A stretch of DNA of 64,000 nt from Rugalucina vietnamica (taxonomy: Eukaryota; Mollusca; Bivalvia; Lucinida; Lucinidae). The position numbers and the translations under genes were made by a program. Shown piece by piece: positions 1 to 64,000 of the stretch. Each line of letters starts with the position of its first letter. Positions within the stretch are counted from its first letter, which is position 1. The stretch covers positions 45,308,760-45,372,759 of the forward strand of contig OZ024873.1 in assembly GCA_964017185.1 (NCBI GenBank). Direction: 5' to 3'. Below the pieces are notes generated by a model. The model was not told the origin of the DNA. It saw nothing but the letters and a program-made list of their open reading frames with translations, and searched no databases.

Positions 1-14
1 AATTATAAGATATT

Positions 15-1694
15 TTAACTCTTTAAATGAACAAGAGAAATTACATTTTTTGAGGCTCTGATGTATATGCATCCAAAGATTTGAACCGTCGGGCATTCTA
101 TGAATAAATGGTTGTACGTTTCCACAACATGACAAAGTTCACACAGTGGGTCTTCTGTTAATTTCCATTTAAACAGAATTTGTTTACATGGTAAAATTGC
201 ATTTATTAACTTAAATCTGTATTCTTTTAATTTATTTATTTGTATTCCTGCCATTATTGACCTGCATACCGATTCCCAATATGTATTTGACGGCGTTAAA
301 TTAAATTTATCTATCCACAAGTTTTGCGCAATTGGTTTAACCACAGTTTTACTTTGTAAAAAGTTAAATACCAATTTATTTTGGATTAAAGTGTCGGATT
401 TTAGTACTATTTTGCGATCATTCTTCTCGTTAGCCAAAAAGAAGCAAATTTGAGTTTGCACATTTGTATCTCTTGAGGTGCGACTTTTTAGTATGTTTTT
501 CCAGTTTTCTGGAATCGCTAATTTGAGTTTATGAATTTCGCTGATCCAGTTTTGTCTATTATGCAGTTTTTGTAATATAAATTCCGCTTCAATTTCCCCA
601 GTTGGAGAAATGATATCATTTATATGCATTATGCCATCGTCTATCCAGTTTTTAAATAATAGCCAGTCCCTATCATGTTTTATAAAATGATTACCCCATA
701 TGACTTGTTTTCGTATATTGTTAAATGTTTTCGGTTCATCCATACACCACCCTCCAGCATTTACCCATGCCTCGAGTAGATTTTTATAAAATATCGGAAT
801 CTTTATACGTTTTAGGTTTTGAACGCATCCAAAGTTCATATTAAATAGAGCGAAGTCTTTCCCATATCTAGAAAAGTAAAATTTCGGAATTATTTTCCAA
901 TTCATGTCGTCTTGAGATATAAGCCTATTTACCCATTTTATTTGAAAAGTTTGCAGCTGTGTTTTAAGATCTACCATATTTAAGCCACCACTTTCATAAT
1001 TTTGCATCAATTGTTTTCGTTTAATTTTTTCACTCTTATCGTTCCATAGGAAATTAAATATAATTATTTCTATTTTCGAAATTATAAGCTGTGATACCGG
1101 TATACACTGAAGTAGATAGTTGCATTTTGACATGACGAGCGATTTTAGAACCACAATTTTTCCGTTAAATGTTAATTTTCTTCTCTTCCACGAATTTAGC
1201 AAATTTTGAATCTCATCTATTAGTTTATCCCAGTTGAGTTGCATACTTTCTTGCGTGTTTGTACTAAAATAGATACCCAGCGATTTGATAACTGTCATTG
1301 TAAAGTCTATGCCGTGTATACTTAGTCGATTATTTCGTCTATTTTTGCCTAAAAGCAGTCCTTTGGTTTTTGTTTTGTTTAATACCAGGCCTGATACTTC
1401 AGAAAACCGTTTAATTTCGTTAAGTAATATCGGTATAATGTTTTCTGATTCTAAAAAGATCGTAGTGTCGTCTGCCATTTGAGTTAGTTTTATTTCTTTT
1501 GATCTCCCGATTCTTATACCTCTAATATTATTATTGTTTCTTATGTTTTCTGCCATGATTTCTGCAGCGATTATGTAAAGCAAAGCAGATATCGGACAGC
1601 CTTGTCGAATTCCGCGCGATACTTCAAAACTACAAGACACCCATCCATTATTTATATTTACTATTATTGGGATGTTTGTATAACATTTTGACAA
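15..1694 (-). CDS. LINE ORF2, 3' part: rest of reverse transcriptase and C-terminal zinc knuckle
   Basis: This frame continues the RT of the 1648-3606 frame after a frameshift. There is no ATG at the junction (the first codon shown is TTG), which supports decay rather than a separate gene. It holds RGIRQGCPISALL (RT motif B), MADDTTIF (the YxDD-type catalytic box, here MADD), and a long C-terminal domain. Near the end CELCHVVETYNHLFIEC gives a C-x2-C-x6-H-x4-C zinc-binding arrangement typical of L1/Tx1 ORF2. The end differs from the usual Trp-rich tail, so the stop at 15 may itself be a late frameshift; the rest is outside the window. Confidence 0.85.
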   Translation of the reverse strand: MSKCYTNIPIIVNINNGWVSCSFEVSRGIRQGCPISALLYIIAAEIMAENIRNNNNIRGIRIGRSKEIKLTQMADDTTIFLESENIIPILLNEIKRFSEVSGLVLNKTKTKGLLLGKNRRNNRLSIHGIDFTMTVIKSLGIYFSTNTQESMQLNWDKLIDEIQNLLNSWKRRKLTFNGKIVVLKSLVMSKCNYLLQCIPVSQLIISKIEIIIFNFLWNDKSEKIKRKQLMQNYESGGLNMVDLKTQLQTFQIKWVNRLISQDDMNWKIIPKFYFSRYGKDFALFNMNFGCVQNLKRIKIPIFYKNLLEAWVNAGGWCMDEPKTFNNIRKQVIWGNHFIKHDRDWLLFKNWIDDGIMHINDIISPTGEIEAEFILQKLHNRQNWISEIHKLKLAIPENWKNILKSRTSRDTNVQTQICFFLANEKNDRKIVLKSDTLIQNKLVFNFLQSKTVVKPIAQNLWIDKFNLTPSNTYWESVCRSIMAGIQINKLKEYRFKLINAILPCKQILFKWKLTEDPLCELCHVVETYNHLFIECPTVQIFGCIYIRASKNVISLVHLKS

Positions 1695-3606
1695 AATTTA
1701 TGAAACGGTTTCCGAATCCGAATTTTTCCAAAGTTAGATTCATAAAATTCCATTCAATCGAGTCAAACGCCTTTTGGTAGTCCAAGAATAAGAGTACCCC
1801 GTGTAAGTTGTTATCTTCGGCATAGTCGATAATGTCCTGTATTTGGCGAATACTAAACCCTATAAATCTATTTTTTATGTAACCGTTCTGATCGGTACTT
1901 ATTATTTTTGAAATTACTTTTTGCAGTCTTTGTGCCAATGTTCTCGCTATGATTTTATAGTCCACGTTTAACAAGGTTATGGGACGCCAATTGCCTAGCT
2001 TAGTTTCGTCACCGGATTTGAAAATTAAACTTAAGATTCCGTGCTCTTGCGAGCCAGTTAATTCACCTTTATTTATAGATTCGTTTAAAGCGTTCATGAA
2101 CGGTTCTCTAAGTGTACTCCAGAAATTCTGGTAAAATTCTACAGACAATCCGTCGGAGCCTGGGCTTTTATTGAGTTTCATCGAAAATAGCGAATTTGTA
2201 CATTCTTCCAGCATTATATCTTGATCACAATATTGTTTGTCTATTCGTGTCAATGTGTTAGATAGACGGGAAGAATCAAGATAACGTTTCATTTTGGTTG
2301 TGTCACTGATTTTTGATTCGTATAAATTACTATAGTAATCAACTTCTTCGTTTAGTATGTCCGTGCTGTCAGTGAGTGTTTGTCTGTCCGTCGATGTCAA
2401 TTTGCATATATTTTTTTTAGTTTGGCGCGTTTTTTCAAGACCTAGGAAGTATTTTGTATTTTTTTCACCTTGCTCCGTCCATTCCACTCGGGCTCGAATT
2501 TGCGCTCCTTTTGCTTTATAATCATAAATTGTATCCAATTCTTTCTCTGTGATTATTATTTTGTTTATTAATGCTTCATTATTTTCGCCATTATCCTGTA
2601 GTTGATGCAGCGTGCTGAGCCTATTTTCAAGTGAGGTGCACCTATTTCTAATATGTTTTGCTTTCTGTTTTGAGTATGACTGAGTTGCTTCCCTTACGTC
2701 TAATTTGATTTTTTCCCAGGTCATATGCGGTGATGAGTTTGCATGACTCGCTGATAGTTTACTATTGTTTATCGTATTTATTATCAATGATTTATAGTCT
2801 TTGTCTTTCAAGAGGCTATTGTTTATTTTCCAAACCCCAGGACCTCTGTTTTCTTCGTTCATTTTTAATTTAAGCGATACTGCTAAGTGACTTGTTTTGC
2901 TTATTTGTGCCGGTCTTATGTCGCAGCTATGCACTTTATTTTCAATATCTGCCGATATACAAAAATAGTCGATTCTACTGGCTTCATTTAAGATTTGACG
3001 TTTCCACGTAAATTGAATTTTACGTTTATTTCTAAATCTCCAAATATCGATGAGACTCTTTTCTTTAAATATGTTTCCGAGTGAGTTACTTGCTTTTGTT
3101 TTTTTCGGTATTGTTCTATTAACACGATTTATCCTATCCAGTTTGTGGTCTAAAATTTCATTAAAATCCCCTGCTAAAATAATCGTGCCTTCAGCATATT
3201 CCGTTATTACTTCGTTCACTCGCTTAAAGAAAGTACTTCGATCCGTTATGTTATTCGGTGCATATATATTTATTAATGAAAAGGTTAATGTGCCAATCTC
3301 GATATTTACTAAAATGAGGCGGCCATAAGTGTCACAATGTGTATTTAAAACCTTATGATCAACAGATGAATGAATCAATATCGAAACACCTCTACTGTTC
3401 GAAGTACCTATCGAATGTAATTTTGTGCCATTAAATTGCTGATCAAAACTTGAAGTTATGTCTGCCGTTAAGTGGGTTTCTTGTATAAATAATATGTTTG
3501 CCTTTTGTTGCTTTGCCAATTCAAACACCCTTTTCTGTTTATTTCTATCTCTCACACCCTGTACATTAAGAGTCAATATATGCAAATTTGACTTGTCCGA
3601 TTTCAT
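1648..3606 (-). CDS. LINE ORF2, 5' part: endonuclease and start of reverse transcriptase (frameshifted)
   Basis: This 652-codon frame starts at an ATG at 3606. Residues 1-235 form an endonuclease/exonuclease/phosphatase domain: LNVQG near the start, QETHL (metal-binding Glu), GDFNEILD, RIDYF and TSHLAV near the end. It would nick target DNA to prime reverse transcription. The reverse transcriptase begins around residue 480, with KSPGSDGL, NWRPITLLN and FLDYQKAFDS, the last holding the first catalytic Asp. The frame stops just after FVKMLY, and the rest of the RT continues in another frame in the neighbouring ORF. The overlap at 1648-1694 and the resumption of conserved RT sequence point to a one-base indel near 1690 rather than a natural ORF end. 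Confidence 0.88.
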   Translation of the reverse strand: MKSDKSNLHILTLNVQGVRDRNKQKRVFELAKQQKANILFIQETHLTADITSSFDQQFNGTKLHSIGTSNSRGVSILIHSSVDHKVLNTHCDTYGRLILVNIEIGTLTFSLINIYAPNNITDRSTFFKRVNEVITEYAEGTIILAGDFNEILDHKLDRINRVNRTIPKKTKASNSLGNIFKEKSLIDIWRFRNKRKIQFTWKRQILNEASRIDYFCISADIENKVHSCDIRPAQISKTSHLAVSLKLKMNEENRGPGVWKINNSLLKDKDYKSLIINTINNSKLSASHANSSPHMTWEKIKLDVREATQSYSKQKAKHIRNRCTSLENRLSTLHQLQDNGENNEALINKIIITEKELDTIYDYKAKGAQIRARVEWTEQGEKNTKYFLGLEKTRQTKKNICKLTSTDRQTLTDSTDILNEEVDYYSNLYESKISDTTKMKRYLDSSRLSNTLTRIDKQYCDQDIMLEECTNSLFSMKLNKSPGSDGLSVEFYQNFWSTLREPFMNALNESINKGELTGSQEHGILSLIFKSGDETKLGNWRPITLLNVDYKIIARTLAQRLQKVISKIISTDQNGYIKNRFIGFSIRQIQDIIDYAEDNNLHGVLLFLDYQKAFDSIEWNFMNLTLEKFGFGNRFINFVKMLYKHPNNSKYK

Positions 3607-3772
3607 GTTTTAGGCACAATTAAACGGTATATTGTATATATTATATGAGAATCAGTTCGTTCTGTTTGTCGCATTTCATTTTAATCAATTGTTTTTATAA
3701 TATATTTCTTTCAAGTGTTTAACCACAGTTCTATGCAGACTCACGATAAGTCTGCCACAGTGCTTAGTATAG

Positions 3773-4189
3773 TTAATTATCTGAGTCACAGGTATCGTCA
3801 TCACTGTTCTCGCCACGTATTTTAGTCTTTTTCTGTGTGTTATGCTCTTCTCCGGGAGTTGGGGGTGAATGCCGAACGACAGGTTTTTGCTTGTCGCTTC
3901 CTTTCACCGGAGTAGCACTCGATTTAAAGTAGTCCTGTATTGTTTTGGGGTTCATCTTCGCCGCAGAATTATCGCCCTTGAGTTTCCTGTCGGCTTTCCT
4001 GTGTTCCCTTGGGGATCTGGGAGTCATCGGTGTTTCGCCCAGCACTGTGTTGCCAGGCGTTGGATCTGGTTCTGCTATGGGCTCGTGTTCATGCACGGGC
4101 TCAGTCTCAACGACCGGTTCCTTCTGAATTTCTGTTAAGAAAATTCTTTCTTGGGTCAGCAAGTTTACAATACTTATAATATAATCCTC
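3773..4189 (-). CDS. LINE ORF1 remnant (C-terminal part), low-complexity acidic/basic protein
   Basis: The frame is open from 4189 to a stop at 3773 with no ATG near its right end, so it is probably the C-terminal part of ORF1, 167 bases upstream of ORF2. The product is rich in Glu, Pro, Lys and Ser, with an acidic tail (NSDDDTCDSDN). No RNA-binding fold is recognisable. It contains TIQDYFKS, close in form to a PCNA-interacting (PIP-like) motif but lacking the leading Gln. Assignment rests on position and strand relative to ORF2. It could also be 5' sequence acquired by this copy. Confidence 0.5.
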   Translation of the reverse strand, partial: EDYIISIVNLLTQERIFLTEIQKEPVVETEPVHEHEPIAEPDPTPGNTVLGETPMTPRSPREHRKADRKLKGDNSAAKMNPKTIQDYFKSSATPVKGSDKQKPVVRHSPPTPGEEHNTQKKTKIRGENSDDDTCDSDN

Positions 4190-4207
4190 CTATCAGGATT
4201 CAAACAT

Positions 4208-4831
4208 TTATAATTCCAACTTTACTAATTTCCTACATTCTGATTGGTTGTTTTGAAGACTTTATACTCCGATAAAAGCAATGCGTAAGAATACTCAGTT
4301 TTCACCTTAAAAACGGCGCGACGTTACGTGATTACGTGACGTTTCTTCGAAGAAACGTTGACGTCATCAAATCTAAACGTCATAAAAACAATGGAAGAAC
4401 GCGTTTTGAAGGCGTCGAAATGAATATTTGGAATTTTTATTAACATGGGCGCTTTTTCTGTTAACAGAACATCGTACGGTAAGTGTTTTAATCTTCTTGT
4501 TGTGTGTTGAAATTTGACGTTTGAATTTCTAATGTTTCGAGCCCCAGATCAAAATCAACATGTCATTCTGTCGGTCCAGACGGCGATTTTGTCTCCCAAA
4601 AGAACAATTTTGAATGAAGGGGAGATGTTTTAAAGCTCCCGCTTTTACAGCCTGCCTATAGCAAGCCAGATATAGCTTCTATTAATTGCGAGAATTGAGT
4701 TCTATGCTTTGGAAATTTTCAAGATGGCTGCCTCATGAAAATCCGTTTTGCTCTATTTTCCTTCCGCTGGCTAGAAAAATTCAAAACAATGTAAACAAAT
4801 GCAGTGTAACGAGACAAAGTTGGAATTATAA
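4208..4831. repeat. MITE-like element with perfect 16-bp terminal inverted repeats
   Basis: TTATAATTCCAACTTT at 4208-4223 is exactly inverted at 4816-4831. The interior is CpG-richer than its surroundings and has no long frame. A short frame starting MGAFSVNRTSYG (4445-4480) runs into a splice-donor-like GGTAAGTG. I saw no clear target duplication. Confidence 0.6.
4339..4366. promoter_or_regulatory. 20-bp palindrome followed by a CRE consensus (TGACGTCA)
   Basis: ACGTTTCTTCGAAGAAACGT (4339-4358) is a perfect palindrome and TGACGTCA (4359-4366) is the full ATF/CREB consensus. Another ACGTGACGT lies just upstream. They sit inside the MITE at 4208-4831, so they may be element-borne promoter signals. 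No transcript is visible. Confidence 0.4.
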
Positions 4832-4996
4832 GGAATGAATTATTATTTTTGTTGATTTTATCGATGTGTAAACTCAGGCGAATCACTCACAAACTTTTTC
4901 ATAAAGCCCTTCGGGCTTTATTTAGTTTGTGAGTGATTCGCCTGAGTTTACACATCGATAAAATCAACAAAAATAAAATTCATTCCTATAATTATA
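4824..4996. repeat. Large foldback hairpin
   Basis: Arms of about 70 bp (4824-4894 and 4924-4996) are inverted copies with only a couple of differences, around a short GC-containing loop (AAGCCCTTCGGGCTT). It abuts and partly reuses the right inverted repeat of the MITE at 4208-4831. Confidence 0.8.
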
Positions 4997-5222
4997 TGAG
5001 AAAACCTGTCTTTGGGGTGTCCGACCAAGTCTCGTACAAACTGACGTGTACAGTCTCAGAAAGAGGCCAGAAGATTGAAATTTCGGACTTAAGTAGAAGA
5101 GTAATTATGCTATCCTTGTAGCAAAAACAAAGGTGCTGATCAGCTGTGCAGTTACTGCACAGCTGATCTGCATCTTTGTTTTTTCACAGGCAAATTCATG
5201 TTTTCTCATGACATGGCTCATT
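4997..5222. repeat. MITE family P, copy 1 (palindromic core)
   Basis: Family P is about 235 bp. Termini are of the form GAGCCGCATCATGAGAAAACC and the core is GCTGATCAGCTGTGCAGT / ACTGCACAGCTGATC. This copy's core lies at 5135-5175. Its end lies only about 20 bp from the donor of the channel exon at 5241. Confidence 0.75.
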
Positions 5223-5240
5223 AGGGAACAACTAACATAC

Positions 5241-5380
5241 CAAGGATCTTTCCAATATTTTGTGTGTGATTTTTCCAAACTAGCCATTTCTTTATCCAGG
5301 AAATCTTTTTCTTCAGGCCAGCGAGGGTGACAGTACTTCAGATCTTCAACTATCTCATTCTGCCGCCATGCTTTAAAAGC
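5241..5380 (-). CDS. Channel exon 12: S2-S3 cytosolic linker
   Basis: Acceptor CCAG, then a frame opening AFKAWRQNEIVEDL and ending HTKYWKDPW before the donor GTATGT. Length 140, phase 0 in and 2 out. It is charged and helical, as expected between S2 and S3. YWKDPW fits the start of S3 in TRP channels (usually followed by an Asn/Asp). The next exon is not in the window. Confidence 0.75.
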
Positions 5381-5407
5381 CTGGATTAAGGGAAGAAAAT
5401 TAACTTA

Positions 5408-5545
5408 GTATAACATGTCCATGTAATATATATCCCTTACACCCCATTTTATATAGTAAATCTAGGGTGTACAGGGCTATACATTTTTCTTATTGTTGCT
5501 CCAAAACATGGATTGTGGGTAATCATTAGAACCGCCTCGTAATGA
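5408..5545. repeat. MITE family Q, partial copy
   Basis: Family Q is marked by GGATAACATGTCC, a tract TATCCCCTTACACCCC, and a palindromic centre TTAGAACCGCCTCG/CGAGGCGGTTCTAA. This copy has the left half (5418-5545). The interval 5546-5884 shows nothing else I can support. Confidence 0.55.
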
Positions 5546-5884
5546 TATGTTGAAGATAATGAGAATCAATTGTAGGTCTTCAATGGAGACAGGAAAATTA
5601 GTATTTCAGTGGAAAACCAGGCTTGCCGACTAGAATGGGGGACCTCATGGTTGGAATTTCCAGTCATTAGTGAAGGAGGCAGTTTTAATGGGAACCCACA
5701 ATTAGAAGACAACATAAGAAAATATCAAACCTTTACAATGGGCTACTGTAATTTTTCATAGATGACGAAATGACTATTTATTGCATGGGTGTTTATTTTC
5801 ATAATGCCACTTGATGTGATCATATCCATCAGATGAATGCACTAAAGACAGGGTCAAAGGAAAAAAATGTGATTTCCCTTCTTG

Positions 5885-6102
5885 TCATGAGGTTATCAAG
5901 CATTTTTCATGCTCAACTCAGCTGAGACTAAAATTTTCTCATAACTATTAAAATGCCAACAATTGTTAGCACTCTAAAATCTATTAGCAGGATAAAATAC
6001 TGGCTTTGGTGACCTGAAATTTCTACCAACTCAGCTTACCAATGTGCAGTTTAAGTTTCAGTCTTAGCTTAGTTGAGAATGAAAAAAGTTTTATAACCTC
6101 TG
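5885..6102. repeat. MITE family R, copy 1
   Basis: Family R has inverted ends of the type GAGGTTATAAAACTTTTTTC followed by ATGCTCAACTCAGCTGAG, and a core AACAATTGTT with AGCAGGATAAA. Left end near 5885, right end ATGAAAAAAGTTTTATAACC near 6079-6098. It stops about 30 bp before the exon at 6130. Confidence 0.65.
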
Positions 6103-6129
6103 GGCCTGGTGTGCAGGAATCAAACTTAC

Positions 6130-6277
6130 ATCATGACTTTCATTAGAGCGTCTAAACTCTCTGATCTCTTCCACAATCTGCCAGACAGTAATGGCTACAG
6201 CAGCACACTGAAATACAGGTATTGGCAAGTTTAAGCACAGGCGCTTGAAGTTATTGCCATACATCATAAAATATACC
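6130..6277 (-). CDS. Channel exon 11: S2 transmembrane segment
   Basis: Acceptor TTTTAG, product starting VYFMMYGNNFKRLCLNLP, hydrophobic PVFQCAAVAITVWQIV (S2), then EEIREFRRSNESHD and donor GTAAGT. Length 148, phase 2 in and 0 out. An inverted, decayed copy of its 5' half is at about 7030-7165. Confidence 0.75.
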
Positions 6278-6369
6278 CTAAAACAATAGTGTCTACATAG
6301 CAATACCGTAGGTATTGCCAGGTATGCAAGTAAAACATGCTAAAATTGGAGGTTCTTTTGCGACCTTAC

Positions 6370-6725
6370 CTGACGCTGTACGGAGGTTTGCTCTTTTTTC
6401 CTGAAGAATCAGATCAAGAGCTTCTCGGAGGCATGGATAACTTTTTCGAATCTGTTCGCTAGCAGACGTAGTGGGAACTAAAATTTCTGTCCAAATTTTC
6501 CTAGCCATTCGCTCAGTAAGTTCCGGTTTGGCTCCTGTTTCCGCAGTGAATGAACACTGCTGCCAGACGTGGTTTAAATTTATTTACGTAATAATCAAGG
6601 AAGCCAAGAAAAAATTCTTTGCTCACTTCTTTATCATCTAAAATGTTATTCCAAAACACTTTTTTGCATTCCAATGCGCTTGAAAAATGACTTCCACTTT
6701 CGTTTTGTTGTTTTGAATGCGTCAA
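6370..6725 (-). CDS. Unassigned coding-like frames with a splice-donor end
   Basis: An ATG at 6725 opens a 70-codon frame (VFWNNILDDKEVSKEFFLGF region). After a frame change near 6560 a second frame continues (ELTERMARKIWTEIL, LREALDLILQEKRANLRTAS) to a good donor GTAAGG at 6369. CpG-richer DNA with CRE-like TGACG sites lies just right (6720-6810). This looks like a first exon or an exon with one indel, but its reading phase does not fit the channel exon at 6130-6277. No family recognised. Confidence 0.3.
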
Positions 6726-7029
6726 ACGTCACACGCTACGTCTGTGAGGCGTTCAATGGGGGAAATGCGAAACACGACGTCACCGCACGCACTGTGACGA
6801 CATGAAAACATACTGTCAATAAAAACAACACGACTGGGAAAATATCATGAAAAACGTTTATAAAATGGACATTTAAAGGATTATCCATGATTTCTTTTGT
6901 CTAGACAGACAAAAAAAGTGTCAGGTAGGGGCTGATTGAACCCATTTTGATTTGCAATGGAACGTTTTAGGTTGCCGTGCAACATTTGCTCCGACTCCAA
7001 GAACCTTGCCGGAAATGCCACTACGAAAT

Positions 7030-7165
7030 GGCTCCTAAAACATGGCTTGCACACCTGGCAATACTTCGTATTGCAATGTAGACCTCGATGTAGACACTTA
7101 TTTGAAGCATTATTTTTATGATTTATGGCCATAACTTCAAGCGCCTGTGGTTTAAGTTTGAAGTC
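7030..7165 (+). pseudogene. Inverted, decayed copy of channel exon 11 and its upstream intron
   Basis: On the plus strand, GCACACCTGGCAATAC, then GCAATGTAGAC, then TTATGGCCATAACTTCAAGC and GCCTGTGG follow, in order, the minus-strand sequence upstream of and inside exon 11 (6220-6335). The matching frame reads FMIYGHNFKRLWFKFE against FMMYGNNFKRLCLNLP in the exon. The copy ends before the S2 hydrophobic stretch. Confidence 0.6.
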
Positions 7166-7239
7166 TCTTTACAACTTTATAAGTCATCAGACTAAGAGTG
7201 AGAACCGCAGTATCCTAATATCATTTTAGCCCTTCATTG

Positions 7240-7351
7240 AGCCGCATCACCAGAAAACCGGACTTTGGGATTTCCGTCCAGGTCCGACACAACTGGCCTA
7301 TACATCCATAGAACAAAGATAGAATCTTGAAATTTTGGATATGAGTAGGAG
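7240..7351. repeat. MITE family P, copy 2, left part (split by insertion)
   Basis: It starts GAGCCGCATCACCAGAAAACC and proceeds through the family P left half to GATATGAGTAGGAG. The right half resumes at 9739. The 7352-9738 element separates them. Confidence 0.8.
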
Positions 7352-7617
7352 CACAGTGTATATCCGAGCGTATGCAGAACAGACGGTTACGGAACGGACA
7401 GACGTTTACAGGAGCACGCGCTTTTTCGCGCCAAAAATGTTTTGTACAGTTTTTCATCCAAAACTGTACTCTTCGAATGTATTGTTATATCGGCCTTGCA
7501 TGTCCATCTACTATCTTCCAAAACACCATAATTTCCGGCATGGAAGCCTTGTAGTTTAAGCAGAATTTTGTTGCTTAGCAACAAAACATTACGGAGCGGA
7601 ACAGTCTACAGATTCGT

Positions 7618-7832
7618 TTACTGTAAATTTGGAAATATTCGCAAAAACTTAATTTTCGCTAATATTCGCGAATTGGTTGCCTCGCGAATTCAAAGTTCTC
7701 GCTAATAAAGTGACACTATAAGCTTTATAGTATAAATAAACACTCGCTCGCGAAATCAAGAACTCGCTAATAAATCGGAAACAGAAAATTCGCGAAATAA
7801 AAGTCACGCGAAAATTTCCGAATTTACAGTAT
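7618..7832. repeat. Nested MITE with TACTGTAAATT inverted ends
   Basis: The left end TACTGTAAATTTGGAAAT and right end ATTTCCGAATTTACAGTA are inverted copies. The interior is rich in TTCGCGAA-type motifs. It interrupts the Transib-like element. Confidence 0.6.
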
Positions 7833-8107
7833 GTTACGGGGCGGAACAGACGTAGCCTACGAAAAAAACAGACGAATCAGCATACGGAGCGGTCACAGAC
7901 GGCCATGAATACTACATGAACAACATTGTGATGTCAAATATAACACTTTGCGGCAACCTTCTGTATTGTAGCACTCGAACGTGACCAGATGGAATACACC
8001 TGGTGACCTGGATCAGCATCGTACATGTATCAGAATAGCATCGACTATGTTGTGAAAACAAAAAGTTGTTTGGGGGCAAACAGCAGATCAGAGAGAGAGT
8101 GGGGGAG

Positions 8108-8240
8108 AGGTCCCGATAGCTCAGTGGTAAAAGCGCCCGCTTCGGGGGCGAGATGTCGTGGGTTCGCCCAGGCCGCGCCATATCAAATGCGTTAAAATGG
8201 TACCAATGGCTTCCTTGGTGCTCAGCATCACGAGGCAATC
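8108..8240 (+). mobile_element. tRNA-derived SINE
   Basis: The head is tRNA-like: TAGCTCAGTGGTAAAAGC fits a polymerase III A box and GGTTCGCCC a slightly degraded B box, followed by CCGCGCCAT. Downstream, GGTACCAATGGCTTCC and GCTCAGCATC belong to a SINE body. The acceptor arms do not pair, so this is not a working tRNA gene. Confidence 0.65.
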
Positions 8241-8467
8241 ACGGCTTTTCTTCTCCTTTAAATATAGTATCACTAATAGTGCATATCTAACAATAAATTC
8301 TAAAATAAAAGACTGAAAAAAGTCTGAAAAGGTCCGATAATAAGACTCATGTCTGTTTTAACCGGAGGTCTATATGGAAGGCTGGCATTCGTGCTGAATA
8401 CGTTAGTAATATAGAGACCCTAGAATTTCGGTCAAAGGAAAAGGTTCCCTGTTTGCATACTCAGTCC

Positions 8468-8665
8468 TTAAGCAAAGTCATCAAGCGAACACCCACTTCC
8501 GTACACACCGGCGGGAGTACTCTCCAAAGCATCGGTCATATATTCCAAAGTCTTTCCATATATGAATGATGCGTGAGAATCAGCCAAGACGCCGCAAAAG
8601 GGAGCTTGCGGCGGGAGATAAAATCTTTGGCGTGATTTGTAAGCATATATGATTCTGTCATGCAT
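8468..8665 (-). CDS. Short unassigned frame inside the Transib-like element
   Basis: A 65-codon frame from an ATG at 8665, containing CGVLADSHASFIYGKTLEYM and ending GSGCSLDDFA. It resembles a real peptide in composition more than the flanking frames do. No RAG1/Transib DDE residues or zinc motifs are recognisable. It may be chance or captured host sequence. Confidence 0.2.
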   Translation of the reverse strand: MHDRIIYAYKSRQRFYLPPQAPFCGVLADSHASFIYGKTLEYMTDALESTPAGVYGSGCSLDDFA

Positions 8666-9738
8666 CTTACTTATTTGATTTACTCGCAGTTTATTACTAT
8701 TTAGCCATGCTTGTGCATATTAACACGATGAAGCATCGGAATATGAACATGATGAAGCATCGAATGAATCCATGTTGTTATGACGTACGCCATAAACATT
8801 TATTAAAGTAAGGATTTAGAATTTTAGATGTCATGACAAAAACCTGTCGGGAAATGGCTTCCGCTGCCTGATTACTCATTGAAGTGCTAGTGTCGTCTAG
8901 CTGTGACAAGGACACAATACCGACTGTCAGCCACTAGCTAGCTGCGATCCACTGTATACTGGCCGATTGAGATGGCATAGTTGTTCATGATACTGCACCT
9001 GGGTTAAAATTGTTTGATTTCTTATTTTATTGTTAGATGATAGAAGTGAAATACTGTAATTACTAAATAGAATGTAGTCATGTTCCAAAAATAAACGCTC
9101 ACTTTTCGACCTTGTCCATGCTTCGTGCTGATTATATCTCCTTGTGTCAAGTGTATGGACACTGATTGGTCTGAGAGCTACAGAAATCATTTCTACTATA
9201 CAGCGTCTGTTTCTATCCGTATTCTAAAGCTCGCCTACGTCTGTTCCGTTTCGTATGGAAATGCGTCATTTCGTCTGTTCCGCTCCGTAACAAACGACTG
9301 TACCGCCCCGTAACCATGAAATTACCATACGCTTCAGAAAAAAAAACAAATCTTGGCTATTTTTACTGGAAAACATATAAAATATTTAATGTCTGGTGGT
9401 TCAGAACATATTTAACTACATACGGACTAAATCCAAAAGGTTGACAATGGCTTATTTTGCAAGCAATCTCGACACGCAGCCAAAAAAAATACAAAATATG
9501 CCATTTTTCACACGTCTTGGGCAGTTATGGCGAACCCCCTGAAAAATCATTGTGCTCTTGAGCACAGACAACTAGACGGGTATGTATGCAACACATCTGC
9601 TCTAGTTTGGTCTCAATATTTGCATTTGTCACTTTAAAAGAACGGAAAAACATTTTTGGCGCGAAAAAGAGCGTGCTCCTGTAAACGTCTGTCCGTTCCG
9701 TAACCGTCTGTTCTGCATACGCTCGGATATACACTGTG

Positions 9739-9864
9739 AGGAGGAATTGTACTATCTGTGTAGCGAAAACAAAGGGGCTGATCAGCTGTGCAGTTACTGC
9801 ACAGCTGATCTGCACCTTTGTTTTCGTATATGTTAAAATCTGGTTTTCTCATGATGCGGCTCAA
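9739..9864. repeat. MITE family P, copy 2, right part
   Basis: It continues AGGAGGAATTGTACTATC, the palindromic core (9776-9825) and the end GGTTTTCTCATGATGCGGCT. Together with 7240-7351 it gives one complete family member after removing the insertion and one AGGAG. Confidence 0.85.
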
Positions 9865-10159
9865 TAAAAACTGATCATTCCAAGATGGTTCTGCTGTGAA
9901 TTATCTTATTTTCTATTTATTTGAGTTGTTTGCCTCTCTGTTACGTGCTTGTCATCTTTGTATTTGGTTGATGCCAATGCAGGTGGCTACCTTGATGGAA
10001 AAGAGCTAATCATATTCCTCTTCATCGTGTTAAGATCATTTGTGATGCATTGTGCTGTCCTGAAACTCCTTTCCTACTGGTGTGTGTTGGGACTTAAAAT
10101 TAAATTATGTCAACTCCTGAATCAGAATCTTCTGTTCTGACTTTCTACTGAAGGACAAG

Positions 10160-10235
10160 AGAATGGATTCACTGTACAGCTGATCTTTGTTTTTGTAAAC
10201 GCAAAATGCCGTTTTTCTCGTGATGTGCATCATAA
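10160..10235. repeat. MITE family P fragment
   Basis: ACAGCTGATCTTTGTTTT and GCCGTTTTTCTCGTGATG match the right part of family P. The rest is missing. The interval 9865-10160 holds no supported gene. Confidence 0.5.
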
Positions 10236-10314
10236 ACAGTACTCAGCATATATTTTTTAACCAGCAGCCGATCGCTGCCTCATTTTAAGATCAACAAAAG
10301 GAACTGATCCTAAC

Positions 10315-10391
10315 CATGCAATCTCATCGAAAAACCTTTTGTAAGACCACAGAATTGAACCTCCGAACACAGGAGTGATTGGCTGGATGCA
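10315..10391 (-). CDS. Possible channel exon between S1 and S2 (doubtful)
   Basis: The frame CIQPITPVFGGSILWSYK...DEIAW ends in a donor GTTAGG with phase 2, which fits exon 11 exactly. Its start is unclear: the strong acceptor TTGCAG at 10399 gives a stop after exon 10, while a weaker CAGAG acceptor at 10392 keeps frame. An extracellular S1-S2 loop is expected here. Transcript reads would settle it. Confidence 0.35.
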
Positions 10392-10574
10392 CTCTGGCCT
10401 GCAATACTAATGTCTCTTTCAAAGATTACACAAACAAAATTTACCAACAAGGCAGTTGTCAACCAAAACAGGCAGATATTATCACCTTGTAATAGAATTT
10501 GTCACCATCAAGTCAATGCACAGTCAGCAAGAAAGAATTTGACCAAGTCATGGAATTAATGGGACACAACTCAC

Positions 10575-10707
10575 CAACAAGACAATTCTCCACCATTGGT
10601 CTGGTAGGACATACAGATGTCTCTTGTCATATTCAATGAGACAACCATACACAGTCCACAACATGATGTAGGCAAAGTTGAAAGCCAGGCTCCCTATAGC
10701 TCGCCAC
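10575..10707 (-). CDS. Channel exon 10: S1 transmembrane segment
   Basis: Acceptor TTTGCAG, product WRAIGSLAFNFAYIMLWTVY (hydrophobic S1) then GCLIEYDKRHLYVLPDQWWR, and donor GTGAGT. Length 133, phase 2 in and 0 out, completing the Trp shared with exon 9. Confidence 0.8.
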
Positions 10708-11204
10708 CTGCAAAAATGAATTTGAAATTTTCAGAACAAGAAGTTGTTTTCCCCTAAAATTTTGACAAACAAATACATTGGCTTCCATTTTTTGCTTGTT
10801 TTTGAATTTGTTTGAGTGGGGCTGGGAGCTACATTTATTAGCTTCTTCTGACAATTTCAGAGGTGAAATTAGATGCCCTATCAAATTTAAATCAGAAACA
10901 AAAGGCATGAGAGTATTATTGTATCTGAAACTTTGATTCTGAAACACAAAGAAAATATCTTATCCAGTAAAACCCGGCCTCTACTGGCCACCATGCTCCA
11001 CTATACAATAGATTTGAAATTTGATTAGTAATTGCTAACTTCTGTCATATCCTTTACTTTCCAATGACTCAAATGCCATTTAAGACTTTAATGTAATTTG
11101 ACAGTATTCTTGAGTGTAAAATTTCATGCGGGACTGAAAGTTTTGAAACAAAGAAAAATGATTTGGCCCATAGTCATCAAAAACATGTAGACTACATAAT
11201 GACT

Positions 11205-11400
11205 GAACTAAATAATGGACACAAGGCTAAGATGTCCATGAAATGTATCCCCCTACACCCCACTCTTATATATTAAAACTGGGGTGTACAGGGGTATACA
11301 TGTTTTTGTATGTATTTTTTGTTATTTTTAGCCCCAAAACATAGATTGTCGTTACTTGTTAAAACTGCATCATCAAGGTAGCTCTAAAGTGTACCCACCA
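11205..11400. repeat. MITE family Q copy
   Basis: GATGTCCATGAAATGTATCC and TACACCCCACTCTTATATAT, then ACTGGGGTGTACAGGGG, follow the family Q pattern. It is degenerate on the right. Confidence 0.5.
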
Positions 11401-11523
11401 TCTATGTTTTCAGCAAGACTAAAAAGAAAAATTTGAATGAAAATTATAAATTCTAGCTGAAAAGACCATGTGCCTTTTTTGTATTGAAAGATAGGGATAC
11501 ATTAGAAGACTAACTGTACATAC

Positions 11524-11615
11524 CAAGCAAACTTTTGCCACATTATGTTGATCAGTGTGAGGAAAACTTGATGTTTCAGTAAATCAAACAGCTTGTACTT
11601 CACAGCTACTGCTAA
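11524..11615 (-). CDS. Channel exon 9: pre-S1 helix
   Basis: Acceptor TTTACAG, product LAVAVKYKLFDLLKHQVFL then TLINIMWQKFAW, and donor GTATGT. Length 92, phase 0 in and 2 out. TRP channels have a comparable stretch (a short helix, HP, then K-W) just before S1. A decayed copy lies immediately upstream at 11700-11751. Confidence 0.8.
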
Positions 11616-11699
11616 CTGTAAACAAAAACAATCGTGATTATAGATATTAACAGAATCTGATTTCTACCAATATGCAGATACAGAGAATAAAGTATCTCC

Positions 11700-11751
11700 A
11701 ATTGCGATGTTACACTAAATCAAATAGTTTGAGCTTCACAGCTGCAGCTAA
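11700..11751 (-). pseudogene. Decayed tandem copy of channel exon 9
   Basis: After an intact acceptor CTGCAG the frame reads LAAAVKLKLFDLV and then stops at TAA, against LAVAVKYKLFDLL in exon 9. The upstream intron context is also duplicated (ATTTACTGAAACATC against ATTTAGTGTAACATC). Confidence 0.7.
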
Positions 11752-12181
11752 CTGCAGATAAAACATTTCACAGAGGCTACTAGCATGACTAGGAGCAACC
11801 ACCACAGATGAAATCAATATACAACAATAGGGAGTATATACCTATTTGGTAACAATTTGCAATAGATCAGAATGGCCCATCACAAGTTGTTCCAAGACAT
11901 GTATTTGCATCCTTCAGCATTAGATTGATTTTGTCTGTAATGGTTGTTCCCAGCAGTGTTGGTTTTCTGTGGATAAATGGTGTGTCAAAACTCTTCCATG
12001 TACTTTGACCACTTCATCTTGTACATCATACTGTACCAAAATTAATCATAGAAATATCAATTTACAGCATGATTATAATGATTTCAAGCATGCCTAGACA
12101 TGAACTCCTTATAAGAGTATAGATACACACCAGACTGCAGGACCGTAGCACCTTGTCAGAATGTTGAATCCTCTAAAGAAG

Positions 12182-12690
12182 AATATGTCTTAAAAGAAAC
12201 AAAACAGCCAATTAGCTGACCTACTACTAAGGGGATGGTTCAGTCTGGTCTGGTCATAAATATATGAATGGAGGTTTTATCATGACAATGCATGTTATAC
12301 ATGTTTTCAAGGATCTTTACTTTTCATTACTAATATGACATAACAGCTAAGGTCCAACATAGTAAACTTAAGACATATGTAGTCTGACTTTGGTTCACAT
12401 TATTTAGAAACCAAAAGGTAAGATGTATTGTATGATTTTTGTTTAAATGCCTTAAAGACCTCGGGAATTTAAGGCCTCATTTCGGCCTCATGTGTTGGTA
12501 AAAAATTGAATTTTGGAATTTTGAGGAGAGAAGTATTACAAATAGCAGGTATAGGTCCCTGCTTATAAATTCTAGCACAACTATCACATTCAAATTGCAC
12601 ATGTTGCCATGACAACGGTCCGAAAAGCATGGAAATACCACTTTTTGCAATTTTGGGTCTATTTTCCACATTTCAACATCATTTTCAACT
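12182..12690. other. Intron stretch without a supported gene
   Basis: AT-rich intron sequence. I see only short frames with no family resemblance. Confidence 0.5.
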
Positions 12691-12795
12691 ACCGGCCCAC
12701 GCGACGAACAATTTCTTATTATGAAATAATTATGAAGTATCATCCAGAGATATTGTATGCTAGGTATCATTTTGTTCGTCACGTGGGCTGGCACT
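12690..12795. repeat. Imperfect foldback
   Basis: CGGCCCACGCGACGAACA near 12692 is matched in inverted form by TGTTCGTCACGTGGGCTGG near 12773-12791. Probably the ends of a small MITE. Confidence 0.5.
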
Positions 12796-13422
12796 TAAAA
12801 ATTAAAAAATGTGTTCAGAAATGGGCAAAAATAGACTAAAAAGTGCAAAATGTGCTCTATCTATGGTTCTTCTGGGCATTGCCATGGCAACGCTTGTAGA
12901 CTAAATCATACATGTGATGAGTTTGAAAGTTGCATCAGGGAGATTTTTCTTTCATTTCAGGGAGGTTTTTAAAAAATGTATAGATTATATAGGAAAATTC
13001 TTGCTTCATTTCAGGGAGGTTTTGAATATTTCTTGAAAAAGGGGGGTATTTTAGACAAATTTTAGATCATTTTATCGCTCATTTCCTGGAGTCTCCCTGA
13101 TGATGAGGGAGGTATCACATGTATGCTAAATAAAGCCCCTGTTCTTGTTTTTAATAGAGAAGATATATGACTGTTTCAAGGAATAGTTTTCTCACCTAAA
13201 TTCCAAAATTTATTTTTTAGCAAAATCTGAGGCCAAAATCAGGCGTTAAATGCCCTAGTCCTTTGCTTAAGTTTCAAGCAATGAGCCACCACTTCCTTGC
13301 TAAGTAGGGAATGTGGCTTGCTCAAGGAGAAAACACAGCATCCAAGGAGTCTGACACTCTACCATACATCATGGATCGGCCGCCACTTTCTCAGATTTAA
13401 AATTCAGCTGAATTTAAATTTT

Positions 13423-14835
13423 ACCAGAGGACCAATGGTCCTGTAAATGCTCATCTGAGAGATCTGCTAAATATACCTATAAACATGTTTGAATATTATG
13501 GTATTTAGTTTCCCAGTGCAGAGGCAGATGAAGCGCTTGGGCCATTTTTTTTTCCAATTTCCTGCACGTTTTCCCCTTCAAATGACATTTTAACAGTTTT
13601 CCCCATTCAAATACATAGGCGACCCATGTTGACCTTGCCTTAAAATAAGTCAGGGTCATCACAGGGTGATGATTTATATAAAAATTGTAGTACATTAGCC
13701 ATCAATGCTTCATGCCAAGTTTCGTTAAAATTTATCCACCAGTTCTGGAGAAGATTTTTGTAGGGTTTTTACCATATATGGGCACATTTGGAGGCCATCT
13801 TGGTCATGCGACCGGGATTATTTATATAAACATTGGTTCCGACTTCCTACAGATGTTTCACATAAAATTTGGCTTCGATTGGCCAAGCGGTTCCAGAGGA
13901 GAAGATGTTTGGCTATTATGGCAGATAAGCCCCTGGGGTGTATTTGTTTTATCAGAATCATCAATATTCAGCCCCACTGCACTTTTTCTGCACAATTTTT
14001 CCTTTAAAAGGCATTTTAACAGTTTTCCCCATTCAAAGGCATAGGCGACCTATGTTGACCTTGCCATAAACTAAGTCAGGGTCATTATTAATATACACAT
14101 TGTAGTACTTTAGCTATCAATGCTTCATGCCAAGTTTCGTTGAAATCAGTCCATCAGTTCTGAAGAAGATATGGGCATGGCGGCCATCTTGGTCATGTGA
14201 CCTGGATTATTTATATACATATTGGTTTCCCTATCCTACAGATGCTTCACATAAAATTTGGCTTTGATTGGCCAAGCCATTTCAGAGGAGAAGATGTTTG
14301 AATATTATGGTAATATACATGTATATTGCCCTGGAGTGGGGGCATTTGAGCCCCTGGGGTCCATTTTTTTTTTCAGAATCATTAATATTCAGTCCTACTG
14401 CCCATTTTCTGCAAGATTTTAGCTTTAAATGACTTTTAAAGAGTTTTCCCTATTCAAATGCATTGGTGAACTATGTTGACCTTGCCATAAAATAGGTCAA
14501 GGTCATCACAGGGTCATGATTTATATATACATTTATAGTACTTTAGTCATTGATGTTTCATGCTAAGTTTCGTTGAAATCAGTCCACCAGTTCCGGTGAA
14601 GAAGATTTTTCAAGGGTTTTTACCATATATGGTCATGGCAGCCATAGGTCACTGGACCTGGATTATTTATATACACATTGGTTACCCCTTCTTATAGATG
14701 CTTCATATATTTGGCTTAAATTGGCCAAGCGGTTTCAGAGAAGAAGATCTTTGAAATTGTGGATGGACAGACAGACGCCGGAGCATGGCCATCCTATAAG
14801 CTCACCTTGTGAGCCTAATGGCTCAGGTGAGATAA
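13423..14835 (+). mobile_element. Pearl/Helentron-like non-autonomous element H, copy A
   Basis: Family H starts ACCAGAGGACCAATGGTCCT with CTCACCTGAG, carries three ~457-bp monomers, then a (GGAC)n tract, CCGGATCATGGCCATCC, and a 3' hairpin AGCTCACC...GGTGAGCT ending CTAA. Subterminal inverted repeats, a central tandem array, an ACGG microsatellite and a 3' hairpin are the plan of bivalve pearl elements and Helentron-derived non-autonomous repeats. In this copy the first monomer is shortened, the microsatellite is nearly lost (GGACAGACAGACGCC) and the last bases have drifted (GAGATAA). Confidence 0.7.
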
Positions 14836-15370
14836 AAATGCATTTAAGTAGCTTAAGAGACTTCAAAGGTTTGATTATTCAAATTATCCTTAGATGTGAG
14901 GAAATCCTCAGATGTCAGATGTATGGTTTAAGTTCAAGTATTGCGTTACAGTGAACTGAGATGCAGAATAGACTGATTTTGCTGACAACCTCCATAGTCA
15001 GATGTGGGTACCATTGGGTTTAGTGTTTTATGTTCAACTCAACAGCTATGGTCATATGGAGATGGCATCTCAGATAAAAGTCTTGTCTGAAAAAAGAAAG
15101 GAGCCTGGATCAATCCACTGGTCTACAAAGCAAGTAGCTTAACAATACATCTAGGCCACAGAGGTTTCTCAGACATCTAGAGTCTCGTGCTCTACCAAAA
15201 ACCATTAGGTTCCTCCCCCATTAACTCAATCCCCCAAAAAATAGAATGTAATGTGAGCATTAGATGATCTTAGATGTACAGTTATTTTGTGTTTGTTTGT
15301 TTTTTGTTTTGTTGTTGTTGTTTTTGTCCTATATGCCACTGTCAAATAGCTCTTACAAACTAATTTACAG

Positions 15371-15922
15371 ATGTTGGGTATAGGGTCAAGAGCTGCTATC
15401 TTCATTATATTCATCACTGTGACCATCATCAGTGCATTTTCAACACTGAGGTACACCAGTGACCAGTGTATCAGCGCCTGCAGCAATCTGATCAACAATC
15501 TGACCAATGATTATGATGTCATGGTTTGCAGCCAGTGTTCTAGGAATCCTCCGCTCACCAATCAGATGTGCCAATTTTCCTGTGACAATGTCAAGCAAAA
15601 CATGTACCATTTTATGAAAGGATTTTACAAAATTTGTCAGGTGTGTGTGGTTAAAGCACAGCTGACAGCGCCGATGTGTATACACGCATGTGATTCCACT
15701 GTCAATCCCCAATACTTGGATATATGTTTGAGATGTCAAGAAAATCCCCCCATCACAGGTTTGATGTGTATTCATGCGTGTGATAACACAGCATACTCCT
15801 GGTATGCAAGCATATGTGACATATGTTCAATAGAACCACCACCTGTACTATGTAGATATGCCTGTCGAAATAAGACAAACCCTAAATATCAACAAATATG
15901 CACCAGTAAAATTTGTTCATAA
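15371..15922 (+). CDS. Secreted cysteine-repeat protein, family unknown
   Basis: The frame encodes 183 residues. A hydrophobic N-terminus (about residues 8-24) looks like a signal peptide. Five repeats follow, each C-x3-C, a spacer, then C-x2-C: Cys 33/37/53/56, 67/71/89/92, 103/107/119/122, 133/137/149/152 and 161/165/177/182, the last with C-x4-C. Repeats 2-4 share MC-x3-C-D and Pro/Thr just before the Met. Twenty evenly placed cysteines suggest disulfide-stapled helical hairpins. The ATG directly follows a splice-acceptor-like TTTACAG, so a 5' UTR intron is possible. AATAAA at 15969 gives a polyadenylation signal about 47 bases past the stop. It lies on the opposite strand within the channel intron. 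I recognise no family. Confidence 0.7.
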   Translation: MLGIGSRAAIFIIFITVTIISAFSTLRYTSDQCISACSNLINNLTNDYDVMVCSQCSRNPPLTNQMCQFSCDNVKQNMYHFMKGFYKICQVCVVKAQLTAPMCIHACDSTVNPQYLDICLRCQENPPITGLMCIHACDNTAYSWYASICDICSIEPPPVLCRYACRNKTNPKYQQICTSKICS

Positions 15923-15968
15923 AAACCATGCTTCATGTCTGCCAAAATTAGACTAGGGCCTTTTTACA

Positions 15969-15974
15969 AATAAA
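15969..15974 (+). terminator. Polyadenylation signal AATAAA of the cysteine-repeat gene
   Basis: A canonical hexamer lies 47 bases after the stop codon of the 15371-15922 frame, within the usual range for a compact 3' UTR. Confidence 0.5.
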
Positions 15975-16282
15975 TATGTTCTAAAAAATTGTACATGCAT
16001 TTAAGCTGTAACGACTAATGGTAATATTTCAATTTGTCCAAGTAAGAAATTCCACATACAAGTCAAAAATCAGAGTTAATGAAATAGTTCTTCTTAGCTT
16101 TTGTTGGTGTTTTTCTTTCTGTTTTATTTTTTTTTTCTTTTTTTCTTTTTTTTATCCAAAACCCATTTTCAATTTCATGATTTAAACATGGGCTTTGTTG
16201 TTTGAACAAGAATTACAATGGCTTCAAACAGCTATGCGCATAGATATTTCTGCACAAATTTTGTTTTAAAAATTTAAAATGG

Positions 16283-16493
16283 GAAAATTCAGAAACAAAG
16301 GTGCAGATAAGCTGTGCAGTCACTGCACAGCTGATCAGCGCCTTTGTTTTCACTTCACGGATAGAACAAATCCTCTTCCTCTTAAATCTGAAATATCAAG
16401 CTTCAAGCCATCTTCTTTAGCTGCACAGGCCCGTTTGTGTTGGACCTGGCTGGAACCCTGGAAGACCACTTTTCTTGCATCAAGGCTCATTTA
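16283..16493. repeat. MITE family P, copy 3 (reverse orientation)
   Basis: The palindromic core lies at 16295-16350, followed by a degenerate flank ending CATCAAGGCTCATTT. It lies directly left of family H copy B. Confidence 0.65.
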
Positions 16494-16500
16494 AGATAAA

Positions 16501-18044
16501 ACCAGAGGACCAATGGTCCTGTAAACGCTCACCTGAGATCTGCTACATATACAAATAAACATGTTTGAATATTATGGTATTTAGCCCCAGTGTAGGGGCA
16601 AATGAAGCCCTTGGGCCATTTGTTTTCAGAATAATCAATATTCTGTCTATCTGCCAATTTCTATTTTATTTATTCCCTTCAAATGACATGTTAACAGTTT
16701 TCCCAATTCTAATGCATTGGCAACCTATGTTGACCTTGTCGTCAAATAGGTCAAGGTCTTCACAGGGTCATGATTTATATACACATTGTAGTACTTCAGC
16801 CATCCATGCTTCATGCCAAGTTTCTTTGAAATCGGTCCACCGGTTCCGGAGAAGAAGATTTTTGAAGGGTTTTTACCATAAATGGGCATGGTGGCCATCT
16901 TGGTCATGTGACCTGGATTACTTACATACACATTGGTTATCCCATCCTATAGATGCTTCACATAAAATTTGGCTTTGATTGGCCAAGTGGTTTCAGAGAA
17001 GAAGATGTTTGAATATTTTGGAAATATACATGCATACTGCCCCAGGGTGGGGGCATATGAGCTCCTGGGGACCAATCTTTTTCAGAATCATTAATATTCA
17101 GTCCTACTGTGCATTTCCTGCAAGACTTTCACTTTAAATGACATTTCAAAAGTTTTCCCCATTCAAATGCATTGGCAACCTATGTTGACCTTGCCGTAAA
17201 AAAGGTCAAGGTCATCCTAAGGTCATTATTTATATACACATTGTGGACCTTGAGTCACTAGTGCTACATGCCAAGTTTCAAGATCCTAGGCCTTTGGGTT
17301 CTGGAGAAGAAGATTTTTATAAGGTTTTTACCATATATGGGCATGGCGGCCATCTTGGTCATGTGACCTAGATTATTTATATACAGATTGGTTCCCCCTT
17401 CCTATAGATGCTTCATATAAAATTTGGCTTTGATTGGCCAAGGGGTTTCAGAGGAGAAGATGTTTGAATATTTTGGAAATATACATGTATATTTCCCCGG
17501 GGTGGGGGCATATGAGCCCCTGGGGTCCAATTTTTTTCAGAATCATAAATATTCAGTCCTACTGCCCATTTCCTGCAAGACATTCACTTTAAATGACATT
17601 TTAAAAGTTTTCCCCATTCAAATGCATTAGCGACCTATGTTGACCTTGCCGTAAAATAGGTCAAGGTCATCCTAAGGTCATTATTTATATACACATTGTG
17701 GACCTTGAGTCACTTATGCTACATGCCAAGTTTCAAGATCCTAGGCCTTTGGGTTCTGGAGAAGAAGATTTTTAAAGGATTTTACCATATATGGGCATGG
17801 CGGCCATCTTGGTCATGTGACCTGGATTATTTATATACACATTAATTCCCCCTTCCTATAGATGCTTCACATAAAATTTGGCTTTGATTGGCCAAGCGGT
17901 TTCAGAGGAGAAGATCTTTGAAAATGGTGGACGACGACGACGACGACGACGGACGACGGACGACGGACGACGGACGACGGACGGACGCCGGATCATGGCC
18001 ATCCTATAAGCTCACCTGTGAGCCTACGGCTCAGGTGAGCTAAA
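16501..18044 (+). mobile_element. Family H element, copy B
   Basis: Full-length, with three monomers (markers CCATATATGGGC or its variant near 16877, 17333, 17787), then GAC/GGAC repeats (17932-17988) and the 3' hairpin ending CTAA at 18044. Its 3' end is only 12 bp from the donor of channel exon 8. Confidence 0.8.
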
Positions 18045-18056
18045 AACAGAACTTAC

Positions 18057-18088
18057 TGGAGTCTGAGTGTTGCCTTCTTTGTCTTTAT
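18057..18088 (-). CDS. Channel exon 8: 32-nt microexon
   Basis: Acceptor ATTCCAG, product KDKEGNTQTP, donor GTAAGT. Phase 1 in and 0 out, joining exon 7 and exon 9 in frame (NTQTP then LAVAVKYK). The hydrophilic linker is as expected between the ankyrin and membrane parts. Confidence 0.65.
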
Positions 18089-18825
18089 CTGGAATCAGAA
18101 AAATGTAAAATTGATATCTATATGGTTGAAATACTTAAAAGCGATCAAACCATCACATTGGGTCATCAAAACAGTAATTATAAAACTGCCTATTAATTAA
18201 GCATTATTATTGGCTGACCCTGACTGTCTAATACTTCAACACTAAACATTCATGTGTGAAAATCATCTTAAAATAAGCATCAATAAACATACAAAGATAT
18301 CAAGATGATGTCAGTTAATATACTAAAATGCCAGATGGAATTGTGCTCTTACATGCATGGTTTCTGGAAGATATCTGCATGTTCACTTTATTAGATTTGG
18401 TAAATAGACTGAATTTATACCTGCAATCACAGCTCAGCTAGGCATAAATTCTAATATGTCATGACAAAGACATTCCAGCAAAGGTGTCTTCATGCTAAAA
18501 ACTAATACAACAGGCCGATGGTCCAGTATACACTCGCATGATACCTGATTTGTACATAGGCCCAAGCAGGGGCAGACAACTCCCTGTTGTTGGAGTATTT
18601 TCATAAACATTTCTCCACATGCCTAATTGTATTATTTCTTGTAAGGTTTTCACAGATGCATGACTCAAGAGAGTTAACTCATAATAGGTAAACTTTTTCT
18701 TTCCCATAAAATAGGTAAAGGTCAGCAAATTATATGTAATTTGGAAAAAAAAGGTCCACAAATTCACAATGATGCATACAAAGCTGCAAGAATGCTTAGT
18801 TCTTAAGGTTTTGGTCAGACCCTGA

Positions 18826-19056
18826 CCCAAGGTTATAAAACTTTTCAAGCTCAGCTCAGACTAAATTTTATCCTGCTCCTAATGTTAAAATGCCAACAAT
18901 TGTTGTCATTTTAACATTTATTAGCAGGATAAATTAAGGCTTTAGTGATCTAAACCTAATGTTACAATTTATTTGGGGTATGTCAGATAATTTATGAGCA
19001 GTTTAAATTTTATGCTCAGCTAAGTTGAGCATGAAAAAAGTTTTATAACCTCGGGA
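18826..19056. repeat. MITE family R, copy 2
   Basis: Ends GGTTATAAAACTTTTCAAGC and ATGAAAAAAGTTTTATAACC, with the core CCAACAATTGTTGTCATTTT. It lies about 15 bp before the exon 7 donor. The stretch 18090-18825 shows nothing else. Confidence 0.65.
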
Positions 19057-19072
19057 CCCTGTTGTAACTTAC

Positions 19073-19160
19073 TTCTGTCTCGTACAAGAAGATTGAGGTA
19101 AAAATACTGGTCCCTGTTTGGTCTGTCTGTCGAGTGGAACTGATTCAAGGCTTCCATTGC
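19073..19160 (-). CDS. Channel exon 7: linker between ankyrins and membrane part
   Basis: Acceptor TTGTAG, product AMEALNQFHSTDRPNRDQYF then YLNLLVRDR, donor GTAAGT. Length 88, phase 0 in and 1 out. NQFHSTDRPNRDQYFYL is the stretch most reminiscent of pyrexia/TRPA channels. The upstream intron is about 26 kb and holds the TLR genes. Confidence 0.82.
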
Positions 19161-19164
19161 CTAC

Positions 19165-20105
19165 AATATAAAAGAAAAATGACTTGATATTACTATTCTT
19201 ATATGCCAACACTGAGCCACAGCTTAGTGCCCAAATATGAGTGGAGTGCCACAGGCCATAGAAAAGTGGCAGAGTTAAACTCAAAAATAAGGTTATTGGG
19301 TTCAAAATCTACCTCCACCCAGTGGTGTCATTGAGCATGACGAATTTGTTATCCATTTTACTGGTTCAGTACCAAGGAAGCATTGACGCCCTCCAATCAT
19401 GACTAAAAAATTATTTCACTCATTTGAGCACAAAGATATGGTCAATGGGAAAACTGGAGATTGCCAATAAAGTTCCTGACCTACTTAATAAGCAAACTCT
19501 TGAAGGAAGTGTGTGATACTAGGCTCTAAATTTCACAGTGGTGTGATGACTAAGCGATTGGGGATGTTATTCTAGCTGTTACGTAAACAGCTTAAACACC
19601 CCAAAAGCAAGCCAAGATGTAATGTACAATGTATTATATCATTAGGGGTTGTATTATGTTTGCTCACATGAATTTCAACAGAAAGGGAAAATTCCATGAC
19701 ATTTCAAGTCAGGAAAAGAAAATTTCCATTTATTCCACCAGTAGCAAAACTTGTCCTTAGGTTACATGTCACATAGTAGAGAGGTGATCTGATCAGTGCT
19801 GATTACTTAAGTTATGTGAGTGACATCCTGCCAAATCATTGCCAATCCTGCCACGAAATTAAAAGATATATTAAAAGTTGATTCTAGCCATGATAATAAA
19901 ATGTGGTCAACTTATTTTACAATAAATTATAAGACTAGAATCATACAGTGCAGGGACTTTATTCGGACTGATCATTTATGGCTGTGGCAAGAAGATCTTG
20001 CATTTTTATACGACTAAAAGGCTGTGAATCAATCAACTCCAGAGTGGATGCCATGATTGTCAAACGTCTTTCGCTTAACTCATATAAGCCTGACGTCCTT
20101 TTTGT
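19165..20105. other. Intron stretch without a supported gene
   Basis: Only short frames are present, with no motif or repeat I can name. Confidence 0.5.
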
Positions 20106-20107
20106 GG

Positions 20108-20185
20108 GACATAGGCAAACAGTGTAGCCCCAGATGTGACGCCACAGAACGCGGCGTCCCATCCGGGGCTATACTGTTTGCTCAG
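20108..20185. repeat. Foldback repeat
   Basis: GGCAAACAGTGTAGCCCCAG is inverted at CGGGGCTATACTGTTTGC about 40 bp later, around GCGGCGTC. A small hairpin MITE. Confidence 0.65.
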
Positions 20186-21257
20186 AGGAATTTCATCGAA
20201 AAATGGAATAAAAATTCAAAATCACTCCTGATGTCACTAATAATGAAAGTGGACTGACCCAAGTGATAATCTATTCGTCAAATATGGGTTAAAAAGCAAC
20301 AGTCATGATGATGCTTTTTCTTTCGTATACTAGATCATTTGATCCATGCCAAACCCAAAACACTTGTTTATGATATGTAATGATGAAATTACATCACAAA
20401 TATCATGAATAAGCAGCATTTAAGTATAGACCAACCTGTACTGGCCTATAATTGAAAATGAGATACAATTTTCAATATGTTCAACCCAAATTTTGATATT
20501 TTGTCTTATATTTCTGATTTCCATGTCCCTTCAAGTCAGTTTGAAAGTGTTTTAGATAATGTGCAATATTTTGTATTCCAAATCATTGGATTTTAAACAA
20601 ATTTGGAAACTATTACAGGTTTACCTTATAAGCAATAATCTAGCACTACATGCAATCATTTTGAGCTGGAACAAATTGCATTTCTGACTGTCATCGCATT
20701 GGCAATGTGTTTTCTTTTTGCAATTATTCAATTTGCATCAACTTTGCAATCTAAAACCTCTCAAGCTTTTTATAATTTATCAATTTTTGTTTATAAAATG
20801 GTTTGTTAGCAACGGCTACTGTCTATTTGTTGTGAGAAAGGAAAAACAGCAGCCTGGTTTATGAACATATTAAAGACAAAAAATCAAAAGGCAGGAGACG
20901 TTGTTTACCATTGCTTCAACGTAATGATCACCCAACAGTTTTTATCATAAACTCATAGCCCAAGTTTTTATAATGTACATGCAAATTGAAGGAACAATCT
21001 GTTTTTTATCTTTTCTAGCATAAACCCAAACCACAGGTTTCCTCAAGCTCATGTATACTTAGAGATCAATCTAAGTCTGCACTGTGTATACATTTTCCTG
21101 AGCTTAACCTTTAATTTGCTCCAGCTGAAATGGTTCTATGCAGACCAATTTATACATTCTGATTCAAACAGAAAATTATAAAAAAAATGACATGCAAGAT
21201 TACAAGACCAAAGAAAAGGCTATGTCAAACCAATCATAATACAGACAAAATATATGA
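20186..21257. other. Upstream region of the TIR-only gene, no gene seen
   Basis: No leucine-rich repeat remnants are visible in any frame here, which matters for judging whether the next gene lost its ectodomain. An acceptor-like TTTTCTAG lies near 21018. Confidence 0.4.
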
Positions 21258-22049
21258 ATGAAAGCTAAAATAGGACTCTGGCATAAAGATGACATAAAGA
21301 TGACATATGTTTGCTTATGTGAAAACTTTCTTGAATGCAATGATAACTTGGGGCAAAACAATACAAACACTGTGAATAATAAACACAATAGCAGCAGTAA
21401 CATGAATAACAATACATCAAACTGTATGTGTAAAACTATTTCAGAAGTACTGTTACAGTCACTACTCTCACTGGCTGCACTTATAGTGATAGTGATATTA
21501 TTCCATGTACTTCTAAAAAGATTCAAAGCCTATTTGGTGCTTAGGCAGAAAAGACAGCTCTGGCTGAAAACTTACAAAGCCAGCCCAAAGAAATACACTG
21601 TGTTCTTAGCATTCTGCAGTGAAAATGACAACTTTGTGATGCAACATGTTTACCCAAAGTTAAATTCAGGCTTACAGAAGGTCTTGAAAACTGACAGTCA
21701 ATGTGTTTCGACTGGGGCTTCTGAAATCCGACCAGGGTTTCCCATTGCAATGGAAATAATCAGATGTATTGAGGAGTGTTCGGTATTTGTTTCTGTGATG
21801 ACTAACTCCTTCTGTCGGAAGTCTTGGTGTAGATATGAAGTAATGGTGGCGTGCTCCAATTTCAAACCTATCATTCCAATGATGTGTGGTAATGTTAAGA
21901 CAGAATTGATACCAACTGTGTTACATCCTCATTACATCTACACTCATGTGAAATGGACAATGTTGAATGGGGTACCAGTCATGACTCCGAGCTGGGATCA
22001 GCTATGTGACAATATAGTGAGATTAATTGGTACCAGTTCTGTACCATAA
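21258..22049 (+). CDS. TIR-domain membrane protein without leucine-rich repeats (TLR relic or adaptor)
   Basis: The 263-residue frame has an Asn-rich segment (residues 33-56), a transmembrane helix at about 68-88 (SLLSLAALIVIVILFHVLL) and a TIR domain from about residue 113. TIR motifs are KYTVFLAFCSEND (box 1), ASEIRPGFPIA (box 2, RPG) and KSWCRYEV. No leucine-rich repeats or signal peptide are visible, so the receptor ectodomain is missing or sits on an unrecognised upstream exon. The TIR is clearly diverged from those of the two TLRs to the right. It would signal from the cytosolic face through TIR-TIR contacts. The start codon is the first Met and is not otherwise supported. Confidence 0.75.
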   Translation: MKAKIGLWHKDDIKMTYVCLCENFLECNDNLGQNNTNTVNNKHNSSSNMNNNTSNCMCKTISEVLLQSLLSLAALIVIVILFHVLLKRFKAYLVLRQKRQLWLKTYKASPKKYTVFLAFCSENDNFVMQHVYPKLNSGLQKVLKTDSQCVSTGASEIRPGFPIAMEIIRCIEECSVFVSVMTNSFCRKSWCRYEVMVACSNFKPIIPMMCGNVKTELIPTVLHPHYIYTHVKWTMLNGVPVMTPSWDQLCDNIVRLIGTSSVP

Positions 22050-22051
22050 GT

Positions 22052-22245
22052 ACACCTCAACCTCTTTATAACACTATTGGTGGGGTCCAAGCCAATTTCC
22101 GTGTTAGCTATCCAATCCGTGTTATAACGAGAGTGAAAGATATAGACATAAATTATAGCAAAATAGTCTAATTGGGGTCCAACACTGATCAGTGTTATAT
22201 CCAAAACCGTGTTGTAACGAAGCGTGTTATAAAGAGGTCCAGGTC
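22052..22245. repeat. MITE with AACCTCTTTATAACAC ends
   Basis: CAACCTCTTTATAACAC on the left is inverted as GTGTTATAAAGAGGT on the right, with GTGTTATAACGA-type internal copies. It occupies the 3' UTR region of the TIR-only gene. A related copy is at 57238-57432. Confidence 0.65.
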
Positions 22246-22316
22246 TATTATCTCTAGAATAATCATTGATAGACTCAATCAGCAACAAACTTTCATAGAA
22301 TCCATGACTATGTGAC

Positions 22317-22322
22317 AATAAA
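22317..22322 (+). terminator. Polyadenylation signal AATAAA after the TIR-only gene
   Basis: It lies 268 bases after the stop codon, beyond a small MITE. Confidence 0.4.
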
Positions 22323-22885
22323 GTATTGATGCAAACTTAACGGATGATGAAAAGCATATGGTACTTGTTTTATGTCAACCAGATTGTAAGGTTTTCTTTT
22401 TGTTGTTTTTTTATATAATGTCCATTAAGCTGATGACAAGAGATCTTGATAAACAATCCAAAAGCTTGAACTGCCAATGGAAGGGAAACTGTAATAAAAA
22501 AGAGTAAAAGACCTGCATAAACTCTGGAAATTATGGAATATACTGTCTTCCAAGAACATTTCCATTTCCCCCCTTCAGTGGTCTCATCCAAGTCCATTGA
22601 GGAATTGAGCTCTCCTTTATATTAAAAGGCCCAGTCTAAGGCATGTGTCTTACTATGCTTCTGATCTTTTTCTTATAAATAGTTTTAATGGTCCTTATGT
22701 GTTTCTCCCTTGACAAAATTCCAAATTTAACCACCCACCCTACACTTGAGAGTTGATGACCAGAAATTAACCAACTCGGTATCAGTAGATAGATAATACA
22801 TGTTTGTTGTGAAATGAAATGTTCAGTAGGGTATATCTCTATTTGATTTCAAGATTTTTTTTATGACTGGAGCAGAACATCTCTA

Positions 22886-23628
22886 AACCCCCATTTACAC
22901 ATTCACGATTTTTGGCTACGGTGCCGCTACGATTCGCCACGATTTGTAAAATCGTCGTGTACCGTAGTGATTCGTAGTAGAACCGTGGTGAATCGTGGTG
23001 AATCTTGACGAATCGTGATGATTCGGGAAACTCCACGGTAGTGCTACAGAAGTTTTAAATGTTTAAAACATTTGTGGCGTATTGTGGCGAATCGTGGTGG
23101 TAATTGGGCGTGGCCTAATTCGTAGCGCAAACCGTAGCGGAATCTGGCTTATTCGTACTGACACCGTAGCTATATTCGCGGCTATTCATGAGAGATCGTA
23201 GCCAATCGTGGTGCTCCGTAGCGAAACCGTGGAATCTTTGACACCACGAACTCTCAAGATTCACCACGAATTGTGTACAGTTGTCCTACGAATCATCCAC
23301 GGTTTCGCTACGGAGCTCCACGATTGGCCACGATGGCTACCGCCGTGAATCGTACTAGTACCGTATCGAACCGTACAAGCACCGTGAGCATTCGTTGTGC
23401 CACCGTGGTTAATCCTCCTTGACCTTAGCGTTGCCGTCATGAATCGTCATTGATTCGTAGCGATACCTTACAGACACTGTACTAATATCATGGACATTCT
23501 TACTGGAATCGTATCACACTGAATATTTCCACTTTTCGCCATGATTCACCCTGATTTTTCTGACCATGAGAAATCCGAGTGAATTGTGGTGAATCGTAGA
23601 GAAAACCGTGAATGTGTAAACGGGGCTT
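22886..23628. repeat. Foldback-type element built of CGTAG/CGTGG/AATCG words
   Basis: The ends ATTTACACATTCACGATTTT and AAAACCGTGAATGTGTAAAC are inverted copies flanked by C-rich and G-rich runs. The 700-bp interior consists almost wholly of variants of GAATCGTGGTGAATCGTAGC on both strands. It has no coding frame. Confidence 0.65.
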
Positions 23629-23639
23629 AACTGATTTGC

Positions 23640-24950
23640 AGTGCTGGTTTGAACTTTATTTGAGTATTATCATGAGTAAATAAGCAAACCAAATGAGTAA
23701 CAGATCTACTTTCAAAATTCTGATCTACATCATTGTTTGTAATTGTCACTGCCTACGTTAGTATACTATTTTAAGGTGAAATTCTATCTGTAAAATTAAA
23801 GCTCTGTGTAAGAAACCTTGCAAATAGGTTTTCCGGTTACACAGCACACATGAATCTGATCAGTAGATTTAAGCAAAATCTGGAAATCCCCAAAAGTGCC
23901 CGAAAAGAAATCAAAATCCTTCCAGCACACAGGTATGTAACTGAGACTCTATAGCTCATATTTCTGTTAAACAAGACTCAGGTATGCTTTCATTCTAGAA
24001 GGAGTGTTTATTACTTATAGTCAGTAACCAGCAAATATGACTGAAAAGTGATATGAGCAACATTTATAGTTGCTGACATAACTTTCATACAGGAAAATCA
24101 AACTACTGAGAGAAGCATAAGGAAAGCGTGATTGTGATCGAAAAATATTTTAGGTAAGTGATCTTAGTATACTATCATATTGTTTCATTTAAATTCATTA
24201 AGTATTATTTTTAATGCACGTTGTGAAAAAAAAAAATGTAAAAAATAAAATCTTGAAATAATTGGACTCTAATCCGACAAATGAGCCATTTAGGTCATTT
24301 GTTTTCATACAAGGATAAATTTGAATCATATAAAAAAGTACAAGTAGGCAAAGATCAGGAAAAGGCACAATCAGAAAAAGACTCCCACTCCAAAAACCAA
24401 GGTGGGAAAAAACCAAACTAACAATCAGGTACTTATACCATGAAAACATTTCGTAAGCCGAATGAGCAGCTATTTTCCCAATAGGTGGCCACTCAGTAAA
24501 TACCTTAACTTAACTAAAAATATGCAAACATACATAAGGTGCCAACAGCACAAAAATGTTTTAAACACCAAGACATAAAACAAAAAGAACCACCACAGAA
24601 GTATCGACTTGGAACGATCAGTAACACAAAGTTACTGGCGGGTTTAAATCGATTTTATACGGCCGTAACCTCACCCTCAGCTTCTGCAGTGGTTCATAAC
24701 ATTTAGTTAGTTCTTCGGTCCTTGTGGTGAATCTCTAACTAGTAAATGAATCACCAAGAACAAACAAATAAATCATGATAAACATCCTGATGAATCAAAA
24801 ACCAGGACTCACAGATTCAGTAAGCTGCCCGACGATGGAGATCCCTGGGCGCCAAATAACTTACTAACTCCGGAGCTAAAGAAAAACATCAGTTGGACCC
24901 CAGTGGGCCAAGCAACAGACAAGAAGCTCCTGCCCCAACCAACTAAAATG
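23640..24950. other. No gene; probably includes the 3' untranslated region of the Naiad element
   Basis: A perfect 7-bp hairpin occurs at 24619-24637 (CAGTAAC / GTTACTG on the minus strand). This interval is where a selenocysteine insertion element would be expected; I could not identify one by eye. The left boundary of the retroelement is not visible. Confidence 0.4.
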
Positions 24951-24957
24951 AATAGCT

Positions 24958-26150
24958 TTAAGTCGGGGCCATCATGTAGTCTGACGCCCGACCCACCGGC
25001 GTGCAATTAAAGAAGGCAGCATAGTTTTCAACCGTGATTGGGTTAAAAACTAAGCATGCAGACTGTCGCATAACATTCAAGTTGTAACCTATACGTCTGT
25101 AACGTGTTATGATTTTTCTAAACTGAAAAGAAAAATCATTACTTCCTATAAGTTTCTTAAATTTGTAAACCAAGTCACCATAAAATTCTGGTTCCGAAAG
25201 ACCCTCACTTAAAAGCGTCTTTAACCCGACATTATATTTGGAAATCAATTCATAGTGTCTACGATAAAATTTAGAAAAGGTTTTTCGAAGTTTATGATAC
25301 CGATAGCCCTGTTGGAGAAGTTTGGCCGTTAAAGATTTATTTCGAGCGTTGAAGTCTGTAACATGATTGCAGACTCTAGCAAACCTAATAAGTTGCGAAA
25401 TGTATACACCATAAGAAGCACGACGACGAACGTCACCATCGCGCTTATCATAAATTTTAGAAGAAACAAATCCATTTGCAACAGAAAGATGTAGATCTAA
25501 AAAGGGGGCTTCTGTATCCGAGATATTGGCTTTGTTCAACTGTAGTTCAGATGGATAAATTTGATTGACCATACCTTCAAAATAAGGATTGTCAATGTTC
25601 AAAAGGTCATCGAGGTACCTAGAAGTGGAATTAAAAGCCTCGATAACATCAGCTTGATTATCATGGTTAAGAGAATCCATGAAATCTCTTTCGTAGCAGT
25701 ATAAAAATAAATCAGCTACGAGAGGTGCGCAATTTGTACCCATCAGAATTCCAACAATTTGTCTGTATAACTTGGTCCCAAATCTAATATAAATATTATC
25801 CAGGAGATAGGATAAGGCGTCGCACACATTCTGACATGACCAAAGTGTATACCGACTTTGGTCAGAGGAAGTGAAAAAAGCCTTTCTGTCATTACATGCC
25901 AAATAAAGTGAACCATAGTTTTTTAATGCCCTTTTGAAGGTCCACTCTATCAAATCCAGAAGTTTTTCTTTAATTAGATTATGTGGTAAAGTTGTATACA
26001 GAGTAGAAAAATCATATGTGGACAAGCTCGTCGCAAGGAACCCTCTACACTTCAATTTACTGAGCACCTCACCAGAATTTTTTATTGACCAAAACCAATT
26101 TTTATTTGAAGTTTCATACACTGTCTCACAGTATCTTATAACATGAGATT
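24958..26150 (-). CDS. Naiad reverse transcriptase, palm and thumb
   Basis: It holds YDFSTLYTTLPH (motif A with catalytic Asp), GTNCAPLVADLFLYCYE (motif B), RYLDDLL (YxDD catalytic box) and APFLDLHLSV, then thumb sequence YGVYISQLIRFARVC and FYRRHYELISKYN. The stretch KIYDKRDGDVRRRASYG appears to lack several residues normally found between KRD and the YGVY motif, so a small in-frame deletion is likely. It ends at a normal TAA. No TGA interrupts this part. Confidence 0.85.
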
Positions 26151-26159
26151 TGATAGCAG

Positions 26160-26486
26160 TTAAAGACAGGAAGTTAATAATTTAGAAAGTTCAGTAGTAG
26201 TACAAGAGCTAGAATTTGCAATAAATCTTGCTTTGTATGGTCTTTTGTGAAGCTTAGGTAACCAATACATCGTAGGAAGTTTGTCTTGGCCTTCATTGAC
26301 ACAAACAGAAAACTTAACAGGTAAATCGTTTAAGTGGGCATTAACTACAGACATTTCATCAGTATCTGTCTCCAGATAAGCCCTGGTACCATCCAGCTCC
26401 TGTTTTAAGGTGTTAACGTAGTGAAGCCTACAAACAACAACAACATTGTTTGCGGCTTTGTCTGCCGGAACCAAGACATAAGACAT
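26160..26486 (-). CDS. Naiad reverse transcriptase, N-terminal fingers segment
   Basis: It contains YVLVPADKAANNVVVVC, NTLKQELDGTRAY, PTMYWLPKLHKRPYKARFI and a Ser-rich turn (ANSSSCTTTEL). PADKA...VVV and LPKLHK..P..RPI-like wording is typical of Penelope-like RT. The frame ends at TAA (26160) after TSCL and continues in another frame (TAIKSHVIRYCETV), so there is a small indel near 26140. Confidence 0.8.
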   Translation of the reverse strand: MSYVLVPADKAANNVVVVCRLHYVNTLKQELDGTRAYLETDTDEMSVVNAHLNDLPVKFSVCVNEGQDKLPTMYWLPKLHKRPYKARFIANSSSCTTTELSKLLTSCL

Positions 26487-27012
26487 ACTTTCTGTGAAAT
26501 TCTTGGATACCCTGCTTCAAATGCCTAAATGACGATTTAGGTTTAGGAGGTAAAAGATTAGTATTTTGTGAATAAAACTGTATACGTTTATCCACGATAG
26601 TGAAGATACTTCTTTTCCATTCTTTAAGAGTATTATCCTCAACACCCTCTCGTTTACACCATTGATTACCGAAATCATTCAATGCAGATGCAATCTCCTC
26701 TCTACATTTATCGAAATTGATGTAGGAGGGGAATCTATATTTCGGACCTTTAGAAACAATTTTGCGAATTCTAGAATCCGAAATTATTTTTAAATTTCCA
26801 GTAACTATATGTCCGGCTGGTTGATAAACAAATTTTGAATCTTTACAATCTCAAGACTTAGGAGTATTAGCATGGATATCAAGATCAGAAACAAGTTTAT
26901 TGAAATTAAAAATAGTATTTCTGATCGGTTTATTATATTTGTAACAAATAATAGGAGGTTCTGAATTTTGGAAGTACGTAGGTATAGACTGTATCACTGA
27001 TTTATCCTGGAA
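26428..27012 (-). CDS. Naiad connector with UxC motif
   Basis: This frame resumes the element after the first frameshift: SVIQSIPTYFQNSEPP, RNTIFNFNKLVSDLDI, then KS-TGA-DC at 26851, KFVYQPAGHIVTGN, GPKYRFPSYINFDKC, NQWCKREGVED and PPKPKSSFRHL. The characteristic linker motif of Naiads is CxC; here the first Cys codon is TGA, giving UxC. It runs into a 7-base tandem duplication (TATGTCT twice, at about 26477-26490) just at the start of the RT. Confidence 0.72.
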
Positions 27013-27977
27013 TATGCTTGGTAAATCAAGTCAATTCCTTTATTAATGAAAGGAATTTTAATAAAACTTCTAATGTGATTAGATTCGGAATCGATAAATG
27101 GACGAAGAGCATGCTGAGTATAACATCTTGTTAACAGTGCAGCTTCATACATTTGATGATTTCTATCGTAAAATCTATTAGCCTCTGTGTCCAAGGAACA
27201 TAATACAGCAATAGGTAGAGAACTAAGATAAGACAGCATTGGATGTCGACCGTGAATCCTTAGTTTAACAGCTAAATCATTCAGGGAAGTGTTCAATTTC
27301 ATTGTAGCGCACCGTTTACGTTTGTCATTACCCTTTTTCCGTATACCATGAGATCTAGATTTACGTTTACGAGACTCTGAAAGTGTAAGTTCATCAAAAT
27401 CGGGCATTTTGGAAATATTTCCCTCATGGTAAATGTTGTCGTTAAATCCCAGTGGAAAGGGAGTTTGCAATAATTTTATCCATTTAAGTTCAGTTTCAAA
27501 TCATTTGATATTTTTGAATCTAACAGAAGAATTTTCATCATATGAGATTTTTTCCACTGGTTGAACTATAACATTATTGGGAGAATGACCAGTGCGCTTA
27601 AAATGCTGGTACAGAAAGGTATCATTATTTTTGGGTTTTCTGATTCTACGATAGTGCTCACCAAATCGTTTTTGCAAAGTTCGACAAGTTTGTCCAACAT
27701 ACTGCATCCTACAATTGTTTGTATTTCAAGTAAGAACATATACAAGATCCATTGATTTTCAGTCTAAATCAGAATCATTAACCACTGAAAATGTCCTACC
27801 ATTCACAGATGAAGTGATAGTAGTCTTAGAGCATAAATGATTGCAACAGTTGCACTTCTTGGCATTGCACTTAGAAATACTAGGGTACATTCTAGGTCTC
27901 TTGAACGGATAAATATATTTACGTAGAATTGGTGATTTAAGTGGAGATAACCTTATCTGAAGATTATTACGAAACAT
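26994..27977 (-). CDS. Naiad endonuclease region, read through three TGA codons
   Basis: From MFRNNLQIRLSPLK at 27977 the frame holds a cysteine cluster (CNAKKCNCCNHLC), NGRTFSVVNDSD, then TGA, KSMDLVYVLT, TGA, NTNNCRMQYVGQT (GIY-YIG core, with YVG), R and E residues (QKRFGEHY), and QHFKRTGH. Penelope endonucleases carry a CCHH zinc site. The second TGA occupies the first Cys of that site, and the Cys of NNC and the two His of QHF and TGH are the other ligands. The first TGA also aligns with a conserved Cys two residues after the Leu. The third TGA (27501) precedes FETELKWIKLL, a conserved stretch. The frame is lost near 27015 by what looks like a 5-base microduplication. Confidence 0.75.
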
Positions 27978-28573
27978 ATTAGAATTAGAAGCTCCGTGTA
28001 GATTAACAGTAGATGCCGAAAATAAATTTAAGAGGTGTCACCCTAACAGTACAAAAATAAATTTTGAAAATTGTTAGTTGAATGAGAAATCCGTACAGTA
28101 GACGCTGCATGCAACCTAAGGGGAGTTAATGTAATTCCTAATCTTTTTGTGATAGTCATAGTTGGGAGTTCTGTGTTGATACTGCCAAAAGAAGCGCGAC
28201 ACTCATACCGGTTATAGAAAAAATAATGCACTTATCATAATGCATCTAAAATTTCAATATTCAACATATCCTCCTCCCCCCCCCCCCCCCAAATATGTTG
28301 CATTATCATATTTCGTTTTATATTTCTAGCCCCAAAAAGTTCTTGTATAACTATAATTTAATGACAAATAATATTTAAAAGCTTGCTATGAAAGGATTCT
28401 TGTAGGAATATCTTTCTTTCTAGAGCAAACAACTGTCAATATATACAGAGCAGTCCCAAACACAGATATAGAAACCAAAAGAACAAAAAGATCATCAGTA
28501 GCAACTTAACAGAAAAGCAGCAAGGTATGTAGCTAACAAATGAACTCTGTTATTCTTGAATCATGTTTTCATT

Positions 28574-28695
28574 TTGAGTTTTACATAGAGAAACTTACAC
28601 GAGTGGTCATTTCATTATGATATTTATTAAACAAGCCTTCAGCGAGTTTAATAAATTTCATATGAAATGACCACGAGTGCAAGATTCATTGTATC
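28574..28695. repeat. Foldback repeat
   Basis: GAGTGGTCATTTCATTATGA and TCATATGAAATGACCACGAG are inverted about a loop with CCTTCAGCG, with outer arms also partly paired. The sequence to 29100 (ACGTCATTGAC and TATGACGTGATG words, one 113-codon frame of no known family) is probably part of the same mobile element. Confidence 0.65.
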
Positions 28696-29186
28696 ATATA
28701 TGACTTTTAAAATAGGATTTTATCGCCTTCGAAGTGGACATATTTTCAAAGAAAATTTACATTGTTGTTACGGACGTTGTCAATGACGTTATGTATTCCC
28801 GCAAAAGTGTTAATACACGTGTGGTCATACGATTTTTATGACGTGATGTTATCCACTGAAAAACAGCGATGTCATATGATAATTGGGGATATCAGAGGCA
28901 TTCCTGAAAGCAAAGCTGATTTGCTACAACTCAAAAAAATAAAAAATAGTCTTTTCAATCATTTTTCTTATTCTAGATCAAAGTTTGTCATAATTAAAAA
29001 CCAAGAGCAGTACAGAATAGACAGTGTGCAACATCTTAAACTAAATGGAACCTATAAATGTTTCATCTTGAAGTTACGAGTCAAATGTTTATCATCAAAT
29101 TAATATCAGAATTGTTTAATGATCTGAAAGATTTTGTCATAACTTATATCTATAACATGTGAACACAAAGTCAAAGCCTCACAATA

Positions 29187-30519
29187 TACACGGCTAACAA
29201 ACCTTTAAATGCGTAACCGCCGGTTAAGAAAGAAAATCCGATTCACGCCCTTCCGGTTCCGCATATGAAGACCAAGAAAAGGTAAACAAAACATACACTA
29301 CTAGGATCGATTGATGATTATATTTTAGTACAGAAATATATCGATTATCTATGAATGCTATTTTACCACTTATTTACTATTGTAAGTCAGCACCAAAGTA
29401 GCTCGCAAAATAATTTGATGATCTTTGAGTTATTTATTCCCTTCTTCGAACCTGGTGTTCCAACAAGGCCAAAGTCGGCGAAATACAACTAAAAATTGGA
29501 CAATTTGCTGGTAAATATCAAATTTTAGTGATTGTTCCACGACAAATTTACAGATATGGATTAACTAAATTACATCTGATGTCTGTGCCAGTATTTCGTT
29601 GTGTTAGTGCCCGGCATTATCGATTTGAAGGGAAGGAAAAGATGGGTACGAATTTAATCATTGAAATATGAAGGATATATTTCAAGATACGTTTAGAAAC
29701 CTCAACCTGTTCAAGTTATGGTATTTATTTCCCTGTAAAGCGTTTTGAAAGACATAAAACCAAGAAGAAACAAATTAAAGTATACAGAATGCTGTAAAAT
29801 TGTCTTTATGAACAGGAATACCATGCATGTGAACTATTGTATTACATGTATTTCATAGACAGTTTGTATTATTTTATATCAAACATTTTCACTGCAAATA
29901 TCACAAACACACCAAATTTGAATTTAGAAAGGACGAGAGAATGTGACAATAATCTTCAGCGTAAAACAATTAACAAAAACAAAAACTTGAATACATGTGT
30001 TCTATAATGACTATATTGCTATCATTCTAATAATTAAATTCGTAACCGAAATGTTGACACAGCTTTTAACCACATATGCATAGAATGCATTGGCCAGAGG
30101 CAACGAAACTGTCACCAGACCTCACACAATGTTAAAATCATCTGCGCACTGTATTGCTTTCCGTTAATATGGACGTAATGAGCGGAAATCTAAAAATATC
30201 CCTGCGACTGAACTACATTTTCGTCGTGTACAATGCAATCCCAACATGTGTTTTGGGGTAGGGAATAAAAATCATGATTATAAAGAAAAATTTCTGGAAA
30301 TCCTTTGGGGTCCAAATATAGCAATGTCTAACTAATAAAATAGCATTGAGAGAATTATAATATTTGTCTTCGAATCGAAATATTTTACTCGGAAACACGA
30401 GCTGCAAAAGTTTGTTTACCTTTTGTTGGTCATCTGATGCGAAACCGGAAGGACATGAATCGGATTTCTTTTCTTAACCGCGGTTACGCATTTAAAGGTT
30501 TGTTAGCCGTGATATAAAA
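29187..30519. mobile_element. MULE-like element: ~100-bp inverted ends, 9-bp target duplication
   Basis: The left arm from ACGGCTAACAAACCTTTAAA and the right arm ending TTTAAAGGTTTGTTAGCCGT are inverted copies over about 95 bp, including the GTAACCG...GGTTAAGAAAGAAAA stretch. CTCACAATA occurs at 29178-29186 and 30520-30528, a 9-bp direct duplication. Long inverted ends with 9-bp duplications suit Mutator-like elements. No transposase frame; the ends align with a small offset, so the exact tips are uncertain. Confidence 0.55.
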
Positions 30520-30946
30520 CTCACAATACTTTCAGAAGAGTTTTTCTATAAAACAAATGGTAACCAGAATCAAACAAGAGTCTGCTAGTATACTGCAAAC
30601 AAATTGTAATCCAGGTCTTATATTTTCTAGGCCTTTATCAAGTTTCCACTTGTACATGTAATGATGAAAAAGACATGGGAATCCAATCAAAGACAGACAG
30701 GAGCCAGCTGATACAATGACATGAGAGTGATTCTGTGACAAAATTTGTAAGATACAAACTTCTGATTTATTAAACAGTATATCAGATTGTCTAGCTTTGT
30801 TTATTAATTATTTTATATGCATTGCACATGATCTCTTTCAATCTGATTTCCAAAAATATCATTTAAAGTTTTGTATAAGTAGCTTGTGACTAAAGTTCTG
30901 AATCCTGTAACTCTATGTCATTGCTTATTCTATCATAAAGCAAATA

Positions 30947-33046
30947 ATGATTTGGTTACCATTTCTGATCATGATACACTTGACAATGGCTAACACTATA
31001 TCAAATTGTCCAATCAATTGTGTTTGCTTTGTCACCAAAATAGAGTGTAACAAAACTCTGCCATCATTTATACCAGAGAATGTAACCAGTGTAACAGCTC
31101 TGGAAATTCCATTAGAACCTTACATGAATTTCACGTATACAGACTGGTATAGAGTTACTTATCTCTCTGTTAGTCTGGGCAATGGCAAAGAGAAAAAAAC
31201 TCTTAGACAATTAAAGGACTTCGAGTTTTTAGGGCTACTGAACCTGCAGCATCTGAAACTACCGTGTCACTGTCAGTTATCAGTAACAATTAATGCTTTC
31301 CATGGTCTCACAAATGTAACTGTGCTGGATCTTAGCAATAATAAAGTGAACTCATTGAATCTTGCAATACTGCCTGGATTAAATGGGCATAATATTTTAC
31401 CAAATTTATCTAAACTCTACCTCTCAAGTATAACATCTTCGAGAAGTCCAGTATTATATCTCTATCTTAATCTATATGACCTTCATACTGCAATGGAGAA
31501 CAAACCATTGAAAATCCTAGATTTCAGTGGCACAAACTTAATTTTAAACAGCCTCCCCTTTCAAAATCATACTCTACCACTACTTCCACAGGTGCATAGT
31601 CTAAATCTCTCTAATGCAGGACCTGCTGTGTTCTCTTTAACAATGGTTTATCAATACTATAAACAGAGACCAGAATCAGTGTTTAGTAATTTGCAAATGT
31701 TAGATGCCAGCTATCCAAACTTTCCTCGGTCACAACTACAATGTCAGAGATCGTATGACTACTACAAGCAGTTCTGTAGAACAGTTCCATTACCTGCAAA
31801 CTTCCTGCCTTCAAATCTTACAGAACTTCATATCAAGAACATCTTTGCATCTCAGATCCATGACCTCAGAGGAAGCTTTAATGTTTCCCATCTCTGTATA
31901 ACAACTGAATGCTTTTCAAAAAGCAAAACCATTTGTGTTGGAGAAAACTTCGAACTCCTAACAAAGCTTGATGTCTCAGACAATGCATTCACTTACATCC
32001 AGCCACAACTTCTACAGGCACTTACATCACTCATCTACTTTGATGCTAGAAGCAACATACTAGGACAAGCACTGGCTGATAGAACCTATGCTGTGCCGTT
32101 TTTTCATGCGCTGAAAAATGCTGAAGTTCTACTATTTTCTAAAAACAATATTACTTTCCTTCCCAATGTCATGTTGAGGTCTAACATGAAAGCCAGACAT
32201 TTAGACCTGTCTTATAACAAATTGACTTCTGTAAACTTTGGAATAAAATATCTAAGTGAACTCAGGATACTTGACCTTTCTCACAATAGACTGACCAGTG
32301 TAACTTCTGATATTAACAAACAAGCTCTTCTTGATCTGCTAGATCTGAGTTTTAACAGAATTGTCTCAGTAGATTCTGCTGATTGTGGAATACTAAAGAA
32401 TATACAATTTAGCTCAAATATATCTACCAATAATATGTCTCACAATAATAAACGGACAGAGCTCAGATTAGAGGGCAATCCTCTATCTTGCACTTGTGAT
32501 AACCTTTGTCTTTTTAACTATTTACAAGATCAGAATAACACATTTAACTGTACTTCAAATGGCAAAACACAAAATGTGGATTTTCTATTTACCAAACATT
32601 TTGATTATAGCTGTAAAAAAGGAATTGTAATTGCAGCATTTACTTTTTTCTCAATAATCCTACTAGTTTTCACTGTTTGGTTTATTGTATCAAAAGAAAG
32701 GCAACAGATAATACATAAAAGGCTCAAAGAAAGAGGTCTAGAACAGTACAGTACATCTAGAAAGAAATATGTTGTCTTTCTGTCATTTTCTGGTGATGAT
32801 TCAGAATTTGTCATGACCAAAGTGTATCCCCAACTTGAAGCTGAACTAAAGCTCATACTGAACACTGAATCAGACTGCGTAGCAACTGGGGGCACACATT
32901 TCCGACCTGGTCATGCGATTAAAGATGAGATACTGAGATGTGTTGAAGAATCATCAGTTGTAATCTTCTTTCTCTCAGACACTTTCATCAACAAATCTTG
33001 GTGTACTCTGAGGTACACAAGGCTTTCTGTGATGAGAAGCCAATAG
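30947..33046 (+). pseudogene. Toll-like receptor B, frameshifted in the TIR domain
   Basis: A single-exon TLR. It has a signal peptide (MIWLPFLIMIHLTMA), an N-terminal cysteine cap (C-P-x2-C-x-C then C), about ten leucine-rich repeats (for example VTVLDLSNNKVNSL, LRILDLSHNRLTSV), a C-terminal cap (GNPLSCTCDNLC) and a transmembrane helix at about residues 558-580. The TIR domain begins at about 607 (KYVVFLSFSGDD, box 2 HFRPGHAI). At SWC (about 33000) one base is missing relative to the intact neighbour, so the frame runs into a false tail of 15 residues; the true continuation is in the frame 32998-33222. The receptor would sit in the plasma or endosomal membrane and signal through the TIR. A sequencing error cannot be excluded. 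Confidence 0.85.
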
Positions 33047-33222
33047 TTCTGATGATTCTAGGTAAATTGAATCTGAAGACAATGCCTAAGGTCTTGCGTA
33101 AACATTATGATACATTTACATGGGTCCACTGGTCACTCAAGAGTGGAGAATATGTTATGAGGCTAAATATTGAAAATTTCTGTGAAACCATCGTTAGCCT
33201 TCTTGGAAAAGGGGCAGAGTGA
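32998..33222 (+). pseudogene. TLR B, remainder of the TIR domain after the frameshift
   Basis: SEVHKAFCDEKPIVLMILGK through HFDTF-like YDTFTWVHWSLKSGEY to NIENFCETIVSLLGKGAE matches residue by residue the end of the intact TLR at 33787-36021. It is in a different frame from the upstream part and has no start of its own. AATAAA follows at about 33256. Confidence 0.85.
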
Positions 33223-33319
33223 GAACTCAAAATCACAAAATCAACCATGGTAGTTAATAAAGAAATAGATGATGTCCTTGAAAAAAGTAGCGGGATGCTC
33301 ACAAATCATCTGTACCCAT

Positions 33320-33470
33320 CATATGTAAAAAAAAGTACAGCACATCAAGAAAGAAATATGTTGTCTCTCAGAATTTGGCGATGATGCAGAATTTATGATC
33401 AAGTGTATCCCATAATGTGAAATTTTGAAAGCTGAATTTAAACTAGAATTTAAGAGGCAATACATTACAA
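33320..33470 (+). pseudogene. Decayed TIR-coding fragment
   Basis: AGTACAGCACATCAAGAAAG and AAATATGTTGTCT, then GATGATGCAGAATTTATGA, CAAGTGTATCCC and GAAAGCTGAATTTAAACTAG, follow the first third of the TIR exon of the two neighbouring TLRs in order, with several deletions. It is a third, heavily decayed TIR copy between the two genes. Confidence 0.7.
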
Positions 33471-33786
33471 TGAATATACTTGATATATTTCAGGTTGTCA
33501 AGGAACCAGCTTCGACTAGAAACTAAACAGGCAAATGAGGCAATGAAGAATCAAACACTTTTGTAACAAAAATTGTAAGCTACAGTATTTAAAGTTGATT
33601 TTTCCATCTAAATTCTAAAAAGGTTTTACACTTTGTAGTTATTGGCATTGATCACATATCTAAGTGCACTTATTAAAGTTAGGATATTGTTTCCATTTTA
33701 AGTTTTTACTATTTGCATGTTGTGTTCATACTTTTTATTCATCCTAAAACTTTTATTGTTAAACACAAAGAACAAATCACAAAAAA

Positions 33787-36021
33787 ATGAATAAGATCAT
33801 ATTTTTGCTTGTCATTGTTGTGACAATATCCAGCATTAGATCAGAGTGTCCTGGCCACTGTGTTTGCAGTGCAACTGATATAAAGTGTAACAAAACTCTG
33901 CCATCATTTATACCAGAGAATGTAACCAGTGTAACAGCTCTGGAAGTTCCACTGAAACCGTACATGAATTTTACTTACACTGACTGGCACAGTGTCACAA
34001 ATCTCTCACTGAGTCTGGGCAATGTTGTTTATAATGAGTCAAAGTCTCTGCCTTGGAGGCAACTGCAAGACTATGAGTTTACAGGGCTGGTGAGCCTAAA
34101 AAATCTGAAATTATTATGTCATTGTGGTCTCTCAATAAACAACAAAGCTTTCTATGGGCTAACAAATATAAGTGTACTGAATCTCAGCAATAATGAATTA
34201 TTGAATTCAGACATATTGGTAGGACTGAAGGGAGGGGATATTCTACCCAATATATCAGAGCTCTATCTCTCAAACATTACATACATATATAATCCAACTT
34301 TATCTCTTGATTTAGACAATCTCCACACTGCCATGGATAAGAAACCTCTAAAGGTTCTAGATCTAAGTAGCACCAACATTTTCTTTACCATCTATGAGTT
34401 TCACACTCCTCCTCCATCACTCCTTCCTCAGCTTCACACACTCAATATCTCCCAAGCTGGACCAGCTGTGTTCTCTTTAACATGTATTTACCAGTACTAT
34501 ACACACAGGTTAGAATCAGTGTTTAGTAATCTGCAAGTATTAGATGCCAACTATCCTTACTTTCCTAAGTCACAATCAGAATGTGAGGAATCCTATTATT
34601 ACTACTGGCAATTCTGTAGAACAGGTCAGCTGACTACAAATTTCCTTCCTCTCAATCTCACCGAACTTCACATACAAAATCTCTTTGCATCACAAATTCC
34701 TGAACTAAGAGGAAATTTCAATTCTACCCATCTGTGCATCACAACAAAAATGTTCAAAACAAATAAAACAATCTGTGTTGGAGCAAACTTTAGCCATATC
34801 CAAAAGCTGGATGTATCAAATAATTCATTCTCATATATTCAGCCTAAACTAATACGCCCATTTAAATCATTAAAACAATTAGATTTAAGAAATAACAAAT
34901 TAGGACATGCATTGACTGAATACAATTATGCAAGATCATTTTTTCATGCATTAAGAGGCACTGAGGTTCTACTTTTTCAAAATAACAGTATCAGTTTCCT
35001 ACCTAGTAAAATACTGAAACACAACACCAAAGTGAAAATCCTGGACTTGTCTCATAACAGACTGCCCTCTATTAACATAGGTCTCAATCCAAAAGTACCT
35101 CTTCAAGTACTTGACCTGAGTTATAACAGAATTATTACCATAGACTCTGCTGATTGTGAAATGCTAAAAAGTCTCCACCTCAGTTCAAACAAATCAAACA
35201 CCAACATGTCTCATAATGACAGAAAAACAGGTCTGAGATTGGAAGGAAATCCTATAATCTGCTCCTGTGAAAATATGTGCTTCTTTAAGTTTCTGCAGGA
35301 TCAAAATATAACATTAACCTGCAATTCGAATGGAAAAACTCAAAATATTTCTTTCTTATTTGTCAAACATTTTGAATACCACTGCAAAAAGTACATTGTG
35401 ATAGCAACTATTACAATAGATGGAATTCTATCAGTCTTAATAATCAGTTTTGCTGTGCCTTTTATAATAAAAGACAGGAGAAAAATGAAATTCAAAAAGT
35501 TAAAAGAAAGTGGAATAGCACAGTACAGCACATCAAGAAAGAAATATGTTGTCTTTCTGTCATTTTCTGGTGATGATTCAGAATTTGTAATGACCAAAGT
35601 GTATCCCCAACTTGAAGCTGAACTAAAGCTCATACTGAACACTGAATCAGACTGTGTAGCAACTGGGGGCACACATTTCCGACCTGGTCATGCGATTAAA
35701 GATGAGATACTGAGATGTGTTGAAGAATCATCAGTTGTAATCTTCTTTCTCTCAGACACTTTCATCAACAAATCTTGGTGTAGGTCTGAGGTACACAAGG
35801 CTTTCTGTGATGAGAAGCCTATAGTTCTGATGATCTTTGGGAAACTGAATTTGAAGTCAATGCCCAGGGTCTTGCGGAAGCATTATGATACCTTCACTCG
35901 GGTTCATTTGTCACTGGAGAGTGGAGAGTACGTTATGAGGCCAAATATGGAACATTTCTGTGAAACCATAGTAGGCCTTATTGGTAGAGGAGCAGACCAA
36001 GGTCATGCCTTAGAATTATAA
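33787..36021 (+). CDS. Toll-like receptor C, intact single-exon gene
   Basis: 744 residues. A signal peptide (about residues 1-18), N-terminal cysteine cap (C21, C25, C27, C34), leucine-rich repeats to about residue 480 (for example VKILDLSHNRLPSI, LQVLDLSYNRI), one C-terminal cysteine cap near 490-535, a transmembrane helix at about 536-558 and a TIR domain at about 588-730. The single C-terminal cap makes it a single-cysteine-cluster TLR. TIR motifs: KYVVFLSFSGDD, HFRPGHAIKDEI and SWCRSEVHKAF. Box 2 lacks the Asp of the usual RDxxPG. The Glu in WCRSE is the position that is catalytic in NADase-type TIRs, though most TLRs are not known to use it. It is a pattern-recognition receptor by family; the ligand is unknown. 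Confidence 0.92.
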   Translation: MNKIIFLLVIVVTISSIRSECPGHCVCSATDIKCNKTLPSFIPENVTSVTALEVPLKPYMNFTYTDWHSVTNLSLSLGNVVYNESKSLPWRQLQDYEFTGLVSLKNLKLLCHCGLSINNKAFYGLTNISVLNLSNNELLNSDILVGLKGGDILPNISELYLSNITYIYNPTLSLDLDNLHTAMDKKPLKVLDLSSTNIFFTIYEFHTPPPSLLPQLHTLNISQAGPAVFSLTCIYQYYTHRLESVFSNLQVLDANYPYFPKSQSECEESYYYYWQFCRTGQLTTNFLPLNLTELHIQNLFASQIPELRGNFNSTHLCITTKMFKTNKTICVGANFSHIQKLDVSNNSFSYIQPKLIRPFKSLKQLDLRNNKLGHALTEYNYARSFFHALRGTEVLLFQNNSISFLPSKILKHNTKVKILDLSHNRLPSINIGLNPKVPLQVLDLSYNRIITIDSADCEMLKSLHLSSNKSNTNMSHNDRKTGLRLEGNPIICSCENMCFFKFLQDQNITLTCNSNGKTQNISFLFVKHFEYHCKKYIVIATITIDGILSVLIISFAVPFIIKDRRKMKFKKLKESGIAQYSTSRKKYVVFLSFSGDDSEFVMTKVYPQLEAELKLILNTESDCVATGGTHFRPGHAIKDEILRCVEESSVVIFFLSDTFINKSWCRSEVHKAFCDEKPIVLMIFGKLNLKSMPRVLRKHYDTFTRVHLSLESGEYVMRPNMEHFCETIVGLIGRGADQGHALEL

Positions 36022-36072
36022 ACTGGCACCACAACTATTCCTTACCTCTCAGACATGGTAATGCAGTATCAT

Positions 36073-36781
36073 TTAAAGCCAGATGTACGTAATTGAAGGC
36101 GCTCAAAGGAGCATGCGTATCTAAGGGTCGAAACGTCATTTTTACACCGCATTCGTAACGTCACTTTTCGCTCGAAACGTCATTTCTAGCGTCAGTTTAC
36201 GTTCGGAATACAAAACTATTTACATAATATTATGCAGAGGACTTCCGAAATGTAAAAAATTTGATATCATTTATAATTTTTGCTCAAAATATAGATTGTG
36301 GACATGTTATCCCGAGGAAATCATCATTTACGCGACAGTAAGCAATAGTGAATACTAAAAAGCGTCGGAGATTTTGGCGCAAAATCAATGTCGCGCATAA
36401 AACGTACTGAATTCAGCAACAACTACCTCTCTTCGCACGCTTATAGCAGGAAAACGAACCCGGTAACTAAGGACTTTCTTGTTATCTACCTGTAGTTCAG
36501 GAATTTCTCTAATACATATCAGTTTTTTAAAAAATCCTACCGTGGAGTTTTTGAAATATATCAAGAAAATTAACAAAAAGGGGGTCTAAAAATCACATTT
36601 TACGTTGACGTCAATGTATTTTCGCTCTTAAATTTGACGATTTTGAAGGCCGATATCTCGAAAACAAGCTCAGAACGGTATCGATTTCTTTTCATTTTCG
36701 TATGCAGGACATCAAAATACACCCACATGCCAAAAATAAAAAATTTCTACCGTGAGGTCAATTACGTACATCTGGCTTTAA
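36073..36781. mobile_element. MITE with 20-bp perfect inverted ends and TTAA target duplication
   Basis: AGCCAGATGTACGTAATTGA at 36077-36096 is exactly inverted at 36758-36777, and both ends are flanked by TTAA. TTAA duplications occur with piggyBac and Kolobok transposases; the AG start suits Kolobok better. No coding capacity. Confidence 0.75.
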
Positions 36782-36784
36782 GGT

Positions 36785-37120
36785 ATTGAATATACTTCAG
36801 TTGACATACATGTAATTGTAGGCACAATCTTACAAAAGCTTTGACCATATAAAGCCTATCGTCTCTTTAATGATTAAAGGAAGAGTTAAAATATTGTAAA
36901 TCTAGAAGACTTCATCTAGCCACCAAACTTTGGTTTAGTCCATCTCAAAAGTATGTAATGTGACATAACAATAAGCCTTTGCTCTTGTCTACTGTTAGAT
37001 ATTGCCTTGTGTTTTCATATCTTAATTTAAGAAGTTCAGTAAAACAAACAGACTATTTTGTAAATTATGCTTGGCTTGTTATCATTGTTACCTTGCACTG
37101 TAACAAGAGAATCTGCATTC
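36785..37120. other. Intergenic stretch without a supported feature
   Basis: AT-rich sequence between the TTAA MITE and the next MITE, with no frames of interest. Confidence 0.5.
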
Positions 37121-37121
37121 A

Positions 37122-37346
37122 TCAATGATGCTACCTGTGCTGTCGTCCAAGTCACTTGAATACTATCACATGAAAAGCGCTGCTGTCATCCAAATACATG
37201 GTTGACAGCTGATAGTATAATACTGGTGAATCTGCTGTCGTCTGAGACATTGTACGACTGTTAATATACTCAAACGACAGCAATTTTTTGCATGTAATGG
37301 GATGCGAATGACTCGGATGACAGCATAGAAAGCATCATTGGAATCC
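37122..37346. repeat. MITE family S, copy 1
   Basis: Ends ATGATGCTACCTGTGCTGTC and GACAGCATAGAAAGCATCAT, interior CATGGTTGACAGCTGATAGT. The second copy is at 52518-52742. Confidence 0.65.
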
Positions 37347-37585
37347 CCCTGTGTTCATGCCTAGGGACAAGGTATGATTCAAACTGACCTACACAAATGT
37401 ATAAAATATTTTGAGTCTTAGAATTCTGCATAATGCAAAATATAACAAAAGCTAGTGGAAGAATTAGTGATGAGGATACAAATATTTTGCTCTGTACATT
37501 TGTTACTAATTAATGAGTAAAATAAAAAACAAAGATGATGAGTATAACTGAGAAGCAAACATGATAAACACACAACATAAATAGA

Positions 37586-37740
37586 ATCCATCATGGGTGC
37601 GCAGTGGAGATAGGAAAATCTCAACCCGAGGGTCCATCCGTTCCAGTGGGAAACGAGGCTCGCCGAGTTTCCCACTGGAACGATGGACCCGAGGGTTGAG
37701 ATTTTCCTTTCTCCACTGAACACCACTGATGGATTCTTTT
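37586..37740. repeat. Near-perfect foldback of about 70-bp arms
   Basis: AGAATCCATCA, then CAGTGGAGATAGGAAAATCT, CAACCCGAGGG and TTCCAGTGGGAAAC, are mirrored as GTTTCCCACTGGAAC, CCCGAGGGTTG, AGATTTTCCTTTCTCCACTG and TGATGGATTCT. Confidence 0.8.
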
Positions 37741-38275
37741 TCTTACATACCCCGATTAGGCCTAAATTCATTTTACCGGTAAAGTAACCTGGTACCGTGC
37801 TTTAACTCTGATGACGTAGTGTTTATTACGGATATGACGTCAAATGTAAATAAAATCGTTGTCAATGTCAAAAGAGATGCAGTTTTGATTTGTTTTTCGT
37901 TGAAAACGAGCGTGAATAAAGATTATACCCAATGAATTCACACCAATTTAGTCTTGTTTTGTTGAACATTATTGCTGCAAGCAGCTGCTTTGGGCTAGAA
38001 ACGATCGAATTTAGTCGCGTGCCTTTCTTATTTTGTATGAGCAACCAAGCCAGCAGTGTAAGATCAATTTATCTACCACCATCAAAATACCGGAATTTTT
38101 CTATCTTTATGATAGAGGTATGTAAGAAAAAGAAAACTATCCTAGAGTTGAATTGAATTAGAACAGTCTGTGAATGTGAAAAACCAAGCCGACAGGATGA
38201 AGATTGGTGCACCATAAAACCAATTTAAGCTCTCCAGTGAATTCTTTACTGACTATTTAAGGGCAGTTCAGCTGT

Positions 38276-38502
38276 AATTTGAGCCATTATGCAAGAAAAC
38301 CGGTCTTCAGGGTTTCCAACCTGGTCGGACACAAACCGAGCTGTACTGTCACAAAAAATGGCTAGAGGCTGAAAATTTTGGATTTAGAAAGTAGAGGAAT
38401 TGTACTATCCATGTAGCGAAAACAAACAGTTACTGCGAAGCTGATCTGTGCCTTTGTTTTCGCATAGCCAAAACTCTGTTTTTTCATGATGTGGCTCATT
38501 TA
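38276..38502. repeat. MITE family P, copy 4
   Basis: From TTGAGCCATTATGCAAGAAA to TTCATGATGTGGCTCATT. The left half of its palindromic core is partly deleted (AAACAGTTACTGCGAAGC). Confidence 0.75.
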
Positions 38503-38629
38503 ATGTTGTAGTGTTTTATGTCTGATCTTCTAATGTACTCACCATCTTTGTTTTTGATTGATGCACTTCATGCAATGTTGTTTCATGTGATATTCTCTGT
38601 TAAGTCTTTTATGTTGTCTTTTCTTTCCC

Positions 38630-38888
38630 ACCTGGCCCCAAGGTCATAAAACTTTTTTTCAATCTCAACTCAGCTGAGCATGAAATTTAAAGTGCTCATA
38701 ATTACTGAAATAACCAAAATTGGTAGAATTTTCAGGTTCAGATTGCCAAAGCTTCTAATTTATCCTGCTCATAAATGTTAAATGCCAACAATTGCTCATA
38801 AATGTTAAAATGCCAACAATTGTTGGCATTTTAACATTTATGAGCAGGATAAATTAACTCTCAGCTGAGCTGAGCATGAAAAATGTTT
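38630..38888. repeat. MITE family R, copy 3, left part
   Basis: GGTCATAAAACTTTTTTTC, the AACAATTGTT core (38783-38825, with a local duplication of AAATGCCAACAATTG) and CTGAGCATGAAAAATGTTT. Its last 20 or so bases resume at 40445 after an insertion. Confidence 0.65.
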
Positions 38889-40440
38889 CAGTCATTCCAG
38901 AAATAACGTGCATTCTGAGTAATGAAAATGGATCAAAGGTGATGACAACTAATTGTACCCCTAGTGGTTCATATCATTAGATGCATCCATTCAGAAACCA
39001 AAATAACTCGAATGTTTTATTGTTCTTGATTGATTTGATCTATATCAAAAATTTTATGTATGGTCTTGACCCTCAAGTGTCAACTCCGTTACGAACATTT
39101 TCTTGTCTATAAATCACTACATGTTAATGAAATACATAAAACAATTTGTTAGGAAATAAGAGTTTACAATTTTTTTTAATGTACAAATGCAAAAGAAACA
39201 ATTCCAGATTACTTAAGAAGCAAATTTTTCACTTTTACAACCACGATTATCAATATTTAGGGAAACTCGGTCAGTTTTGTTGTCCAAAATGGTGATTGCT
39301 GCACACAAGAAATAAATTTAAAGTGGAATTTCGACATTTTGATAATGATTGCATAGTAGAGATAAGAAAATGAAATCATTTTTATATTTTTAAGTAAGCT
39401 ACTTTATATTTTTTAAATATTTTACCCCATGTAACGGAGTGGACATTTTAGTAACGGAGTGGACATTGTAACGGAGTTGACAATTGTAAACCGGCTTTTT
39501 CAACAAATGATGTAAATGTTTCATTTAATTTCTTTTATCTATTTTACTCTACTCACTTTTATTTGACTGTTAATCACATGTGCATCCCTCATAAACTGCC
39601 ATGTGGTTGTCAGCAGACTGTTAAAAGTAAAGTCTGTCAACTCCGTTACAAAACTCATTGTAACGGAGTTGACTGTAACGGAGTTGACATTTTTGGCTTT
39701 TTGTAACGGAGTTGACCGTAACGGAGTTGACAATTTAATAACATTTTATGACTGAGCTTCTTTATTCGGAAGTGTTATTGTGGAAACTGAACATTAACCA
39801 CACCTGGGTATGATCATTATGCTATGTGTTTCATTGAATTTGACTTGCTGCATATTATCTGTATGAAACAGTATGAACGGAGTGGACCAAAAATTAATAT
39901 ACGCAACATAGGAATCACTTAAAAGCAATTTTTTTCACTAATAGCTACGCAAGAGTCTTCACTAGCATATGATTTCCTATTTCCACAGTACAGAATCTGC
40001 ACATACTGATCAACAAATTTTGGCCAAAAATATCGACCGTAACGGAGTTGACATAAAAGTGAGGGACATATGTCACGAATGTGATAAATCACACATACAA
40101 AGGCAAGCATTATTTTACTGAAGTTATTTAGCTTAGATTGCATCTTAACTAATAATTACTGGCAAAACACGGCATCATTTTGATAATTTATCTGATAGAA
40201 ATACTCAAACATCCCGAAAACCTGTGAAAGGGACATGCTGTTTTTGCATATGTGGGGGTTGTTCCGTCAGTGGCTTTCTAAGAAAATGTTGCCTATTGCA
40301 AAACAAGCATATTTAGATTTACGTATGTGTATTAGTTAAATGAAACACATAGCAAATTTCAATTTAGTTTGCTTATTTTGTGATATATCGTGATAAATAC
40401 CACAGGGACATAGGAATTCACATTATTTTTGGAATGACTG
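38889..40440. mobile_element. DNA transposon with CAGTCATTCC ends, filled with a GTAACGGAGTTGACA motif
   Basis: CAGTCATTCC at 38889 and GGAATGACTG at 40431-40440 are exact inverted ends. GTTT flanks both sides (38885-38888 and 40441-40444), a 4-bp duplication. It interrupts a family R MITE, whose reading resumes afterwards (AACAACCTCGG). No transposase frame. About eleven copies of GTAACGGAGT(T/G)GACA lie inside on both strands. Confidence 0.65.
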
Positions 40441-40699
40441 GTTTAACAACCTCGGGGCCTCATGTCTGGGTTGATATTTTTAATTTTACTGTATTAATTT
40501 ACAAACTTTTAACGTTTACTTTGCAATGACAGGACCTATGTTGTTTGCTACACAAAATCATCAAAACGAATACATGTATTGATATTAAGACAGATGTATG
40601 TTGATGGCTTATTTTCACATTTTCATACTCTTCAAAATGAAACTAATTCATGTACATGTAATATGTAATATTTACATTTTTCTAAAACCTCCTCAGATG

Positions 40700-41080
40700 A
40701 ACTATTAGATGTTCATCTGTGTTCATACATCCATGAACAACATCGTGTCACGCCACGTCACACTTGACGTCAAAAATCAATGCTTTCGCCAATCTGATTG
40801 GACATTGTAAACATTGACTCCATTCCGCTGTTTGTATAAACACTGTGTATAAATTATCTATCTGCTTGTAAATATGATCGCCTTGATGATTTTTCAATAA
40901 GCGATAGACAGAAATGAATATAAATATAAGAAATGAGTTTAATTTTTCTGATGTTCATGGGGCTATGAACGGCAGTGGGTCGCTAGCAAAGCTTTCGGGG
41001 GTTCATTCACTCTGCACGCAACCAACTGCATTTCATAGCTCCATGAACATCAGAAAAATGAAATTCATTTCTTAAATATA
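40700..41080. repeat. Foldback with CATGAACATCAGAAAAAT arms
   Basis: AAGAAATGAGTTTAATTTTT with CTGATGTTCATGG (40928-40964) is inverted as CCATGAACATCAGAAAAAT then AAATTCATTTCTT (41042-41075). TGAACA and ACGTCA words extend left to about 40710. Confidence 0.65.
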
Positions 41081-41232
41081 TCTTGAATTTTGTACATTTG
41101 TATATACACCAAGTAACTTGACAATAAAGCATGAAATTTAGTACAGCGGTTTCTTTTTTGTTATTTTCTTTGCCTATTTCTAATGCAGCCTTAAAAATTT
41201 TGGATGGAGCTACTGTGATCTTGGTCCTCTTT

Positions 41233-41468
41233 GAGCCGCGACGTGAGAAAACCGGTCTTCGGGGTTTACAACCAGCTCTGACACAAACCAGCCTGTGCAG
41301 CTACAGATGGCTAGAGGCTAGAAATTTTGAATTTGGTAAATAGAAGAATTGTACTATCCGTGTAGTGAAAACCAAGGCGCTGATCAGTTTCGCAGTTACT
41401 GCGAAGCTGATCTGCGCCTTTGTTTTCACCCAGGCAAAAATCTGTTTTTCTCATGACACGGCTCAAAA
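41233..41468. repeat. MITE family P, copy 5
   Basis: GAGCCGCGACGTGAGAAAAC to TTTTTCTCATGACACGGCTC, with the core at 41385-41425. Confidence 0.8.
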
Positions 41469-41559
41469 ACAATGAAACAAGATGCTCAAGATAATGAAAC
41501 TTTTTTTATACAAAATTAAAGTGCAACATTATGAAATAGATACAGCTTTGATATAAATG

Positions 41560-41700
41560 TTGAGATAGATGCTTGATTCAGCAGAGCTTCATTCTGCTCA
41601 TTTTAGAACATTACAATTTTTGGCATTTAAAGGGTCACATTTCATGCTTAGCCATATTAAGAATGAAAAAAATAGTTTTATAGCATTTGGGTCTGGATTT
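41560..41700. repeat. MITE family R, half copy
   Basis: Right-half words GCTTAGCCATATTAAGAATG and GTTTTATAGCATTTGG are present; the left half is absent. From 41700 to 42045 nothing is supported. Confidence 0.4.
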
Positions 41701-42049
41701 CCCACATGATGACTCAAACACCAAAATGACCTGCAGAATATTGTTTTTATCATATTAAATTGCTAAAGTATGTCTAAATAGTAAGTCAATCTACCTATAA
41801 TTTGATCAAGGTTACTTCTAGATTTCAAAGATTCATTTCAAGTATCAAATTAAAGCAACAGTAATAATACAGAAATCTGATCTTCTTCATTTACCAAACA
41901 AAGCATGCAGATAATCAGGGTGGCAATGAATCTTCATCCTAAAAGTTATTCATTGGCCTCTATTGCTGGGAAAGCCAGTACAAGTCATACTTACCCTAAG
42001 GACAGATTAACTTGTGATTATTTTCTTCAATATTTTTGTTATTTATCTT

Positions 42050-42180
42050 CTCAATTCAGTTTTACATCCCTTTCAAGATTATATCAGCACATAAGAGACA
42101 GGCCAATCAGTAGGAGAATCGAAAACAGGAAAAGCCACATGGCACATCTGGCAGAATTTGGCTTTTCTCACATGCTCCCA
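42050..42180 (+). repeat. Dispersed repeat shared with 58265-58400
   Basis: TTTACATCCCTTTCAAGATT and GGCCAATCAGTAGG occur here and near 58290-58350 with similar spacing and a similar tail (GGCACATCTGGC / CCTGGCGATACACC). Confidence 0.5.
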
Positions 42181-42361
42181 TAAACCTACATCAAATAAAG
42201 TGGTGAGATGATCTAATGATTAAGAGTTGAAATGAAATCAGTGACCTTCATTACTTAGTCAGCTGAGGTCATGACAGGGCAGCAAGTTATCCTAATCATA
42301 ATGTTGTGGGATATCCCCTTAACATCCCCTTAACAAGCTAAAAAGGCATAGGTTATGAAAA

Positions 42362-42742
42362 CAAGAGGACCAATGGTCCTGTAAACGCTCACCTGAGATC
42401 TGCTGCATATACCAATAAACATGTTTGAATATTATGGTATTTAACCTCAGTGCATTTTTCTACTACACAGGAAAAAAAGCTATTAAGTCTGATAAAATAT
42501 GTAATTATATAAATTTACTGTTTTAGGCTTGAAAATGTTTTTCAAAATAAAACACAAACTCAATTTTGTTAAAATGTACATGTCATCATGTTTATTGTGA
42601 ATGAAAACAATGTGTCTGAAATGTCTTTTCATGCGACATCAAATAAAAAAATACCAATTTGATATCATCATCAATCCATCAATCATCTCTGTCCCTTCTC
42701 CACTTTGTCTGTCATATCATCTCATCCATCGGAGAAGCTTGC

Positions 42743-42780
<38 letters not shown>

Positions 42781-44243
42781 AGTGCAGGGGCAAATGAAGC
42801 CCTTGGGCCATTTTCTTTTTTTTTTTCAGAATAATCAATATTCTGTCCATTAGCCAATTTCTTGCTCGCTTTTCCCTTCAAATGACATTTTAACAATTTT
42901 CCCCATTTAAATGCATGGTCAACCCATGTTGACCTTGCCATAAACTGGGTCAAGGTCATCACAGGGTCATGATTTATGAAAGCATTGTAGTACTTAAGCC
43001 ATAGATGTTTCACACCATGTTTCTTTGAAATAGGTCCACCGGTTCCGGAGAAGAAGATTTTTGAAGGGTTTTTACCATATATGGGCATGGCGGCCATCTT
43101 CGTCATGTGACCTTGATTATTTATATATACATTGATTCCCCCATTCTATAGATGCTTCACATGAAATTTGGCTTTGATTGGCCAAGCGGTTTCAGAGAAG
43201 ATGTTTGAATAGTATGGTAATATACATGTATAATGCCCCGGGGTTGGGGCAAATATGCCCCTGGGGTCCAATTTTTTTCAGAATCATTAATAGTCAGTCC
43301 TACTGCCCATTTTCTGCAAGACTTTCACTTTAAATGACATTTTAAAGGTTTTCCCCATTCAAATGCATTGGCGACCTATGTTGACCTTGCCGTAAAATAG
43401 GTCAAGGTCATCCAAAGGTCATAATTTATAAACACATTGTAGTACTTCAGTCCCCGATGGTTCAAGCTAAGTTTCGTTGAAATCGGTCCATTGGTTCAGG
43501 AGAAGAAGATTTTTGAAGGGTTTTTAACTTTTTACCATATATGTGCATGGCGGCCATCTTAATCATGTGACCTGGATTATTTATAAACACATTGATTCCC
43601 CCTTCCCATAGATGCTTCCTATAAAATTTGGCTTTGATTGGCCAAGTGGTTTCAGAGAAGAAGATCTTTTAATATTTTTGTAATATACATGTATATTGCC
43701 ACGGGGTGGGGGCAGACCAACCCCTGTGGTCCATTTTTTTTTTCAGAATTACCTACCTTCAGTCCATTTGCCCATTTCCTGCAAGTTTTGCCATTCAAAT
43801 AACATTTTAACAATTTTCCCCATTCAAATGCATGGGCGACCTATGCTGACCTTGCCGTAAAATAGGTCCAGGTCATCCAAAGGTCATAATTTATAAACAC
43901 ATTGTAGTACTCCAGTCCCCGATGCTTCATGCCAAGTTTCGTTGACATCGGTCCAGTGGTTCCAGAGAAGAAGAATTTTGAAGGGTTTTTACCATATATG
44001 GGCATGGAGGCCATCTTGGTCATGTGACCTGGATTATTTATAAATACATTGGTTCCCCCTTCCCATAGATGCTTCATATAAAATTTGGCTTTAATTGGCC
44101 AAGCGGTTTCAGAGAAGAAGATCTCTGAAAATGGTGGACGACGACGACGACGACGACGGACGGACGGACGGACGGACGGACGGACGCCGAATCATGGCCA
44201 TCCTATAAGCTCACCTTGTGAGCCTAACGGCTCAAGTGAGCTA
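42362..44243 (+). mobile_element. Family H element, copy C, with nested retrotransposed insertion
   Basis: Starts CAAGAGGACCAATGGTCC; three monomers (markers near 43077, 43537, 43994); (GAC)n/(GGAC)n at 44137-44190; the 3' hairpin ends CTAA at 44243. It is interrupted in the first monomer by the poly(A) insertion at 42455-42777. Confidence 0.8.
42455..42777 (+). mobile_element. Poly(A)-tailed retrotransposed insertion with 9-bp target duplication
   Basis: CTCAGTGCA occurs at 42446-42454 and again at 42778-42786. The insert ends in a run of about 31 A. This is the product of LINE-type target-primed insertion, from a LINE 3' end or a processed transcript. The body has no recognisable frame. 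Confidence 0.75.
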
Positions 44244-44259
44244 ATAATATGAAATAAGG

Positions 44260-45030
44260 CACCACCTTTTGCGCGACGCTTTGCTCCTATTGCTCCAATG
44301 ATTTTAAAAGATGATAAGTTCCTTATCGTCACCCTGGGGCCCTGCCAGGTGTCTTGCGGATCTGGGGAGAAGGTCATTTATTTTCAGGGATCTGGGGAGC
44401 AAGCATTAACGTTTGGAGATTTAGGGAGCAGAGGAAATGGGCAATTAGGAAAACAATATTCTTTCAATAAAAAGACCCACCGGGTAGGACCTTACCCTGA
44501 TGATCAGGGACACACAAGGGCATGGGCCATAAAATTATTCAGTTTTTCTTTTGCACAATTTACAATGATTTCCGTACAACATAAAGTTCTAGATCTGTAT
44601 TTTAGGATAGACCATTCGGAAATAAGGGATGTCGTTTTGTTTCATACGAACCTTCGTCGCTCGGTGCGACAAAGGGAGTGCACTGTGCAGTTAACTGAAT
44701 GCAACCATGTGACGTCATACTAAGCAAAACTGTGACGTCATGTTGTCATGATCTATCGGGAACAAAAACGACAGATATTCTTGAGTTAGTGTCTTTGTTT
44801 AATTCGTCCATTTAGGGCAGCCGCAGTCGAACAAAAAGTTTGTCAACACAATATTTCGAATGTTTCGACGTGAATAGTTGTTGCTATTTGCTATCCCGAA
44901 TTCCAGTTCCGACTGACTAAAGATTTTTTTTCTATCAATGTATCTAGAACAGAATAGAACAGAACATTTTTACCACGTTCTACCATAAGAGCGACGCAGG
45001 AGCGTCGCTATAATTTGAAACAAAGATACT
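44260..45030 (+). repeat. Probable mobile element with GCGACGC motifs and ACGTCA sites
   Basis: A 141-codon frame (44298-44723, containing GDLGSRGNGQLGKQYSFN) has no known family and low-complexity parts. AGCGACGCAGGAGCGTCGCT near 44991 is an almost perfect palindrome and GCGCGACGC occurs near 44270. Two TGACGTCA sites lie at about 44709 and 44732. I take this as repeat-derived rather than a gene. Confidence 0.35.
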
Positions 45031-45270
45031 GAACTTTTCACTGATCATTCAGTATGTCCTTGATGTTGATGTATTGAACAATTGGGCCCTATAAGCAGAA
45101 GATAGCATGGAAACAGAGCAAGCAGAGCCAAATGTCTTCATATCCCACACCAGGATGGAAAACAAAAATAACAAATAAGTACAGACACAAGGCAAACAAT
45201 CATTCATCTAATCTGAGCAAGCAGATCTTTCCCAAAAAAGATTTTAAATCAATTTCGGCTATAATCTTAC

Positions 45271-45378
45271 CACTGGTGGCATCTTGGAGATGAGCCGGGT
45301 CATATGTACCTGTCCCGTGTTGTCACTCAATATTGCAGAAGCCTCCAACTCCATGGGTTGTTTGGCCGTGTCACAAGG
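45271..45378 (-). pseudogene. Tandem duplicate of channel exon 6 lacking a splice acceptor
   Basis: The frame DTAKQPMELEASAILSDN then TGQVHMTRLISKMPPV, plus a good donor GTAAG, parallels exon 6 (ETARQLLELEAPAGMSDN, then RGQATMTWLITKMPPV). The copy starts only about 30 bases after the exon 6 donor. Where exon 6 has CTTAAG the copy has CTTGTG, and no AG lies between that donor and the copy, so it cannot be spliced in by itself. Confidence 0.75.
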
Positions 45379-45409
45379 TTATAATGTAAAAGAGCACAAT
45401 AAATCTTAC

Positions 45410-45519
45410 CACAGGTGGCATCTTCGTGATAAGCCATGTCATGGTAGCCTGACCTCTATTGTCACTCATTCCTGCAGGGGCCTCTAACTCTAGAAGCTGT
45501 CTCGCTGTCTCACTGCGGT
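45410..45519 (-). CDS. Channel exon 6: last ankyrin repeat
   Basis: Acceptor CTTAAG, product RSETARQLLELEAPAGMSDN then RGQATMTWLITKMPPV, donor GTAAG. Length 110, phase 1 in and 0 out. The repeat pattern (A-x2-LL-x4-APAG...D-x-G-x2) is ankyrin-like, leading to the MPPV/AMEAL junction with exon 7 seen in TRPA-type channels. Confidence 0.8.
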
Positions 45520-45639
45520 CTTAAGAGAGACAGAATATGTGAAAACATAGAAAATACAGGACATAGACATATAAGTTTGCTTATGCCAATCCATGAGAAT
45601 AAATGCATACCTCTTAGGACAGCAGCTCTAAAAATTAGC

Positions 45640-45915
45640 ATTATGACAACATGCCCATGCAATGTACAGGATTTTTTTTTACTTTTTCATTTTCAGATGT
45701 AAAAATTGAAAATTTCATTGGATTTTTTTCCTCAAAAACAATTATTGTGATACCAGTTATAACTGCCTCACCGAGGCAGTTCTAATGAGTATCCACAATG
45801 CAAGTTTTGGATCAAAAATAAAAGCAAAATGTACACCCCTGTATATCCCAGTTTTACTATGTTAAAGTAGGGTGCATGGGGGTATACAATTCATGGACAT
45901 GTTATCCTGAGAGTA
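45640..45915. repeat. MITE family Q copy (reverse orientation)
   Basis: CATGCCCATGCAATGTACAG on the left, the centre TAACTGCCTCACCGAGGCAG, then CCCCTGTATATCCCAGTTTT and GACATGTTATCCTGA on the right. Confidence 0.65.
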
Positions 45916-45925
45916 AACTCAAGTT

Positions 45926-46172
45926 CAAGGTTTGGAAATGATCCAGTGCATGAGAAAACCAACAATTTGGGTTTAACAAGGTCCGACACAAACAAGCCTG
46001 TAAAGTCACAGAAGATGGTTAGAGGCTTGAAATTTTGGATTTAGAAAGTAGAGGAATTGTACTATCCGTGTGGCGAAAGCAAGGGCGCTGATCAGCTTTG
46101 CAGTTACTGCGAAGCTGATCTGGGCCTTTGTTTTCGCATTTGCAGATTGTTGGTTTTTCCATGCGGCGGCTC
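45926..46172. repeat. MITE family P, copy 6, with possible 7-bp target duplication
   Basis: The inner structure is complete (core at 46082-46125, GCGGCGGCTC at the right end). AAATGAT occurs just before the left end and just after the right end, which would suit a hAT-type origin. Confidence 0.7.
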
Positions 46173-46339
46173 AAATGATTAAAGAACATGAAAACTTAAA
46201 ATATCTCAACAATACATGCATAAGAATGGTCAGAATCAAAGGCAGCTGCATGGTCAATTCAAGATTAATTATTGACATTTTACTATTTATGCAGGATAAA
46301 ATTCAAGCTCAACTGATTTAAACATGATCTTCAACCTAC

Positions 46340-46504
46340 CAAGTTCAGCAGCTACATGCAGAGGTGACCTCCCTTTATAATCAAGCACAGTTCGGTATTC
46401 ACATTTCATCTTTATAAGCATCTTCAATGCTGATGTTGCATCATTTTTGGCTGCGTAGTGGACCGGTGTTTGGCGTTCTCCAGCTGTCCTTGCTTCTTTG
46501 TTAG
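46340..46504 (-). CDS. Channel exon 5: ankyrin repeats
   Basis: Acceptor TTATAG, product NKEARTAGERQTPVHYAAKN, then SALKMLIKMKCEYRTVLDYK and GRSPLHVAAEL, donor GTAGGT. Length 165, phase 1 in and 1 out. TPVHYAA and SPLHVAA are ankyrin signatures. Confidence 0.88.
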
Positions 46505-46509
46505 CTATA

Positions 46510-47185
46510 AGATAGAAGATGCTAACTGAATACAGGGCTTTCTAAGCCAAGGGAAACCTGGGGGTTAAGTTTTGTTGGATCACAGAAAGACACTAGGAAT
46601 GGATACTGCTGATCCTCAAAATTGTTTGGAGCAGAGGGGTTGCAAAAGGAAAGTACTTGTCAGACAAGTCCTACCACTGACAAAGAACAACAAACTATGA
46701 AATGGCCCTAAAAAGAATGTAATAATAACAAAGTCACAAGACTCTGTCTCAGATGAACTCAGGCCAAGTACCACTTCCTGTCACCTAAGCTAAGGCACAG
46801 TTGAGTCCTGCTACTTCAAAATGTTTGCATACTATTAACTTTCTTAACTGTCTTAATATTTCATGAATCAAGATGTTGATCAGGGTGCATCACATAGGAA
46901 AATGAGACCAGATTATAGCTTATTTTAGATGGAATGTGTCACATGTCTTGGCAGTTTTGAAACCACATATGGGTATGAATTGTGAATCAAATATGAGTTT
47001 ACAGAAAGGCCAATTTATTTTATGCAACACCTATGAAAATTTTGTAGTTGATCAGTGCTAAACTTCCTGTATTCATCCCCAGCCTCTTGACACTGTCATA
47101 ATTCATGACAATGTCTGTCAAATATTTTTTTTCCACAAGCTTATCTCTGGTTTGCATCAGTAAACCTGAAGAGGACAGGTTATCT
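46510..47185. other. Intron without a supported feature
   Basis: Only short frames and AT-rich sequence; nothing recognised. Confidence 0.5.
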
Positions 47186-47189
47186 TCCA

Positions 47190-47335
47190 TAACGGCTGAC
47201 GGGAGCATGGTGGCCTAGAATACAAGACTGAGGAGCTAGTGGTCATAGGTTGGATACCTGCCTCCTCTGAGTTGTGTCCTTAAGCAATACACTTTTATGC
47301 TCCAGTGAGTACTGGTTAACACTCAGCTGTGACTC
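47190..47335 (+). mobile_element. tRNA-derived SINE, degraded
   Basis: CATGGTGGCCTAGAATACAA (A-box-like), GGTCATAGGTTGGATACCTG (degraded B box, usually GGTTCGAAT), then TTGTGTCCTTAAGCAATACA and CTCCAGTGAGTACTGG, the body of a SINE type widespread in aquatic animals. Confidence 0.65.
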
Positions 47336-47416
47336 AGGAAGCAGTGGCACATTCTGACATGTTAAACCGTATGATAATCAAACCAAATTCAAAACCGTAA
47401 TGGCAAATATAAATAC

Positions 47417-47567
47417 CTCCTTTTTCAATGAGTAGTTTACACATGTCTGGGTAATCATCTGCTGCTGCTACATGTAGAGGACATCTGCCAAGGAAATCTG
47501 TACGGTTAGGGTCTGCACCGTGATCTAGGAGAAACAGGGCAACATCTGTATGCCACTTACTGGCCAC
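47417..47567 (-). CDS. Channel exon 4: ankyrin repeats
   Basis: Acceptor TTCCAG, product VASKWHTDVALFLLDHGADP, then NRTDFLGRCPLHVAAADDYP and CKLLIEKG, donor GTATTT. Length 151, phase 0 in and 1 out. LLDHGADPN and CPLHVAA are ankyrin signatures. Confidence 0.9.
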
Positions 47568-47954
47568 CTGGAAGAGAATGGGTGTATCTCATTAAAATTA
47601 GCCTGAAAATCATTGTTAACTACATATATTCTAAATATACATGCAGCAAGAGACGGTTATTGATTAGACTTTTTTTCTTAAAATGGCTCACATTTAAGGG
47701 TCAGAATGGGGTTTGCTGAAGGGGGGTTCAAATTTACCATGTGGTGATTGGTTTTCTTCACTTTACCTGAATTTTCCTAATGTTCAAAATTAAAATGAAA
47801 TACAATGTAATATGGTCCCAGAGGGGATTCAAGCAAAACCCCTGATTACTCAAAATCGGCCTCTGCATTTGTTTGCTTACCAATGCTTTGTATAAATATA
47901 AAATCAATTCCCTGTATTATGTCATAATGTGTAAAACAACACAAATCAACCCAC

Positions 47955-48244
47955 CTCATGCAGCAATGTCTGCCCATACTTGTCTGCACAGTTTATGTCT
48001 GCTCCGTTTGACAACATCTGTTCAACATAATCTAAATCAACAACATCTTCATCATTCTTGGAACGCCCCAGTTTGGCGAAATATTGTATGAGTGATCTGT
48101 TCATGGCACTGGTTAGGGTCTTCTTCACTGACTGGTGTTCTCCAAAGATGGGTTCGTGGATGTGTTTTTCGCCCACATCAGCGAGGCCGAGGCTTCCAAT
48201 GACTTTGTCGTCACTATCAGAGCTGGTTTTCCCCATCAATGTCC
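47955..48244 (-). CDS. Channel exon 3: N-terminal region and first ankyrin
   Basis: Acceptor AAACAG, product TLMGKTSSDSDDKVIGSLGL through VEQMLSNGADINCADKYGQT and LLHE, donor GTGGGT. Length 290, phase 1 in and 0 out. The first ankyrin begins around DLDYVEQMLSNGADINCADK and completes across the junction with exon 4 (GQTLLHE/VA). Confidence 0.88.
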
Positions 48245-48418
48245 CTGTTTTGGGAAAGAATTTTCAAATTCAGTTAACAAGGGTCAACTTACTGGGCCTT
48301 GATATGGTAATAGGCAATTTTCAGACAAAATTTGTATGAAATTGTTTTAATTCTGATGTGACCATATATTGTCTACAAATATTATACTACAGCTGCGTAA
48401 AAAAATTGACAGAAATAA

Positions 48419-49957
48419 GACCAGAGGACCAATGGTCCTGTAAACGCTCACCTGAGATCTGCTGTATATACAAATGTTATAGAAAATAGTCCAAGTATAG
48501 GGGCAGATGAAGCCCTTGGGCCATTTTTTTTTCAGAATAATCAATATACTGTCCATACAAGTCTTTCCCTTCAAATGACATTTTAACAGTTTACCCATTC
48601 AAATACATAGGCAACCCATGTTGACCTTGCCTTAAAATAGGTCAAGGTCTTGCCTTATAATAGGTCAAGGTCATCACAGGGTCTTGATTTATATATACAT
48701 TGTAGTACTTGAGTCATCGATGCTTCATGCCAAGTTTCTTCGAAATCGGTCCACCAGTTCCCGAGAAGAAGATTTTTGAAAGGTTTATACCATATATGGG
48801 CATGGCAGCCATCTTGGTCATGTGACCTTGATTATTTTTTTTTTTATATATACATTGATTCCCCCATTCTATAGCTGCTTCACATGAAATTTGGCTTTGA
48901 TTGGCCAAGCGGTTTCAGAGGAGAAGATGTTTGAATATTATGGTAATATACATGTATAATGGTAATATACATGTATAATGCCCCGGGGCTGGGGCAAATG
49001 AGCCCCTGGGGTCCAATTTTTTCAGAATCATTAATATTCAGTCCTACTGCCCATTTCCTACAAGACTTTCACTTTAAATGACATTTTAAAAGTTTTCCCC
49101 ATTCAAATGCATTGGCGACCTATGTTGACCTTGCTGTAAAATAGGTCAAGGTCATCCAAAGGTCATAATTTATAAACACATTGTAGTACTTTAGTCCCCA
49201 ATGCTTCATGCCAAGTTTTGTTGAAATCAGTCCATTGGTTCAGGAGAAGAAGAATTTTTAAGGGTTTTTACCATATATGGGCATAGCGGCCATCTTGGTC
49301 ATGTGACCTGGATTATTTATAAAGACATTGATTTCCCCTTCCCATAGATGCTTCCTATAAAATTGGGCTTTGATTGGCCAAGTGGTTTCAGAGAAGAAGA
49401 TCTTTTAATATTTTTGTAATATACATGTATATTGCCCCGGGGTGGGGGCAGACCAACCCCTGGGGTCCAATTTTTTTTCAGAATTACCTACCTTCAGTCC
49501 ATTTTCCCATTTCCTGCAAGATTTGCCTTTCAAATGACATTTTAACAATTTTCCTCATTCAAACGCATGGGCGACCTATGTTGACCTTGCTGTAAAATAG
49601 GTCAAGGTCACCCAAAGGTCATAATTTATAAACACATTGTAGTACTTTAGTCCCCAAAGCTTCATGCCATGTTTCGTTGAAATCGGTCCAGTGGTTCCGG
49701 AGAAGAAGAATTTTGAAGGGTTTTTACCATATATGGGCATGGCGGCCATCTTGGTCAAGTGACCTGGATTATTTATAAACACATTGGTTCCCCCTTCCTA
49801 TAGATGCTTCATATAAAATTTGGCTTTGATTGGCCAAGCGGTTTCAGAGAAGAAGATCTTTGAAAATGGTGGACGACGACGGACGGACGACGGACGGACG
49901 TCGGATCATGGCCATCCTATAAGCTCACCTTGTGAGCCTAACAGCTCAGGTGAGCTA
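48419..49957 (+). mobile_element. Family H element, copy D
   Basis: ACCAGAGGACCAATGGTCCT at the start; monomer markers near 48790, 49270, 49727; a short internal duplication of GGTAATATACATGTATAAT (48943-48980); GGAC repeats at 49870-49900; the 3' hairpin ends CTAA. Confidence 0.8.
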
Positions 49958-50483
49958 AAAATGTTTTATACCTCCAGGACATGTATATAAACAAATTTTG
50001 AAGGTCTAACTTGAACAAGCTATAAGGTTACAAAATTCTGTAAAGTATAGATTTGTTAGCAATCATGAAATAGGTAAAATCACATATTTCAAAGCTACAG
50101 TTGAAAGTAAAAATCTTAATTAGTCAGATGTTGATTTGGTTATGACAAAAATATCACACTCTGTCAAGTTCTTTGAAAATGGTGGACGACGACGGACGGA
50201 CGACGGACGGACGCCGGATCATGGCCATCCTATAAGCTCACCTTGTGAGCCTAACGGCTCAGGTGAGCTAAAAATGTTTTATACCTCCAGGACATGTATA
50301 TAAACAAATTTTGAAGGTCTAATTTGAACAAGCTATAAGGTTACAAAATTCTGTAAAGTATAGATTTGTTAGCAATCATGAAATAGGTAAAATCACATAT
50401 TTCAAAGCTACAGTTGAAAGTAAAAATCTTAATTAGTCAGATGTTGATTTGGTTATGACAAAAATATCACACTCTGTCAATAT
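49858..50483 (+). repeat. Recent 313-bp tandem duplication
   Basis: 49858-50170 and 50171-50483 are direct copies with three differences that I can see (GTCGG/GCCGG, ACAGC/ACGGC, TAACTTG/TAATTTG). The unit consists of the 3' end of family H copy D plus about 200 bp of flank. Confidence 0.9.
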
Positions 50484-52517
50484 CCAGAGGTGTTCCCATA
50501 TTCAAATGTTGGTTTTCTGTAAATAATTTGATTACAGAGATCAAAATGTTTCTATTTATAGTATTGTATCTTTCGTAGTAATATAAAATCATAGGAATAT
50601 TCATACATTTTGTAACAAGAGAAAAATTACATCATATTGAATCATATTGAACTCCATTAGTAACAACATATCTCTTTATCTTTTTTTCTTCAAAATCTGT
50701 TCATGTGGCATTGTTATAATTGAGTTATGTTTTACCCTGCAATAAATCAAACCTCCTTTCAGTATTAAACAATTAAGACATTGGAAATACTGAAAAAATC
50801 AAGACAACAAATTAATGCAGCCAAAGGCAGACTGGTTAATCTGATCACCAACAAAAATCTGGCAAAGTTTTAATACATGAAGTGAAAAATGTGTGTAGAA
50901 ATATTATTCATTTTTGAAACACATATAAATGATCAAACTGGTTATATGTTTACAGAAAAACCATGAAACAAAGCTGCACATCACAAAAACTGACATGTTA
51001 ATTATGTATACATGAGGCCAAAATCAAAACCATTTTTGTTTCCCCTCAATCCTGACCAAAAAAATTGCCCATTAACTCATTCTTTTTATTACAATCCTTT
51101 CAAAATGTTGTTTTATCATCCCCACTCCCCCAATACAACAAGGCAAATATTTGAAGGTCGTGAGACCAAAACTCGGGTTGACCAATAAAAAAAACATCAA
51201 ACTTGATCCATTTGTGCTTGTTTATTCTGTGTCTTCTACCTTTAATTTCATTTTTTTTTTGTATGATAAACTGCCTTATGCTTTCACTGCTATCCTTTAG
51301 CATATCTTTCATTTTAGCAATGTTTGTGCAATTGATTTTGTAATATTAAAACAATTTACACTTAAAGTTCAAACGTATGAATTTAATACCTAAGAAACAG
51401 GCTCCAGGAAGGGGAAACACTAATATTTCTAAGGTTGGCCTGAACACTTCACACAGAGAAATTGATCTTTACCTTTAACCAAGGCCTCCAAGGCACCTTA
51501 AAATGATGAGGTAAAAATTCTATCATAAAAATACTCATAATGTGCCACCATGTAATACCTCCAGTGTGTACCTACTCATTGGCCAAAAGAAGAAAACACT
51601 TTGACCAGCTTTAGAAAAGAGCAGAGGGTTTCCTCATCTCTTATAGTGCATTCATTTAAAAAATTAAAAGAACTTTCATCCTGAAAAGTTTTGTTTGTAT
51701 GTTAGTTTTCACAATTTGCATAAAATTAAAAGTGCATCTGAGTTGTCTTATACAGTTATTTATCTATGGGGGCATTAGGAATGAAAGTAACTACAAATAT
51801 GTTCACCATTCACTGATGTTTTCATATCAACATACAATAAAGATTAAATTAACAATGTATATTAAAAAAAAAAAAAAGCCAATGTGTATCTCCTTTTGGC
51901 CAAACATCACATTTGGATAGAAGAAGTATAATAGAATTTAAACTTCTACAAGTACCGCTAAACTTACCCTTCTTTTTGATAGGACAAGGAGCTTAATACA
52001 TAAAACAAAGGCAATCTATCATGGTTAGATAAAATGAAAAAAACAAAAGCAAATGCTCATGTCATTTCCTTTTTTTTTTCTTTTTTTTTTTTTTCTTTTT
52101 AGATGGGGCATGGAGCTTAATACATAAAACTACAGGCTATGCTATCACTGTCAGTTTAAAGAAAAACTGATAAGAAACTGCTAGTGGTAGGACCAAATAT
52201 CAGAAAATCACCAGGTCTTCTGCATTTCAGCTGATAAGCACTTTTCCTTTGGCTACATGGACAGTACCAAATCAATTTGTCTCTTAATTTAATACTGCAA
52301 ATTAATGGGATGGATGGACACATGGGTGCCTGCCCAGAAAGGTCAGCTAATAAACAAAGGGTAATATTCTACCAGGTTAAAATACCATTGTTACAATAAT
52401 ACAGTGTCTTATGATGACCATGTGAGTATCTACTGAACATTGTTTTAGTAATGACTCTGCTTTAACACACCGGTCATCAAGAGACAACCAATGTTAGTGA
52501 CAGCAATTAACATGAGG
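50484..52517. other. Long intron stretch without a supported gene
   Basis: AT-rich sequence with simple tracts (for example poly-A near 51865, T/C-rich near 52071-52099) and short frames only. Confidence 0.5.
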
Positions 52518-52742
52518 TGATTCAAATGATGCTACCTGTGCTGTCATCCAAGTCATTTGTATACCATTACATGCAAAAACTTGCTGTCATCGGAGTAAAT
52601 AGATAGTCTTGGATGTCAGCAAAATCACTAGCATCATATTTATGACTGTCAAACATATATACTCGGACAACAGCAGGGTTTTGTATGTGATGGTAATGGA
52701 ATGACTTGGACGACAGCACAGGTAGCATCATTTGAATCATCT
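52518..52742. repeat. MITE family S, copy 2
   Basis: TGATTCAAATGATGCTACCT to AGGTAGCATCATTTGAATCA, exact inverted ends of at least 20 bp, with interior words shared with 37122-37346. Confidence 0.75.
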
Positions 52743-53066
52743 CTGTGACTAAGGCAGATGAAATCAGTAAGCAACAATGTATGGGAACAACTTGCCATGG
52801 AAACAACATGCCAAAGATCAAAGACAACTATTTTCTTCATTTTACAGATTTCATCTGTCTTGTTTGTTCTTAATACATAGGTTGTCTCTGGATAACCAGA
52901 GAGTGTATGGAAATCTACCTAGGGTGAAAATACAATATCAATAACCTTGAATATCAGCTGCAAAGCAATCGTGTTAAAGGCTAGTGAAAACATAAAATAA
53001 CTTTGCAATCATTGACATAACATTTTATGGTATGTATGTGATATGGTGAGGACAACAGCTGAGCAA

Positions 53067-53100
53067 TAATGGTCCTGTAAATGCTCACCTGATATATGTT
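53067..53100 (+). repeat. 5' fragment of a family H element
   Basis: CAATAATGGTCCTGTAAATG and CTCACCTGATATATG match the left end of family H; its 3' tail reappears at 54400-54520, so the element between appears to have landed inside it or replaced its middle. Confidence 0.45.
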
Positions 53101-53257
53101 TGTTTGTTTGTTTGAATTGATGCTTTACCTCCCAGTCAACAGCTATGGTCAACTCGGGATGCTGCTTTCATTTTATGGGACAACCACCCCTATTAGGATG
53201 TCATAATTTATTAACAACAGTCTTAATGAAAAAAGAGACAATAAGCAATGCTTATTA

Positions 53258-54396
53258 AATACCCCCCCCCCCCCCCCTGCAGGATACTTGTTTACCACAA
53301 AAATTATTTTAACAATAAAATTTCTTCATGCAAATGTCCAATGGATGGGTGTACGGGTGTACATCATGAAAGCATGATATCAAATTGTTCCATCAAAGAA
53401 AGCCTTTAACAGTAAAAAAAAAAAAAAAAAAAAAAATATAAGTTCTCATAGCTGTCATTTTATCAAAAATTATTTTTTCACAATAACAATTCTTCATGCA
53501 AATGTCCAATGGAAGTACATCATATAGGCATGATATCAAACTGTTCCATCAAAAACTGTGGTAGGAGTTGATCGGCCCATGAAAGCACTTACCTGTAAAA
53601 AAAACTAAGAAAAATTGTCTAAGTTCTCATTGCTGTAATTTTATCAAAAATTATTTTTTCACAATAAAATTTCTTCATGCAAATGTCCAGTGGGTGTACA
53701 TCATGTAGGCATGATATCAAATTGTTCCATCAAAAACTGTGGTAGGAGTTGATTGGCCCGTGAAAGCCCTTACCTGTAAAAAAAAGTAAGAAAATTGCCT
53801 AAGTTCTCATAGCTGTCATTTTGTCAAAAATTATTTTTTTGCAATAACATTTCTTCATGCAAATATCCAATGGGTGTACATCATGTAGGCATGATATCAA
53901 ATTGTTCCATCAAAAACAGTGTTAGGAGTTGATCGGCCCGTGAAAGCCCTTACCTGTATAAAAAAGTAAGAAAATTGCCTAAGTTCTCATAGCTGTCATT
54001 TTGTCAAAAATTATTTTTTCGCGATAACATTTCTTCATGCAAATGTCCAATGGGCCTACATCATTTAGGCATAATATCAAAAAGTTCCAACAAAAACTGT
54101 TGTAGGAGTTGATCGGCCCGTAAATGCACTATCTTCACTGTATACAAAAGCCATCAAGAACTATAAAGGGAAGTAACTCAAAAGGGACTGGCCCCTAGCC
54201 CTTAATTTTTGCATGTACATATCTGCCCCATAGATATACAGATGCCTGCAAAGTTTCATGAAATTCCATCAATGGGTCTTCAAGATATTAAAGAAACAAA
54301 ACGTTACGGACGGACGGACGGATGGACGCTCACACGGACGCACAACGTGAAAACAGTATACCCCCCTTAAAACTTCGTTTTGGCGGGGGGTATAAT
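53258..54396 (+). mobile_element. Second pearl-like element: five ~180-bp tandem units, ACGG tract, poly-C/poly-G ends
   Basis: It begins ATACCCCCC (a C run) and ends GGCGGGGGGTATA, inverted ends. Inside, AAAAATTATTTT followed by TTTCTTCATGCAAATGTCCA recurs near 53297, 53466, 53647, 53828 and 54007. Then a unique part (AAGGGAAGTAACTCAAAAGG) and (ACGG)n near 54305-54325 follow. The plan is that of bivalve pearl elements. Confidence 0.65.
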
Positions 54397-54399
54397 GAT

Positions 54400-54522
54400 G
54401 TCATCCCTGAGATGTTCCACATTAAATCTAGCTGTCATTGGCCCAGGGATTTTTGGACAGATCCAGAGAATGGCAATAATCAAAGCTCACCTTGAGAACC
54501 TTACAGCTCAGGTGAGCTATCT
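54400..54522 (+). repeat. 3' tail of a family H-related element
   Basis: GATGTTCCACATTAAATCTA and CATTGGCCCAGGGATTTTTG, then AATCAAAGCTCACCTTGAGA and GCTCAGGTGAGCTA, a degraded version of the family H 3' end without the ACGG tract. Confidence 0.5.
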
Positions 54523-54655
54523 ATAAAGCTGTTGTGCATTTACATGTGTATTTAACTAAAGCAAATATAATTTATAAGCATTTGTTGAAAGTTAACAAGA
54601 TATAAAAGGCATTTAGCAATAAATGAAAGATAATTGAGCTATTTTTTTTCTTCAT

Positions 54656-54840
54656 TCCCACTTGATTTGACACAAACTGGGCTGTAAAGCCACAGAAGAC
54701 ACCTATACTTAAGTTTACATTTTTCAAAAGAAGAGAATTGCACTAAATATGCAACTGATGAAATGCAAGGTGCTGATTAATAGCAGCTACAGAGCTGCTT
54801 TGCACCTTTATGTTCCACATATGCTTAAGCACCTTTTCTT
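54656..54840. repeat. MITE family P, degenerate copy
   Basis: GACACAAACTGGGCTGTAAA and AATTGCACTAAATATGCA, then GGTGCTGATTAATAGCAGCT and TTTGCACCTTTATGTTC, align with the family in order. Confidence 0.5.
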
Positions 54841-54903
54841 TTTGTTAAGATCCATAGCAAACTTATCTCTTAAATACCCTTCAAATCTTGTCTAACAATT
54901 TAA

Positions 54904-56419
54904 ACCAGAGGACCAATGGTCCTGTAAACGCTCACCTGAGATCTGCTGCATATACCAATAAACATGTTTGAATATCATGGTATTTAACTCCAGTGCAGGG
55001 GCAGATGAAGCCCTAGGGCCATTTTTTTTTTCAGAATCTTCAATATTCTGTCCATTTGCCAATTTCCTGCTGGCATTTCCCTTCAAATGACATTTTAACA
55101 GTTTTCCCAATTCAAATGCATAGGCAACCCATGTTGACCTTGCCATAAACTTGGTCAAGGTCATCACAGGGTCATGATTTATATATACATTGGAGTACTT
55201 TAGCCATCGATGCTTCAAGCCAAGTTTCCTTGAAATCAGTCTATTGGTTTCAGAGAAGAAGATTTTTGATGGGTTTTTACCATATATGGGCATGGCGGCC
55301 ATCTTTGTCATGTGACCTAGATTATTTATATATACATTGATTCCCCCATTCTATAGCTGCTTCACATAAAATGTGGCTTTGATTGGCCAAGCGGTTTCAG
55401 AGGAGAAGACGTTTGAATATTATGGAAATATATGTGTATAATTGCAGCGGGGTGGGGGCACATGAGTCCCTGGGGTCCAATTTTTTTCAGAACCATTAAT
55501 ATTCAGTCCTACTTCCCATTTCCTGCAAGACTTTCACTTTAAATTACATTTTAAAAGTTTTCCCCATTCAATTCATTGGCTACCTATGTTGACCTTGCCG
55601 TAAAATAGGTCAAGGTCATCACAGGGTCATGATTTATATATACATTGTAGTGCTTGAGCCATCGATGCTTCATGCCAAGTTTTGTTGAAATTGGTCCACC
55701 GGTTCTGGAGAAGAAGATTTTTGAAGGGTTTTTACCATATATGGGCATGGTGGGCATCTTGGTCATGTGACCTGGATTTTTTATATACATATTTGTTACC
55801 TCTTCCTACTGATGCTTCACATAAAATTTGGCTTTGATTGGCCAAGTGGTTTCAGAGGAGAAGACGTTTGAATATTATGGAGATATACATGTATATTGCC
55901 CCGGGGTGGGGGCACATGAGCCCCTAGGGTCCTTTTTTTTTTTCAGAATCATTAATATTCAGTCCTACTGCCCATTTCCTGCAAGACTTTCACTTCAAAT
56001 GACATTTTAAAAGTTTTCCCCATTCAAATGCATTGGCGACCTATGTTGACCTTGCAGTAAAATAGGTCAAGGTCATCACAGGATCATGATTTATATATAC
56101 ATTGTAGTGCTTGTGCCATTAATGCTTCATGCCAAGGTTCGTTGAAATCGGTCCACCGGTTCTGGAAAAGAAGATTTTTGAAGGGTTTTTACCATATATG
56201 GGCATGGCGGCCATCTTGGTCAAGTGACCTGGATTTCTTATATATACATTTGTTCCCCCTTCCTAAAGATGCTTCATATGAAATTTGGCTTTGATTGGCC
56301 AAGCGGTTTCAGAGGAGAAGATCTTTGAAATTGTGGACGGACGGACGGACGACGGACGGACGCCGGATCATGGCCATCCTATAAGCTCACCTTGTGAGCC
56401 TAACGGCTCAGGTGAGCTA
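54904..56419 (+). mobile_element. Family H element, copy E
   Basis: Full-length copy: start ACCAGAGGACCAATGGTCCT; monomer markers at about 55278, 55738, 56197; GGAC tract 56337-56362; 3' hairpin ending CTAA. Confidence 0.82.
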
Positions 56420-56829
56420 ATAATAAGCTAAACTGTAGCCTGTATGACTAGCCATGCCTTGAGAATACTATCTGATATACTATGAGACTATTGCCATTAC
56501 CTTGATGCAGCAGAACTTCTATAGAAAGAAAATGCAATTTTAGCAAATTAATTTTTTTTGTGTGTTATTCCGTTAACATGTCTGTTCAGTTGTGAGGGCT
56601 TTAGGACAAAAGTCTTGCTTTTTTCTTTTGTTTCCTTTTTAAATGACCATCATTCAAATATCTGACTTCATGATTTAAACATTTAAGATTTACGGTCTTA
56701 ACATTCAACAGTCATTACATGCATAGTTTTTAGCATGTTGCCTATTATTTTGCTTTGCATCAGTCAACCTACATACAAAGTCATATTATCACTTTAATAT
56801 AATTTAAAATCATAGCAACAATTACTCAC

Positions 56830-56966
56830 TATTTTTCTTGCGTATCCTTCTATCACTGCAGAAGTCTTTCCACTTTGAGACTACTTTCTTGGCACCAACA
56901 ATAGCCTCCAGGTGAACATTTTTATTGGTCTTGGCAAGGTTATCCCTGATGTTGTTAAGAAATGGC
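56830..56966 (-). CDS. Channel exon 2: basic N-terminal region
   Basis: Acceptor TTTCAG, product PFLNNIRDNLAKTNKNVHLE then AIVGAKKVVSKWKDFCSDRR, donor GTGAGT. Length 137, phase 2 in and 1 out; the split codons on both sides give Met and Arg without a stop. Confidence 0.75.
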
Positions 56967-57237
56967 CTGAAACATTATTTTAATAGATCTACATCTGAGC
57001 CCATCTTTCCAAGTCGTTGAAACATCACTTTGTTATGTAAGGAACAATGTGCAGATAGAACACTTGGTTTGTCAAGATGATCCACAGGTTTTTGATGTTT
57101 TTTAAACATTATTGTAAAAAATGTTACATGTACTTTCTTTTTTCTGCATAAAATGATAGATTGCTGGTACTCATTTAAACTACCTCAAATCATTTGAGGC
57201 AGTTTTATAAAGACATTACAACTATGTTTTCAATAAA

Positions 57238-57432
57238 TACTGTTCAACCTCATTATAACATGCCTCATTACAATGCAGTTTTCCATACAACACAGGCATG
57301 CCATTGCTCCCAAACTGATCATTTTGCTATATGTCTGTTGTAACCTGTTCATTAGAGCACAGTTTCACTTATAACACGGTCAGTTTCTATGGACTCCAAA
57401 GTAAGCATTATAGCGAGGTTGACCTGTATTTG
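57238..57432. repeat. MITE with CAACCTCATTATAAC ends
   Basis: TTCAACCTCATTATAACATG on the left and GCATTATAGCGAGGTTGACC on the right are inverted; internal TATAACACGG copies. Related to 22052-22245. The rest of the intron between exons 1 and 2 shows nothing else. Confidence 0.6.
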
Positions 57433-57952
57433 GAATCGAGGTGAAGAACGAAGTTCACAATGTTTGGAGACTGACATTAGACTCTCTAGCTTCACAAGTG
57501 TTCAGCCAAACAGAGTTCACTGCTATATCTTATTAAGTCTGTATGCTTTAATTAACAGAGCCCTGTGGAAATAGCATATCTAACTTGTCTGAACTGGTAC
57601 ATATAAACAAAGAACATGTGGATTTTTAAGATAAGCTTGTCCTTCGACATGTTTAATACATGTATTCTTAACTGTAAGCTTGTCCTTGGCAGGTTTAAAA
57701 CATGTATTCTGAACTATTTTTACAACAACTGTGTTTAAATAATTATGTACTTTTTATGGTTTCTTGAACATTTTTGGTGATCAAAAGCAGTTTGAAGACT
57801 GTCACTATGAGCACATTAATAAGCATAAATTCATTAAATCGACTTGCTCTTTGTGAAATAATGATCAGATGTCGCCTTGTGAATTTTCCTAGATTACATA
57901 TACCTGGCAAGTAGATCTTTGTAATATTTTCATAGCCCTGATTATTTCTTAC

Positions 57953-58059
57953 ATGACTTTTTCTTTTGCTGTATCCTCCATCTCAAAACTTGTGTTAAGC
58001 ACCCCAACTTTGCCTTTCTTAGATTTCTTCTTGCTGTTATGACTGCCGTCTTTACTCAT
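57953..58059 (-). CDS. Channel exon 1: start codon and Lys-rich N-terminus
   Basis: ATG at 58059 opens MSKDGSHNSKKKSKKGKVGV, then LNTSFEMEDTAKEKV, donor GTAAGA, phase 2 out, matching exon 2. I chose this start because it is the first Met of the frame and no acceptor precedes it. A further 5' coding exon is possible (see 60645-60713). Confidence 0.65.
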
Positions 58060-58264
58060 TGTGAGGCTTTATGGTCTACCTAAAAAAGAAACAGACTGCT
58101 GTAAACATTATGAAAACATGCCCATGCAATATACAGACTTTTCTGAAGCTGTAAAATCTGAAAAATTTCAATTGAAAAATCTTGATATTTTTCTTGCTTT
58201 TGTCCATAACATTGCTTATTGGGTACACGTAAGAACTGCCTCACAGAGACAGTTCCAATTCTTT

Positions 58265-58400
58265 TTTTCTTTTTTTTCTTTTTTAATTCAGTTTAACATC
58301 CCTTTCAAGATTATTTCAGCTCATATCAGACGGGCCAATCAGTAGGTGGGCGAAAACGGGAGAACACCGAGAAAAACCACCTGGCGATACACCGAATTTA
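58265..58400 (+). repeat. Dispersed repeat shared with 42050-42180
   Basis: TTTAACATCCCTTTCAAGAT and CGGGCCAATCAGTAGGTGGG, then AACCACCTGGCGATACACC. Confidence 0.5.
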
Positions 58401-59615
58401 AAAGGGACTGTTTGTCTAGCTGAAACTCCTACCCTAGTGATTCTAATAAAGGATATATATGTTGACACATGAAAGTAAACAATTTCTCAATTCTGTTTTT
58501 GTACAGCATGTGTCACTGTATATGTGCTAGAACTGTAATAGATTTTAGAGAGAGCTGTACATTACAACTAAACATTAACTACACAGAAGTTCGAAGGTAC
58601 CATCATACGAAAGCTGCATCCTGGGCTGCATCATGAAATCTTAACATGAGTTACCTCCTCCTAACATGCAGTAGACAAGAACACAGCTTACGTCATCAGA
58701 CATTGACACTATTTTCCAGTATCAAAGGTCAATGTCCGGTGGATGGCAAAACATTAATATCTACTGAAAGTCTGTGTTTATTGTTTCGCCTAATTTCCCA
58801 GTTTTTCAATTGAATATGGATTTGATAATTGCTGATTCACTTATCTAATCCATATTTGAGAAAGTAGTAGTCTTTTTATAAGATTTCCATTAAATTTTTG
58901 ATAGATTTTATTGAATTAAGGTACCCCATTTACAGACAGTATTTCCGCAATATCTGACCGCAAAAATTATATAAAATCTAGTGCTGAATTTGAAAGGTGA
59001 AACTGGCTGGAAATTAAATCTGTAGATGTTTATTTATTTATCCATTGTCTTTAAACAATGTTTTTATTTGATGTTTTTTACAAAATAAAGTGACAAATTG
59101 AAGCTGCATGTATATCATTATGTGTTTATACCAAGATCGGCTCTTTCTGTCCACCAGAAGGGGAGACAATCCAGATAATATGAGTTGTCTCTGGTTCAGT
59201 GGGCATGCCCATAGCAAATGTAAACACAATCAGAACCAATCAGAGACCATTGATTTTGATTGGGCGAGGAGTGGCGAATGATGTAAACAATAACATTGGA
59301 TGTGTGTATGGATGGCGCTGGTTTGTTAAAAAGGCTCAAACAGGGTATTTATCGAACAAATCCAGCAATTACCGGACTAACTGAAGTTTGTTTTTTTTTT
59401 TAAAAAAGAAAAAAAAAATTAACAGGTTAAACAGCGCAGCCCATATAGAAAGTGATAAAATTTAAGCTTCTGACATGACCCTGAGGGTTTACAAAATACA
59501 TGTAATATTCAACATCAATGTTTCCTTTTAAGTGGGGCAGGTGGGTCAGCCTCGCAGGGGGGTTGTTGTTGAGTTTTGGTTTTAAATAGCTGGTGTCTGA
59601 TAATTACCATACCAT
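58401..59615. other. Upstream region of the channel gene, no supported feature
   Basis: No clear promoter element; poly-T/poly-A tracts near 59390-59420. If exon 1 is the first exon, the promoter should lie here. Confidence 0.4.
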
Positions 59616-59618
59616 CAG

Positions 59619-59885
59619 GATAACATGTCCGTGTTATATATACCCCCTTATACCCCACGTTTATATATAGTAAAACTGGAGTTTACAGGTGCATACCTAT
59701 TTTTGATCCAAAACATAGATTGTGGGTACTTGTTAGAACCGCCTCGGCAAGGCGGTTCTAACTTATACTCACAATCAATGTTTGAGCAAATATATTAAAA
59801 ATATCAAAATTTTTCTAAAATTTTCATTTTTTACAGTTGAAAAAATTCTCTGTATATTGCATGGGCATTTTCGTAATGATTGGTC
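59619..59885. repeat. MITE family Q, most complete copy
   Basis: CATCAGGATAACATGTCCGT, CCCCCTTATACCCCACG, the centre TTAGAACCGCCTCGGCAAGG and CGGTTCTAAC (an almost perfect palindrome), then the right half to ATGGGCATTTTCGTAATGAT. Confidence 0.7.
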
Positions 59886-60644
59886 CCCTTGGTTCACCTT
59901 TAATGCCAAGGCACAAGTATAGCTGTATCCACCCTATTTAAAGCAATTTTCAACTGACAGCCGGACTGATGCAGTTTTAAATACTCTTTTATACTGCTTT
60001 GCCGAGTATCAAAGGACACAGTGAAAGCGTGTTTTTCAAACATATAAGATCATACGTATTCACAATCGGAAGCTGTGATAATGCACTGGCTTGCTTTGTT
60101 TTGTGCAGATTTAAAGATTTTGTGCTTGCCTGGTCTCGACTAGGCTGCTCTAGCTGGAGGTGGGAAAGATGACCGGTACCCAGGTACCTTCAGTATACCA
60201 CAGAGAACTATGAAAAACAGAAAACCAATAGTTTTCATTTCTGTTCAATAATAACCTTTGTCCCATAATACCCTGATCAACGTTAACAATGCCTTATTAC
60301 GATTATGAAATCATGACTAAATAAATATGTCCAATCATCTTTATGCCTAAGCATCTTGTCCCCCTTCATATTTTTATTTTATTTTTTTTTTAATTCTATG
60401 GTACCAGCATTAAAAAGTCAGTAATACTGTTAATGCCTCAATTTTTGCTGACTTGTGAACTCACTGACATGTGATGCTGTGATTGCTGCCCTGATGATTT
60501 GTGCTTCTACACATTTTTCGGTCATTAATGATAACCACGTCTGAATAAGACAGCTTATCATCTCTAATGCATATTTATTTTAACAGAAAAAAATAGGGAG
60601 AAATATCATAACAATTCCTCAAATTTAAACGTAAGCAAATTTAC

Positions 60645-60713
60645 CTCCGTGTTTATCCAAGACATCAAAGGCCCCATTGAGTAACAGAGTTGCACAATTC
60701 ATTCATATGATAT
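60645..60713 (-). pseudogene. Ankyrin-like exon with early stop
   Basis: Between an acceptor TCTGCAG and a donor GTAAAT a 69-base stretch reads MNCATLLLNGAFDVLDKHGG in one frame, a good second half of an ankyrin repeat (LLL-x-GA...D-x-x-G), ending in phase 1 as exon 4 does. A TGA lies immediately upstream in the same frame. It may be a relic exon of a duplicated channel gene or an alternative first exon starting at the internal ATG. Confidence 0.45.
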
Positions 60714-60814
60714 CTGCAGAGGGCTTTCTTCAAGAAGGATGGTATTTTAAGTTTTTAACTGACAGCTGGGTCATCTTCTTGTGTTTCTAGTTGATTGGCC
60801 AGAAGGAATTGTTA

Positions 60815-61184
60815 GCCTCATTATGAAAACTTGCCCATGCAACAAACAGAGATTTTTGAGCTTTAAAAATTGAATTTTTTTCAGCTGAGATTTTTTTTAT
60901 ATTTTTCTTATATTTGATCAAAACATAGATTGTGGGTACAAGTTAGAACCGCCTTGGAAATATATGGAAATAGAAAAATTCGCTTAAATTAAAGTAATAC
61001 ATGTAGCGGTACATGTATGAAAATTTCCAAATCATCAGGAAAACATGTCTTTGCAATGTATATATATCCCCTAAAACCCTACTTTAACATATAGTAAAAC
61101 AGGGGTGTATAAGGGGATACAATTTCTCTTATTGTTGTCTAAAACAAGGTTGTCACTGTGGGTACTCGTTAGAACTGTCCTTGG
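60815..61184. repeat. MITE family Q, disrupted copy
   Basis: TTATGAAAACTTGCCCATGC with TAGAACCGCCTTGG, and again GGAAAACATGTCTTTGC with AGTAAAACAGGGGTGTATAA and CTCGTTAGAACTG: two half elements in series. The SINE at 61186 follows directly. Confidence 0.55.
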
Positions 61185-61185
61185 A

Positions 61186-61335
61186 ACCGTCGTGGCCGAG
61201 CGGTTAAGAGCGCTGTTTCTTAATCACTGGATCATCTCACCGCTGTGTCAGGTGTGGGTTCGAGCCCAGCTCTGGCCACATGTGAGACAAGCCAAGTTTT
61301 GCTTGCGGGTGTGCAGTAAACAAAGCACAAAATAA
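61186..61335 (+). mobile_element. tRNA-derived SINE (Leu/Ser-like head)
   Basis: TGGCCGAGCGGTTAAGAGCG fits the A box of type II tRNAs and GGTTCGAGCCC is an intact B box. The acceptor arms do not pair, and a body follows (GACAAGCCAAGTTTTGC), so it is a SINE or tRNA pseudogene rather than a functional tRNA. Confidence 0.65.
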
Positions 61336-61339
61336 AATT

Positions 61340-62920
61340 ATCCAGTGCTGCCAGAACAGTCTGATATCCCAATAGTATGTATGGTAATTAAAATCATCTA
61401 TCCTGTCTGGTTTGTATTTGGTATGAATTTAATCTCAGGGTCTACATTTTATTAAAAATTTGCTTTTGTTCCCTGTTGAAAAAAATTGTGCGCAAATCTA
61501 AATGGTTGTGGACTTGCACAACATTGTTGTTCATGCAGATATTGTCACATTATACATTCTCGATAGTCATATCTTCTGTCATTCTGTTCTTTAGCTCTGA
61601 ACATTGCAAAGATTTCCCTCTGATTGACATCATATATTGCATTGAACCCTTGTTTTACAGGACAATAAAAGTCCTGACAGTTTGTCAGAATTCAAAGACC
61701 AGAAATTGAGAATGTCCTAGGTAAAAAGAGATCCTTGTCATTTTACAAAATTAAATGCAATATAGCCTTTCCCTGCTATTTCCAAATTTCTTATGCATTT
61801 GAACCCTAAGATCCAAGAAAAATTAACTCATGGAACAGCCATTATTTTTTGTAAACTTTATTTACATCATGATGCATCATTAGATAAGAAAATTGTGCCA
61901 TTGCCTTTCTTGCATTTTAAAAATACTGGATCAAAAATGTATAATGGGTTCTTACATTGCAGATTATAGGAAAACTCTCAGAAATAGTTTCAAAAAGAGG
62001 AAATTTGTGGGCCTATACCCATAAGTTTTAAGTAAAAGCTTATAGGGTTGTGAATAGCAAGGTTTTCTGGCGTAAATGGCAGCTTGAGAATATGCAGTTC
62101 CCATGACTTTGCTGAGAGACATGGTGGACAGAAGGCTATCTATTTTCGGCATGAAGCCATTTCTTGGCGCATTGTTGGTCCAGTTAAAATTTGAACTTAT
62201 TGTTGAAATCACAAAATTACAATCTTCACTGCCTTAAATTCCGCGGTGTTGGCATAGTTAATATTAAAGAGCACTCCTATATAGATAGTTGAAGTCTTTC
62301 CACTTAATCTGCATGTGACTAATATGACAAATGACTATCAAGATCATATAACGGGACATTTGATTGGTCAATTTCAACATCCTTAGGTCAAGGTCATAAC
62401 AGCCGGCATTGAGATGTGGAATCATCACTAAAACATTTAGAGAAAGAGTACCTGTCTGCACAAAGAGAATTAGAAAAGTGGGTGCAACAAATAATGAACA
62501 TGGGCCGTGGATTTTCTTAAGCTATCAAGAACATATGCCATCAGGATGCAATTTTCATGCCATTTTAAAGTGTAAATATCAAGGTTTCATGTTGGGTTAA
62601 AATCTCCTCAGACCACTTTACACACAGAGATAAACTATTGAGAAAGATAAAATTACCACAAATTTTGAACTGCCCCAAATTTCGAAGGTTCTGCCATAAA
62701 TCTAGTAGCAACTCATTTCACCAACATTTTAATTCTACCTTTTATTTTAGCACTTGGTAACACAGGAATTCATTCTGAAGGTTAAGATTATCAGAAGAAA
62801 GAAAATGTTTATTTCCAAGATTGTGTAGTTGATGATGGTTGGTCCAGTTTTCGTGGTACAAATAATTCATATGCAACTCCAGGATGATAGAAACAGGTCA
62901 GATCTTAAATAAATATGGAA
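61340..62920. other. Intergenic stretch without a supported feature
   Basis: Short unrelated frames only; AT-rich. Confidence 0.5.
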
Positions 62921-62926
62921 TGATAC

Positions 62927-63858
62927 TGTAACAACCTTTAGGCCAGGGGGTGGTATGGGGTTAAAGGTTGTCCATGTTTCTGGTACATAAATAAACACTG
63001 AGAATGATTTCAGATAAATCTTGCTTTAATCAGAAAACTAGAATAAGGTTTCTTATTGGTGTGAATTACATAAACTACAGCAAATCCGTGGCTATAGGTC
63101 CCAAATACTGTTCGATGAATCCTCAGGGTGCAGTAGTGTGGCTTCACTAAGTGGGTGGGGTAATCTCGCTAGCTAAATGTCACAACGATCGAGATTTAAA
63201 GCACAAAATCCACGAAATGTAATGATTATTAATGTAAAGTCTCTCGCCAGTATGAATTTCAGTATAACTTTCCTCAAATGTTGTCCAACTAAAGCATAAA
63301 GTGATTTTAAGTAATTTCCATAACACAAAACGTAGAATGAATGACCGCCACAGACGAAAGCTGGAGACACAACCCACCAAAACTGGTCGCCCTCGCGCTA
63401 TTTATATGAACACGACCTAAAGGGGCGGGGCGAGTCGCCTGGTCGCGACTCACCGGAAGGTCACAGGCGACGCAGTTCAGCGAGTCGCCTGGTCGAGTTG
63501 ACCAGGTCACGTGACAGGTCTTGACCCGGAAGGCGTCGCATTTGAGGTCGGCGCAGAACGATGCGCACTCGAAACCGAAAGTAAAACAATCTGTCAGTTA
63601 CGCGAAGCAAATTCAACCGCGATTTCCAGCGAAAATAAAAGGAAAACGACACAAATTGATGAAGGGACAATTGCATAAACATGGAATCTATAAACCGATG
63701 AAGTGCCAATGGCTAACTCGCCGCCAATCGGACAAAATAACGGAAATTACAGGTGAGGCGAGGCGAACCGCGAAAACTAATGACAATAAAAACTTTGACG
63801 GTAAATTACACAACAAAAACAGCGTCAATCAGAACGCGAATAGCCCGAGCTCGCTACA
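62927..63858 (-). mobile_element. 3' LTR of a minus-strand LTR retrotransposon
   Basis: On the minus strand it starts TGTAGCGAGCTCGGG and ends GGTTGTTACA, giving TG...CA tips with TGTA/TACA inverted ends. A purine tract (GAGGGGGGAGTAG) lies directly before it at 63859-63871, as expected for plus-strand priming. A TATA box (TATAAATA, 63399-63406) sits in the U3 part, with two direct repeats of GAGTCGCCTGGTCG (63431 and 63481) upstream as possible enhancers. Ty3/Gypsy-type is likely from the wording around the purine tract. The internal region continues beyond the window. A 143-codon plus-strand frame here is antisense to the LTR and not a gene. Confidence 0.55.
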
Positions 63859-64000
63859 CTACTCCCCCCTCGGACAAAGTTCGTCCCGAACTTTAAATAA
63901 TGTACACAAACTACATTTTCAAGAAAATGTCATAAACAGTGAATCACAGTAGTTTTACAATCACTTTTCTCATTTTGTTTAGATTAACAAAAGTACACTC
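63859..64000 (-). mobile_element. Polypurine tract and last internal bases of the LTR retrotransposon
   Basis: CGGGACGAACTTTGTCCGAG followed by a G-run and AGTAG abuts the LTR. Many bivalve Gypsy-like elements end their internal region this way. Too little is present to identify pol. Confidence 0.45.

Follow-up and report, generated by a model that had tools for sequence, protein, structure and literature searches.

In Naiads, a kind of Penelope-like retroelement, the endonuclease precedes the reverse transcriptase (RT), a CxC motif occupies the linker and a CCHH-like pattern is present. Naiads with multiple selenocysteines are reportedly found in clams and spiders. In the excerpts of PMC3846280 and PMC11167929 that describe them, canonical Penelope and Poseidon elements combine a GIY-YIG endonuclease and a telomerase-related RT in one frame, as does the element studied here, whereas Poseidon has its endonuclease at the C-terminus, together with a hammerhead ribozyme (PMC11167929, same excerpt), and the present element has its endonuclease at the N-terminus. 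No hammerhead ribozyme was among the matches listed by our Rfam searches of the 3′ region and of the whole window, that is, the entire 64-kb stretch of DNA that was analysed.

The protein frame of the element lies on the minus strand and, by frame reading, opens with an ATG at 27977 and closes with a TAA at 24960-24958 (span 27977-24961). Its path comprises 1003 codons in four pieces with three frame changes between them, in agreement with the three small frameshifts claimed in the earlier note; the copy under study is thus a broken one. The frame changes were positioned by protein sense, without an alignment, within 27031-26996, 26516-26428 and 26181-26160. The features of the element are as follows.

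27977-27033, minus strand: piece A, start of the frame, with a cysteine-rich N-terminus and the GIY-YIG endonuclease (LVYVLTU...QYVGQT...RFGEH...ETELKWI); 315 codons, stops TGA only

27761-27759, minus strand: TGA 1, in DLDUKSMDLVYVLTU, 11 residues ahead of TGA 2

27728-27726, minus strand: TGA 2, in VLTUNTNNC; Cys scores best here in the PF01541 residue trial, and the site is a candidate for the first ligand of a CCHH zinc site

27503-27501, minus strand: TGA 3, in RFKNIKUFETELKWI, ancestral residue uncertain

27030-26494, minus strand: piece B, linker from endonuclease to RT (LDLPSIFQDKSV...SUDCKDSKFVYQPAGHIVTGNL); 179 codons, one TGA and no other stop

26853-26851, minus strand: TGA 4, first residue of the putative CxC linker motif, giving U-D-C

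26489-26166, minus strand: piece C, N-terminal part of the RT (PADKAANNVVVV, LPKLHKRPY); 108 codons, no stop, assigned by motif reading

26163-24961, minus strand: piece D, remainder of the RT and C-terminus (STYDFSTLYTTLP, GILMGTNCAP, RYLDDLL, APFLDL); 401 codons, no stop, assigned by motif reading

24960-24958, minus strand: TAA stop codon of the frame, coinciding with the three unpaired bulge bases of the SECIS candidate (sequence and fold)

24983-24916, minus (coding) strand: SECIS candidate (Rfam SECIS_1, fold and structural scan)

All four in-frame stops along the 1003-codon path were TGA, with no TAA and no TAG, as previously claimed for interruptions at 27759, 27726, 27501 and 26851 (the lower ends of the same codons). 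When the same DNA was read in one shifted frame it contained 44 stops (18 TAA, 15 TGA and 11 TAG), and the other shifted frame contained 131 (64 TAA, 43 TGA and 24 TAG). The count of four hinges on where the frame changes are placed, because six stops that bound the switches fall outside the chosen path: TGA at 27033-27031, 26996-26994 and 26519-26517, TAG at 26430-26428, and TAA at 26184-26182 and 26162-26160.

Analysis of the N-terminal region with Pfam revealed a GIY-YIG nuclease match (PF01541) of 27.0 bits at 27977-27330 when TGA was read as Cys (216 aa), and the same 216 residues scored 23.7 bits with TGA as X. The match to piece A is above the curated cut-off of 22.6 bits, yet modest. 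It was found only in trimmed pieces, and a Pfam search at E 1 with the 350-aa reading, U being given as C, returned no match. At TGA 2, different residues were tried in a 67-residue piece scored against PF01541. Cys was the best of nine (28.2 bits), followed by Ser (27.2), Lys (25.5), X (25.2), Ala and Arg (24.9 each), Val (24.1), Gly (23.9), Leu (23.8) and Trp (23.7). This preference, 1 bit over Ser, is the sole tool-based support for a cysteine at any of the sites. The region reads U-x4-C followed by His residues, with PF01541 preferring Cys at U, and TGA 2 is a candidate ligand of a putative CCHH zinc site. The position of TGA 1 presumably corresponds, on the basis of its motif, to a cysteine of canonical Penelope-like endonucleases. 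The earlier note had placed two TGAs on conserved cysteines of the endonuclease and one on the first Cys of the CxC linker. TGA 3 falls on no cysteine motif that can be named and may reflect plain decay. AlphaFold2 models made from the single sequence, without an alignment, had mean pLDDT values of 32.8 and 35.9, the first of them being too poor for zinc geometry.

The PF01541 match is located N-terminal to the RT motifs (26489-24961) on the same strand, the RT being recognised by motif reading only. We take STYDFSTLYTTLP, MGTNCAP, RYLDDLL and APFLDL to be the motifs of an RT of the Penelope kind, and U-D-C at 26853 to be the C-x-C linker motif of Naiads. The C-x-C motif is present only if the TGA at 26853-26851 stands for Sec or Cys. 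The permuted, nuclease-first order and the UxC linker noted earlier were both recovered. Among the RT family models of Pfam and NCBIfam there was no match to the element, and among solved structures (PDB chains) there was no relative, the search returning one weak and unrelated match.

A SECIS candidate was detected on the coding strand at the end of the frame. In a permissive Rfam search of 23900-25100 (4227 families), SECIS_1 gave a full-length match of 27.7 bits at 24983-24916, the best of 9 matches. The curated gathering cut-off of SECIS_1, 35 bits, was not reached; this cut-off is a curated score and not a structural feature. The E value over all families was 0.006 in 1.2 kb, 0.32 in 64 kb and 0.0005 in 101 nt, and that for a single family in 23900-25100 was about 1e-6 (the all-family E divided by the number of families). 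When the whole window was searched, five of the 21 matches ranked above SECIS_1. The minimum free energy (MFE) fold of the 68 bases had -23.5 kcal/mol (z -3.24), and 1 of 200 shuffled sequences was equally stable. In it, helix I (CAGAC/GUCUG) is followed by an open region with AUGA and GA, by helix II with 9 pairs, by a bulge of three bases and by a short helix III. In eukaryotic SECIS elements, AUGA and AAR are 11-12 nt apart. In the candidate, AUGA at 24975-24972 is opposed to GA at 24929-24928, and AAA (24959-24957) begins 12 nt after AUGA. AUGA:GA and AAR are conserved SECIS features, as stated in the available part of PMC8704476.

Two scans served as controls. The structural scan required AUGA or GUGA, with AA and GA unpaired and helices I and II present in the MFE fold, and hits were called strong when they had at least 9 and at least 5 pairs and an energy of -23 kcal/mol or lower. 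On both strands of the window it returned 3 places, only 24983-24916 being strong, and in 31 randomised windows of the same dinucleotide make-up it returned 54 places, none of them strong; the threshold was set around the 24983-24916 element, so that this comparison speaks for rarity without amounting to a formal p-value. A scan with a looser pattern gave no clear excess, with 19 places in the window and 16.6 on average over 20 randomised windows, or 4 and 3.1, respectively, at a stricter setting. Since the loose scan about equalled the randomised windows, the sequence pattern alone proves nothing for a SECIS. A second SECIS-like place picked up by the loose scan, at 24308 on the minus strand, was rejected; it was not among the 3 structural-scan hits and matched no SECIS family. 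By score, fold and control, we conclude that 24983-24916 is a SECIS candidate. The earlier note had directed the search for such an element to 24957-24200 of the minus strand; the strand was right, and the place was not, as the candidate straddles the stop at 24983-24916. That note had also counted the lack of a SECIS in the 3′ region of every copy against its reading; in this copy the SECIS_1 score, the fold and the scan controls point to one.

The candidate straddles the end of the frame. The UAA stop provides its three unpaired bulge bases, and the AAR motif is made up of the two As of UAA and the A that follows. According to the part of PMC8310308 that treats SECIS placement, the cellular counterparts all lie in the 3′ UTR, the fowlpox GPX4-like gene being the exception, and the available part of PMC6769590 describes in-frame SECIS elements that worked in mammalian cells. 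Since the fowlpox SECIS lies in frame and in-frame SECIS elements are active in mammalian cells, the position of the candidate is compatible with function. A stop other than UGA is among the selenoprotein gene features listed in PMC6769590 (same part). The element combines in-frame UGA, a SECIS candidate and a UAA stop, and at one of its UGA sites the PF01541 profile prefers Cys. The overlap of a SECIS with the stop codon may be a new detail.

Taken together, the stop pattern, the domain order, the UxC motif and the SECIS candidate support the earlier conclusion that this is a decayed selenoprotein Naiad copy: the locus is most likely what is left of a Penelope-like retroelement of the Naiad type, one that coded for a protein with several selenocysteines. 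Such an element would have produced a single protein with an N-terminal GIY-YIG endonuclease, a short CxC linker and a C-terminal telomerase-like RT. In-frame UGA codons would be decoded as selenocysteine, two of them at cysteine positions of the endonuclease and one in the U-x-C of the linker, and a fourth may have been read likewise. The message would bring along a SECIS hairpin of its own, with SECISBP2 binding at the AUGA/GA kink and recruiting the selenocysteine-specific elongation factor to each upstream UGA. Ribosomes that had decoded all of the UGA codons would terminate at the UAA inside the SECIS. As the SECIS spans the stop, the terminating ribosome is expected from its position to open the hairpin, so that each completed translation would open it and refolding would be needed before the next round. 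We infer the insertion of selenocysteine, zinc binding, the remodelling of the hairpin at termination and, by motif reading, the Penelope kind of the RT. A tentative extension, to which we give less than even weight, is that the stop bases double as the AAR motif and that every full translation unfolds the SECIS, which could couple selenium supply, ribosome load and protein output.

The selenoprotein reading has a variant, not exclusive of it, in which three of the TGAs were selenocysteine codons and TGA 3 (27503-27501) arose later, by nonsense mutation in this copy. TGA 3 falls outside the named cysteine motifs, and under decay with CpG effects Arg is the largest single source of TGA (0.171-0.274 of stop mutations, compared with 0.045-0.056 for Cys). 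Set against this, the family may have a cysteine at the site, and clam Naiads reportedly have several Sec residues, which counts against TGA 3 being later decay. We regard this variant as a serious possibility, albeit not the one to be expected.

Alternatively, the locus could be the pseudogene of a Naiad that encoded cysteines, in which four nonsense mutations all happened to be TGA and the SECIS-like hairpin arose by chance. To weigh this, one-base changes were enumerated in the element's codons under four mutation settings. A new stop was TGA with a probability of 0.28-0.43, which gives 0.006-0.033 for four TGA out of four. That value is not extreme by itself, the copy is indeed decayed (three frame changes), TGA 3 lies off any known cysteine, the SECIS score is below the Rfam cut-off and loose SECIS patterns are common, all of which fit a pseudogene. 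By contrast, the probability of four TGA out of four with at least three arising from Cys codons was 1.4e-4 to 3.1e-4 if three of the sites are taken to have been Cys ancestrally. A change from Cys to TGA requires a transversion, and on the same strand the frame ends in an independent SECIS candidate, with none of the 54 hits in the 31 randomised windows being as strong. Chance decay is therefore unlikely, because the pattern of TGA at cysteine sites is improbable and the SECIS candidate at the same frame end is independent of it. A general reassignment of TGA in the host, to Trp or another residue, is extremely improbable. In its favour, TGA is the only in-frame stop type of the element, and five other long frames of the window all end in TAA or TAG. 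Against it, the nuclear code of animals is the standard one, and those five frames (2944 codons including stops) contain 37 TGG and 77 TGT/TGC codons but no internal TGA. As the five were selected for being open in the standard code, the zero follows by construction and the in-window grounds are weak; what counts is that frames with whole domains, 264 to 753 codons long, occur that lack TGA.

Relatives and further copies of the element were also searched for. The scans of viral contig collections gave no relative. In one of them 8 stretches matched a peptide pattern and none encoded a relative; the single hit of another, L001, was dropped because its frame resembles a DNA polymerase of phage type (named by reading). 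In genome contig collections there were 7 pattern matches in one scan and 0 in another, none of them a relative. By blastn there was no second copy in the 64-kb window, and apart from the element itself tblastn within the window gave a single match of 21 residues (E 0.28). A comparison of the 3′ and 5′ sides of the element revealed no pseudo-LTR or target duplication, the matches being weak (best blastn E 0.079), and 24001-24960 and 27961-28450 had no exact 10-mers in common. Pseudo-LTRs and target duplications may be missing from a copy that is truncated or decayed. Among the neighbours of the element in the window are a LINE, a TIR frame and two receptor-like frames of the LRR-TIR kind, and the domains of the neighbourhood point to an animal. 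Among the titles and starts of abstracts listed by literature searches, there was no paper on selenocysteine in Penelope-like elements; in the available part of PMC9912274, the words "selenocysteine" and "Penelope" occur unrelated to each other.

If the selenoprotein reading is true, a transposable element would depend on the selenium of its host for a protein that combines nuclease and RT, with selenium possibly at a metal site, and it would be unusual for a SECIS to lie over a stop codon. Being compact and having a SECIS, a stop and several UGAs together, the element would be a convenient test case for how ribosomes that traverse a SECIS affect recoding.

The element shares with Naiads the endonuclease-first order, the CxC linker, a putative CCHH-like pattern and, very probably, the multiple selenocysteines, and among the features tested it shows no difference from them as an element; it would be a further example of the selenocysteine-encoding Naiads reported from clams and spiders. 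Selenoprotein P is a secreted selenium protein. Several UGA codons are read as Sec in its message, as is proposed for the element; whereas two SECIS elements are present in the 3′ UTR of the mammalian mRNAs, the present case is a retroelement with one supported SECIS (PMC5133445 and PMC8704476, in the parts that deal with these mRNAs). The fowlpox GPX4-like selenoprotein, as described in excerpts of PMC6769590 and PMC8310308, likewise has a SECIS that is not wholly in the 3′ UTR and through which the ribosome translates. By contrast, the fowlpox SECIS lies inside a frame with one in-frame UGA, whereas the candidate of the element straddles the end of a frame with four, the stop supplying bases of its AAR motif.

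Two places in the 3′ region of the probable Naiad-type retroelement, beyond its stop codon, drew attention in addition to the main SECIS candidate:

24587-24650, minus strand, probably within the 3′ UTR: low-scoring hit to the type-P1 twister ribozyme model
24308-24270, minus strand: second SECIS-like pattern, found by the loose scan only

The twister match scored 23.3 bits, against a cut-off of 67.2, with an E-value of 0.031 when 1.2 kb was searched and of 1.7 when the whole 64 kb was searched. The 5′ core is present in this stretch, together with a hairpin of seven pairs and a UCCAAG loop, and the 3′ core is poor; the match may reflect chance or a decayed ribozyme. The second SECIS-like place was absent from the structural scan, which requires an unpaired core and helices in the minimum-free-energy fold, and the Rfam search gave no SECIS match there.

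The loose scan of the window also matched one dispersed repeat (AAATGTCATTTRAAGTGAAWGTCTTG...) five times (minus strand; 55993, 49072, 43328, 17587 and 17132). This repeat is a host repeated element, and none of its five places passed the structural scan.

The surroundings of the retroelement contain the following features:

15-3609, minus strand: LINE with Exo_endo_phos and RVT_1 domains, its RT divided between two overlapping frames
21258-22049, plus strand: TIR protein frame
23195-23334: inverted repeat, arms of 39 nt, 95 percent complementarity
28590-28687: MITE-like hairpin, an inverted repeat directly upstream of the retroelement
30911-33046, plus strand: first LRR-TIR (Toll-like receptor) frame
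33763-36021, plus strand: second LRR-TIR frame

The arms of the MITE-like hairpin (26 nt) are 85 percent complementary and its inner pair (17 nt) 94 percent; several microRNA models match it weakly. Short tandem repeats with 10-nt units lie close to the other inverted repeat. The first LRR-TIR frame ends abruptly inside its TIR domain and, compared by eye, the two frames are close tandem paralogues.
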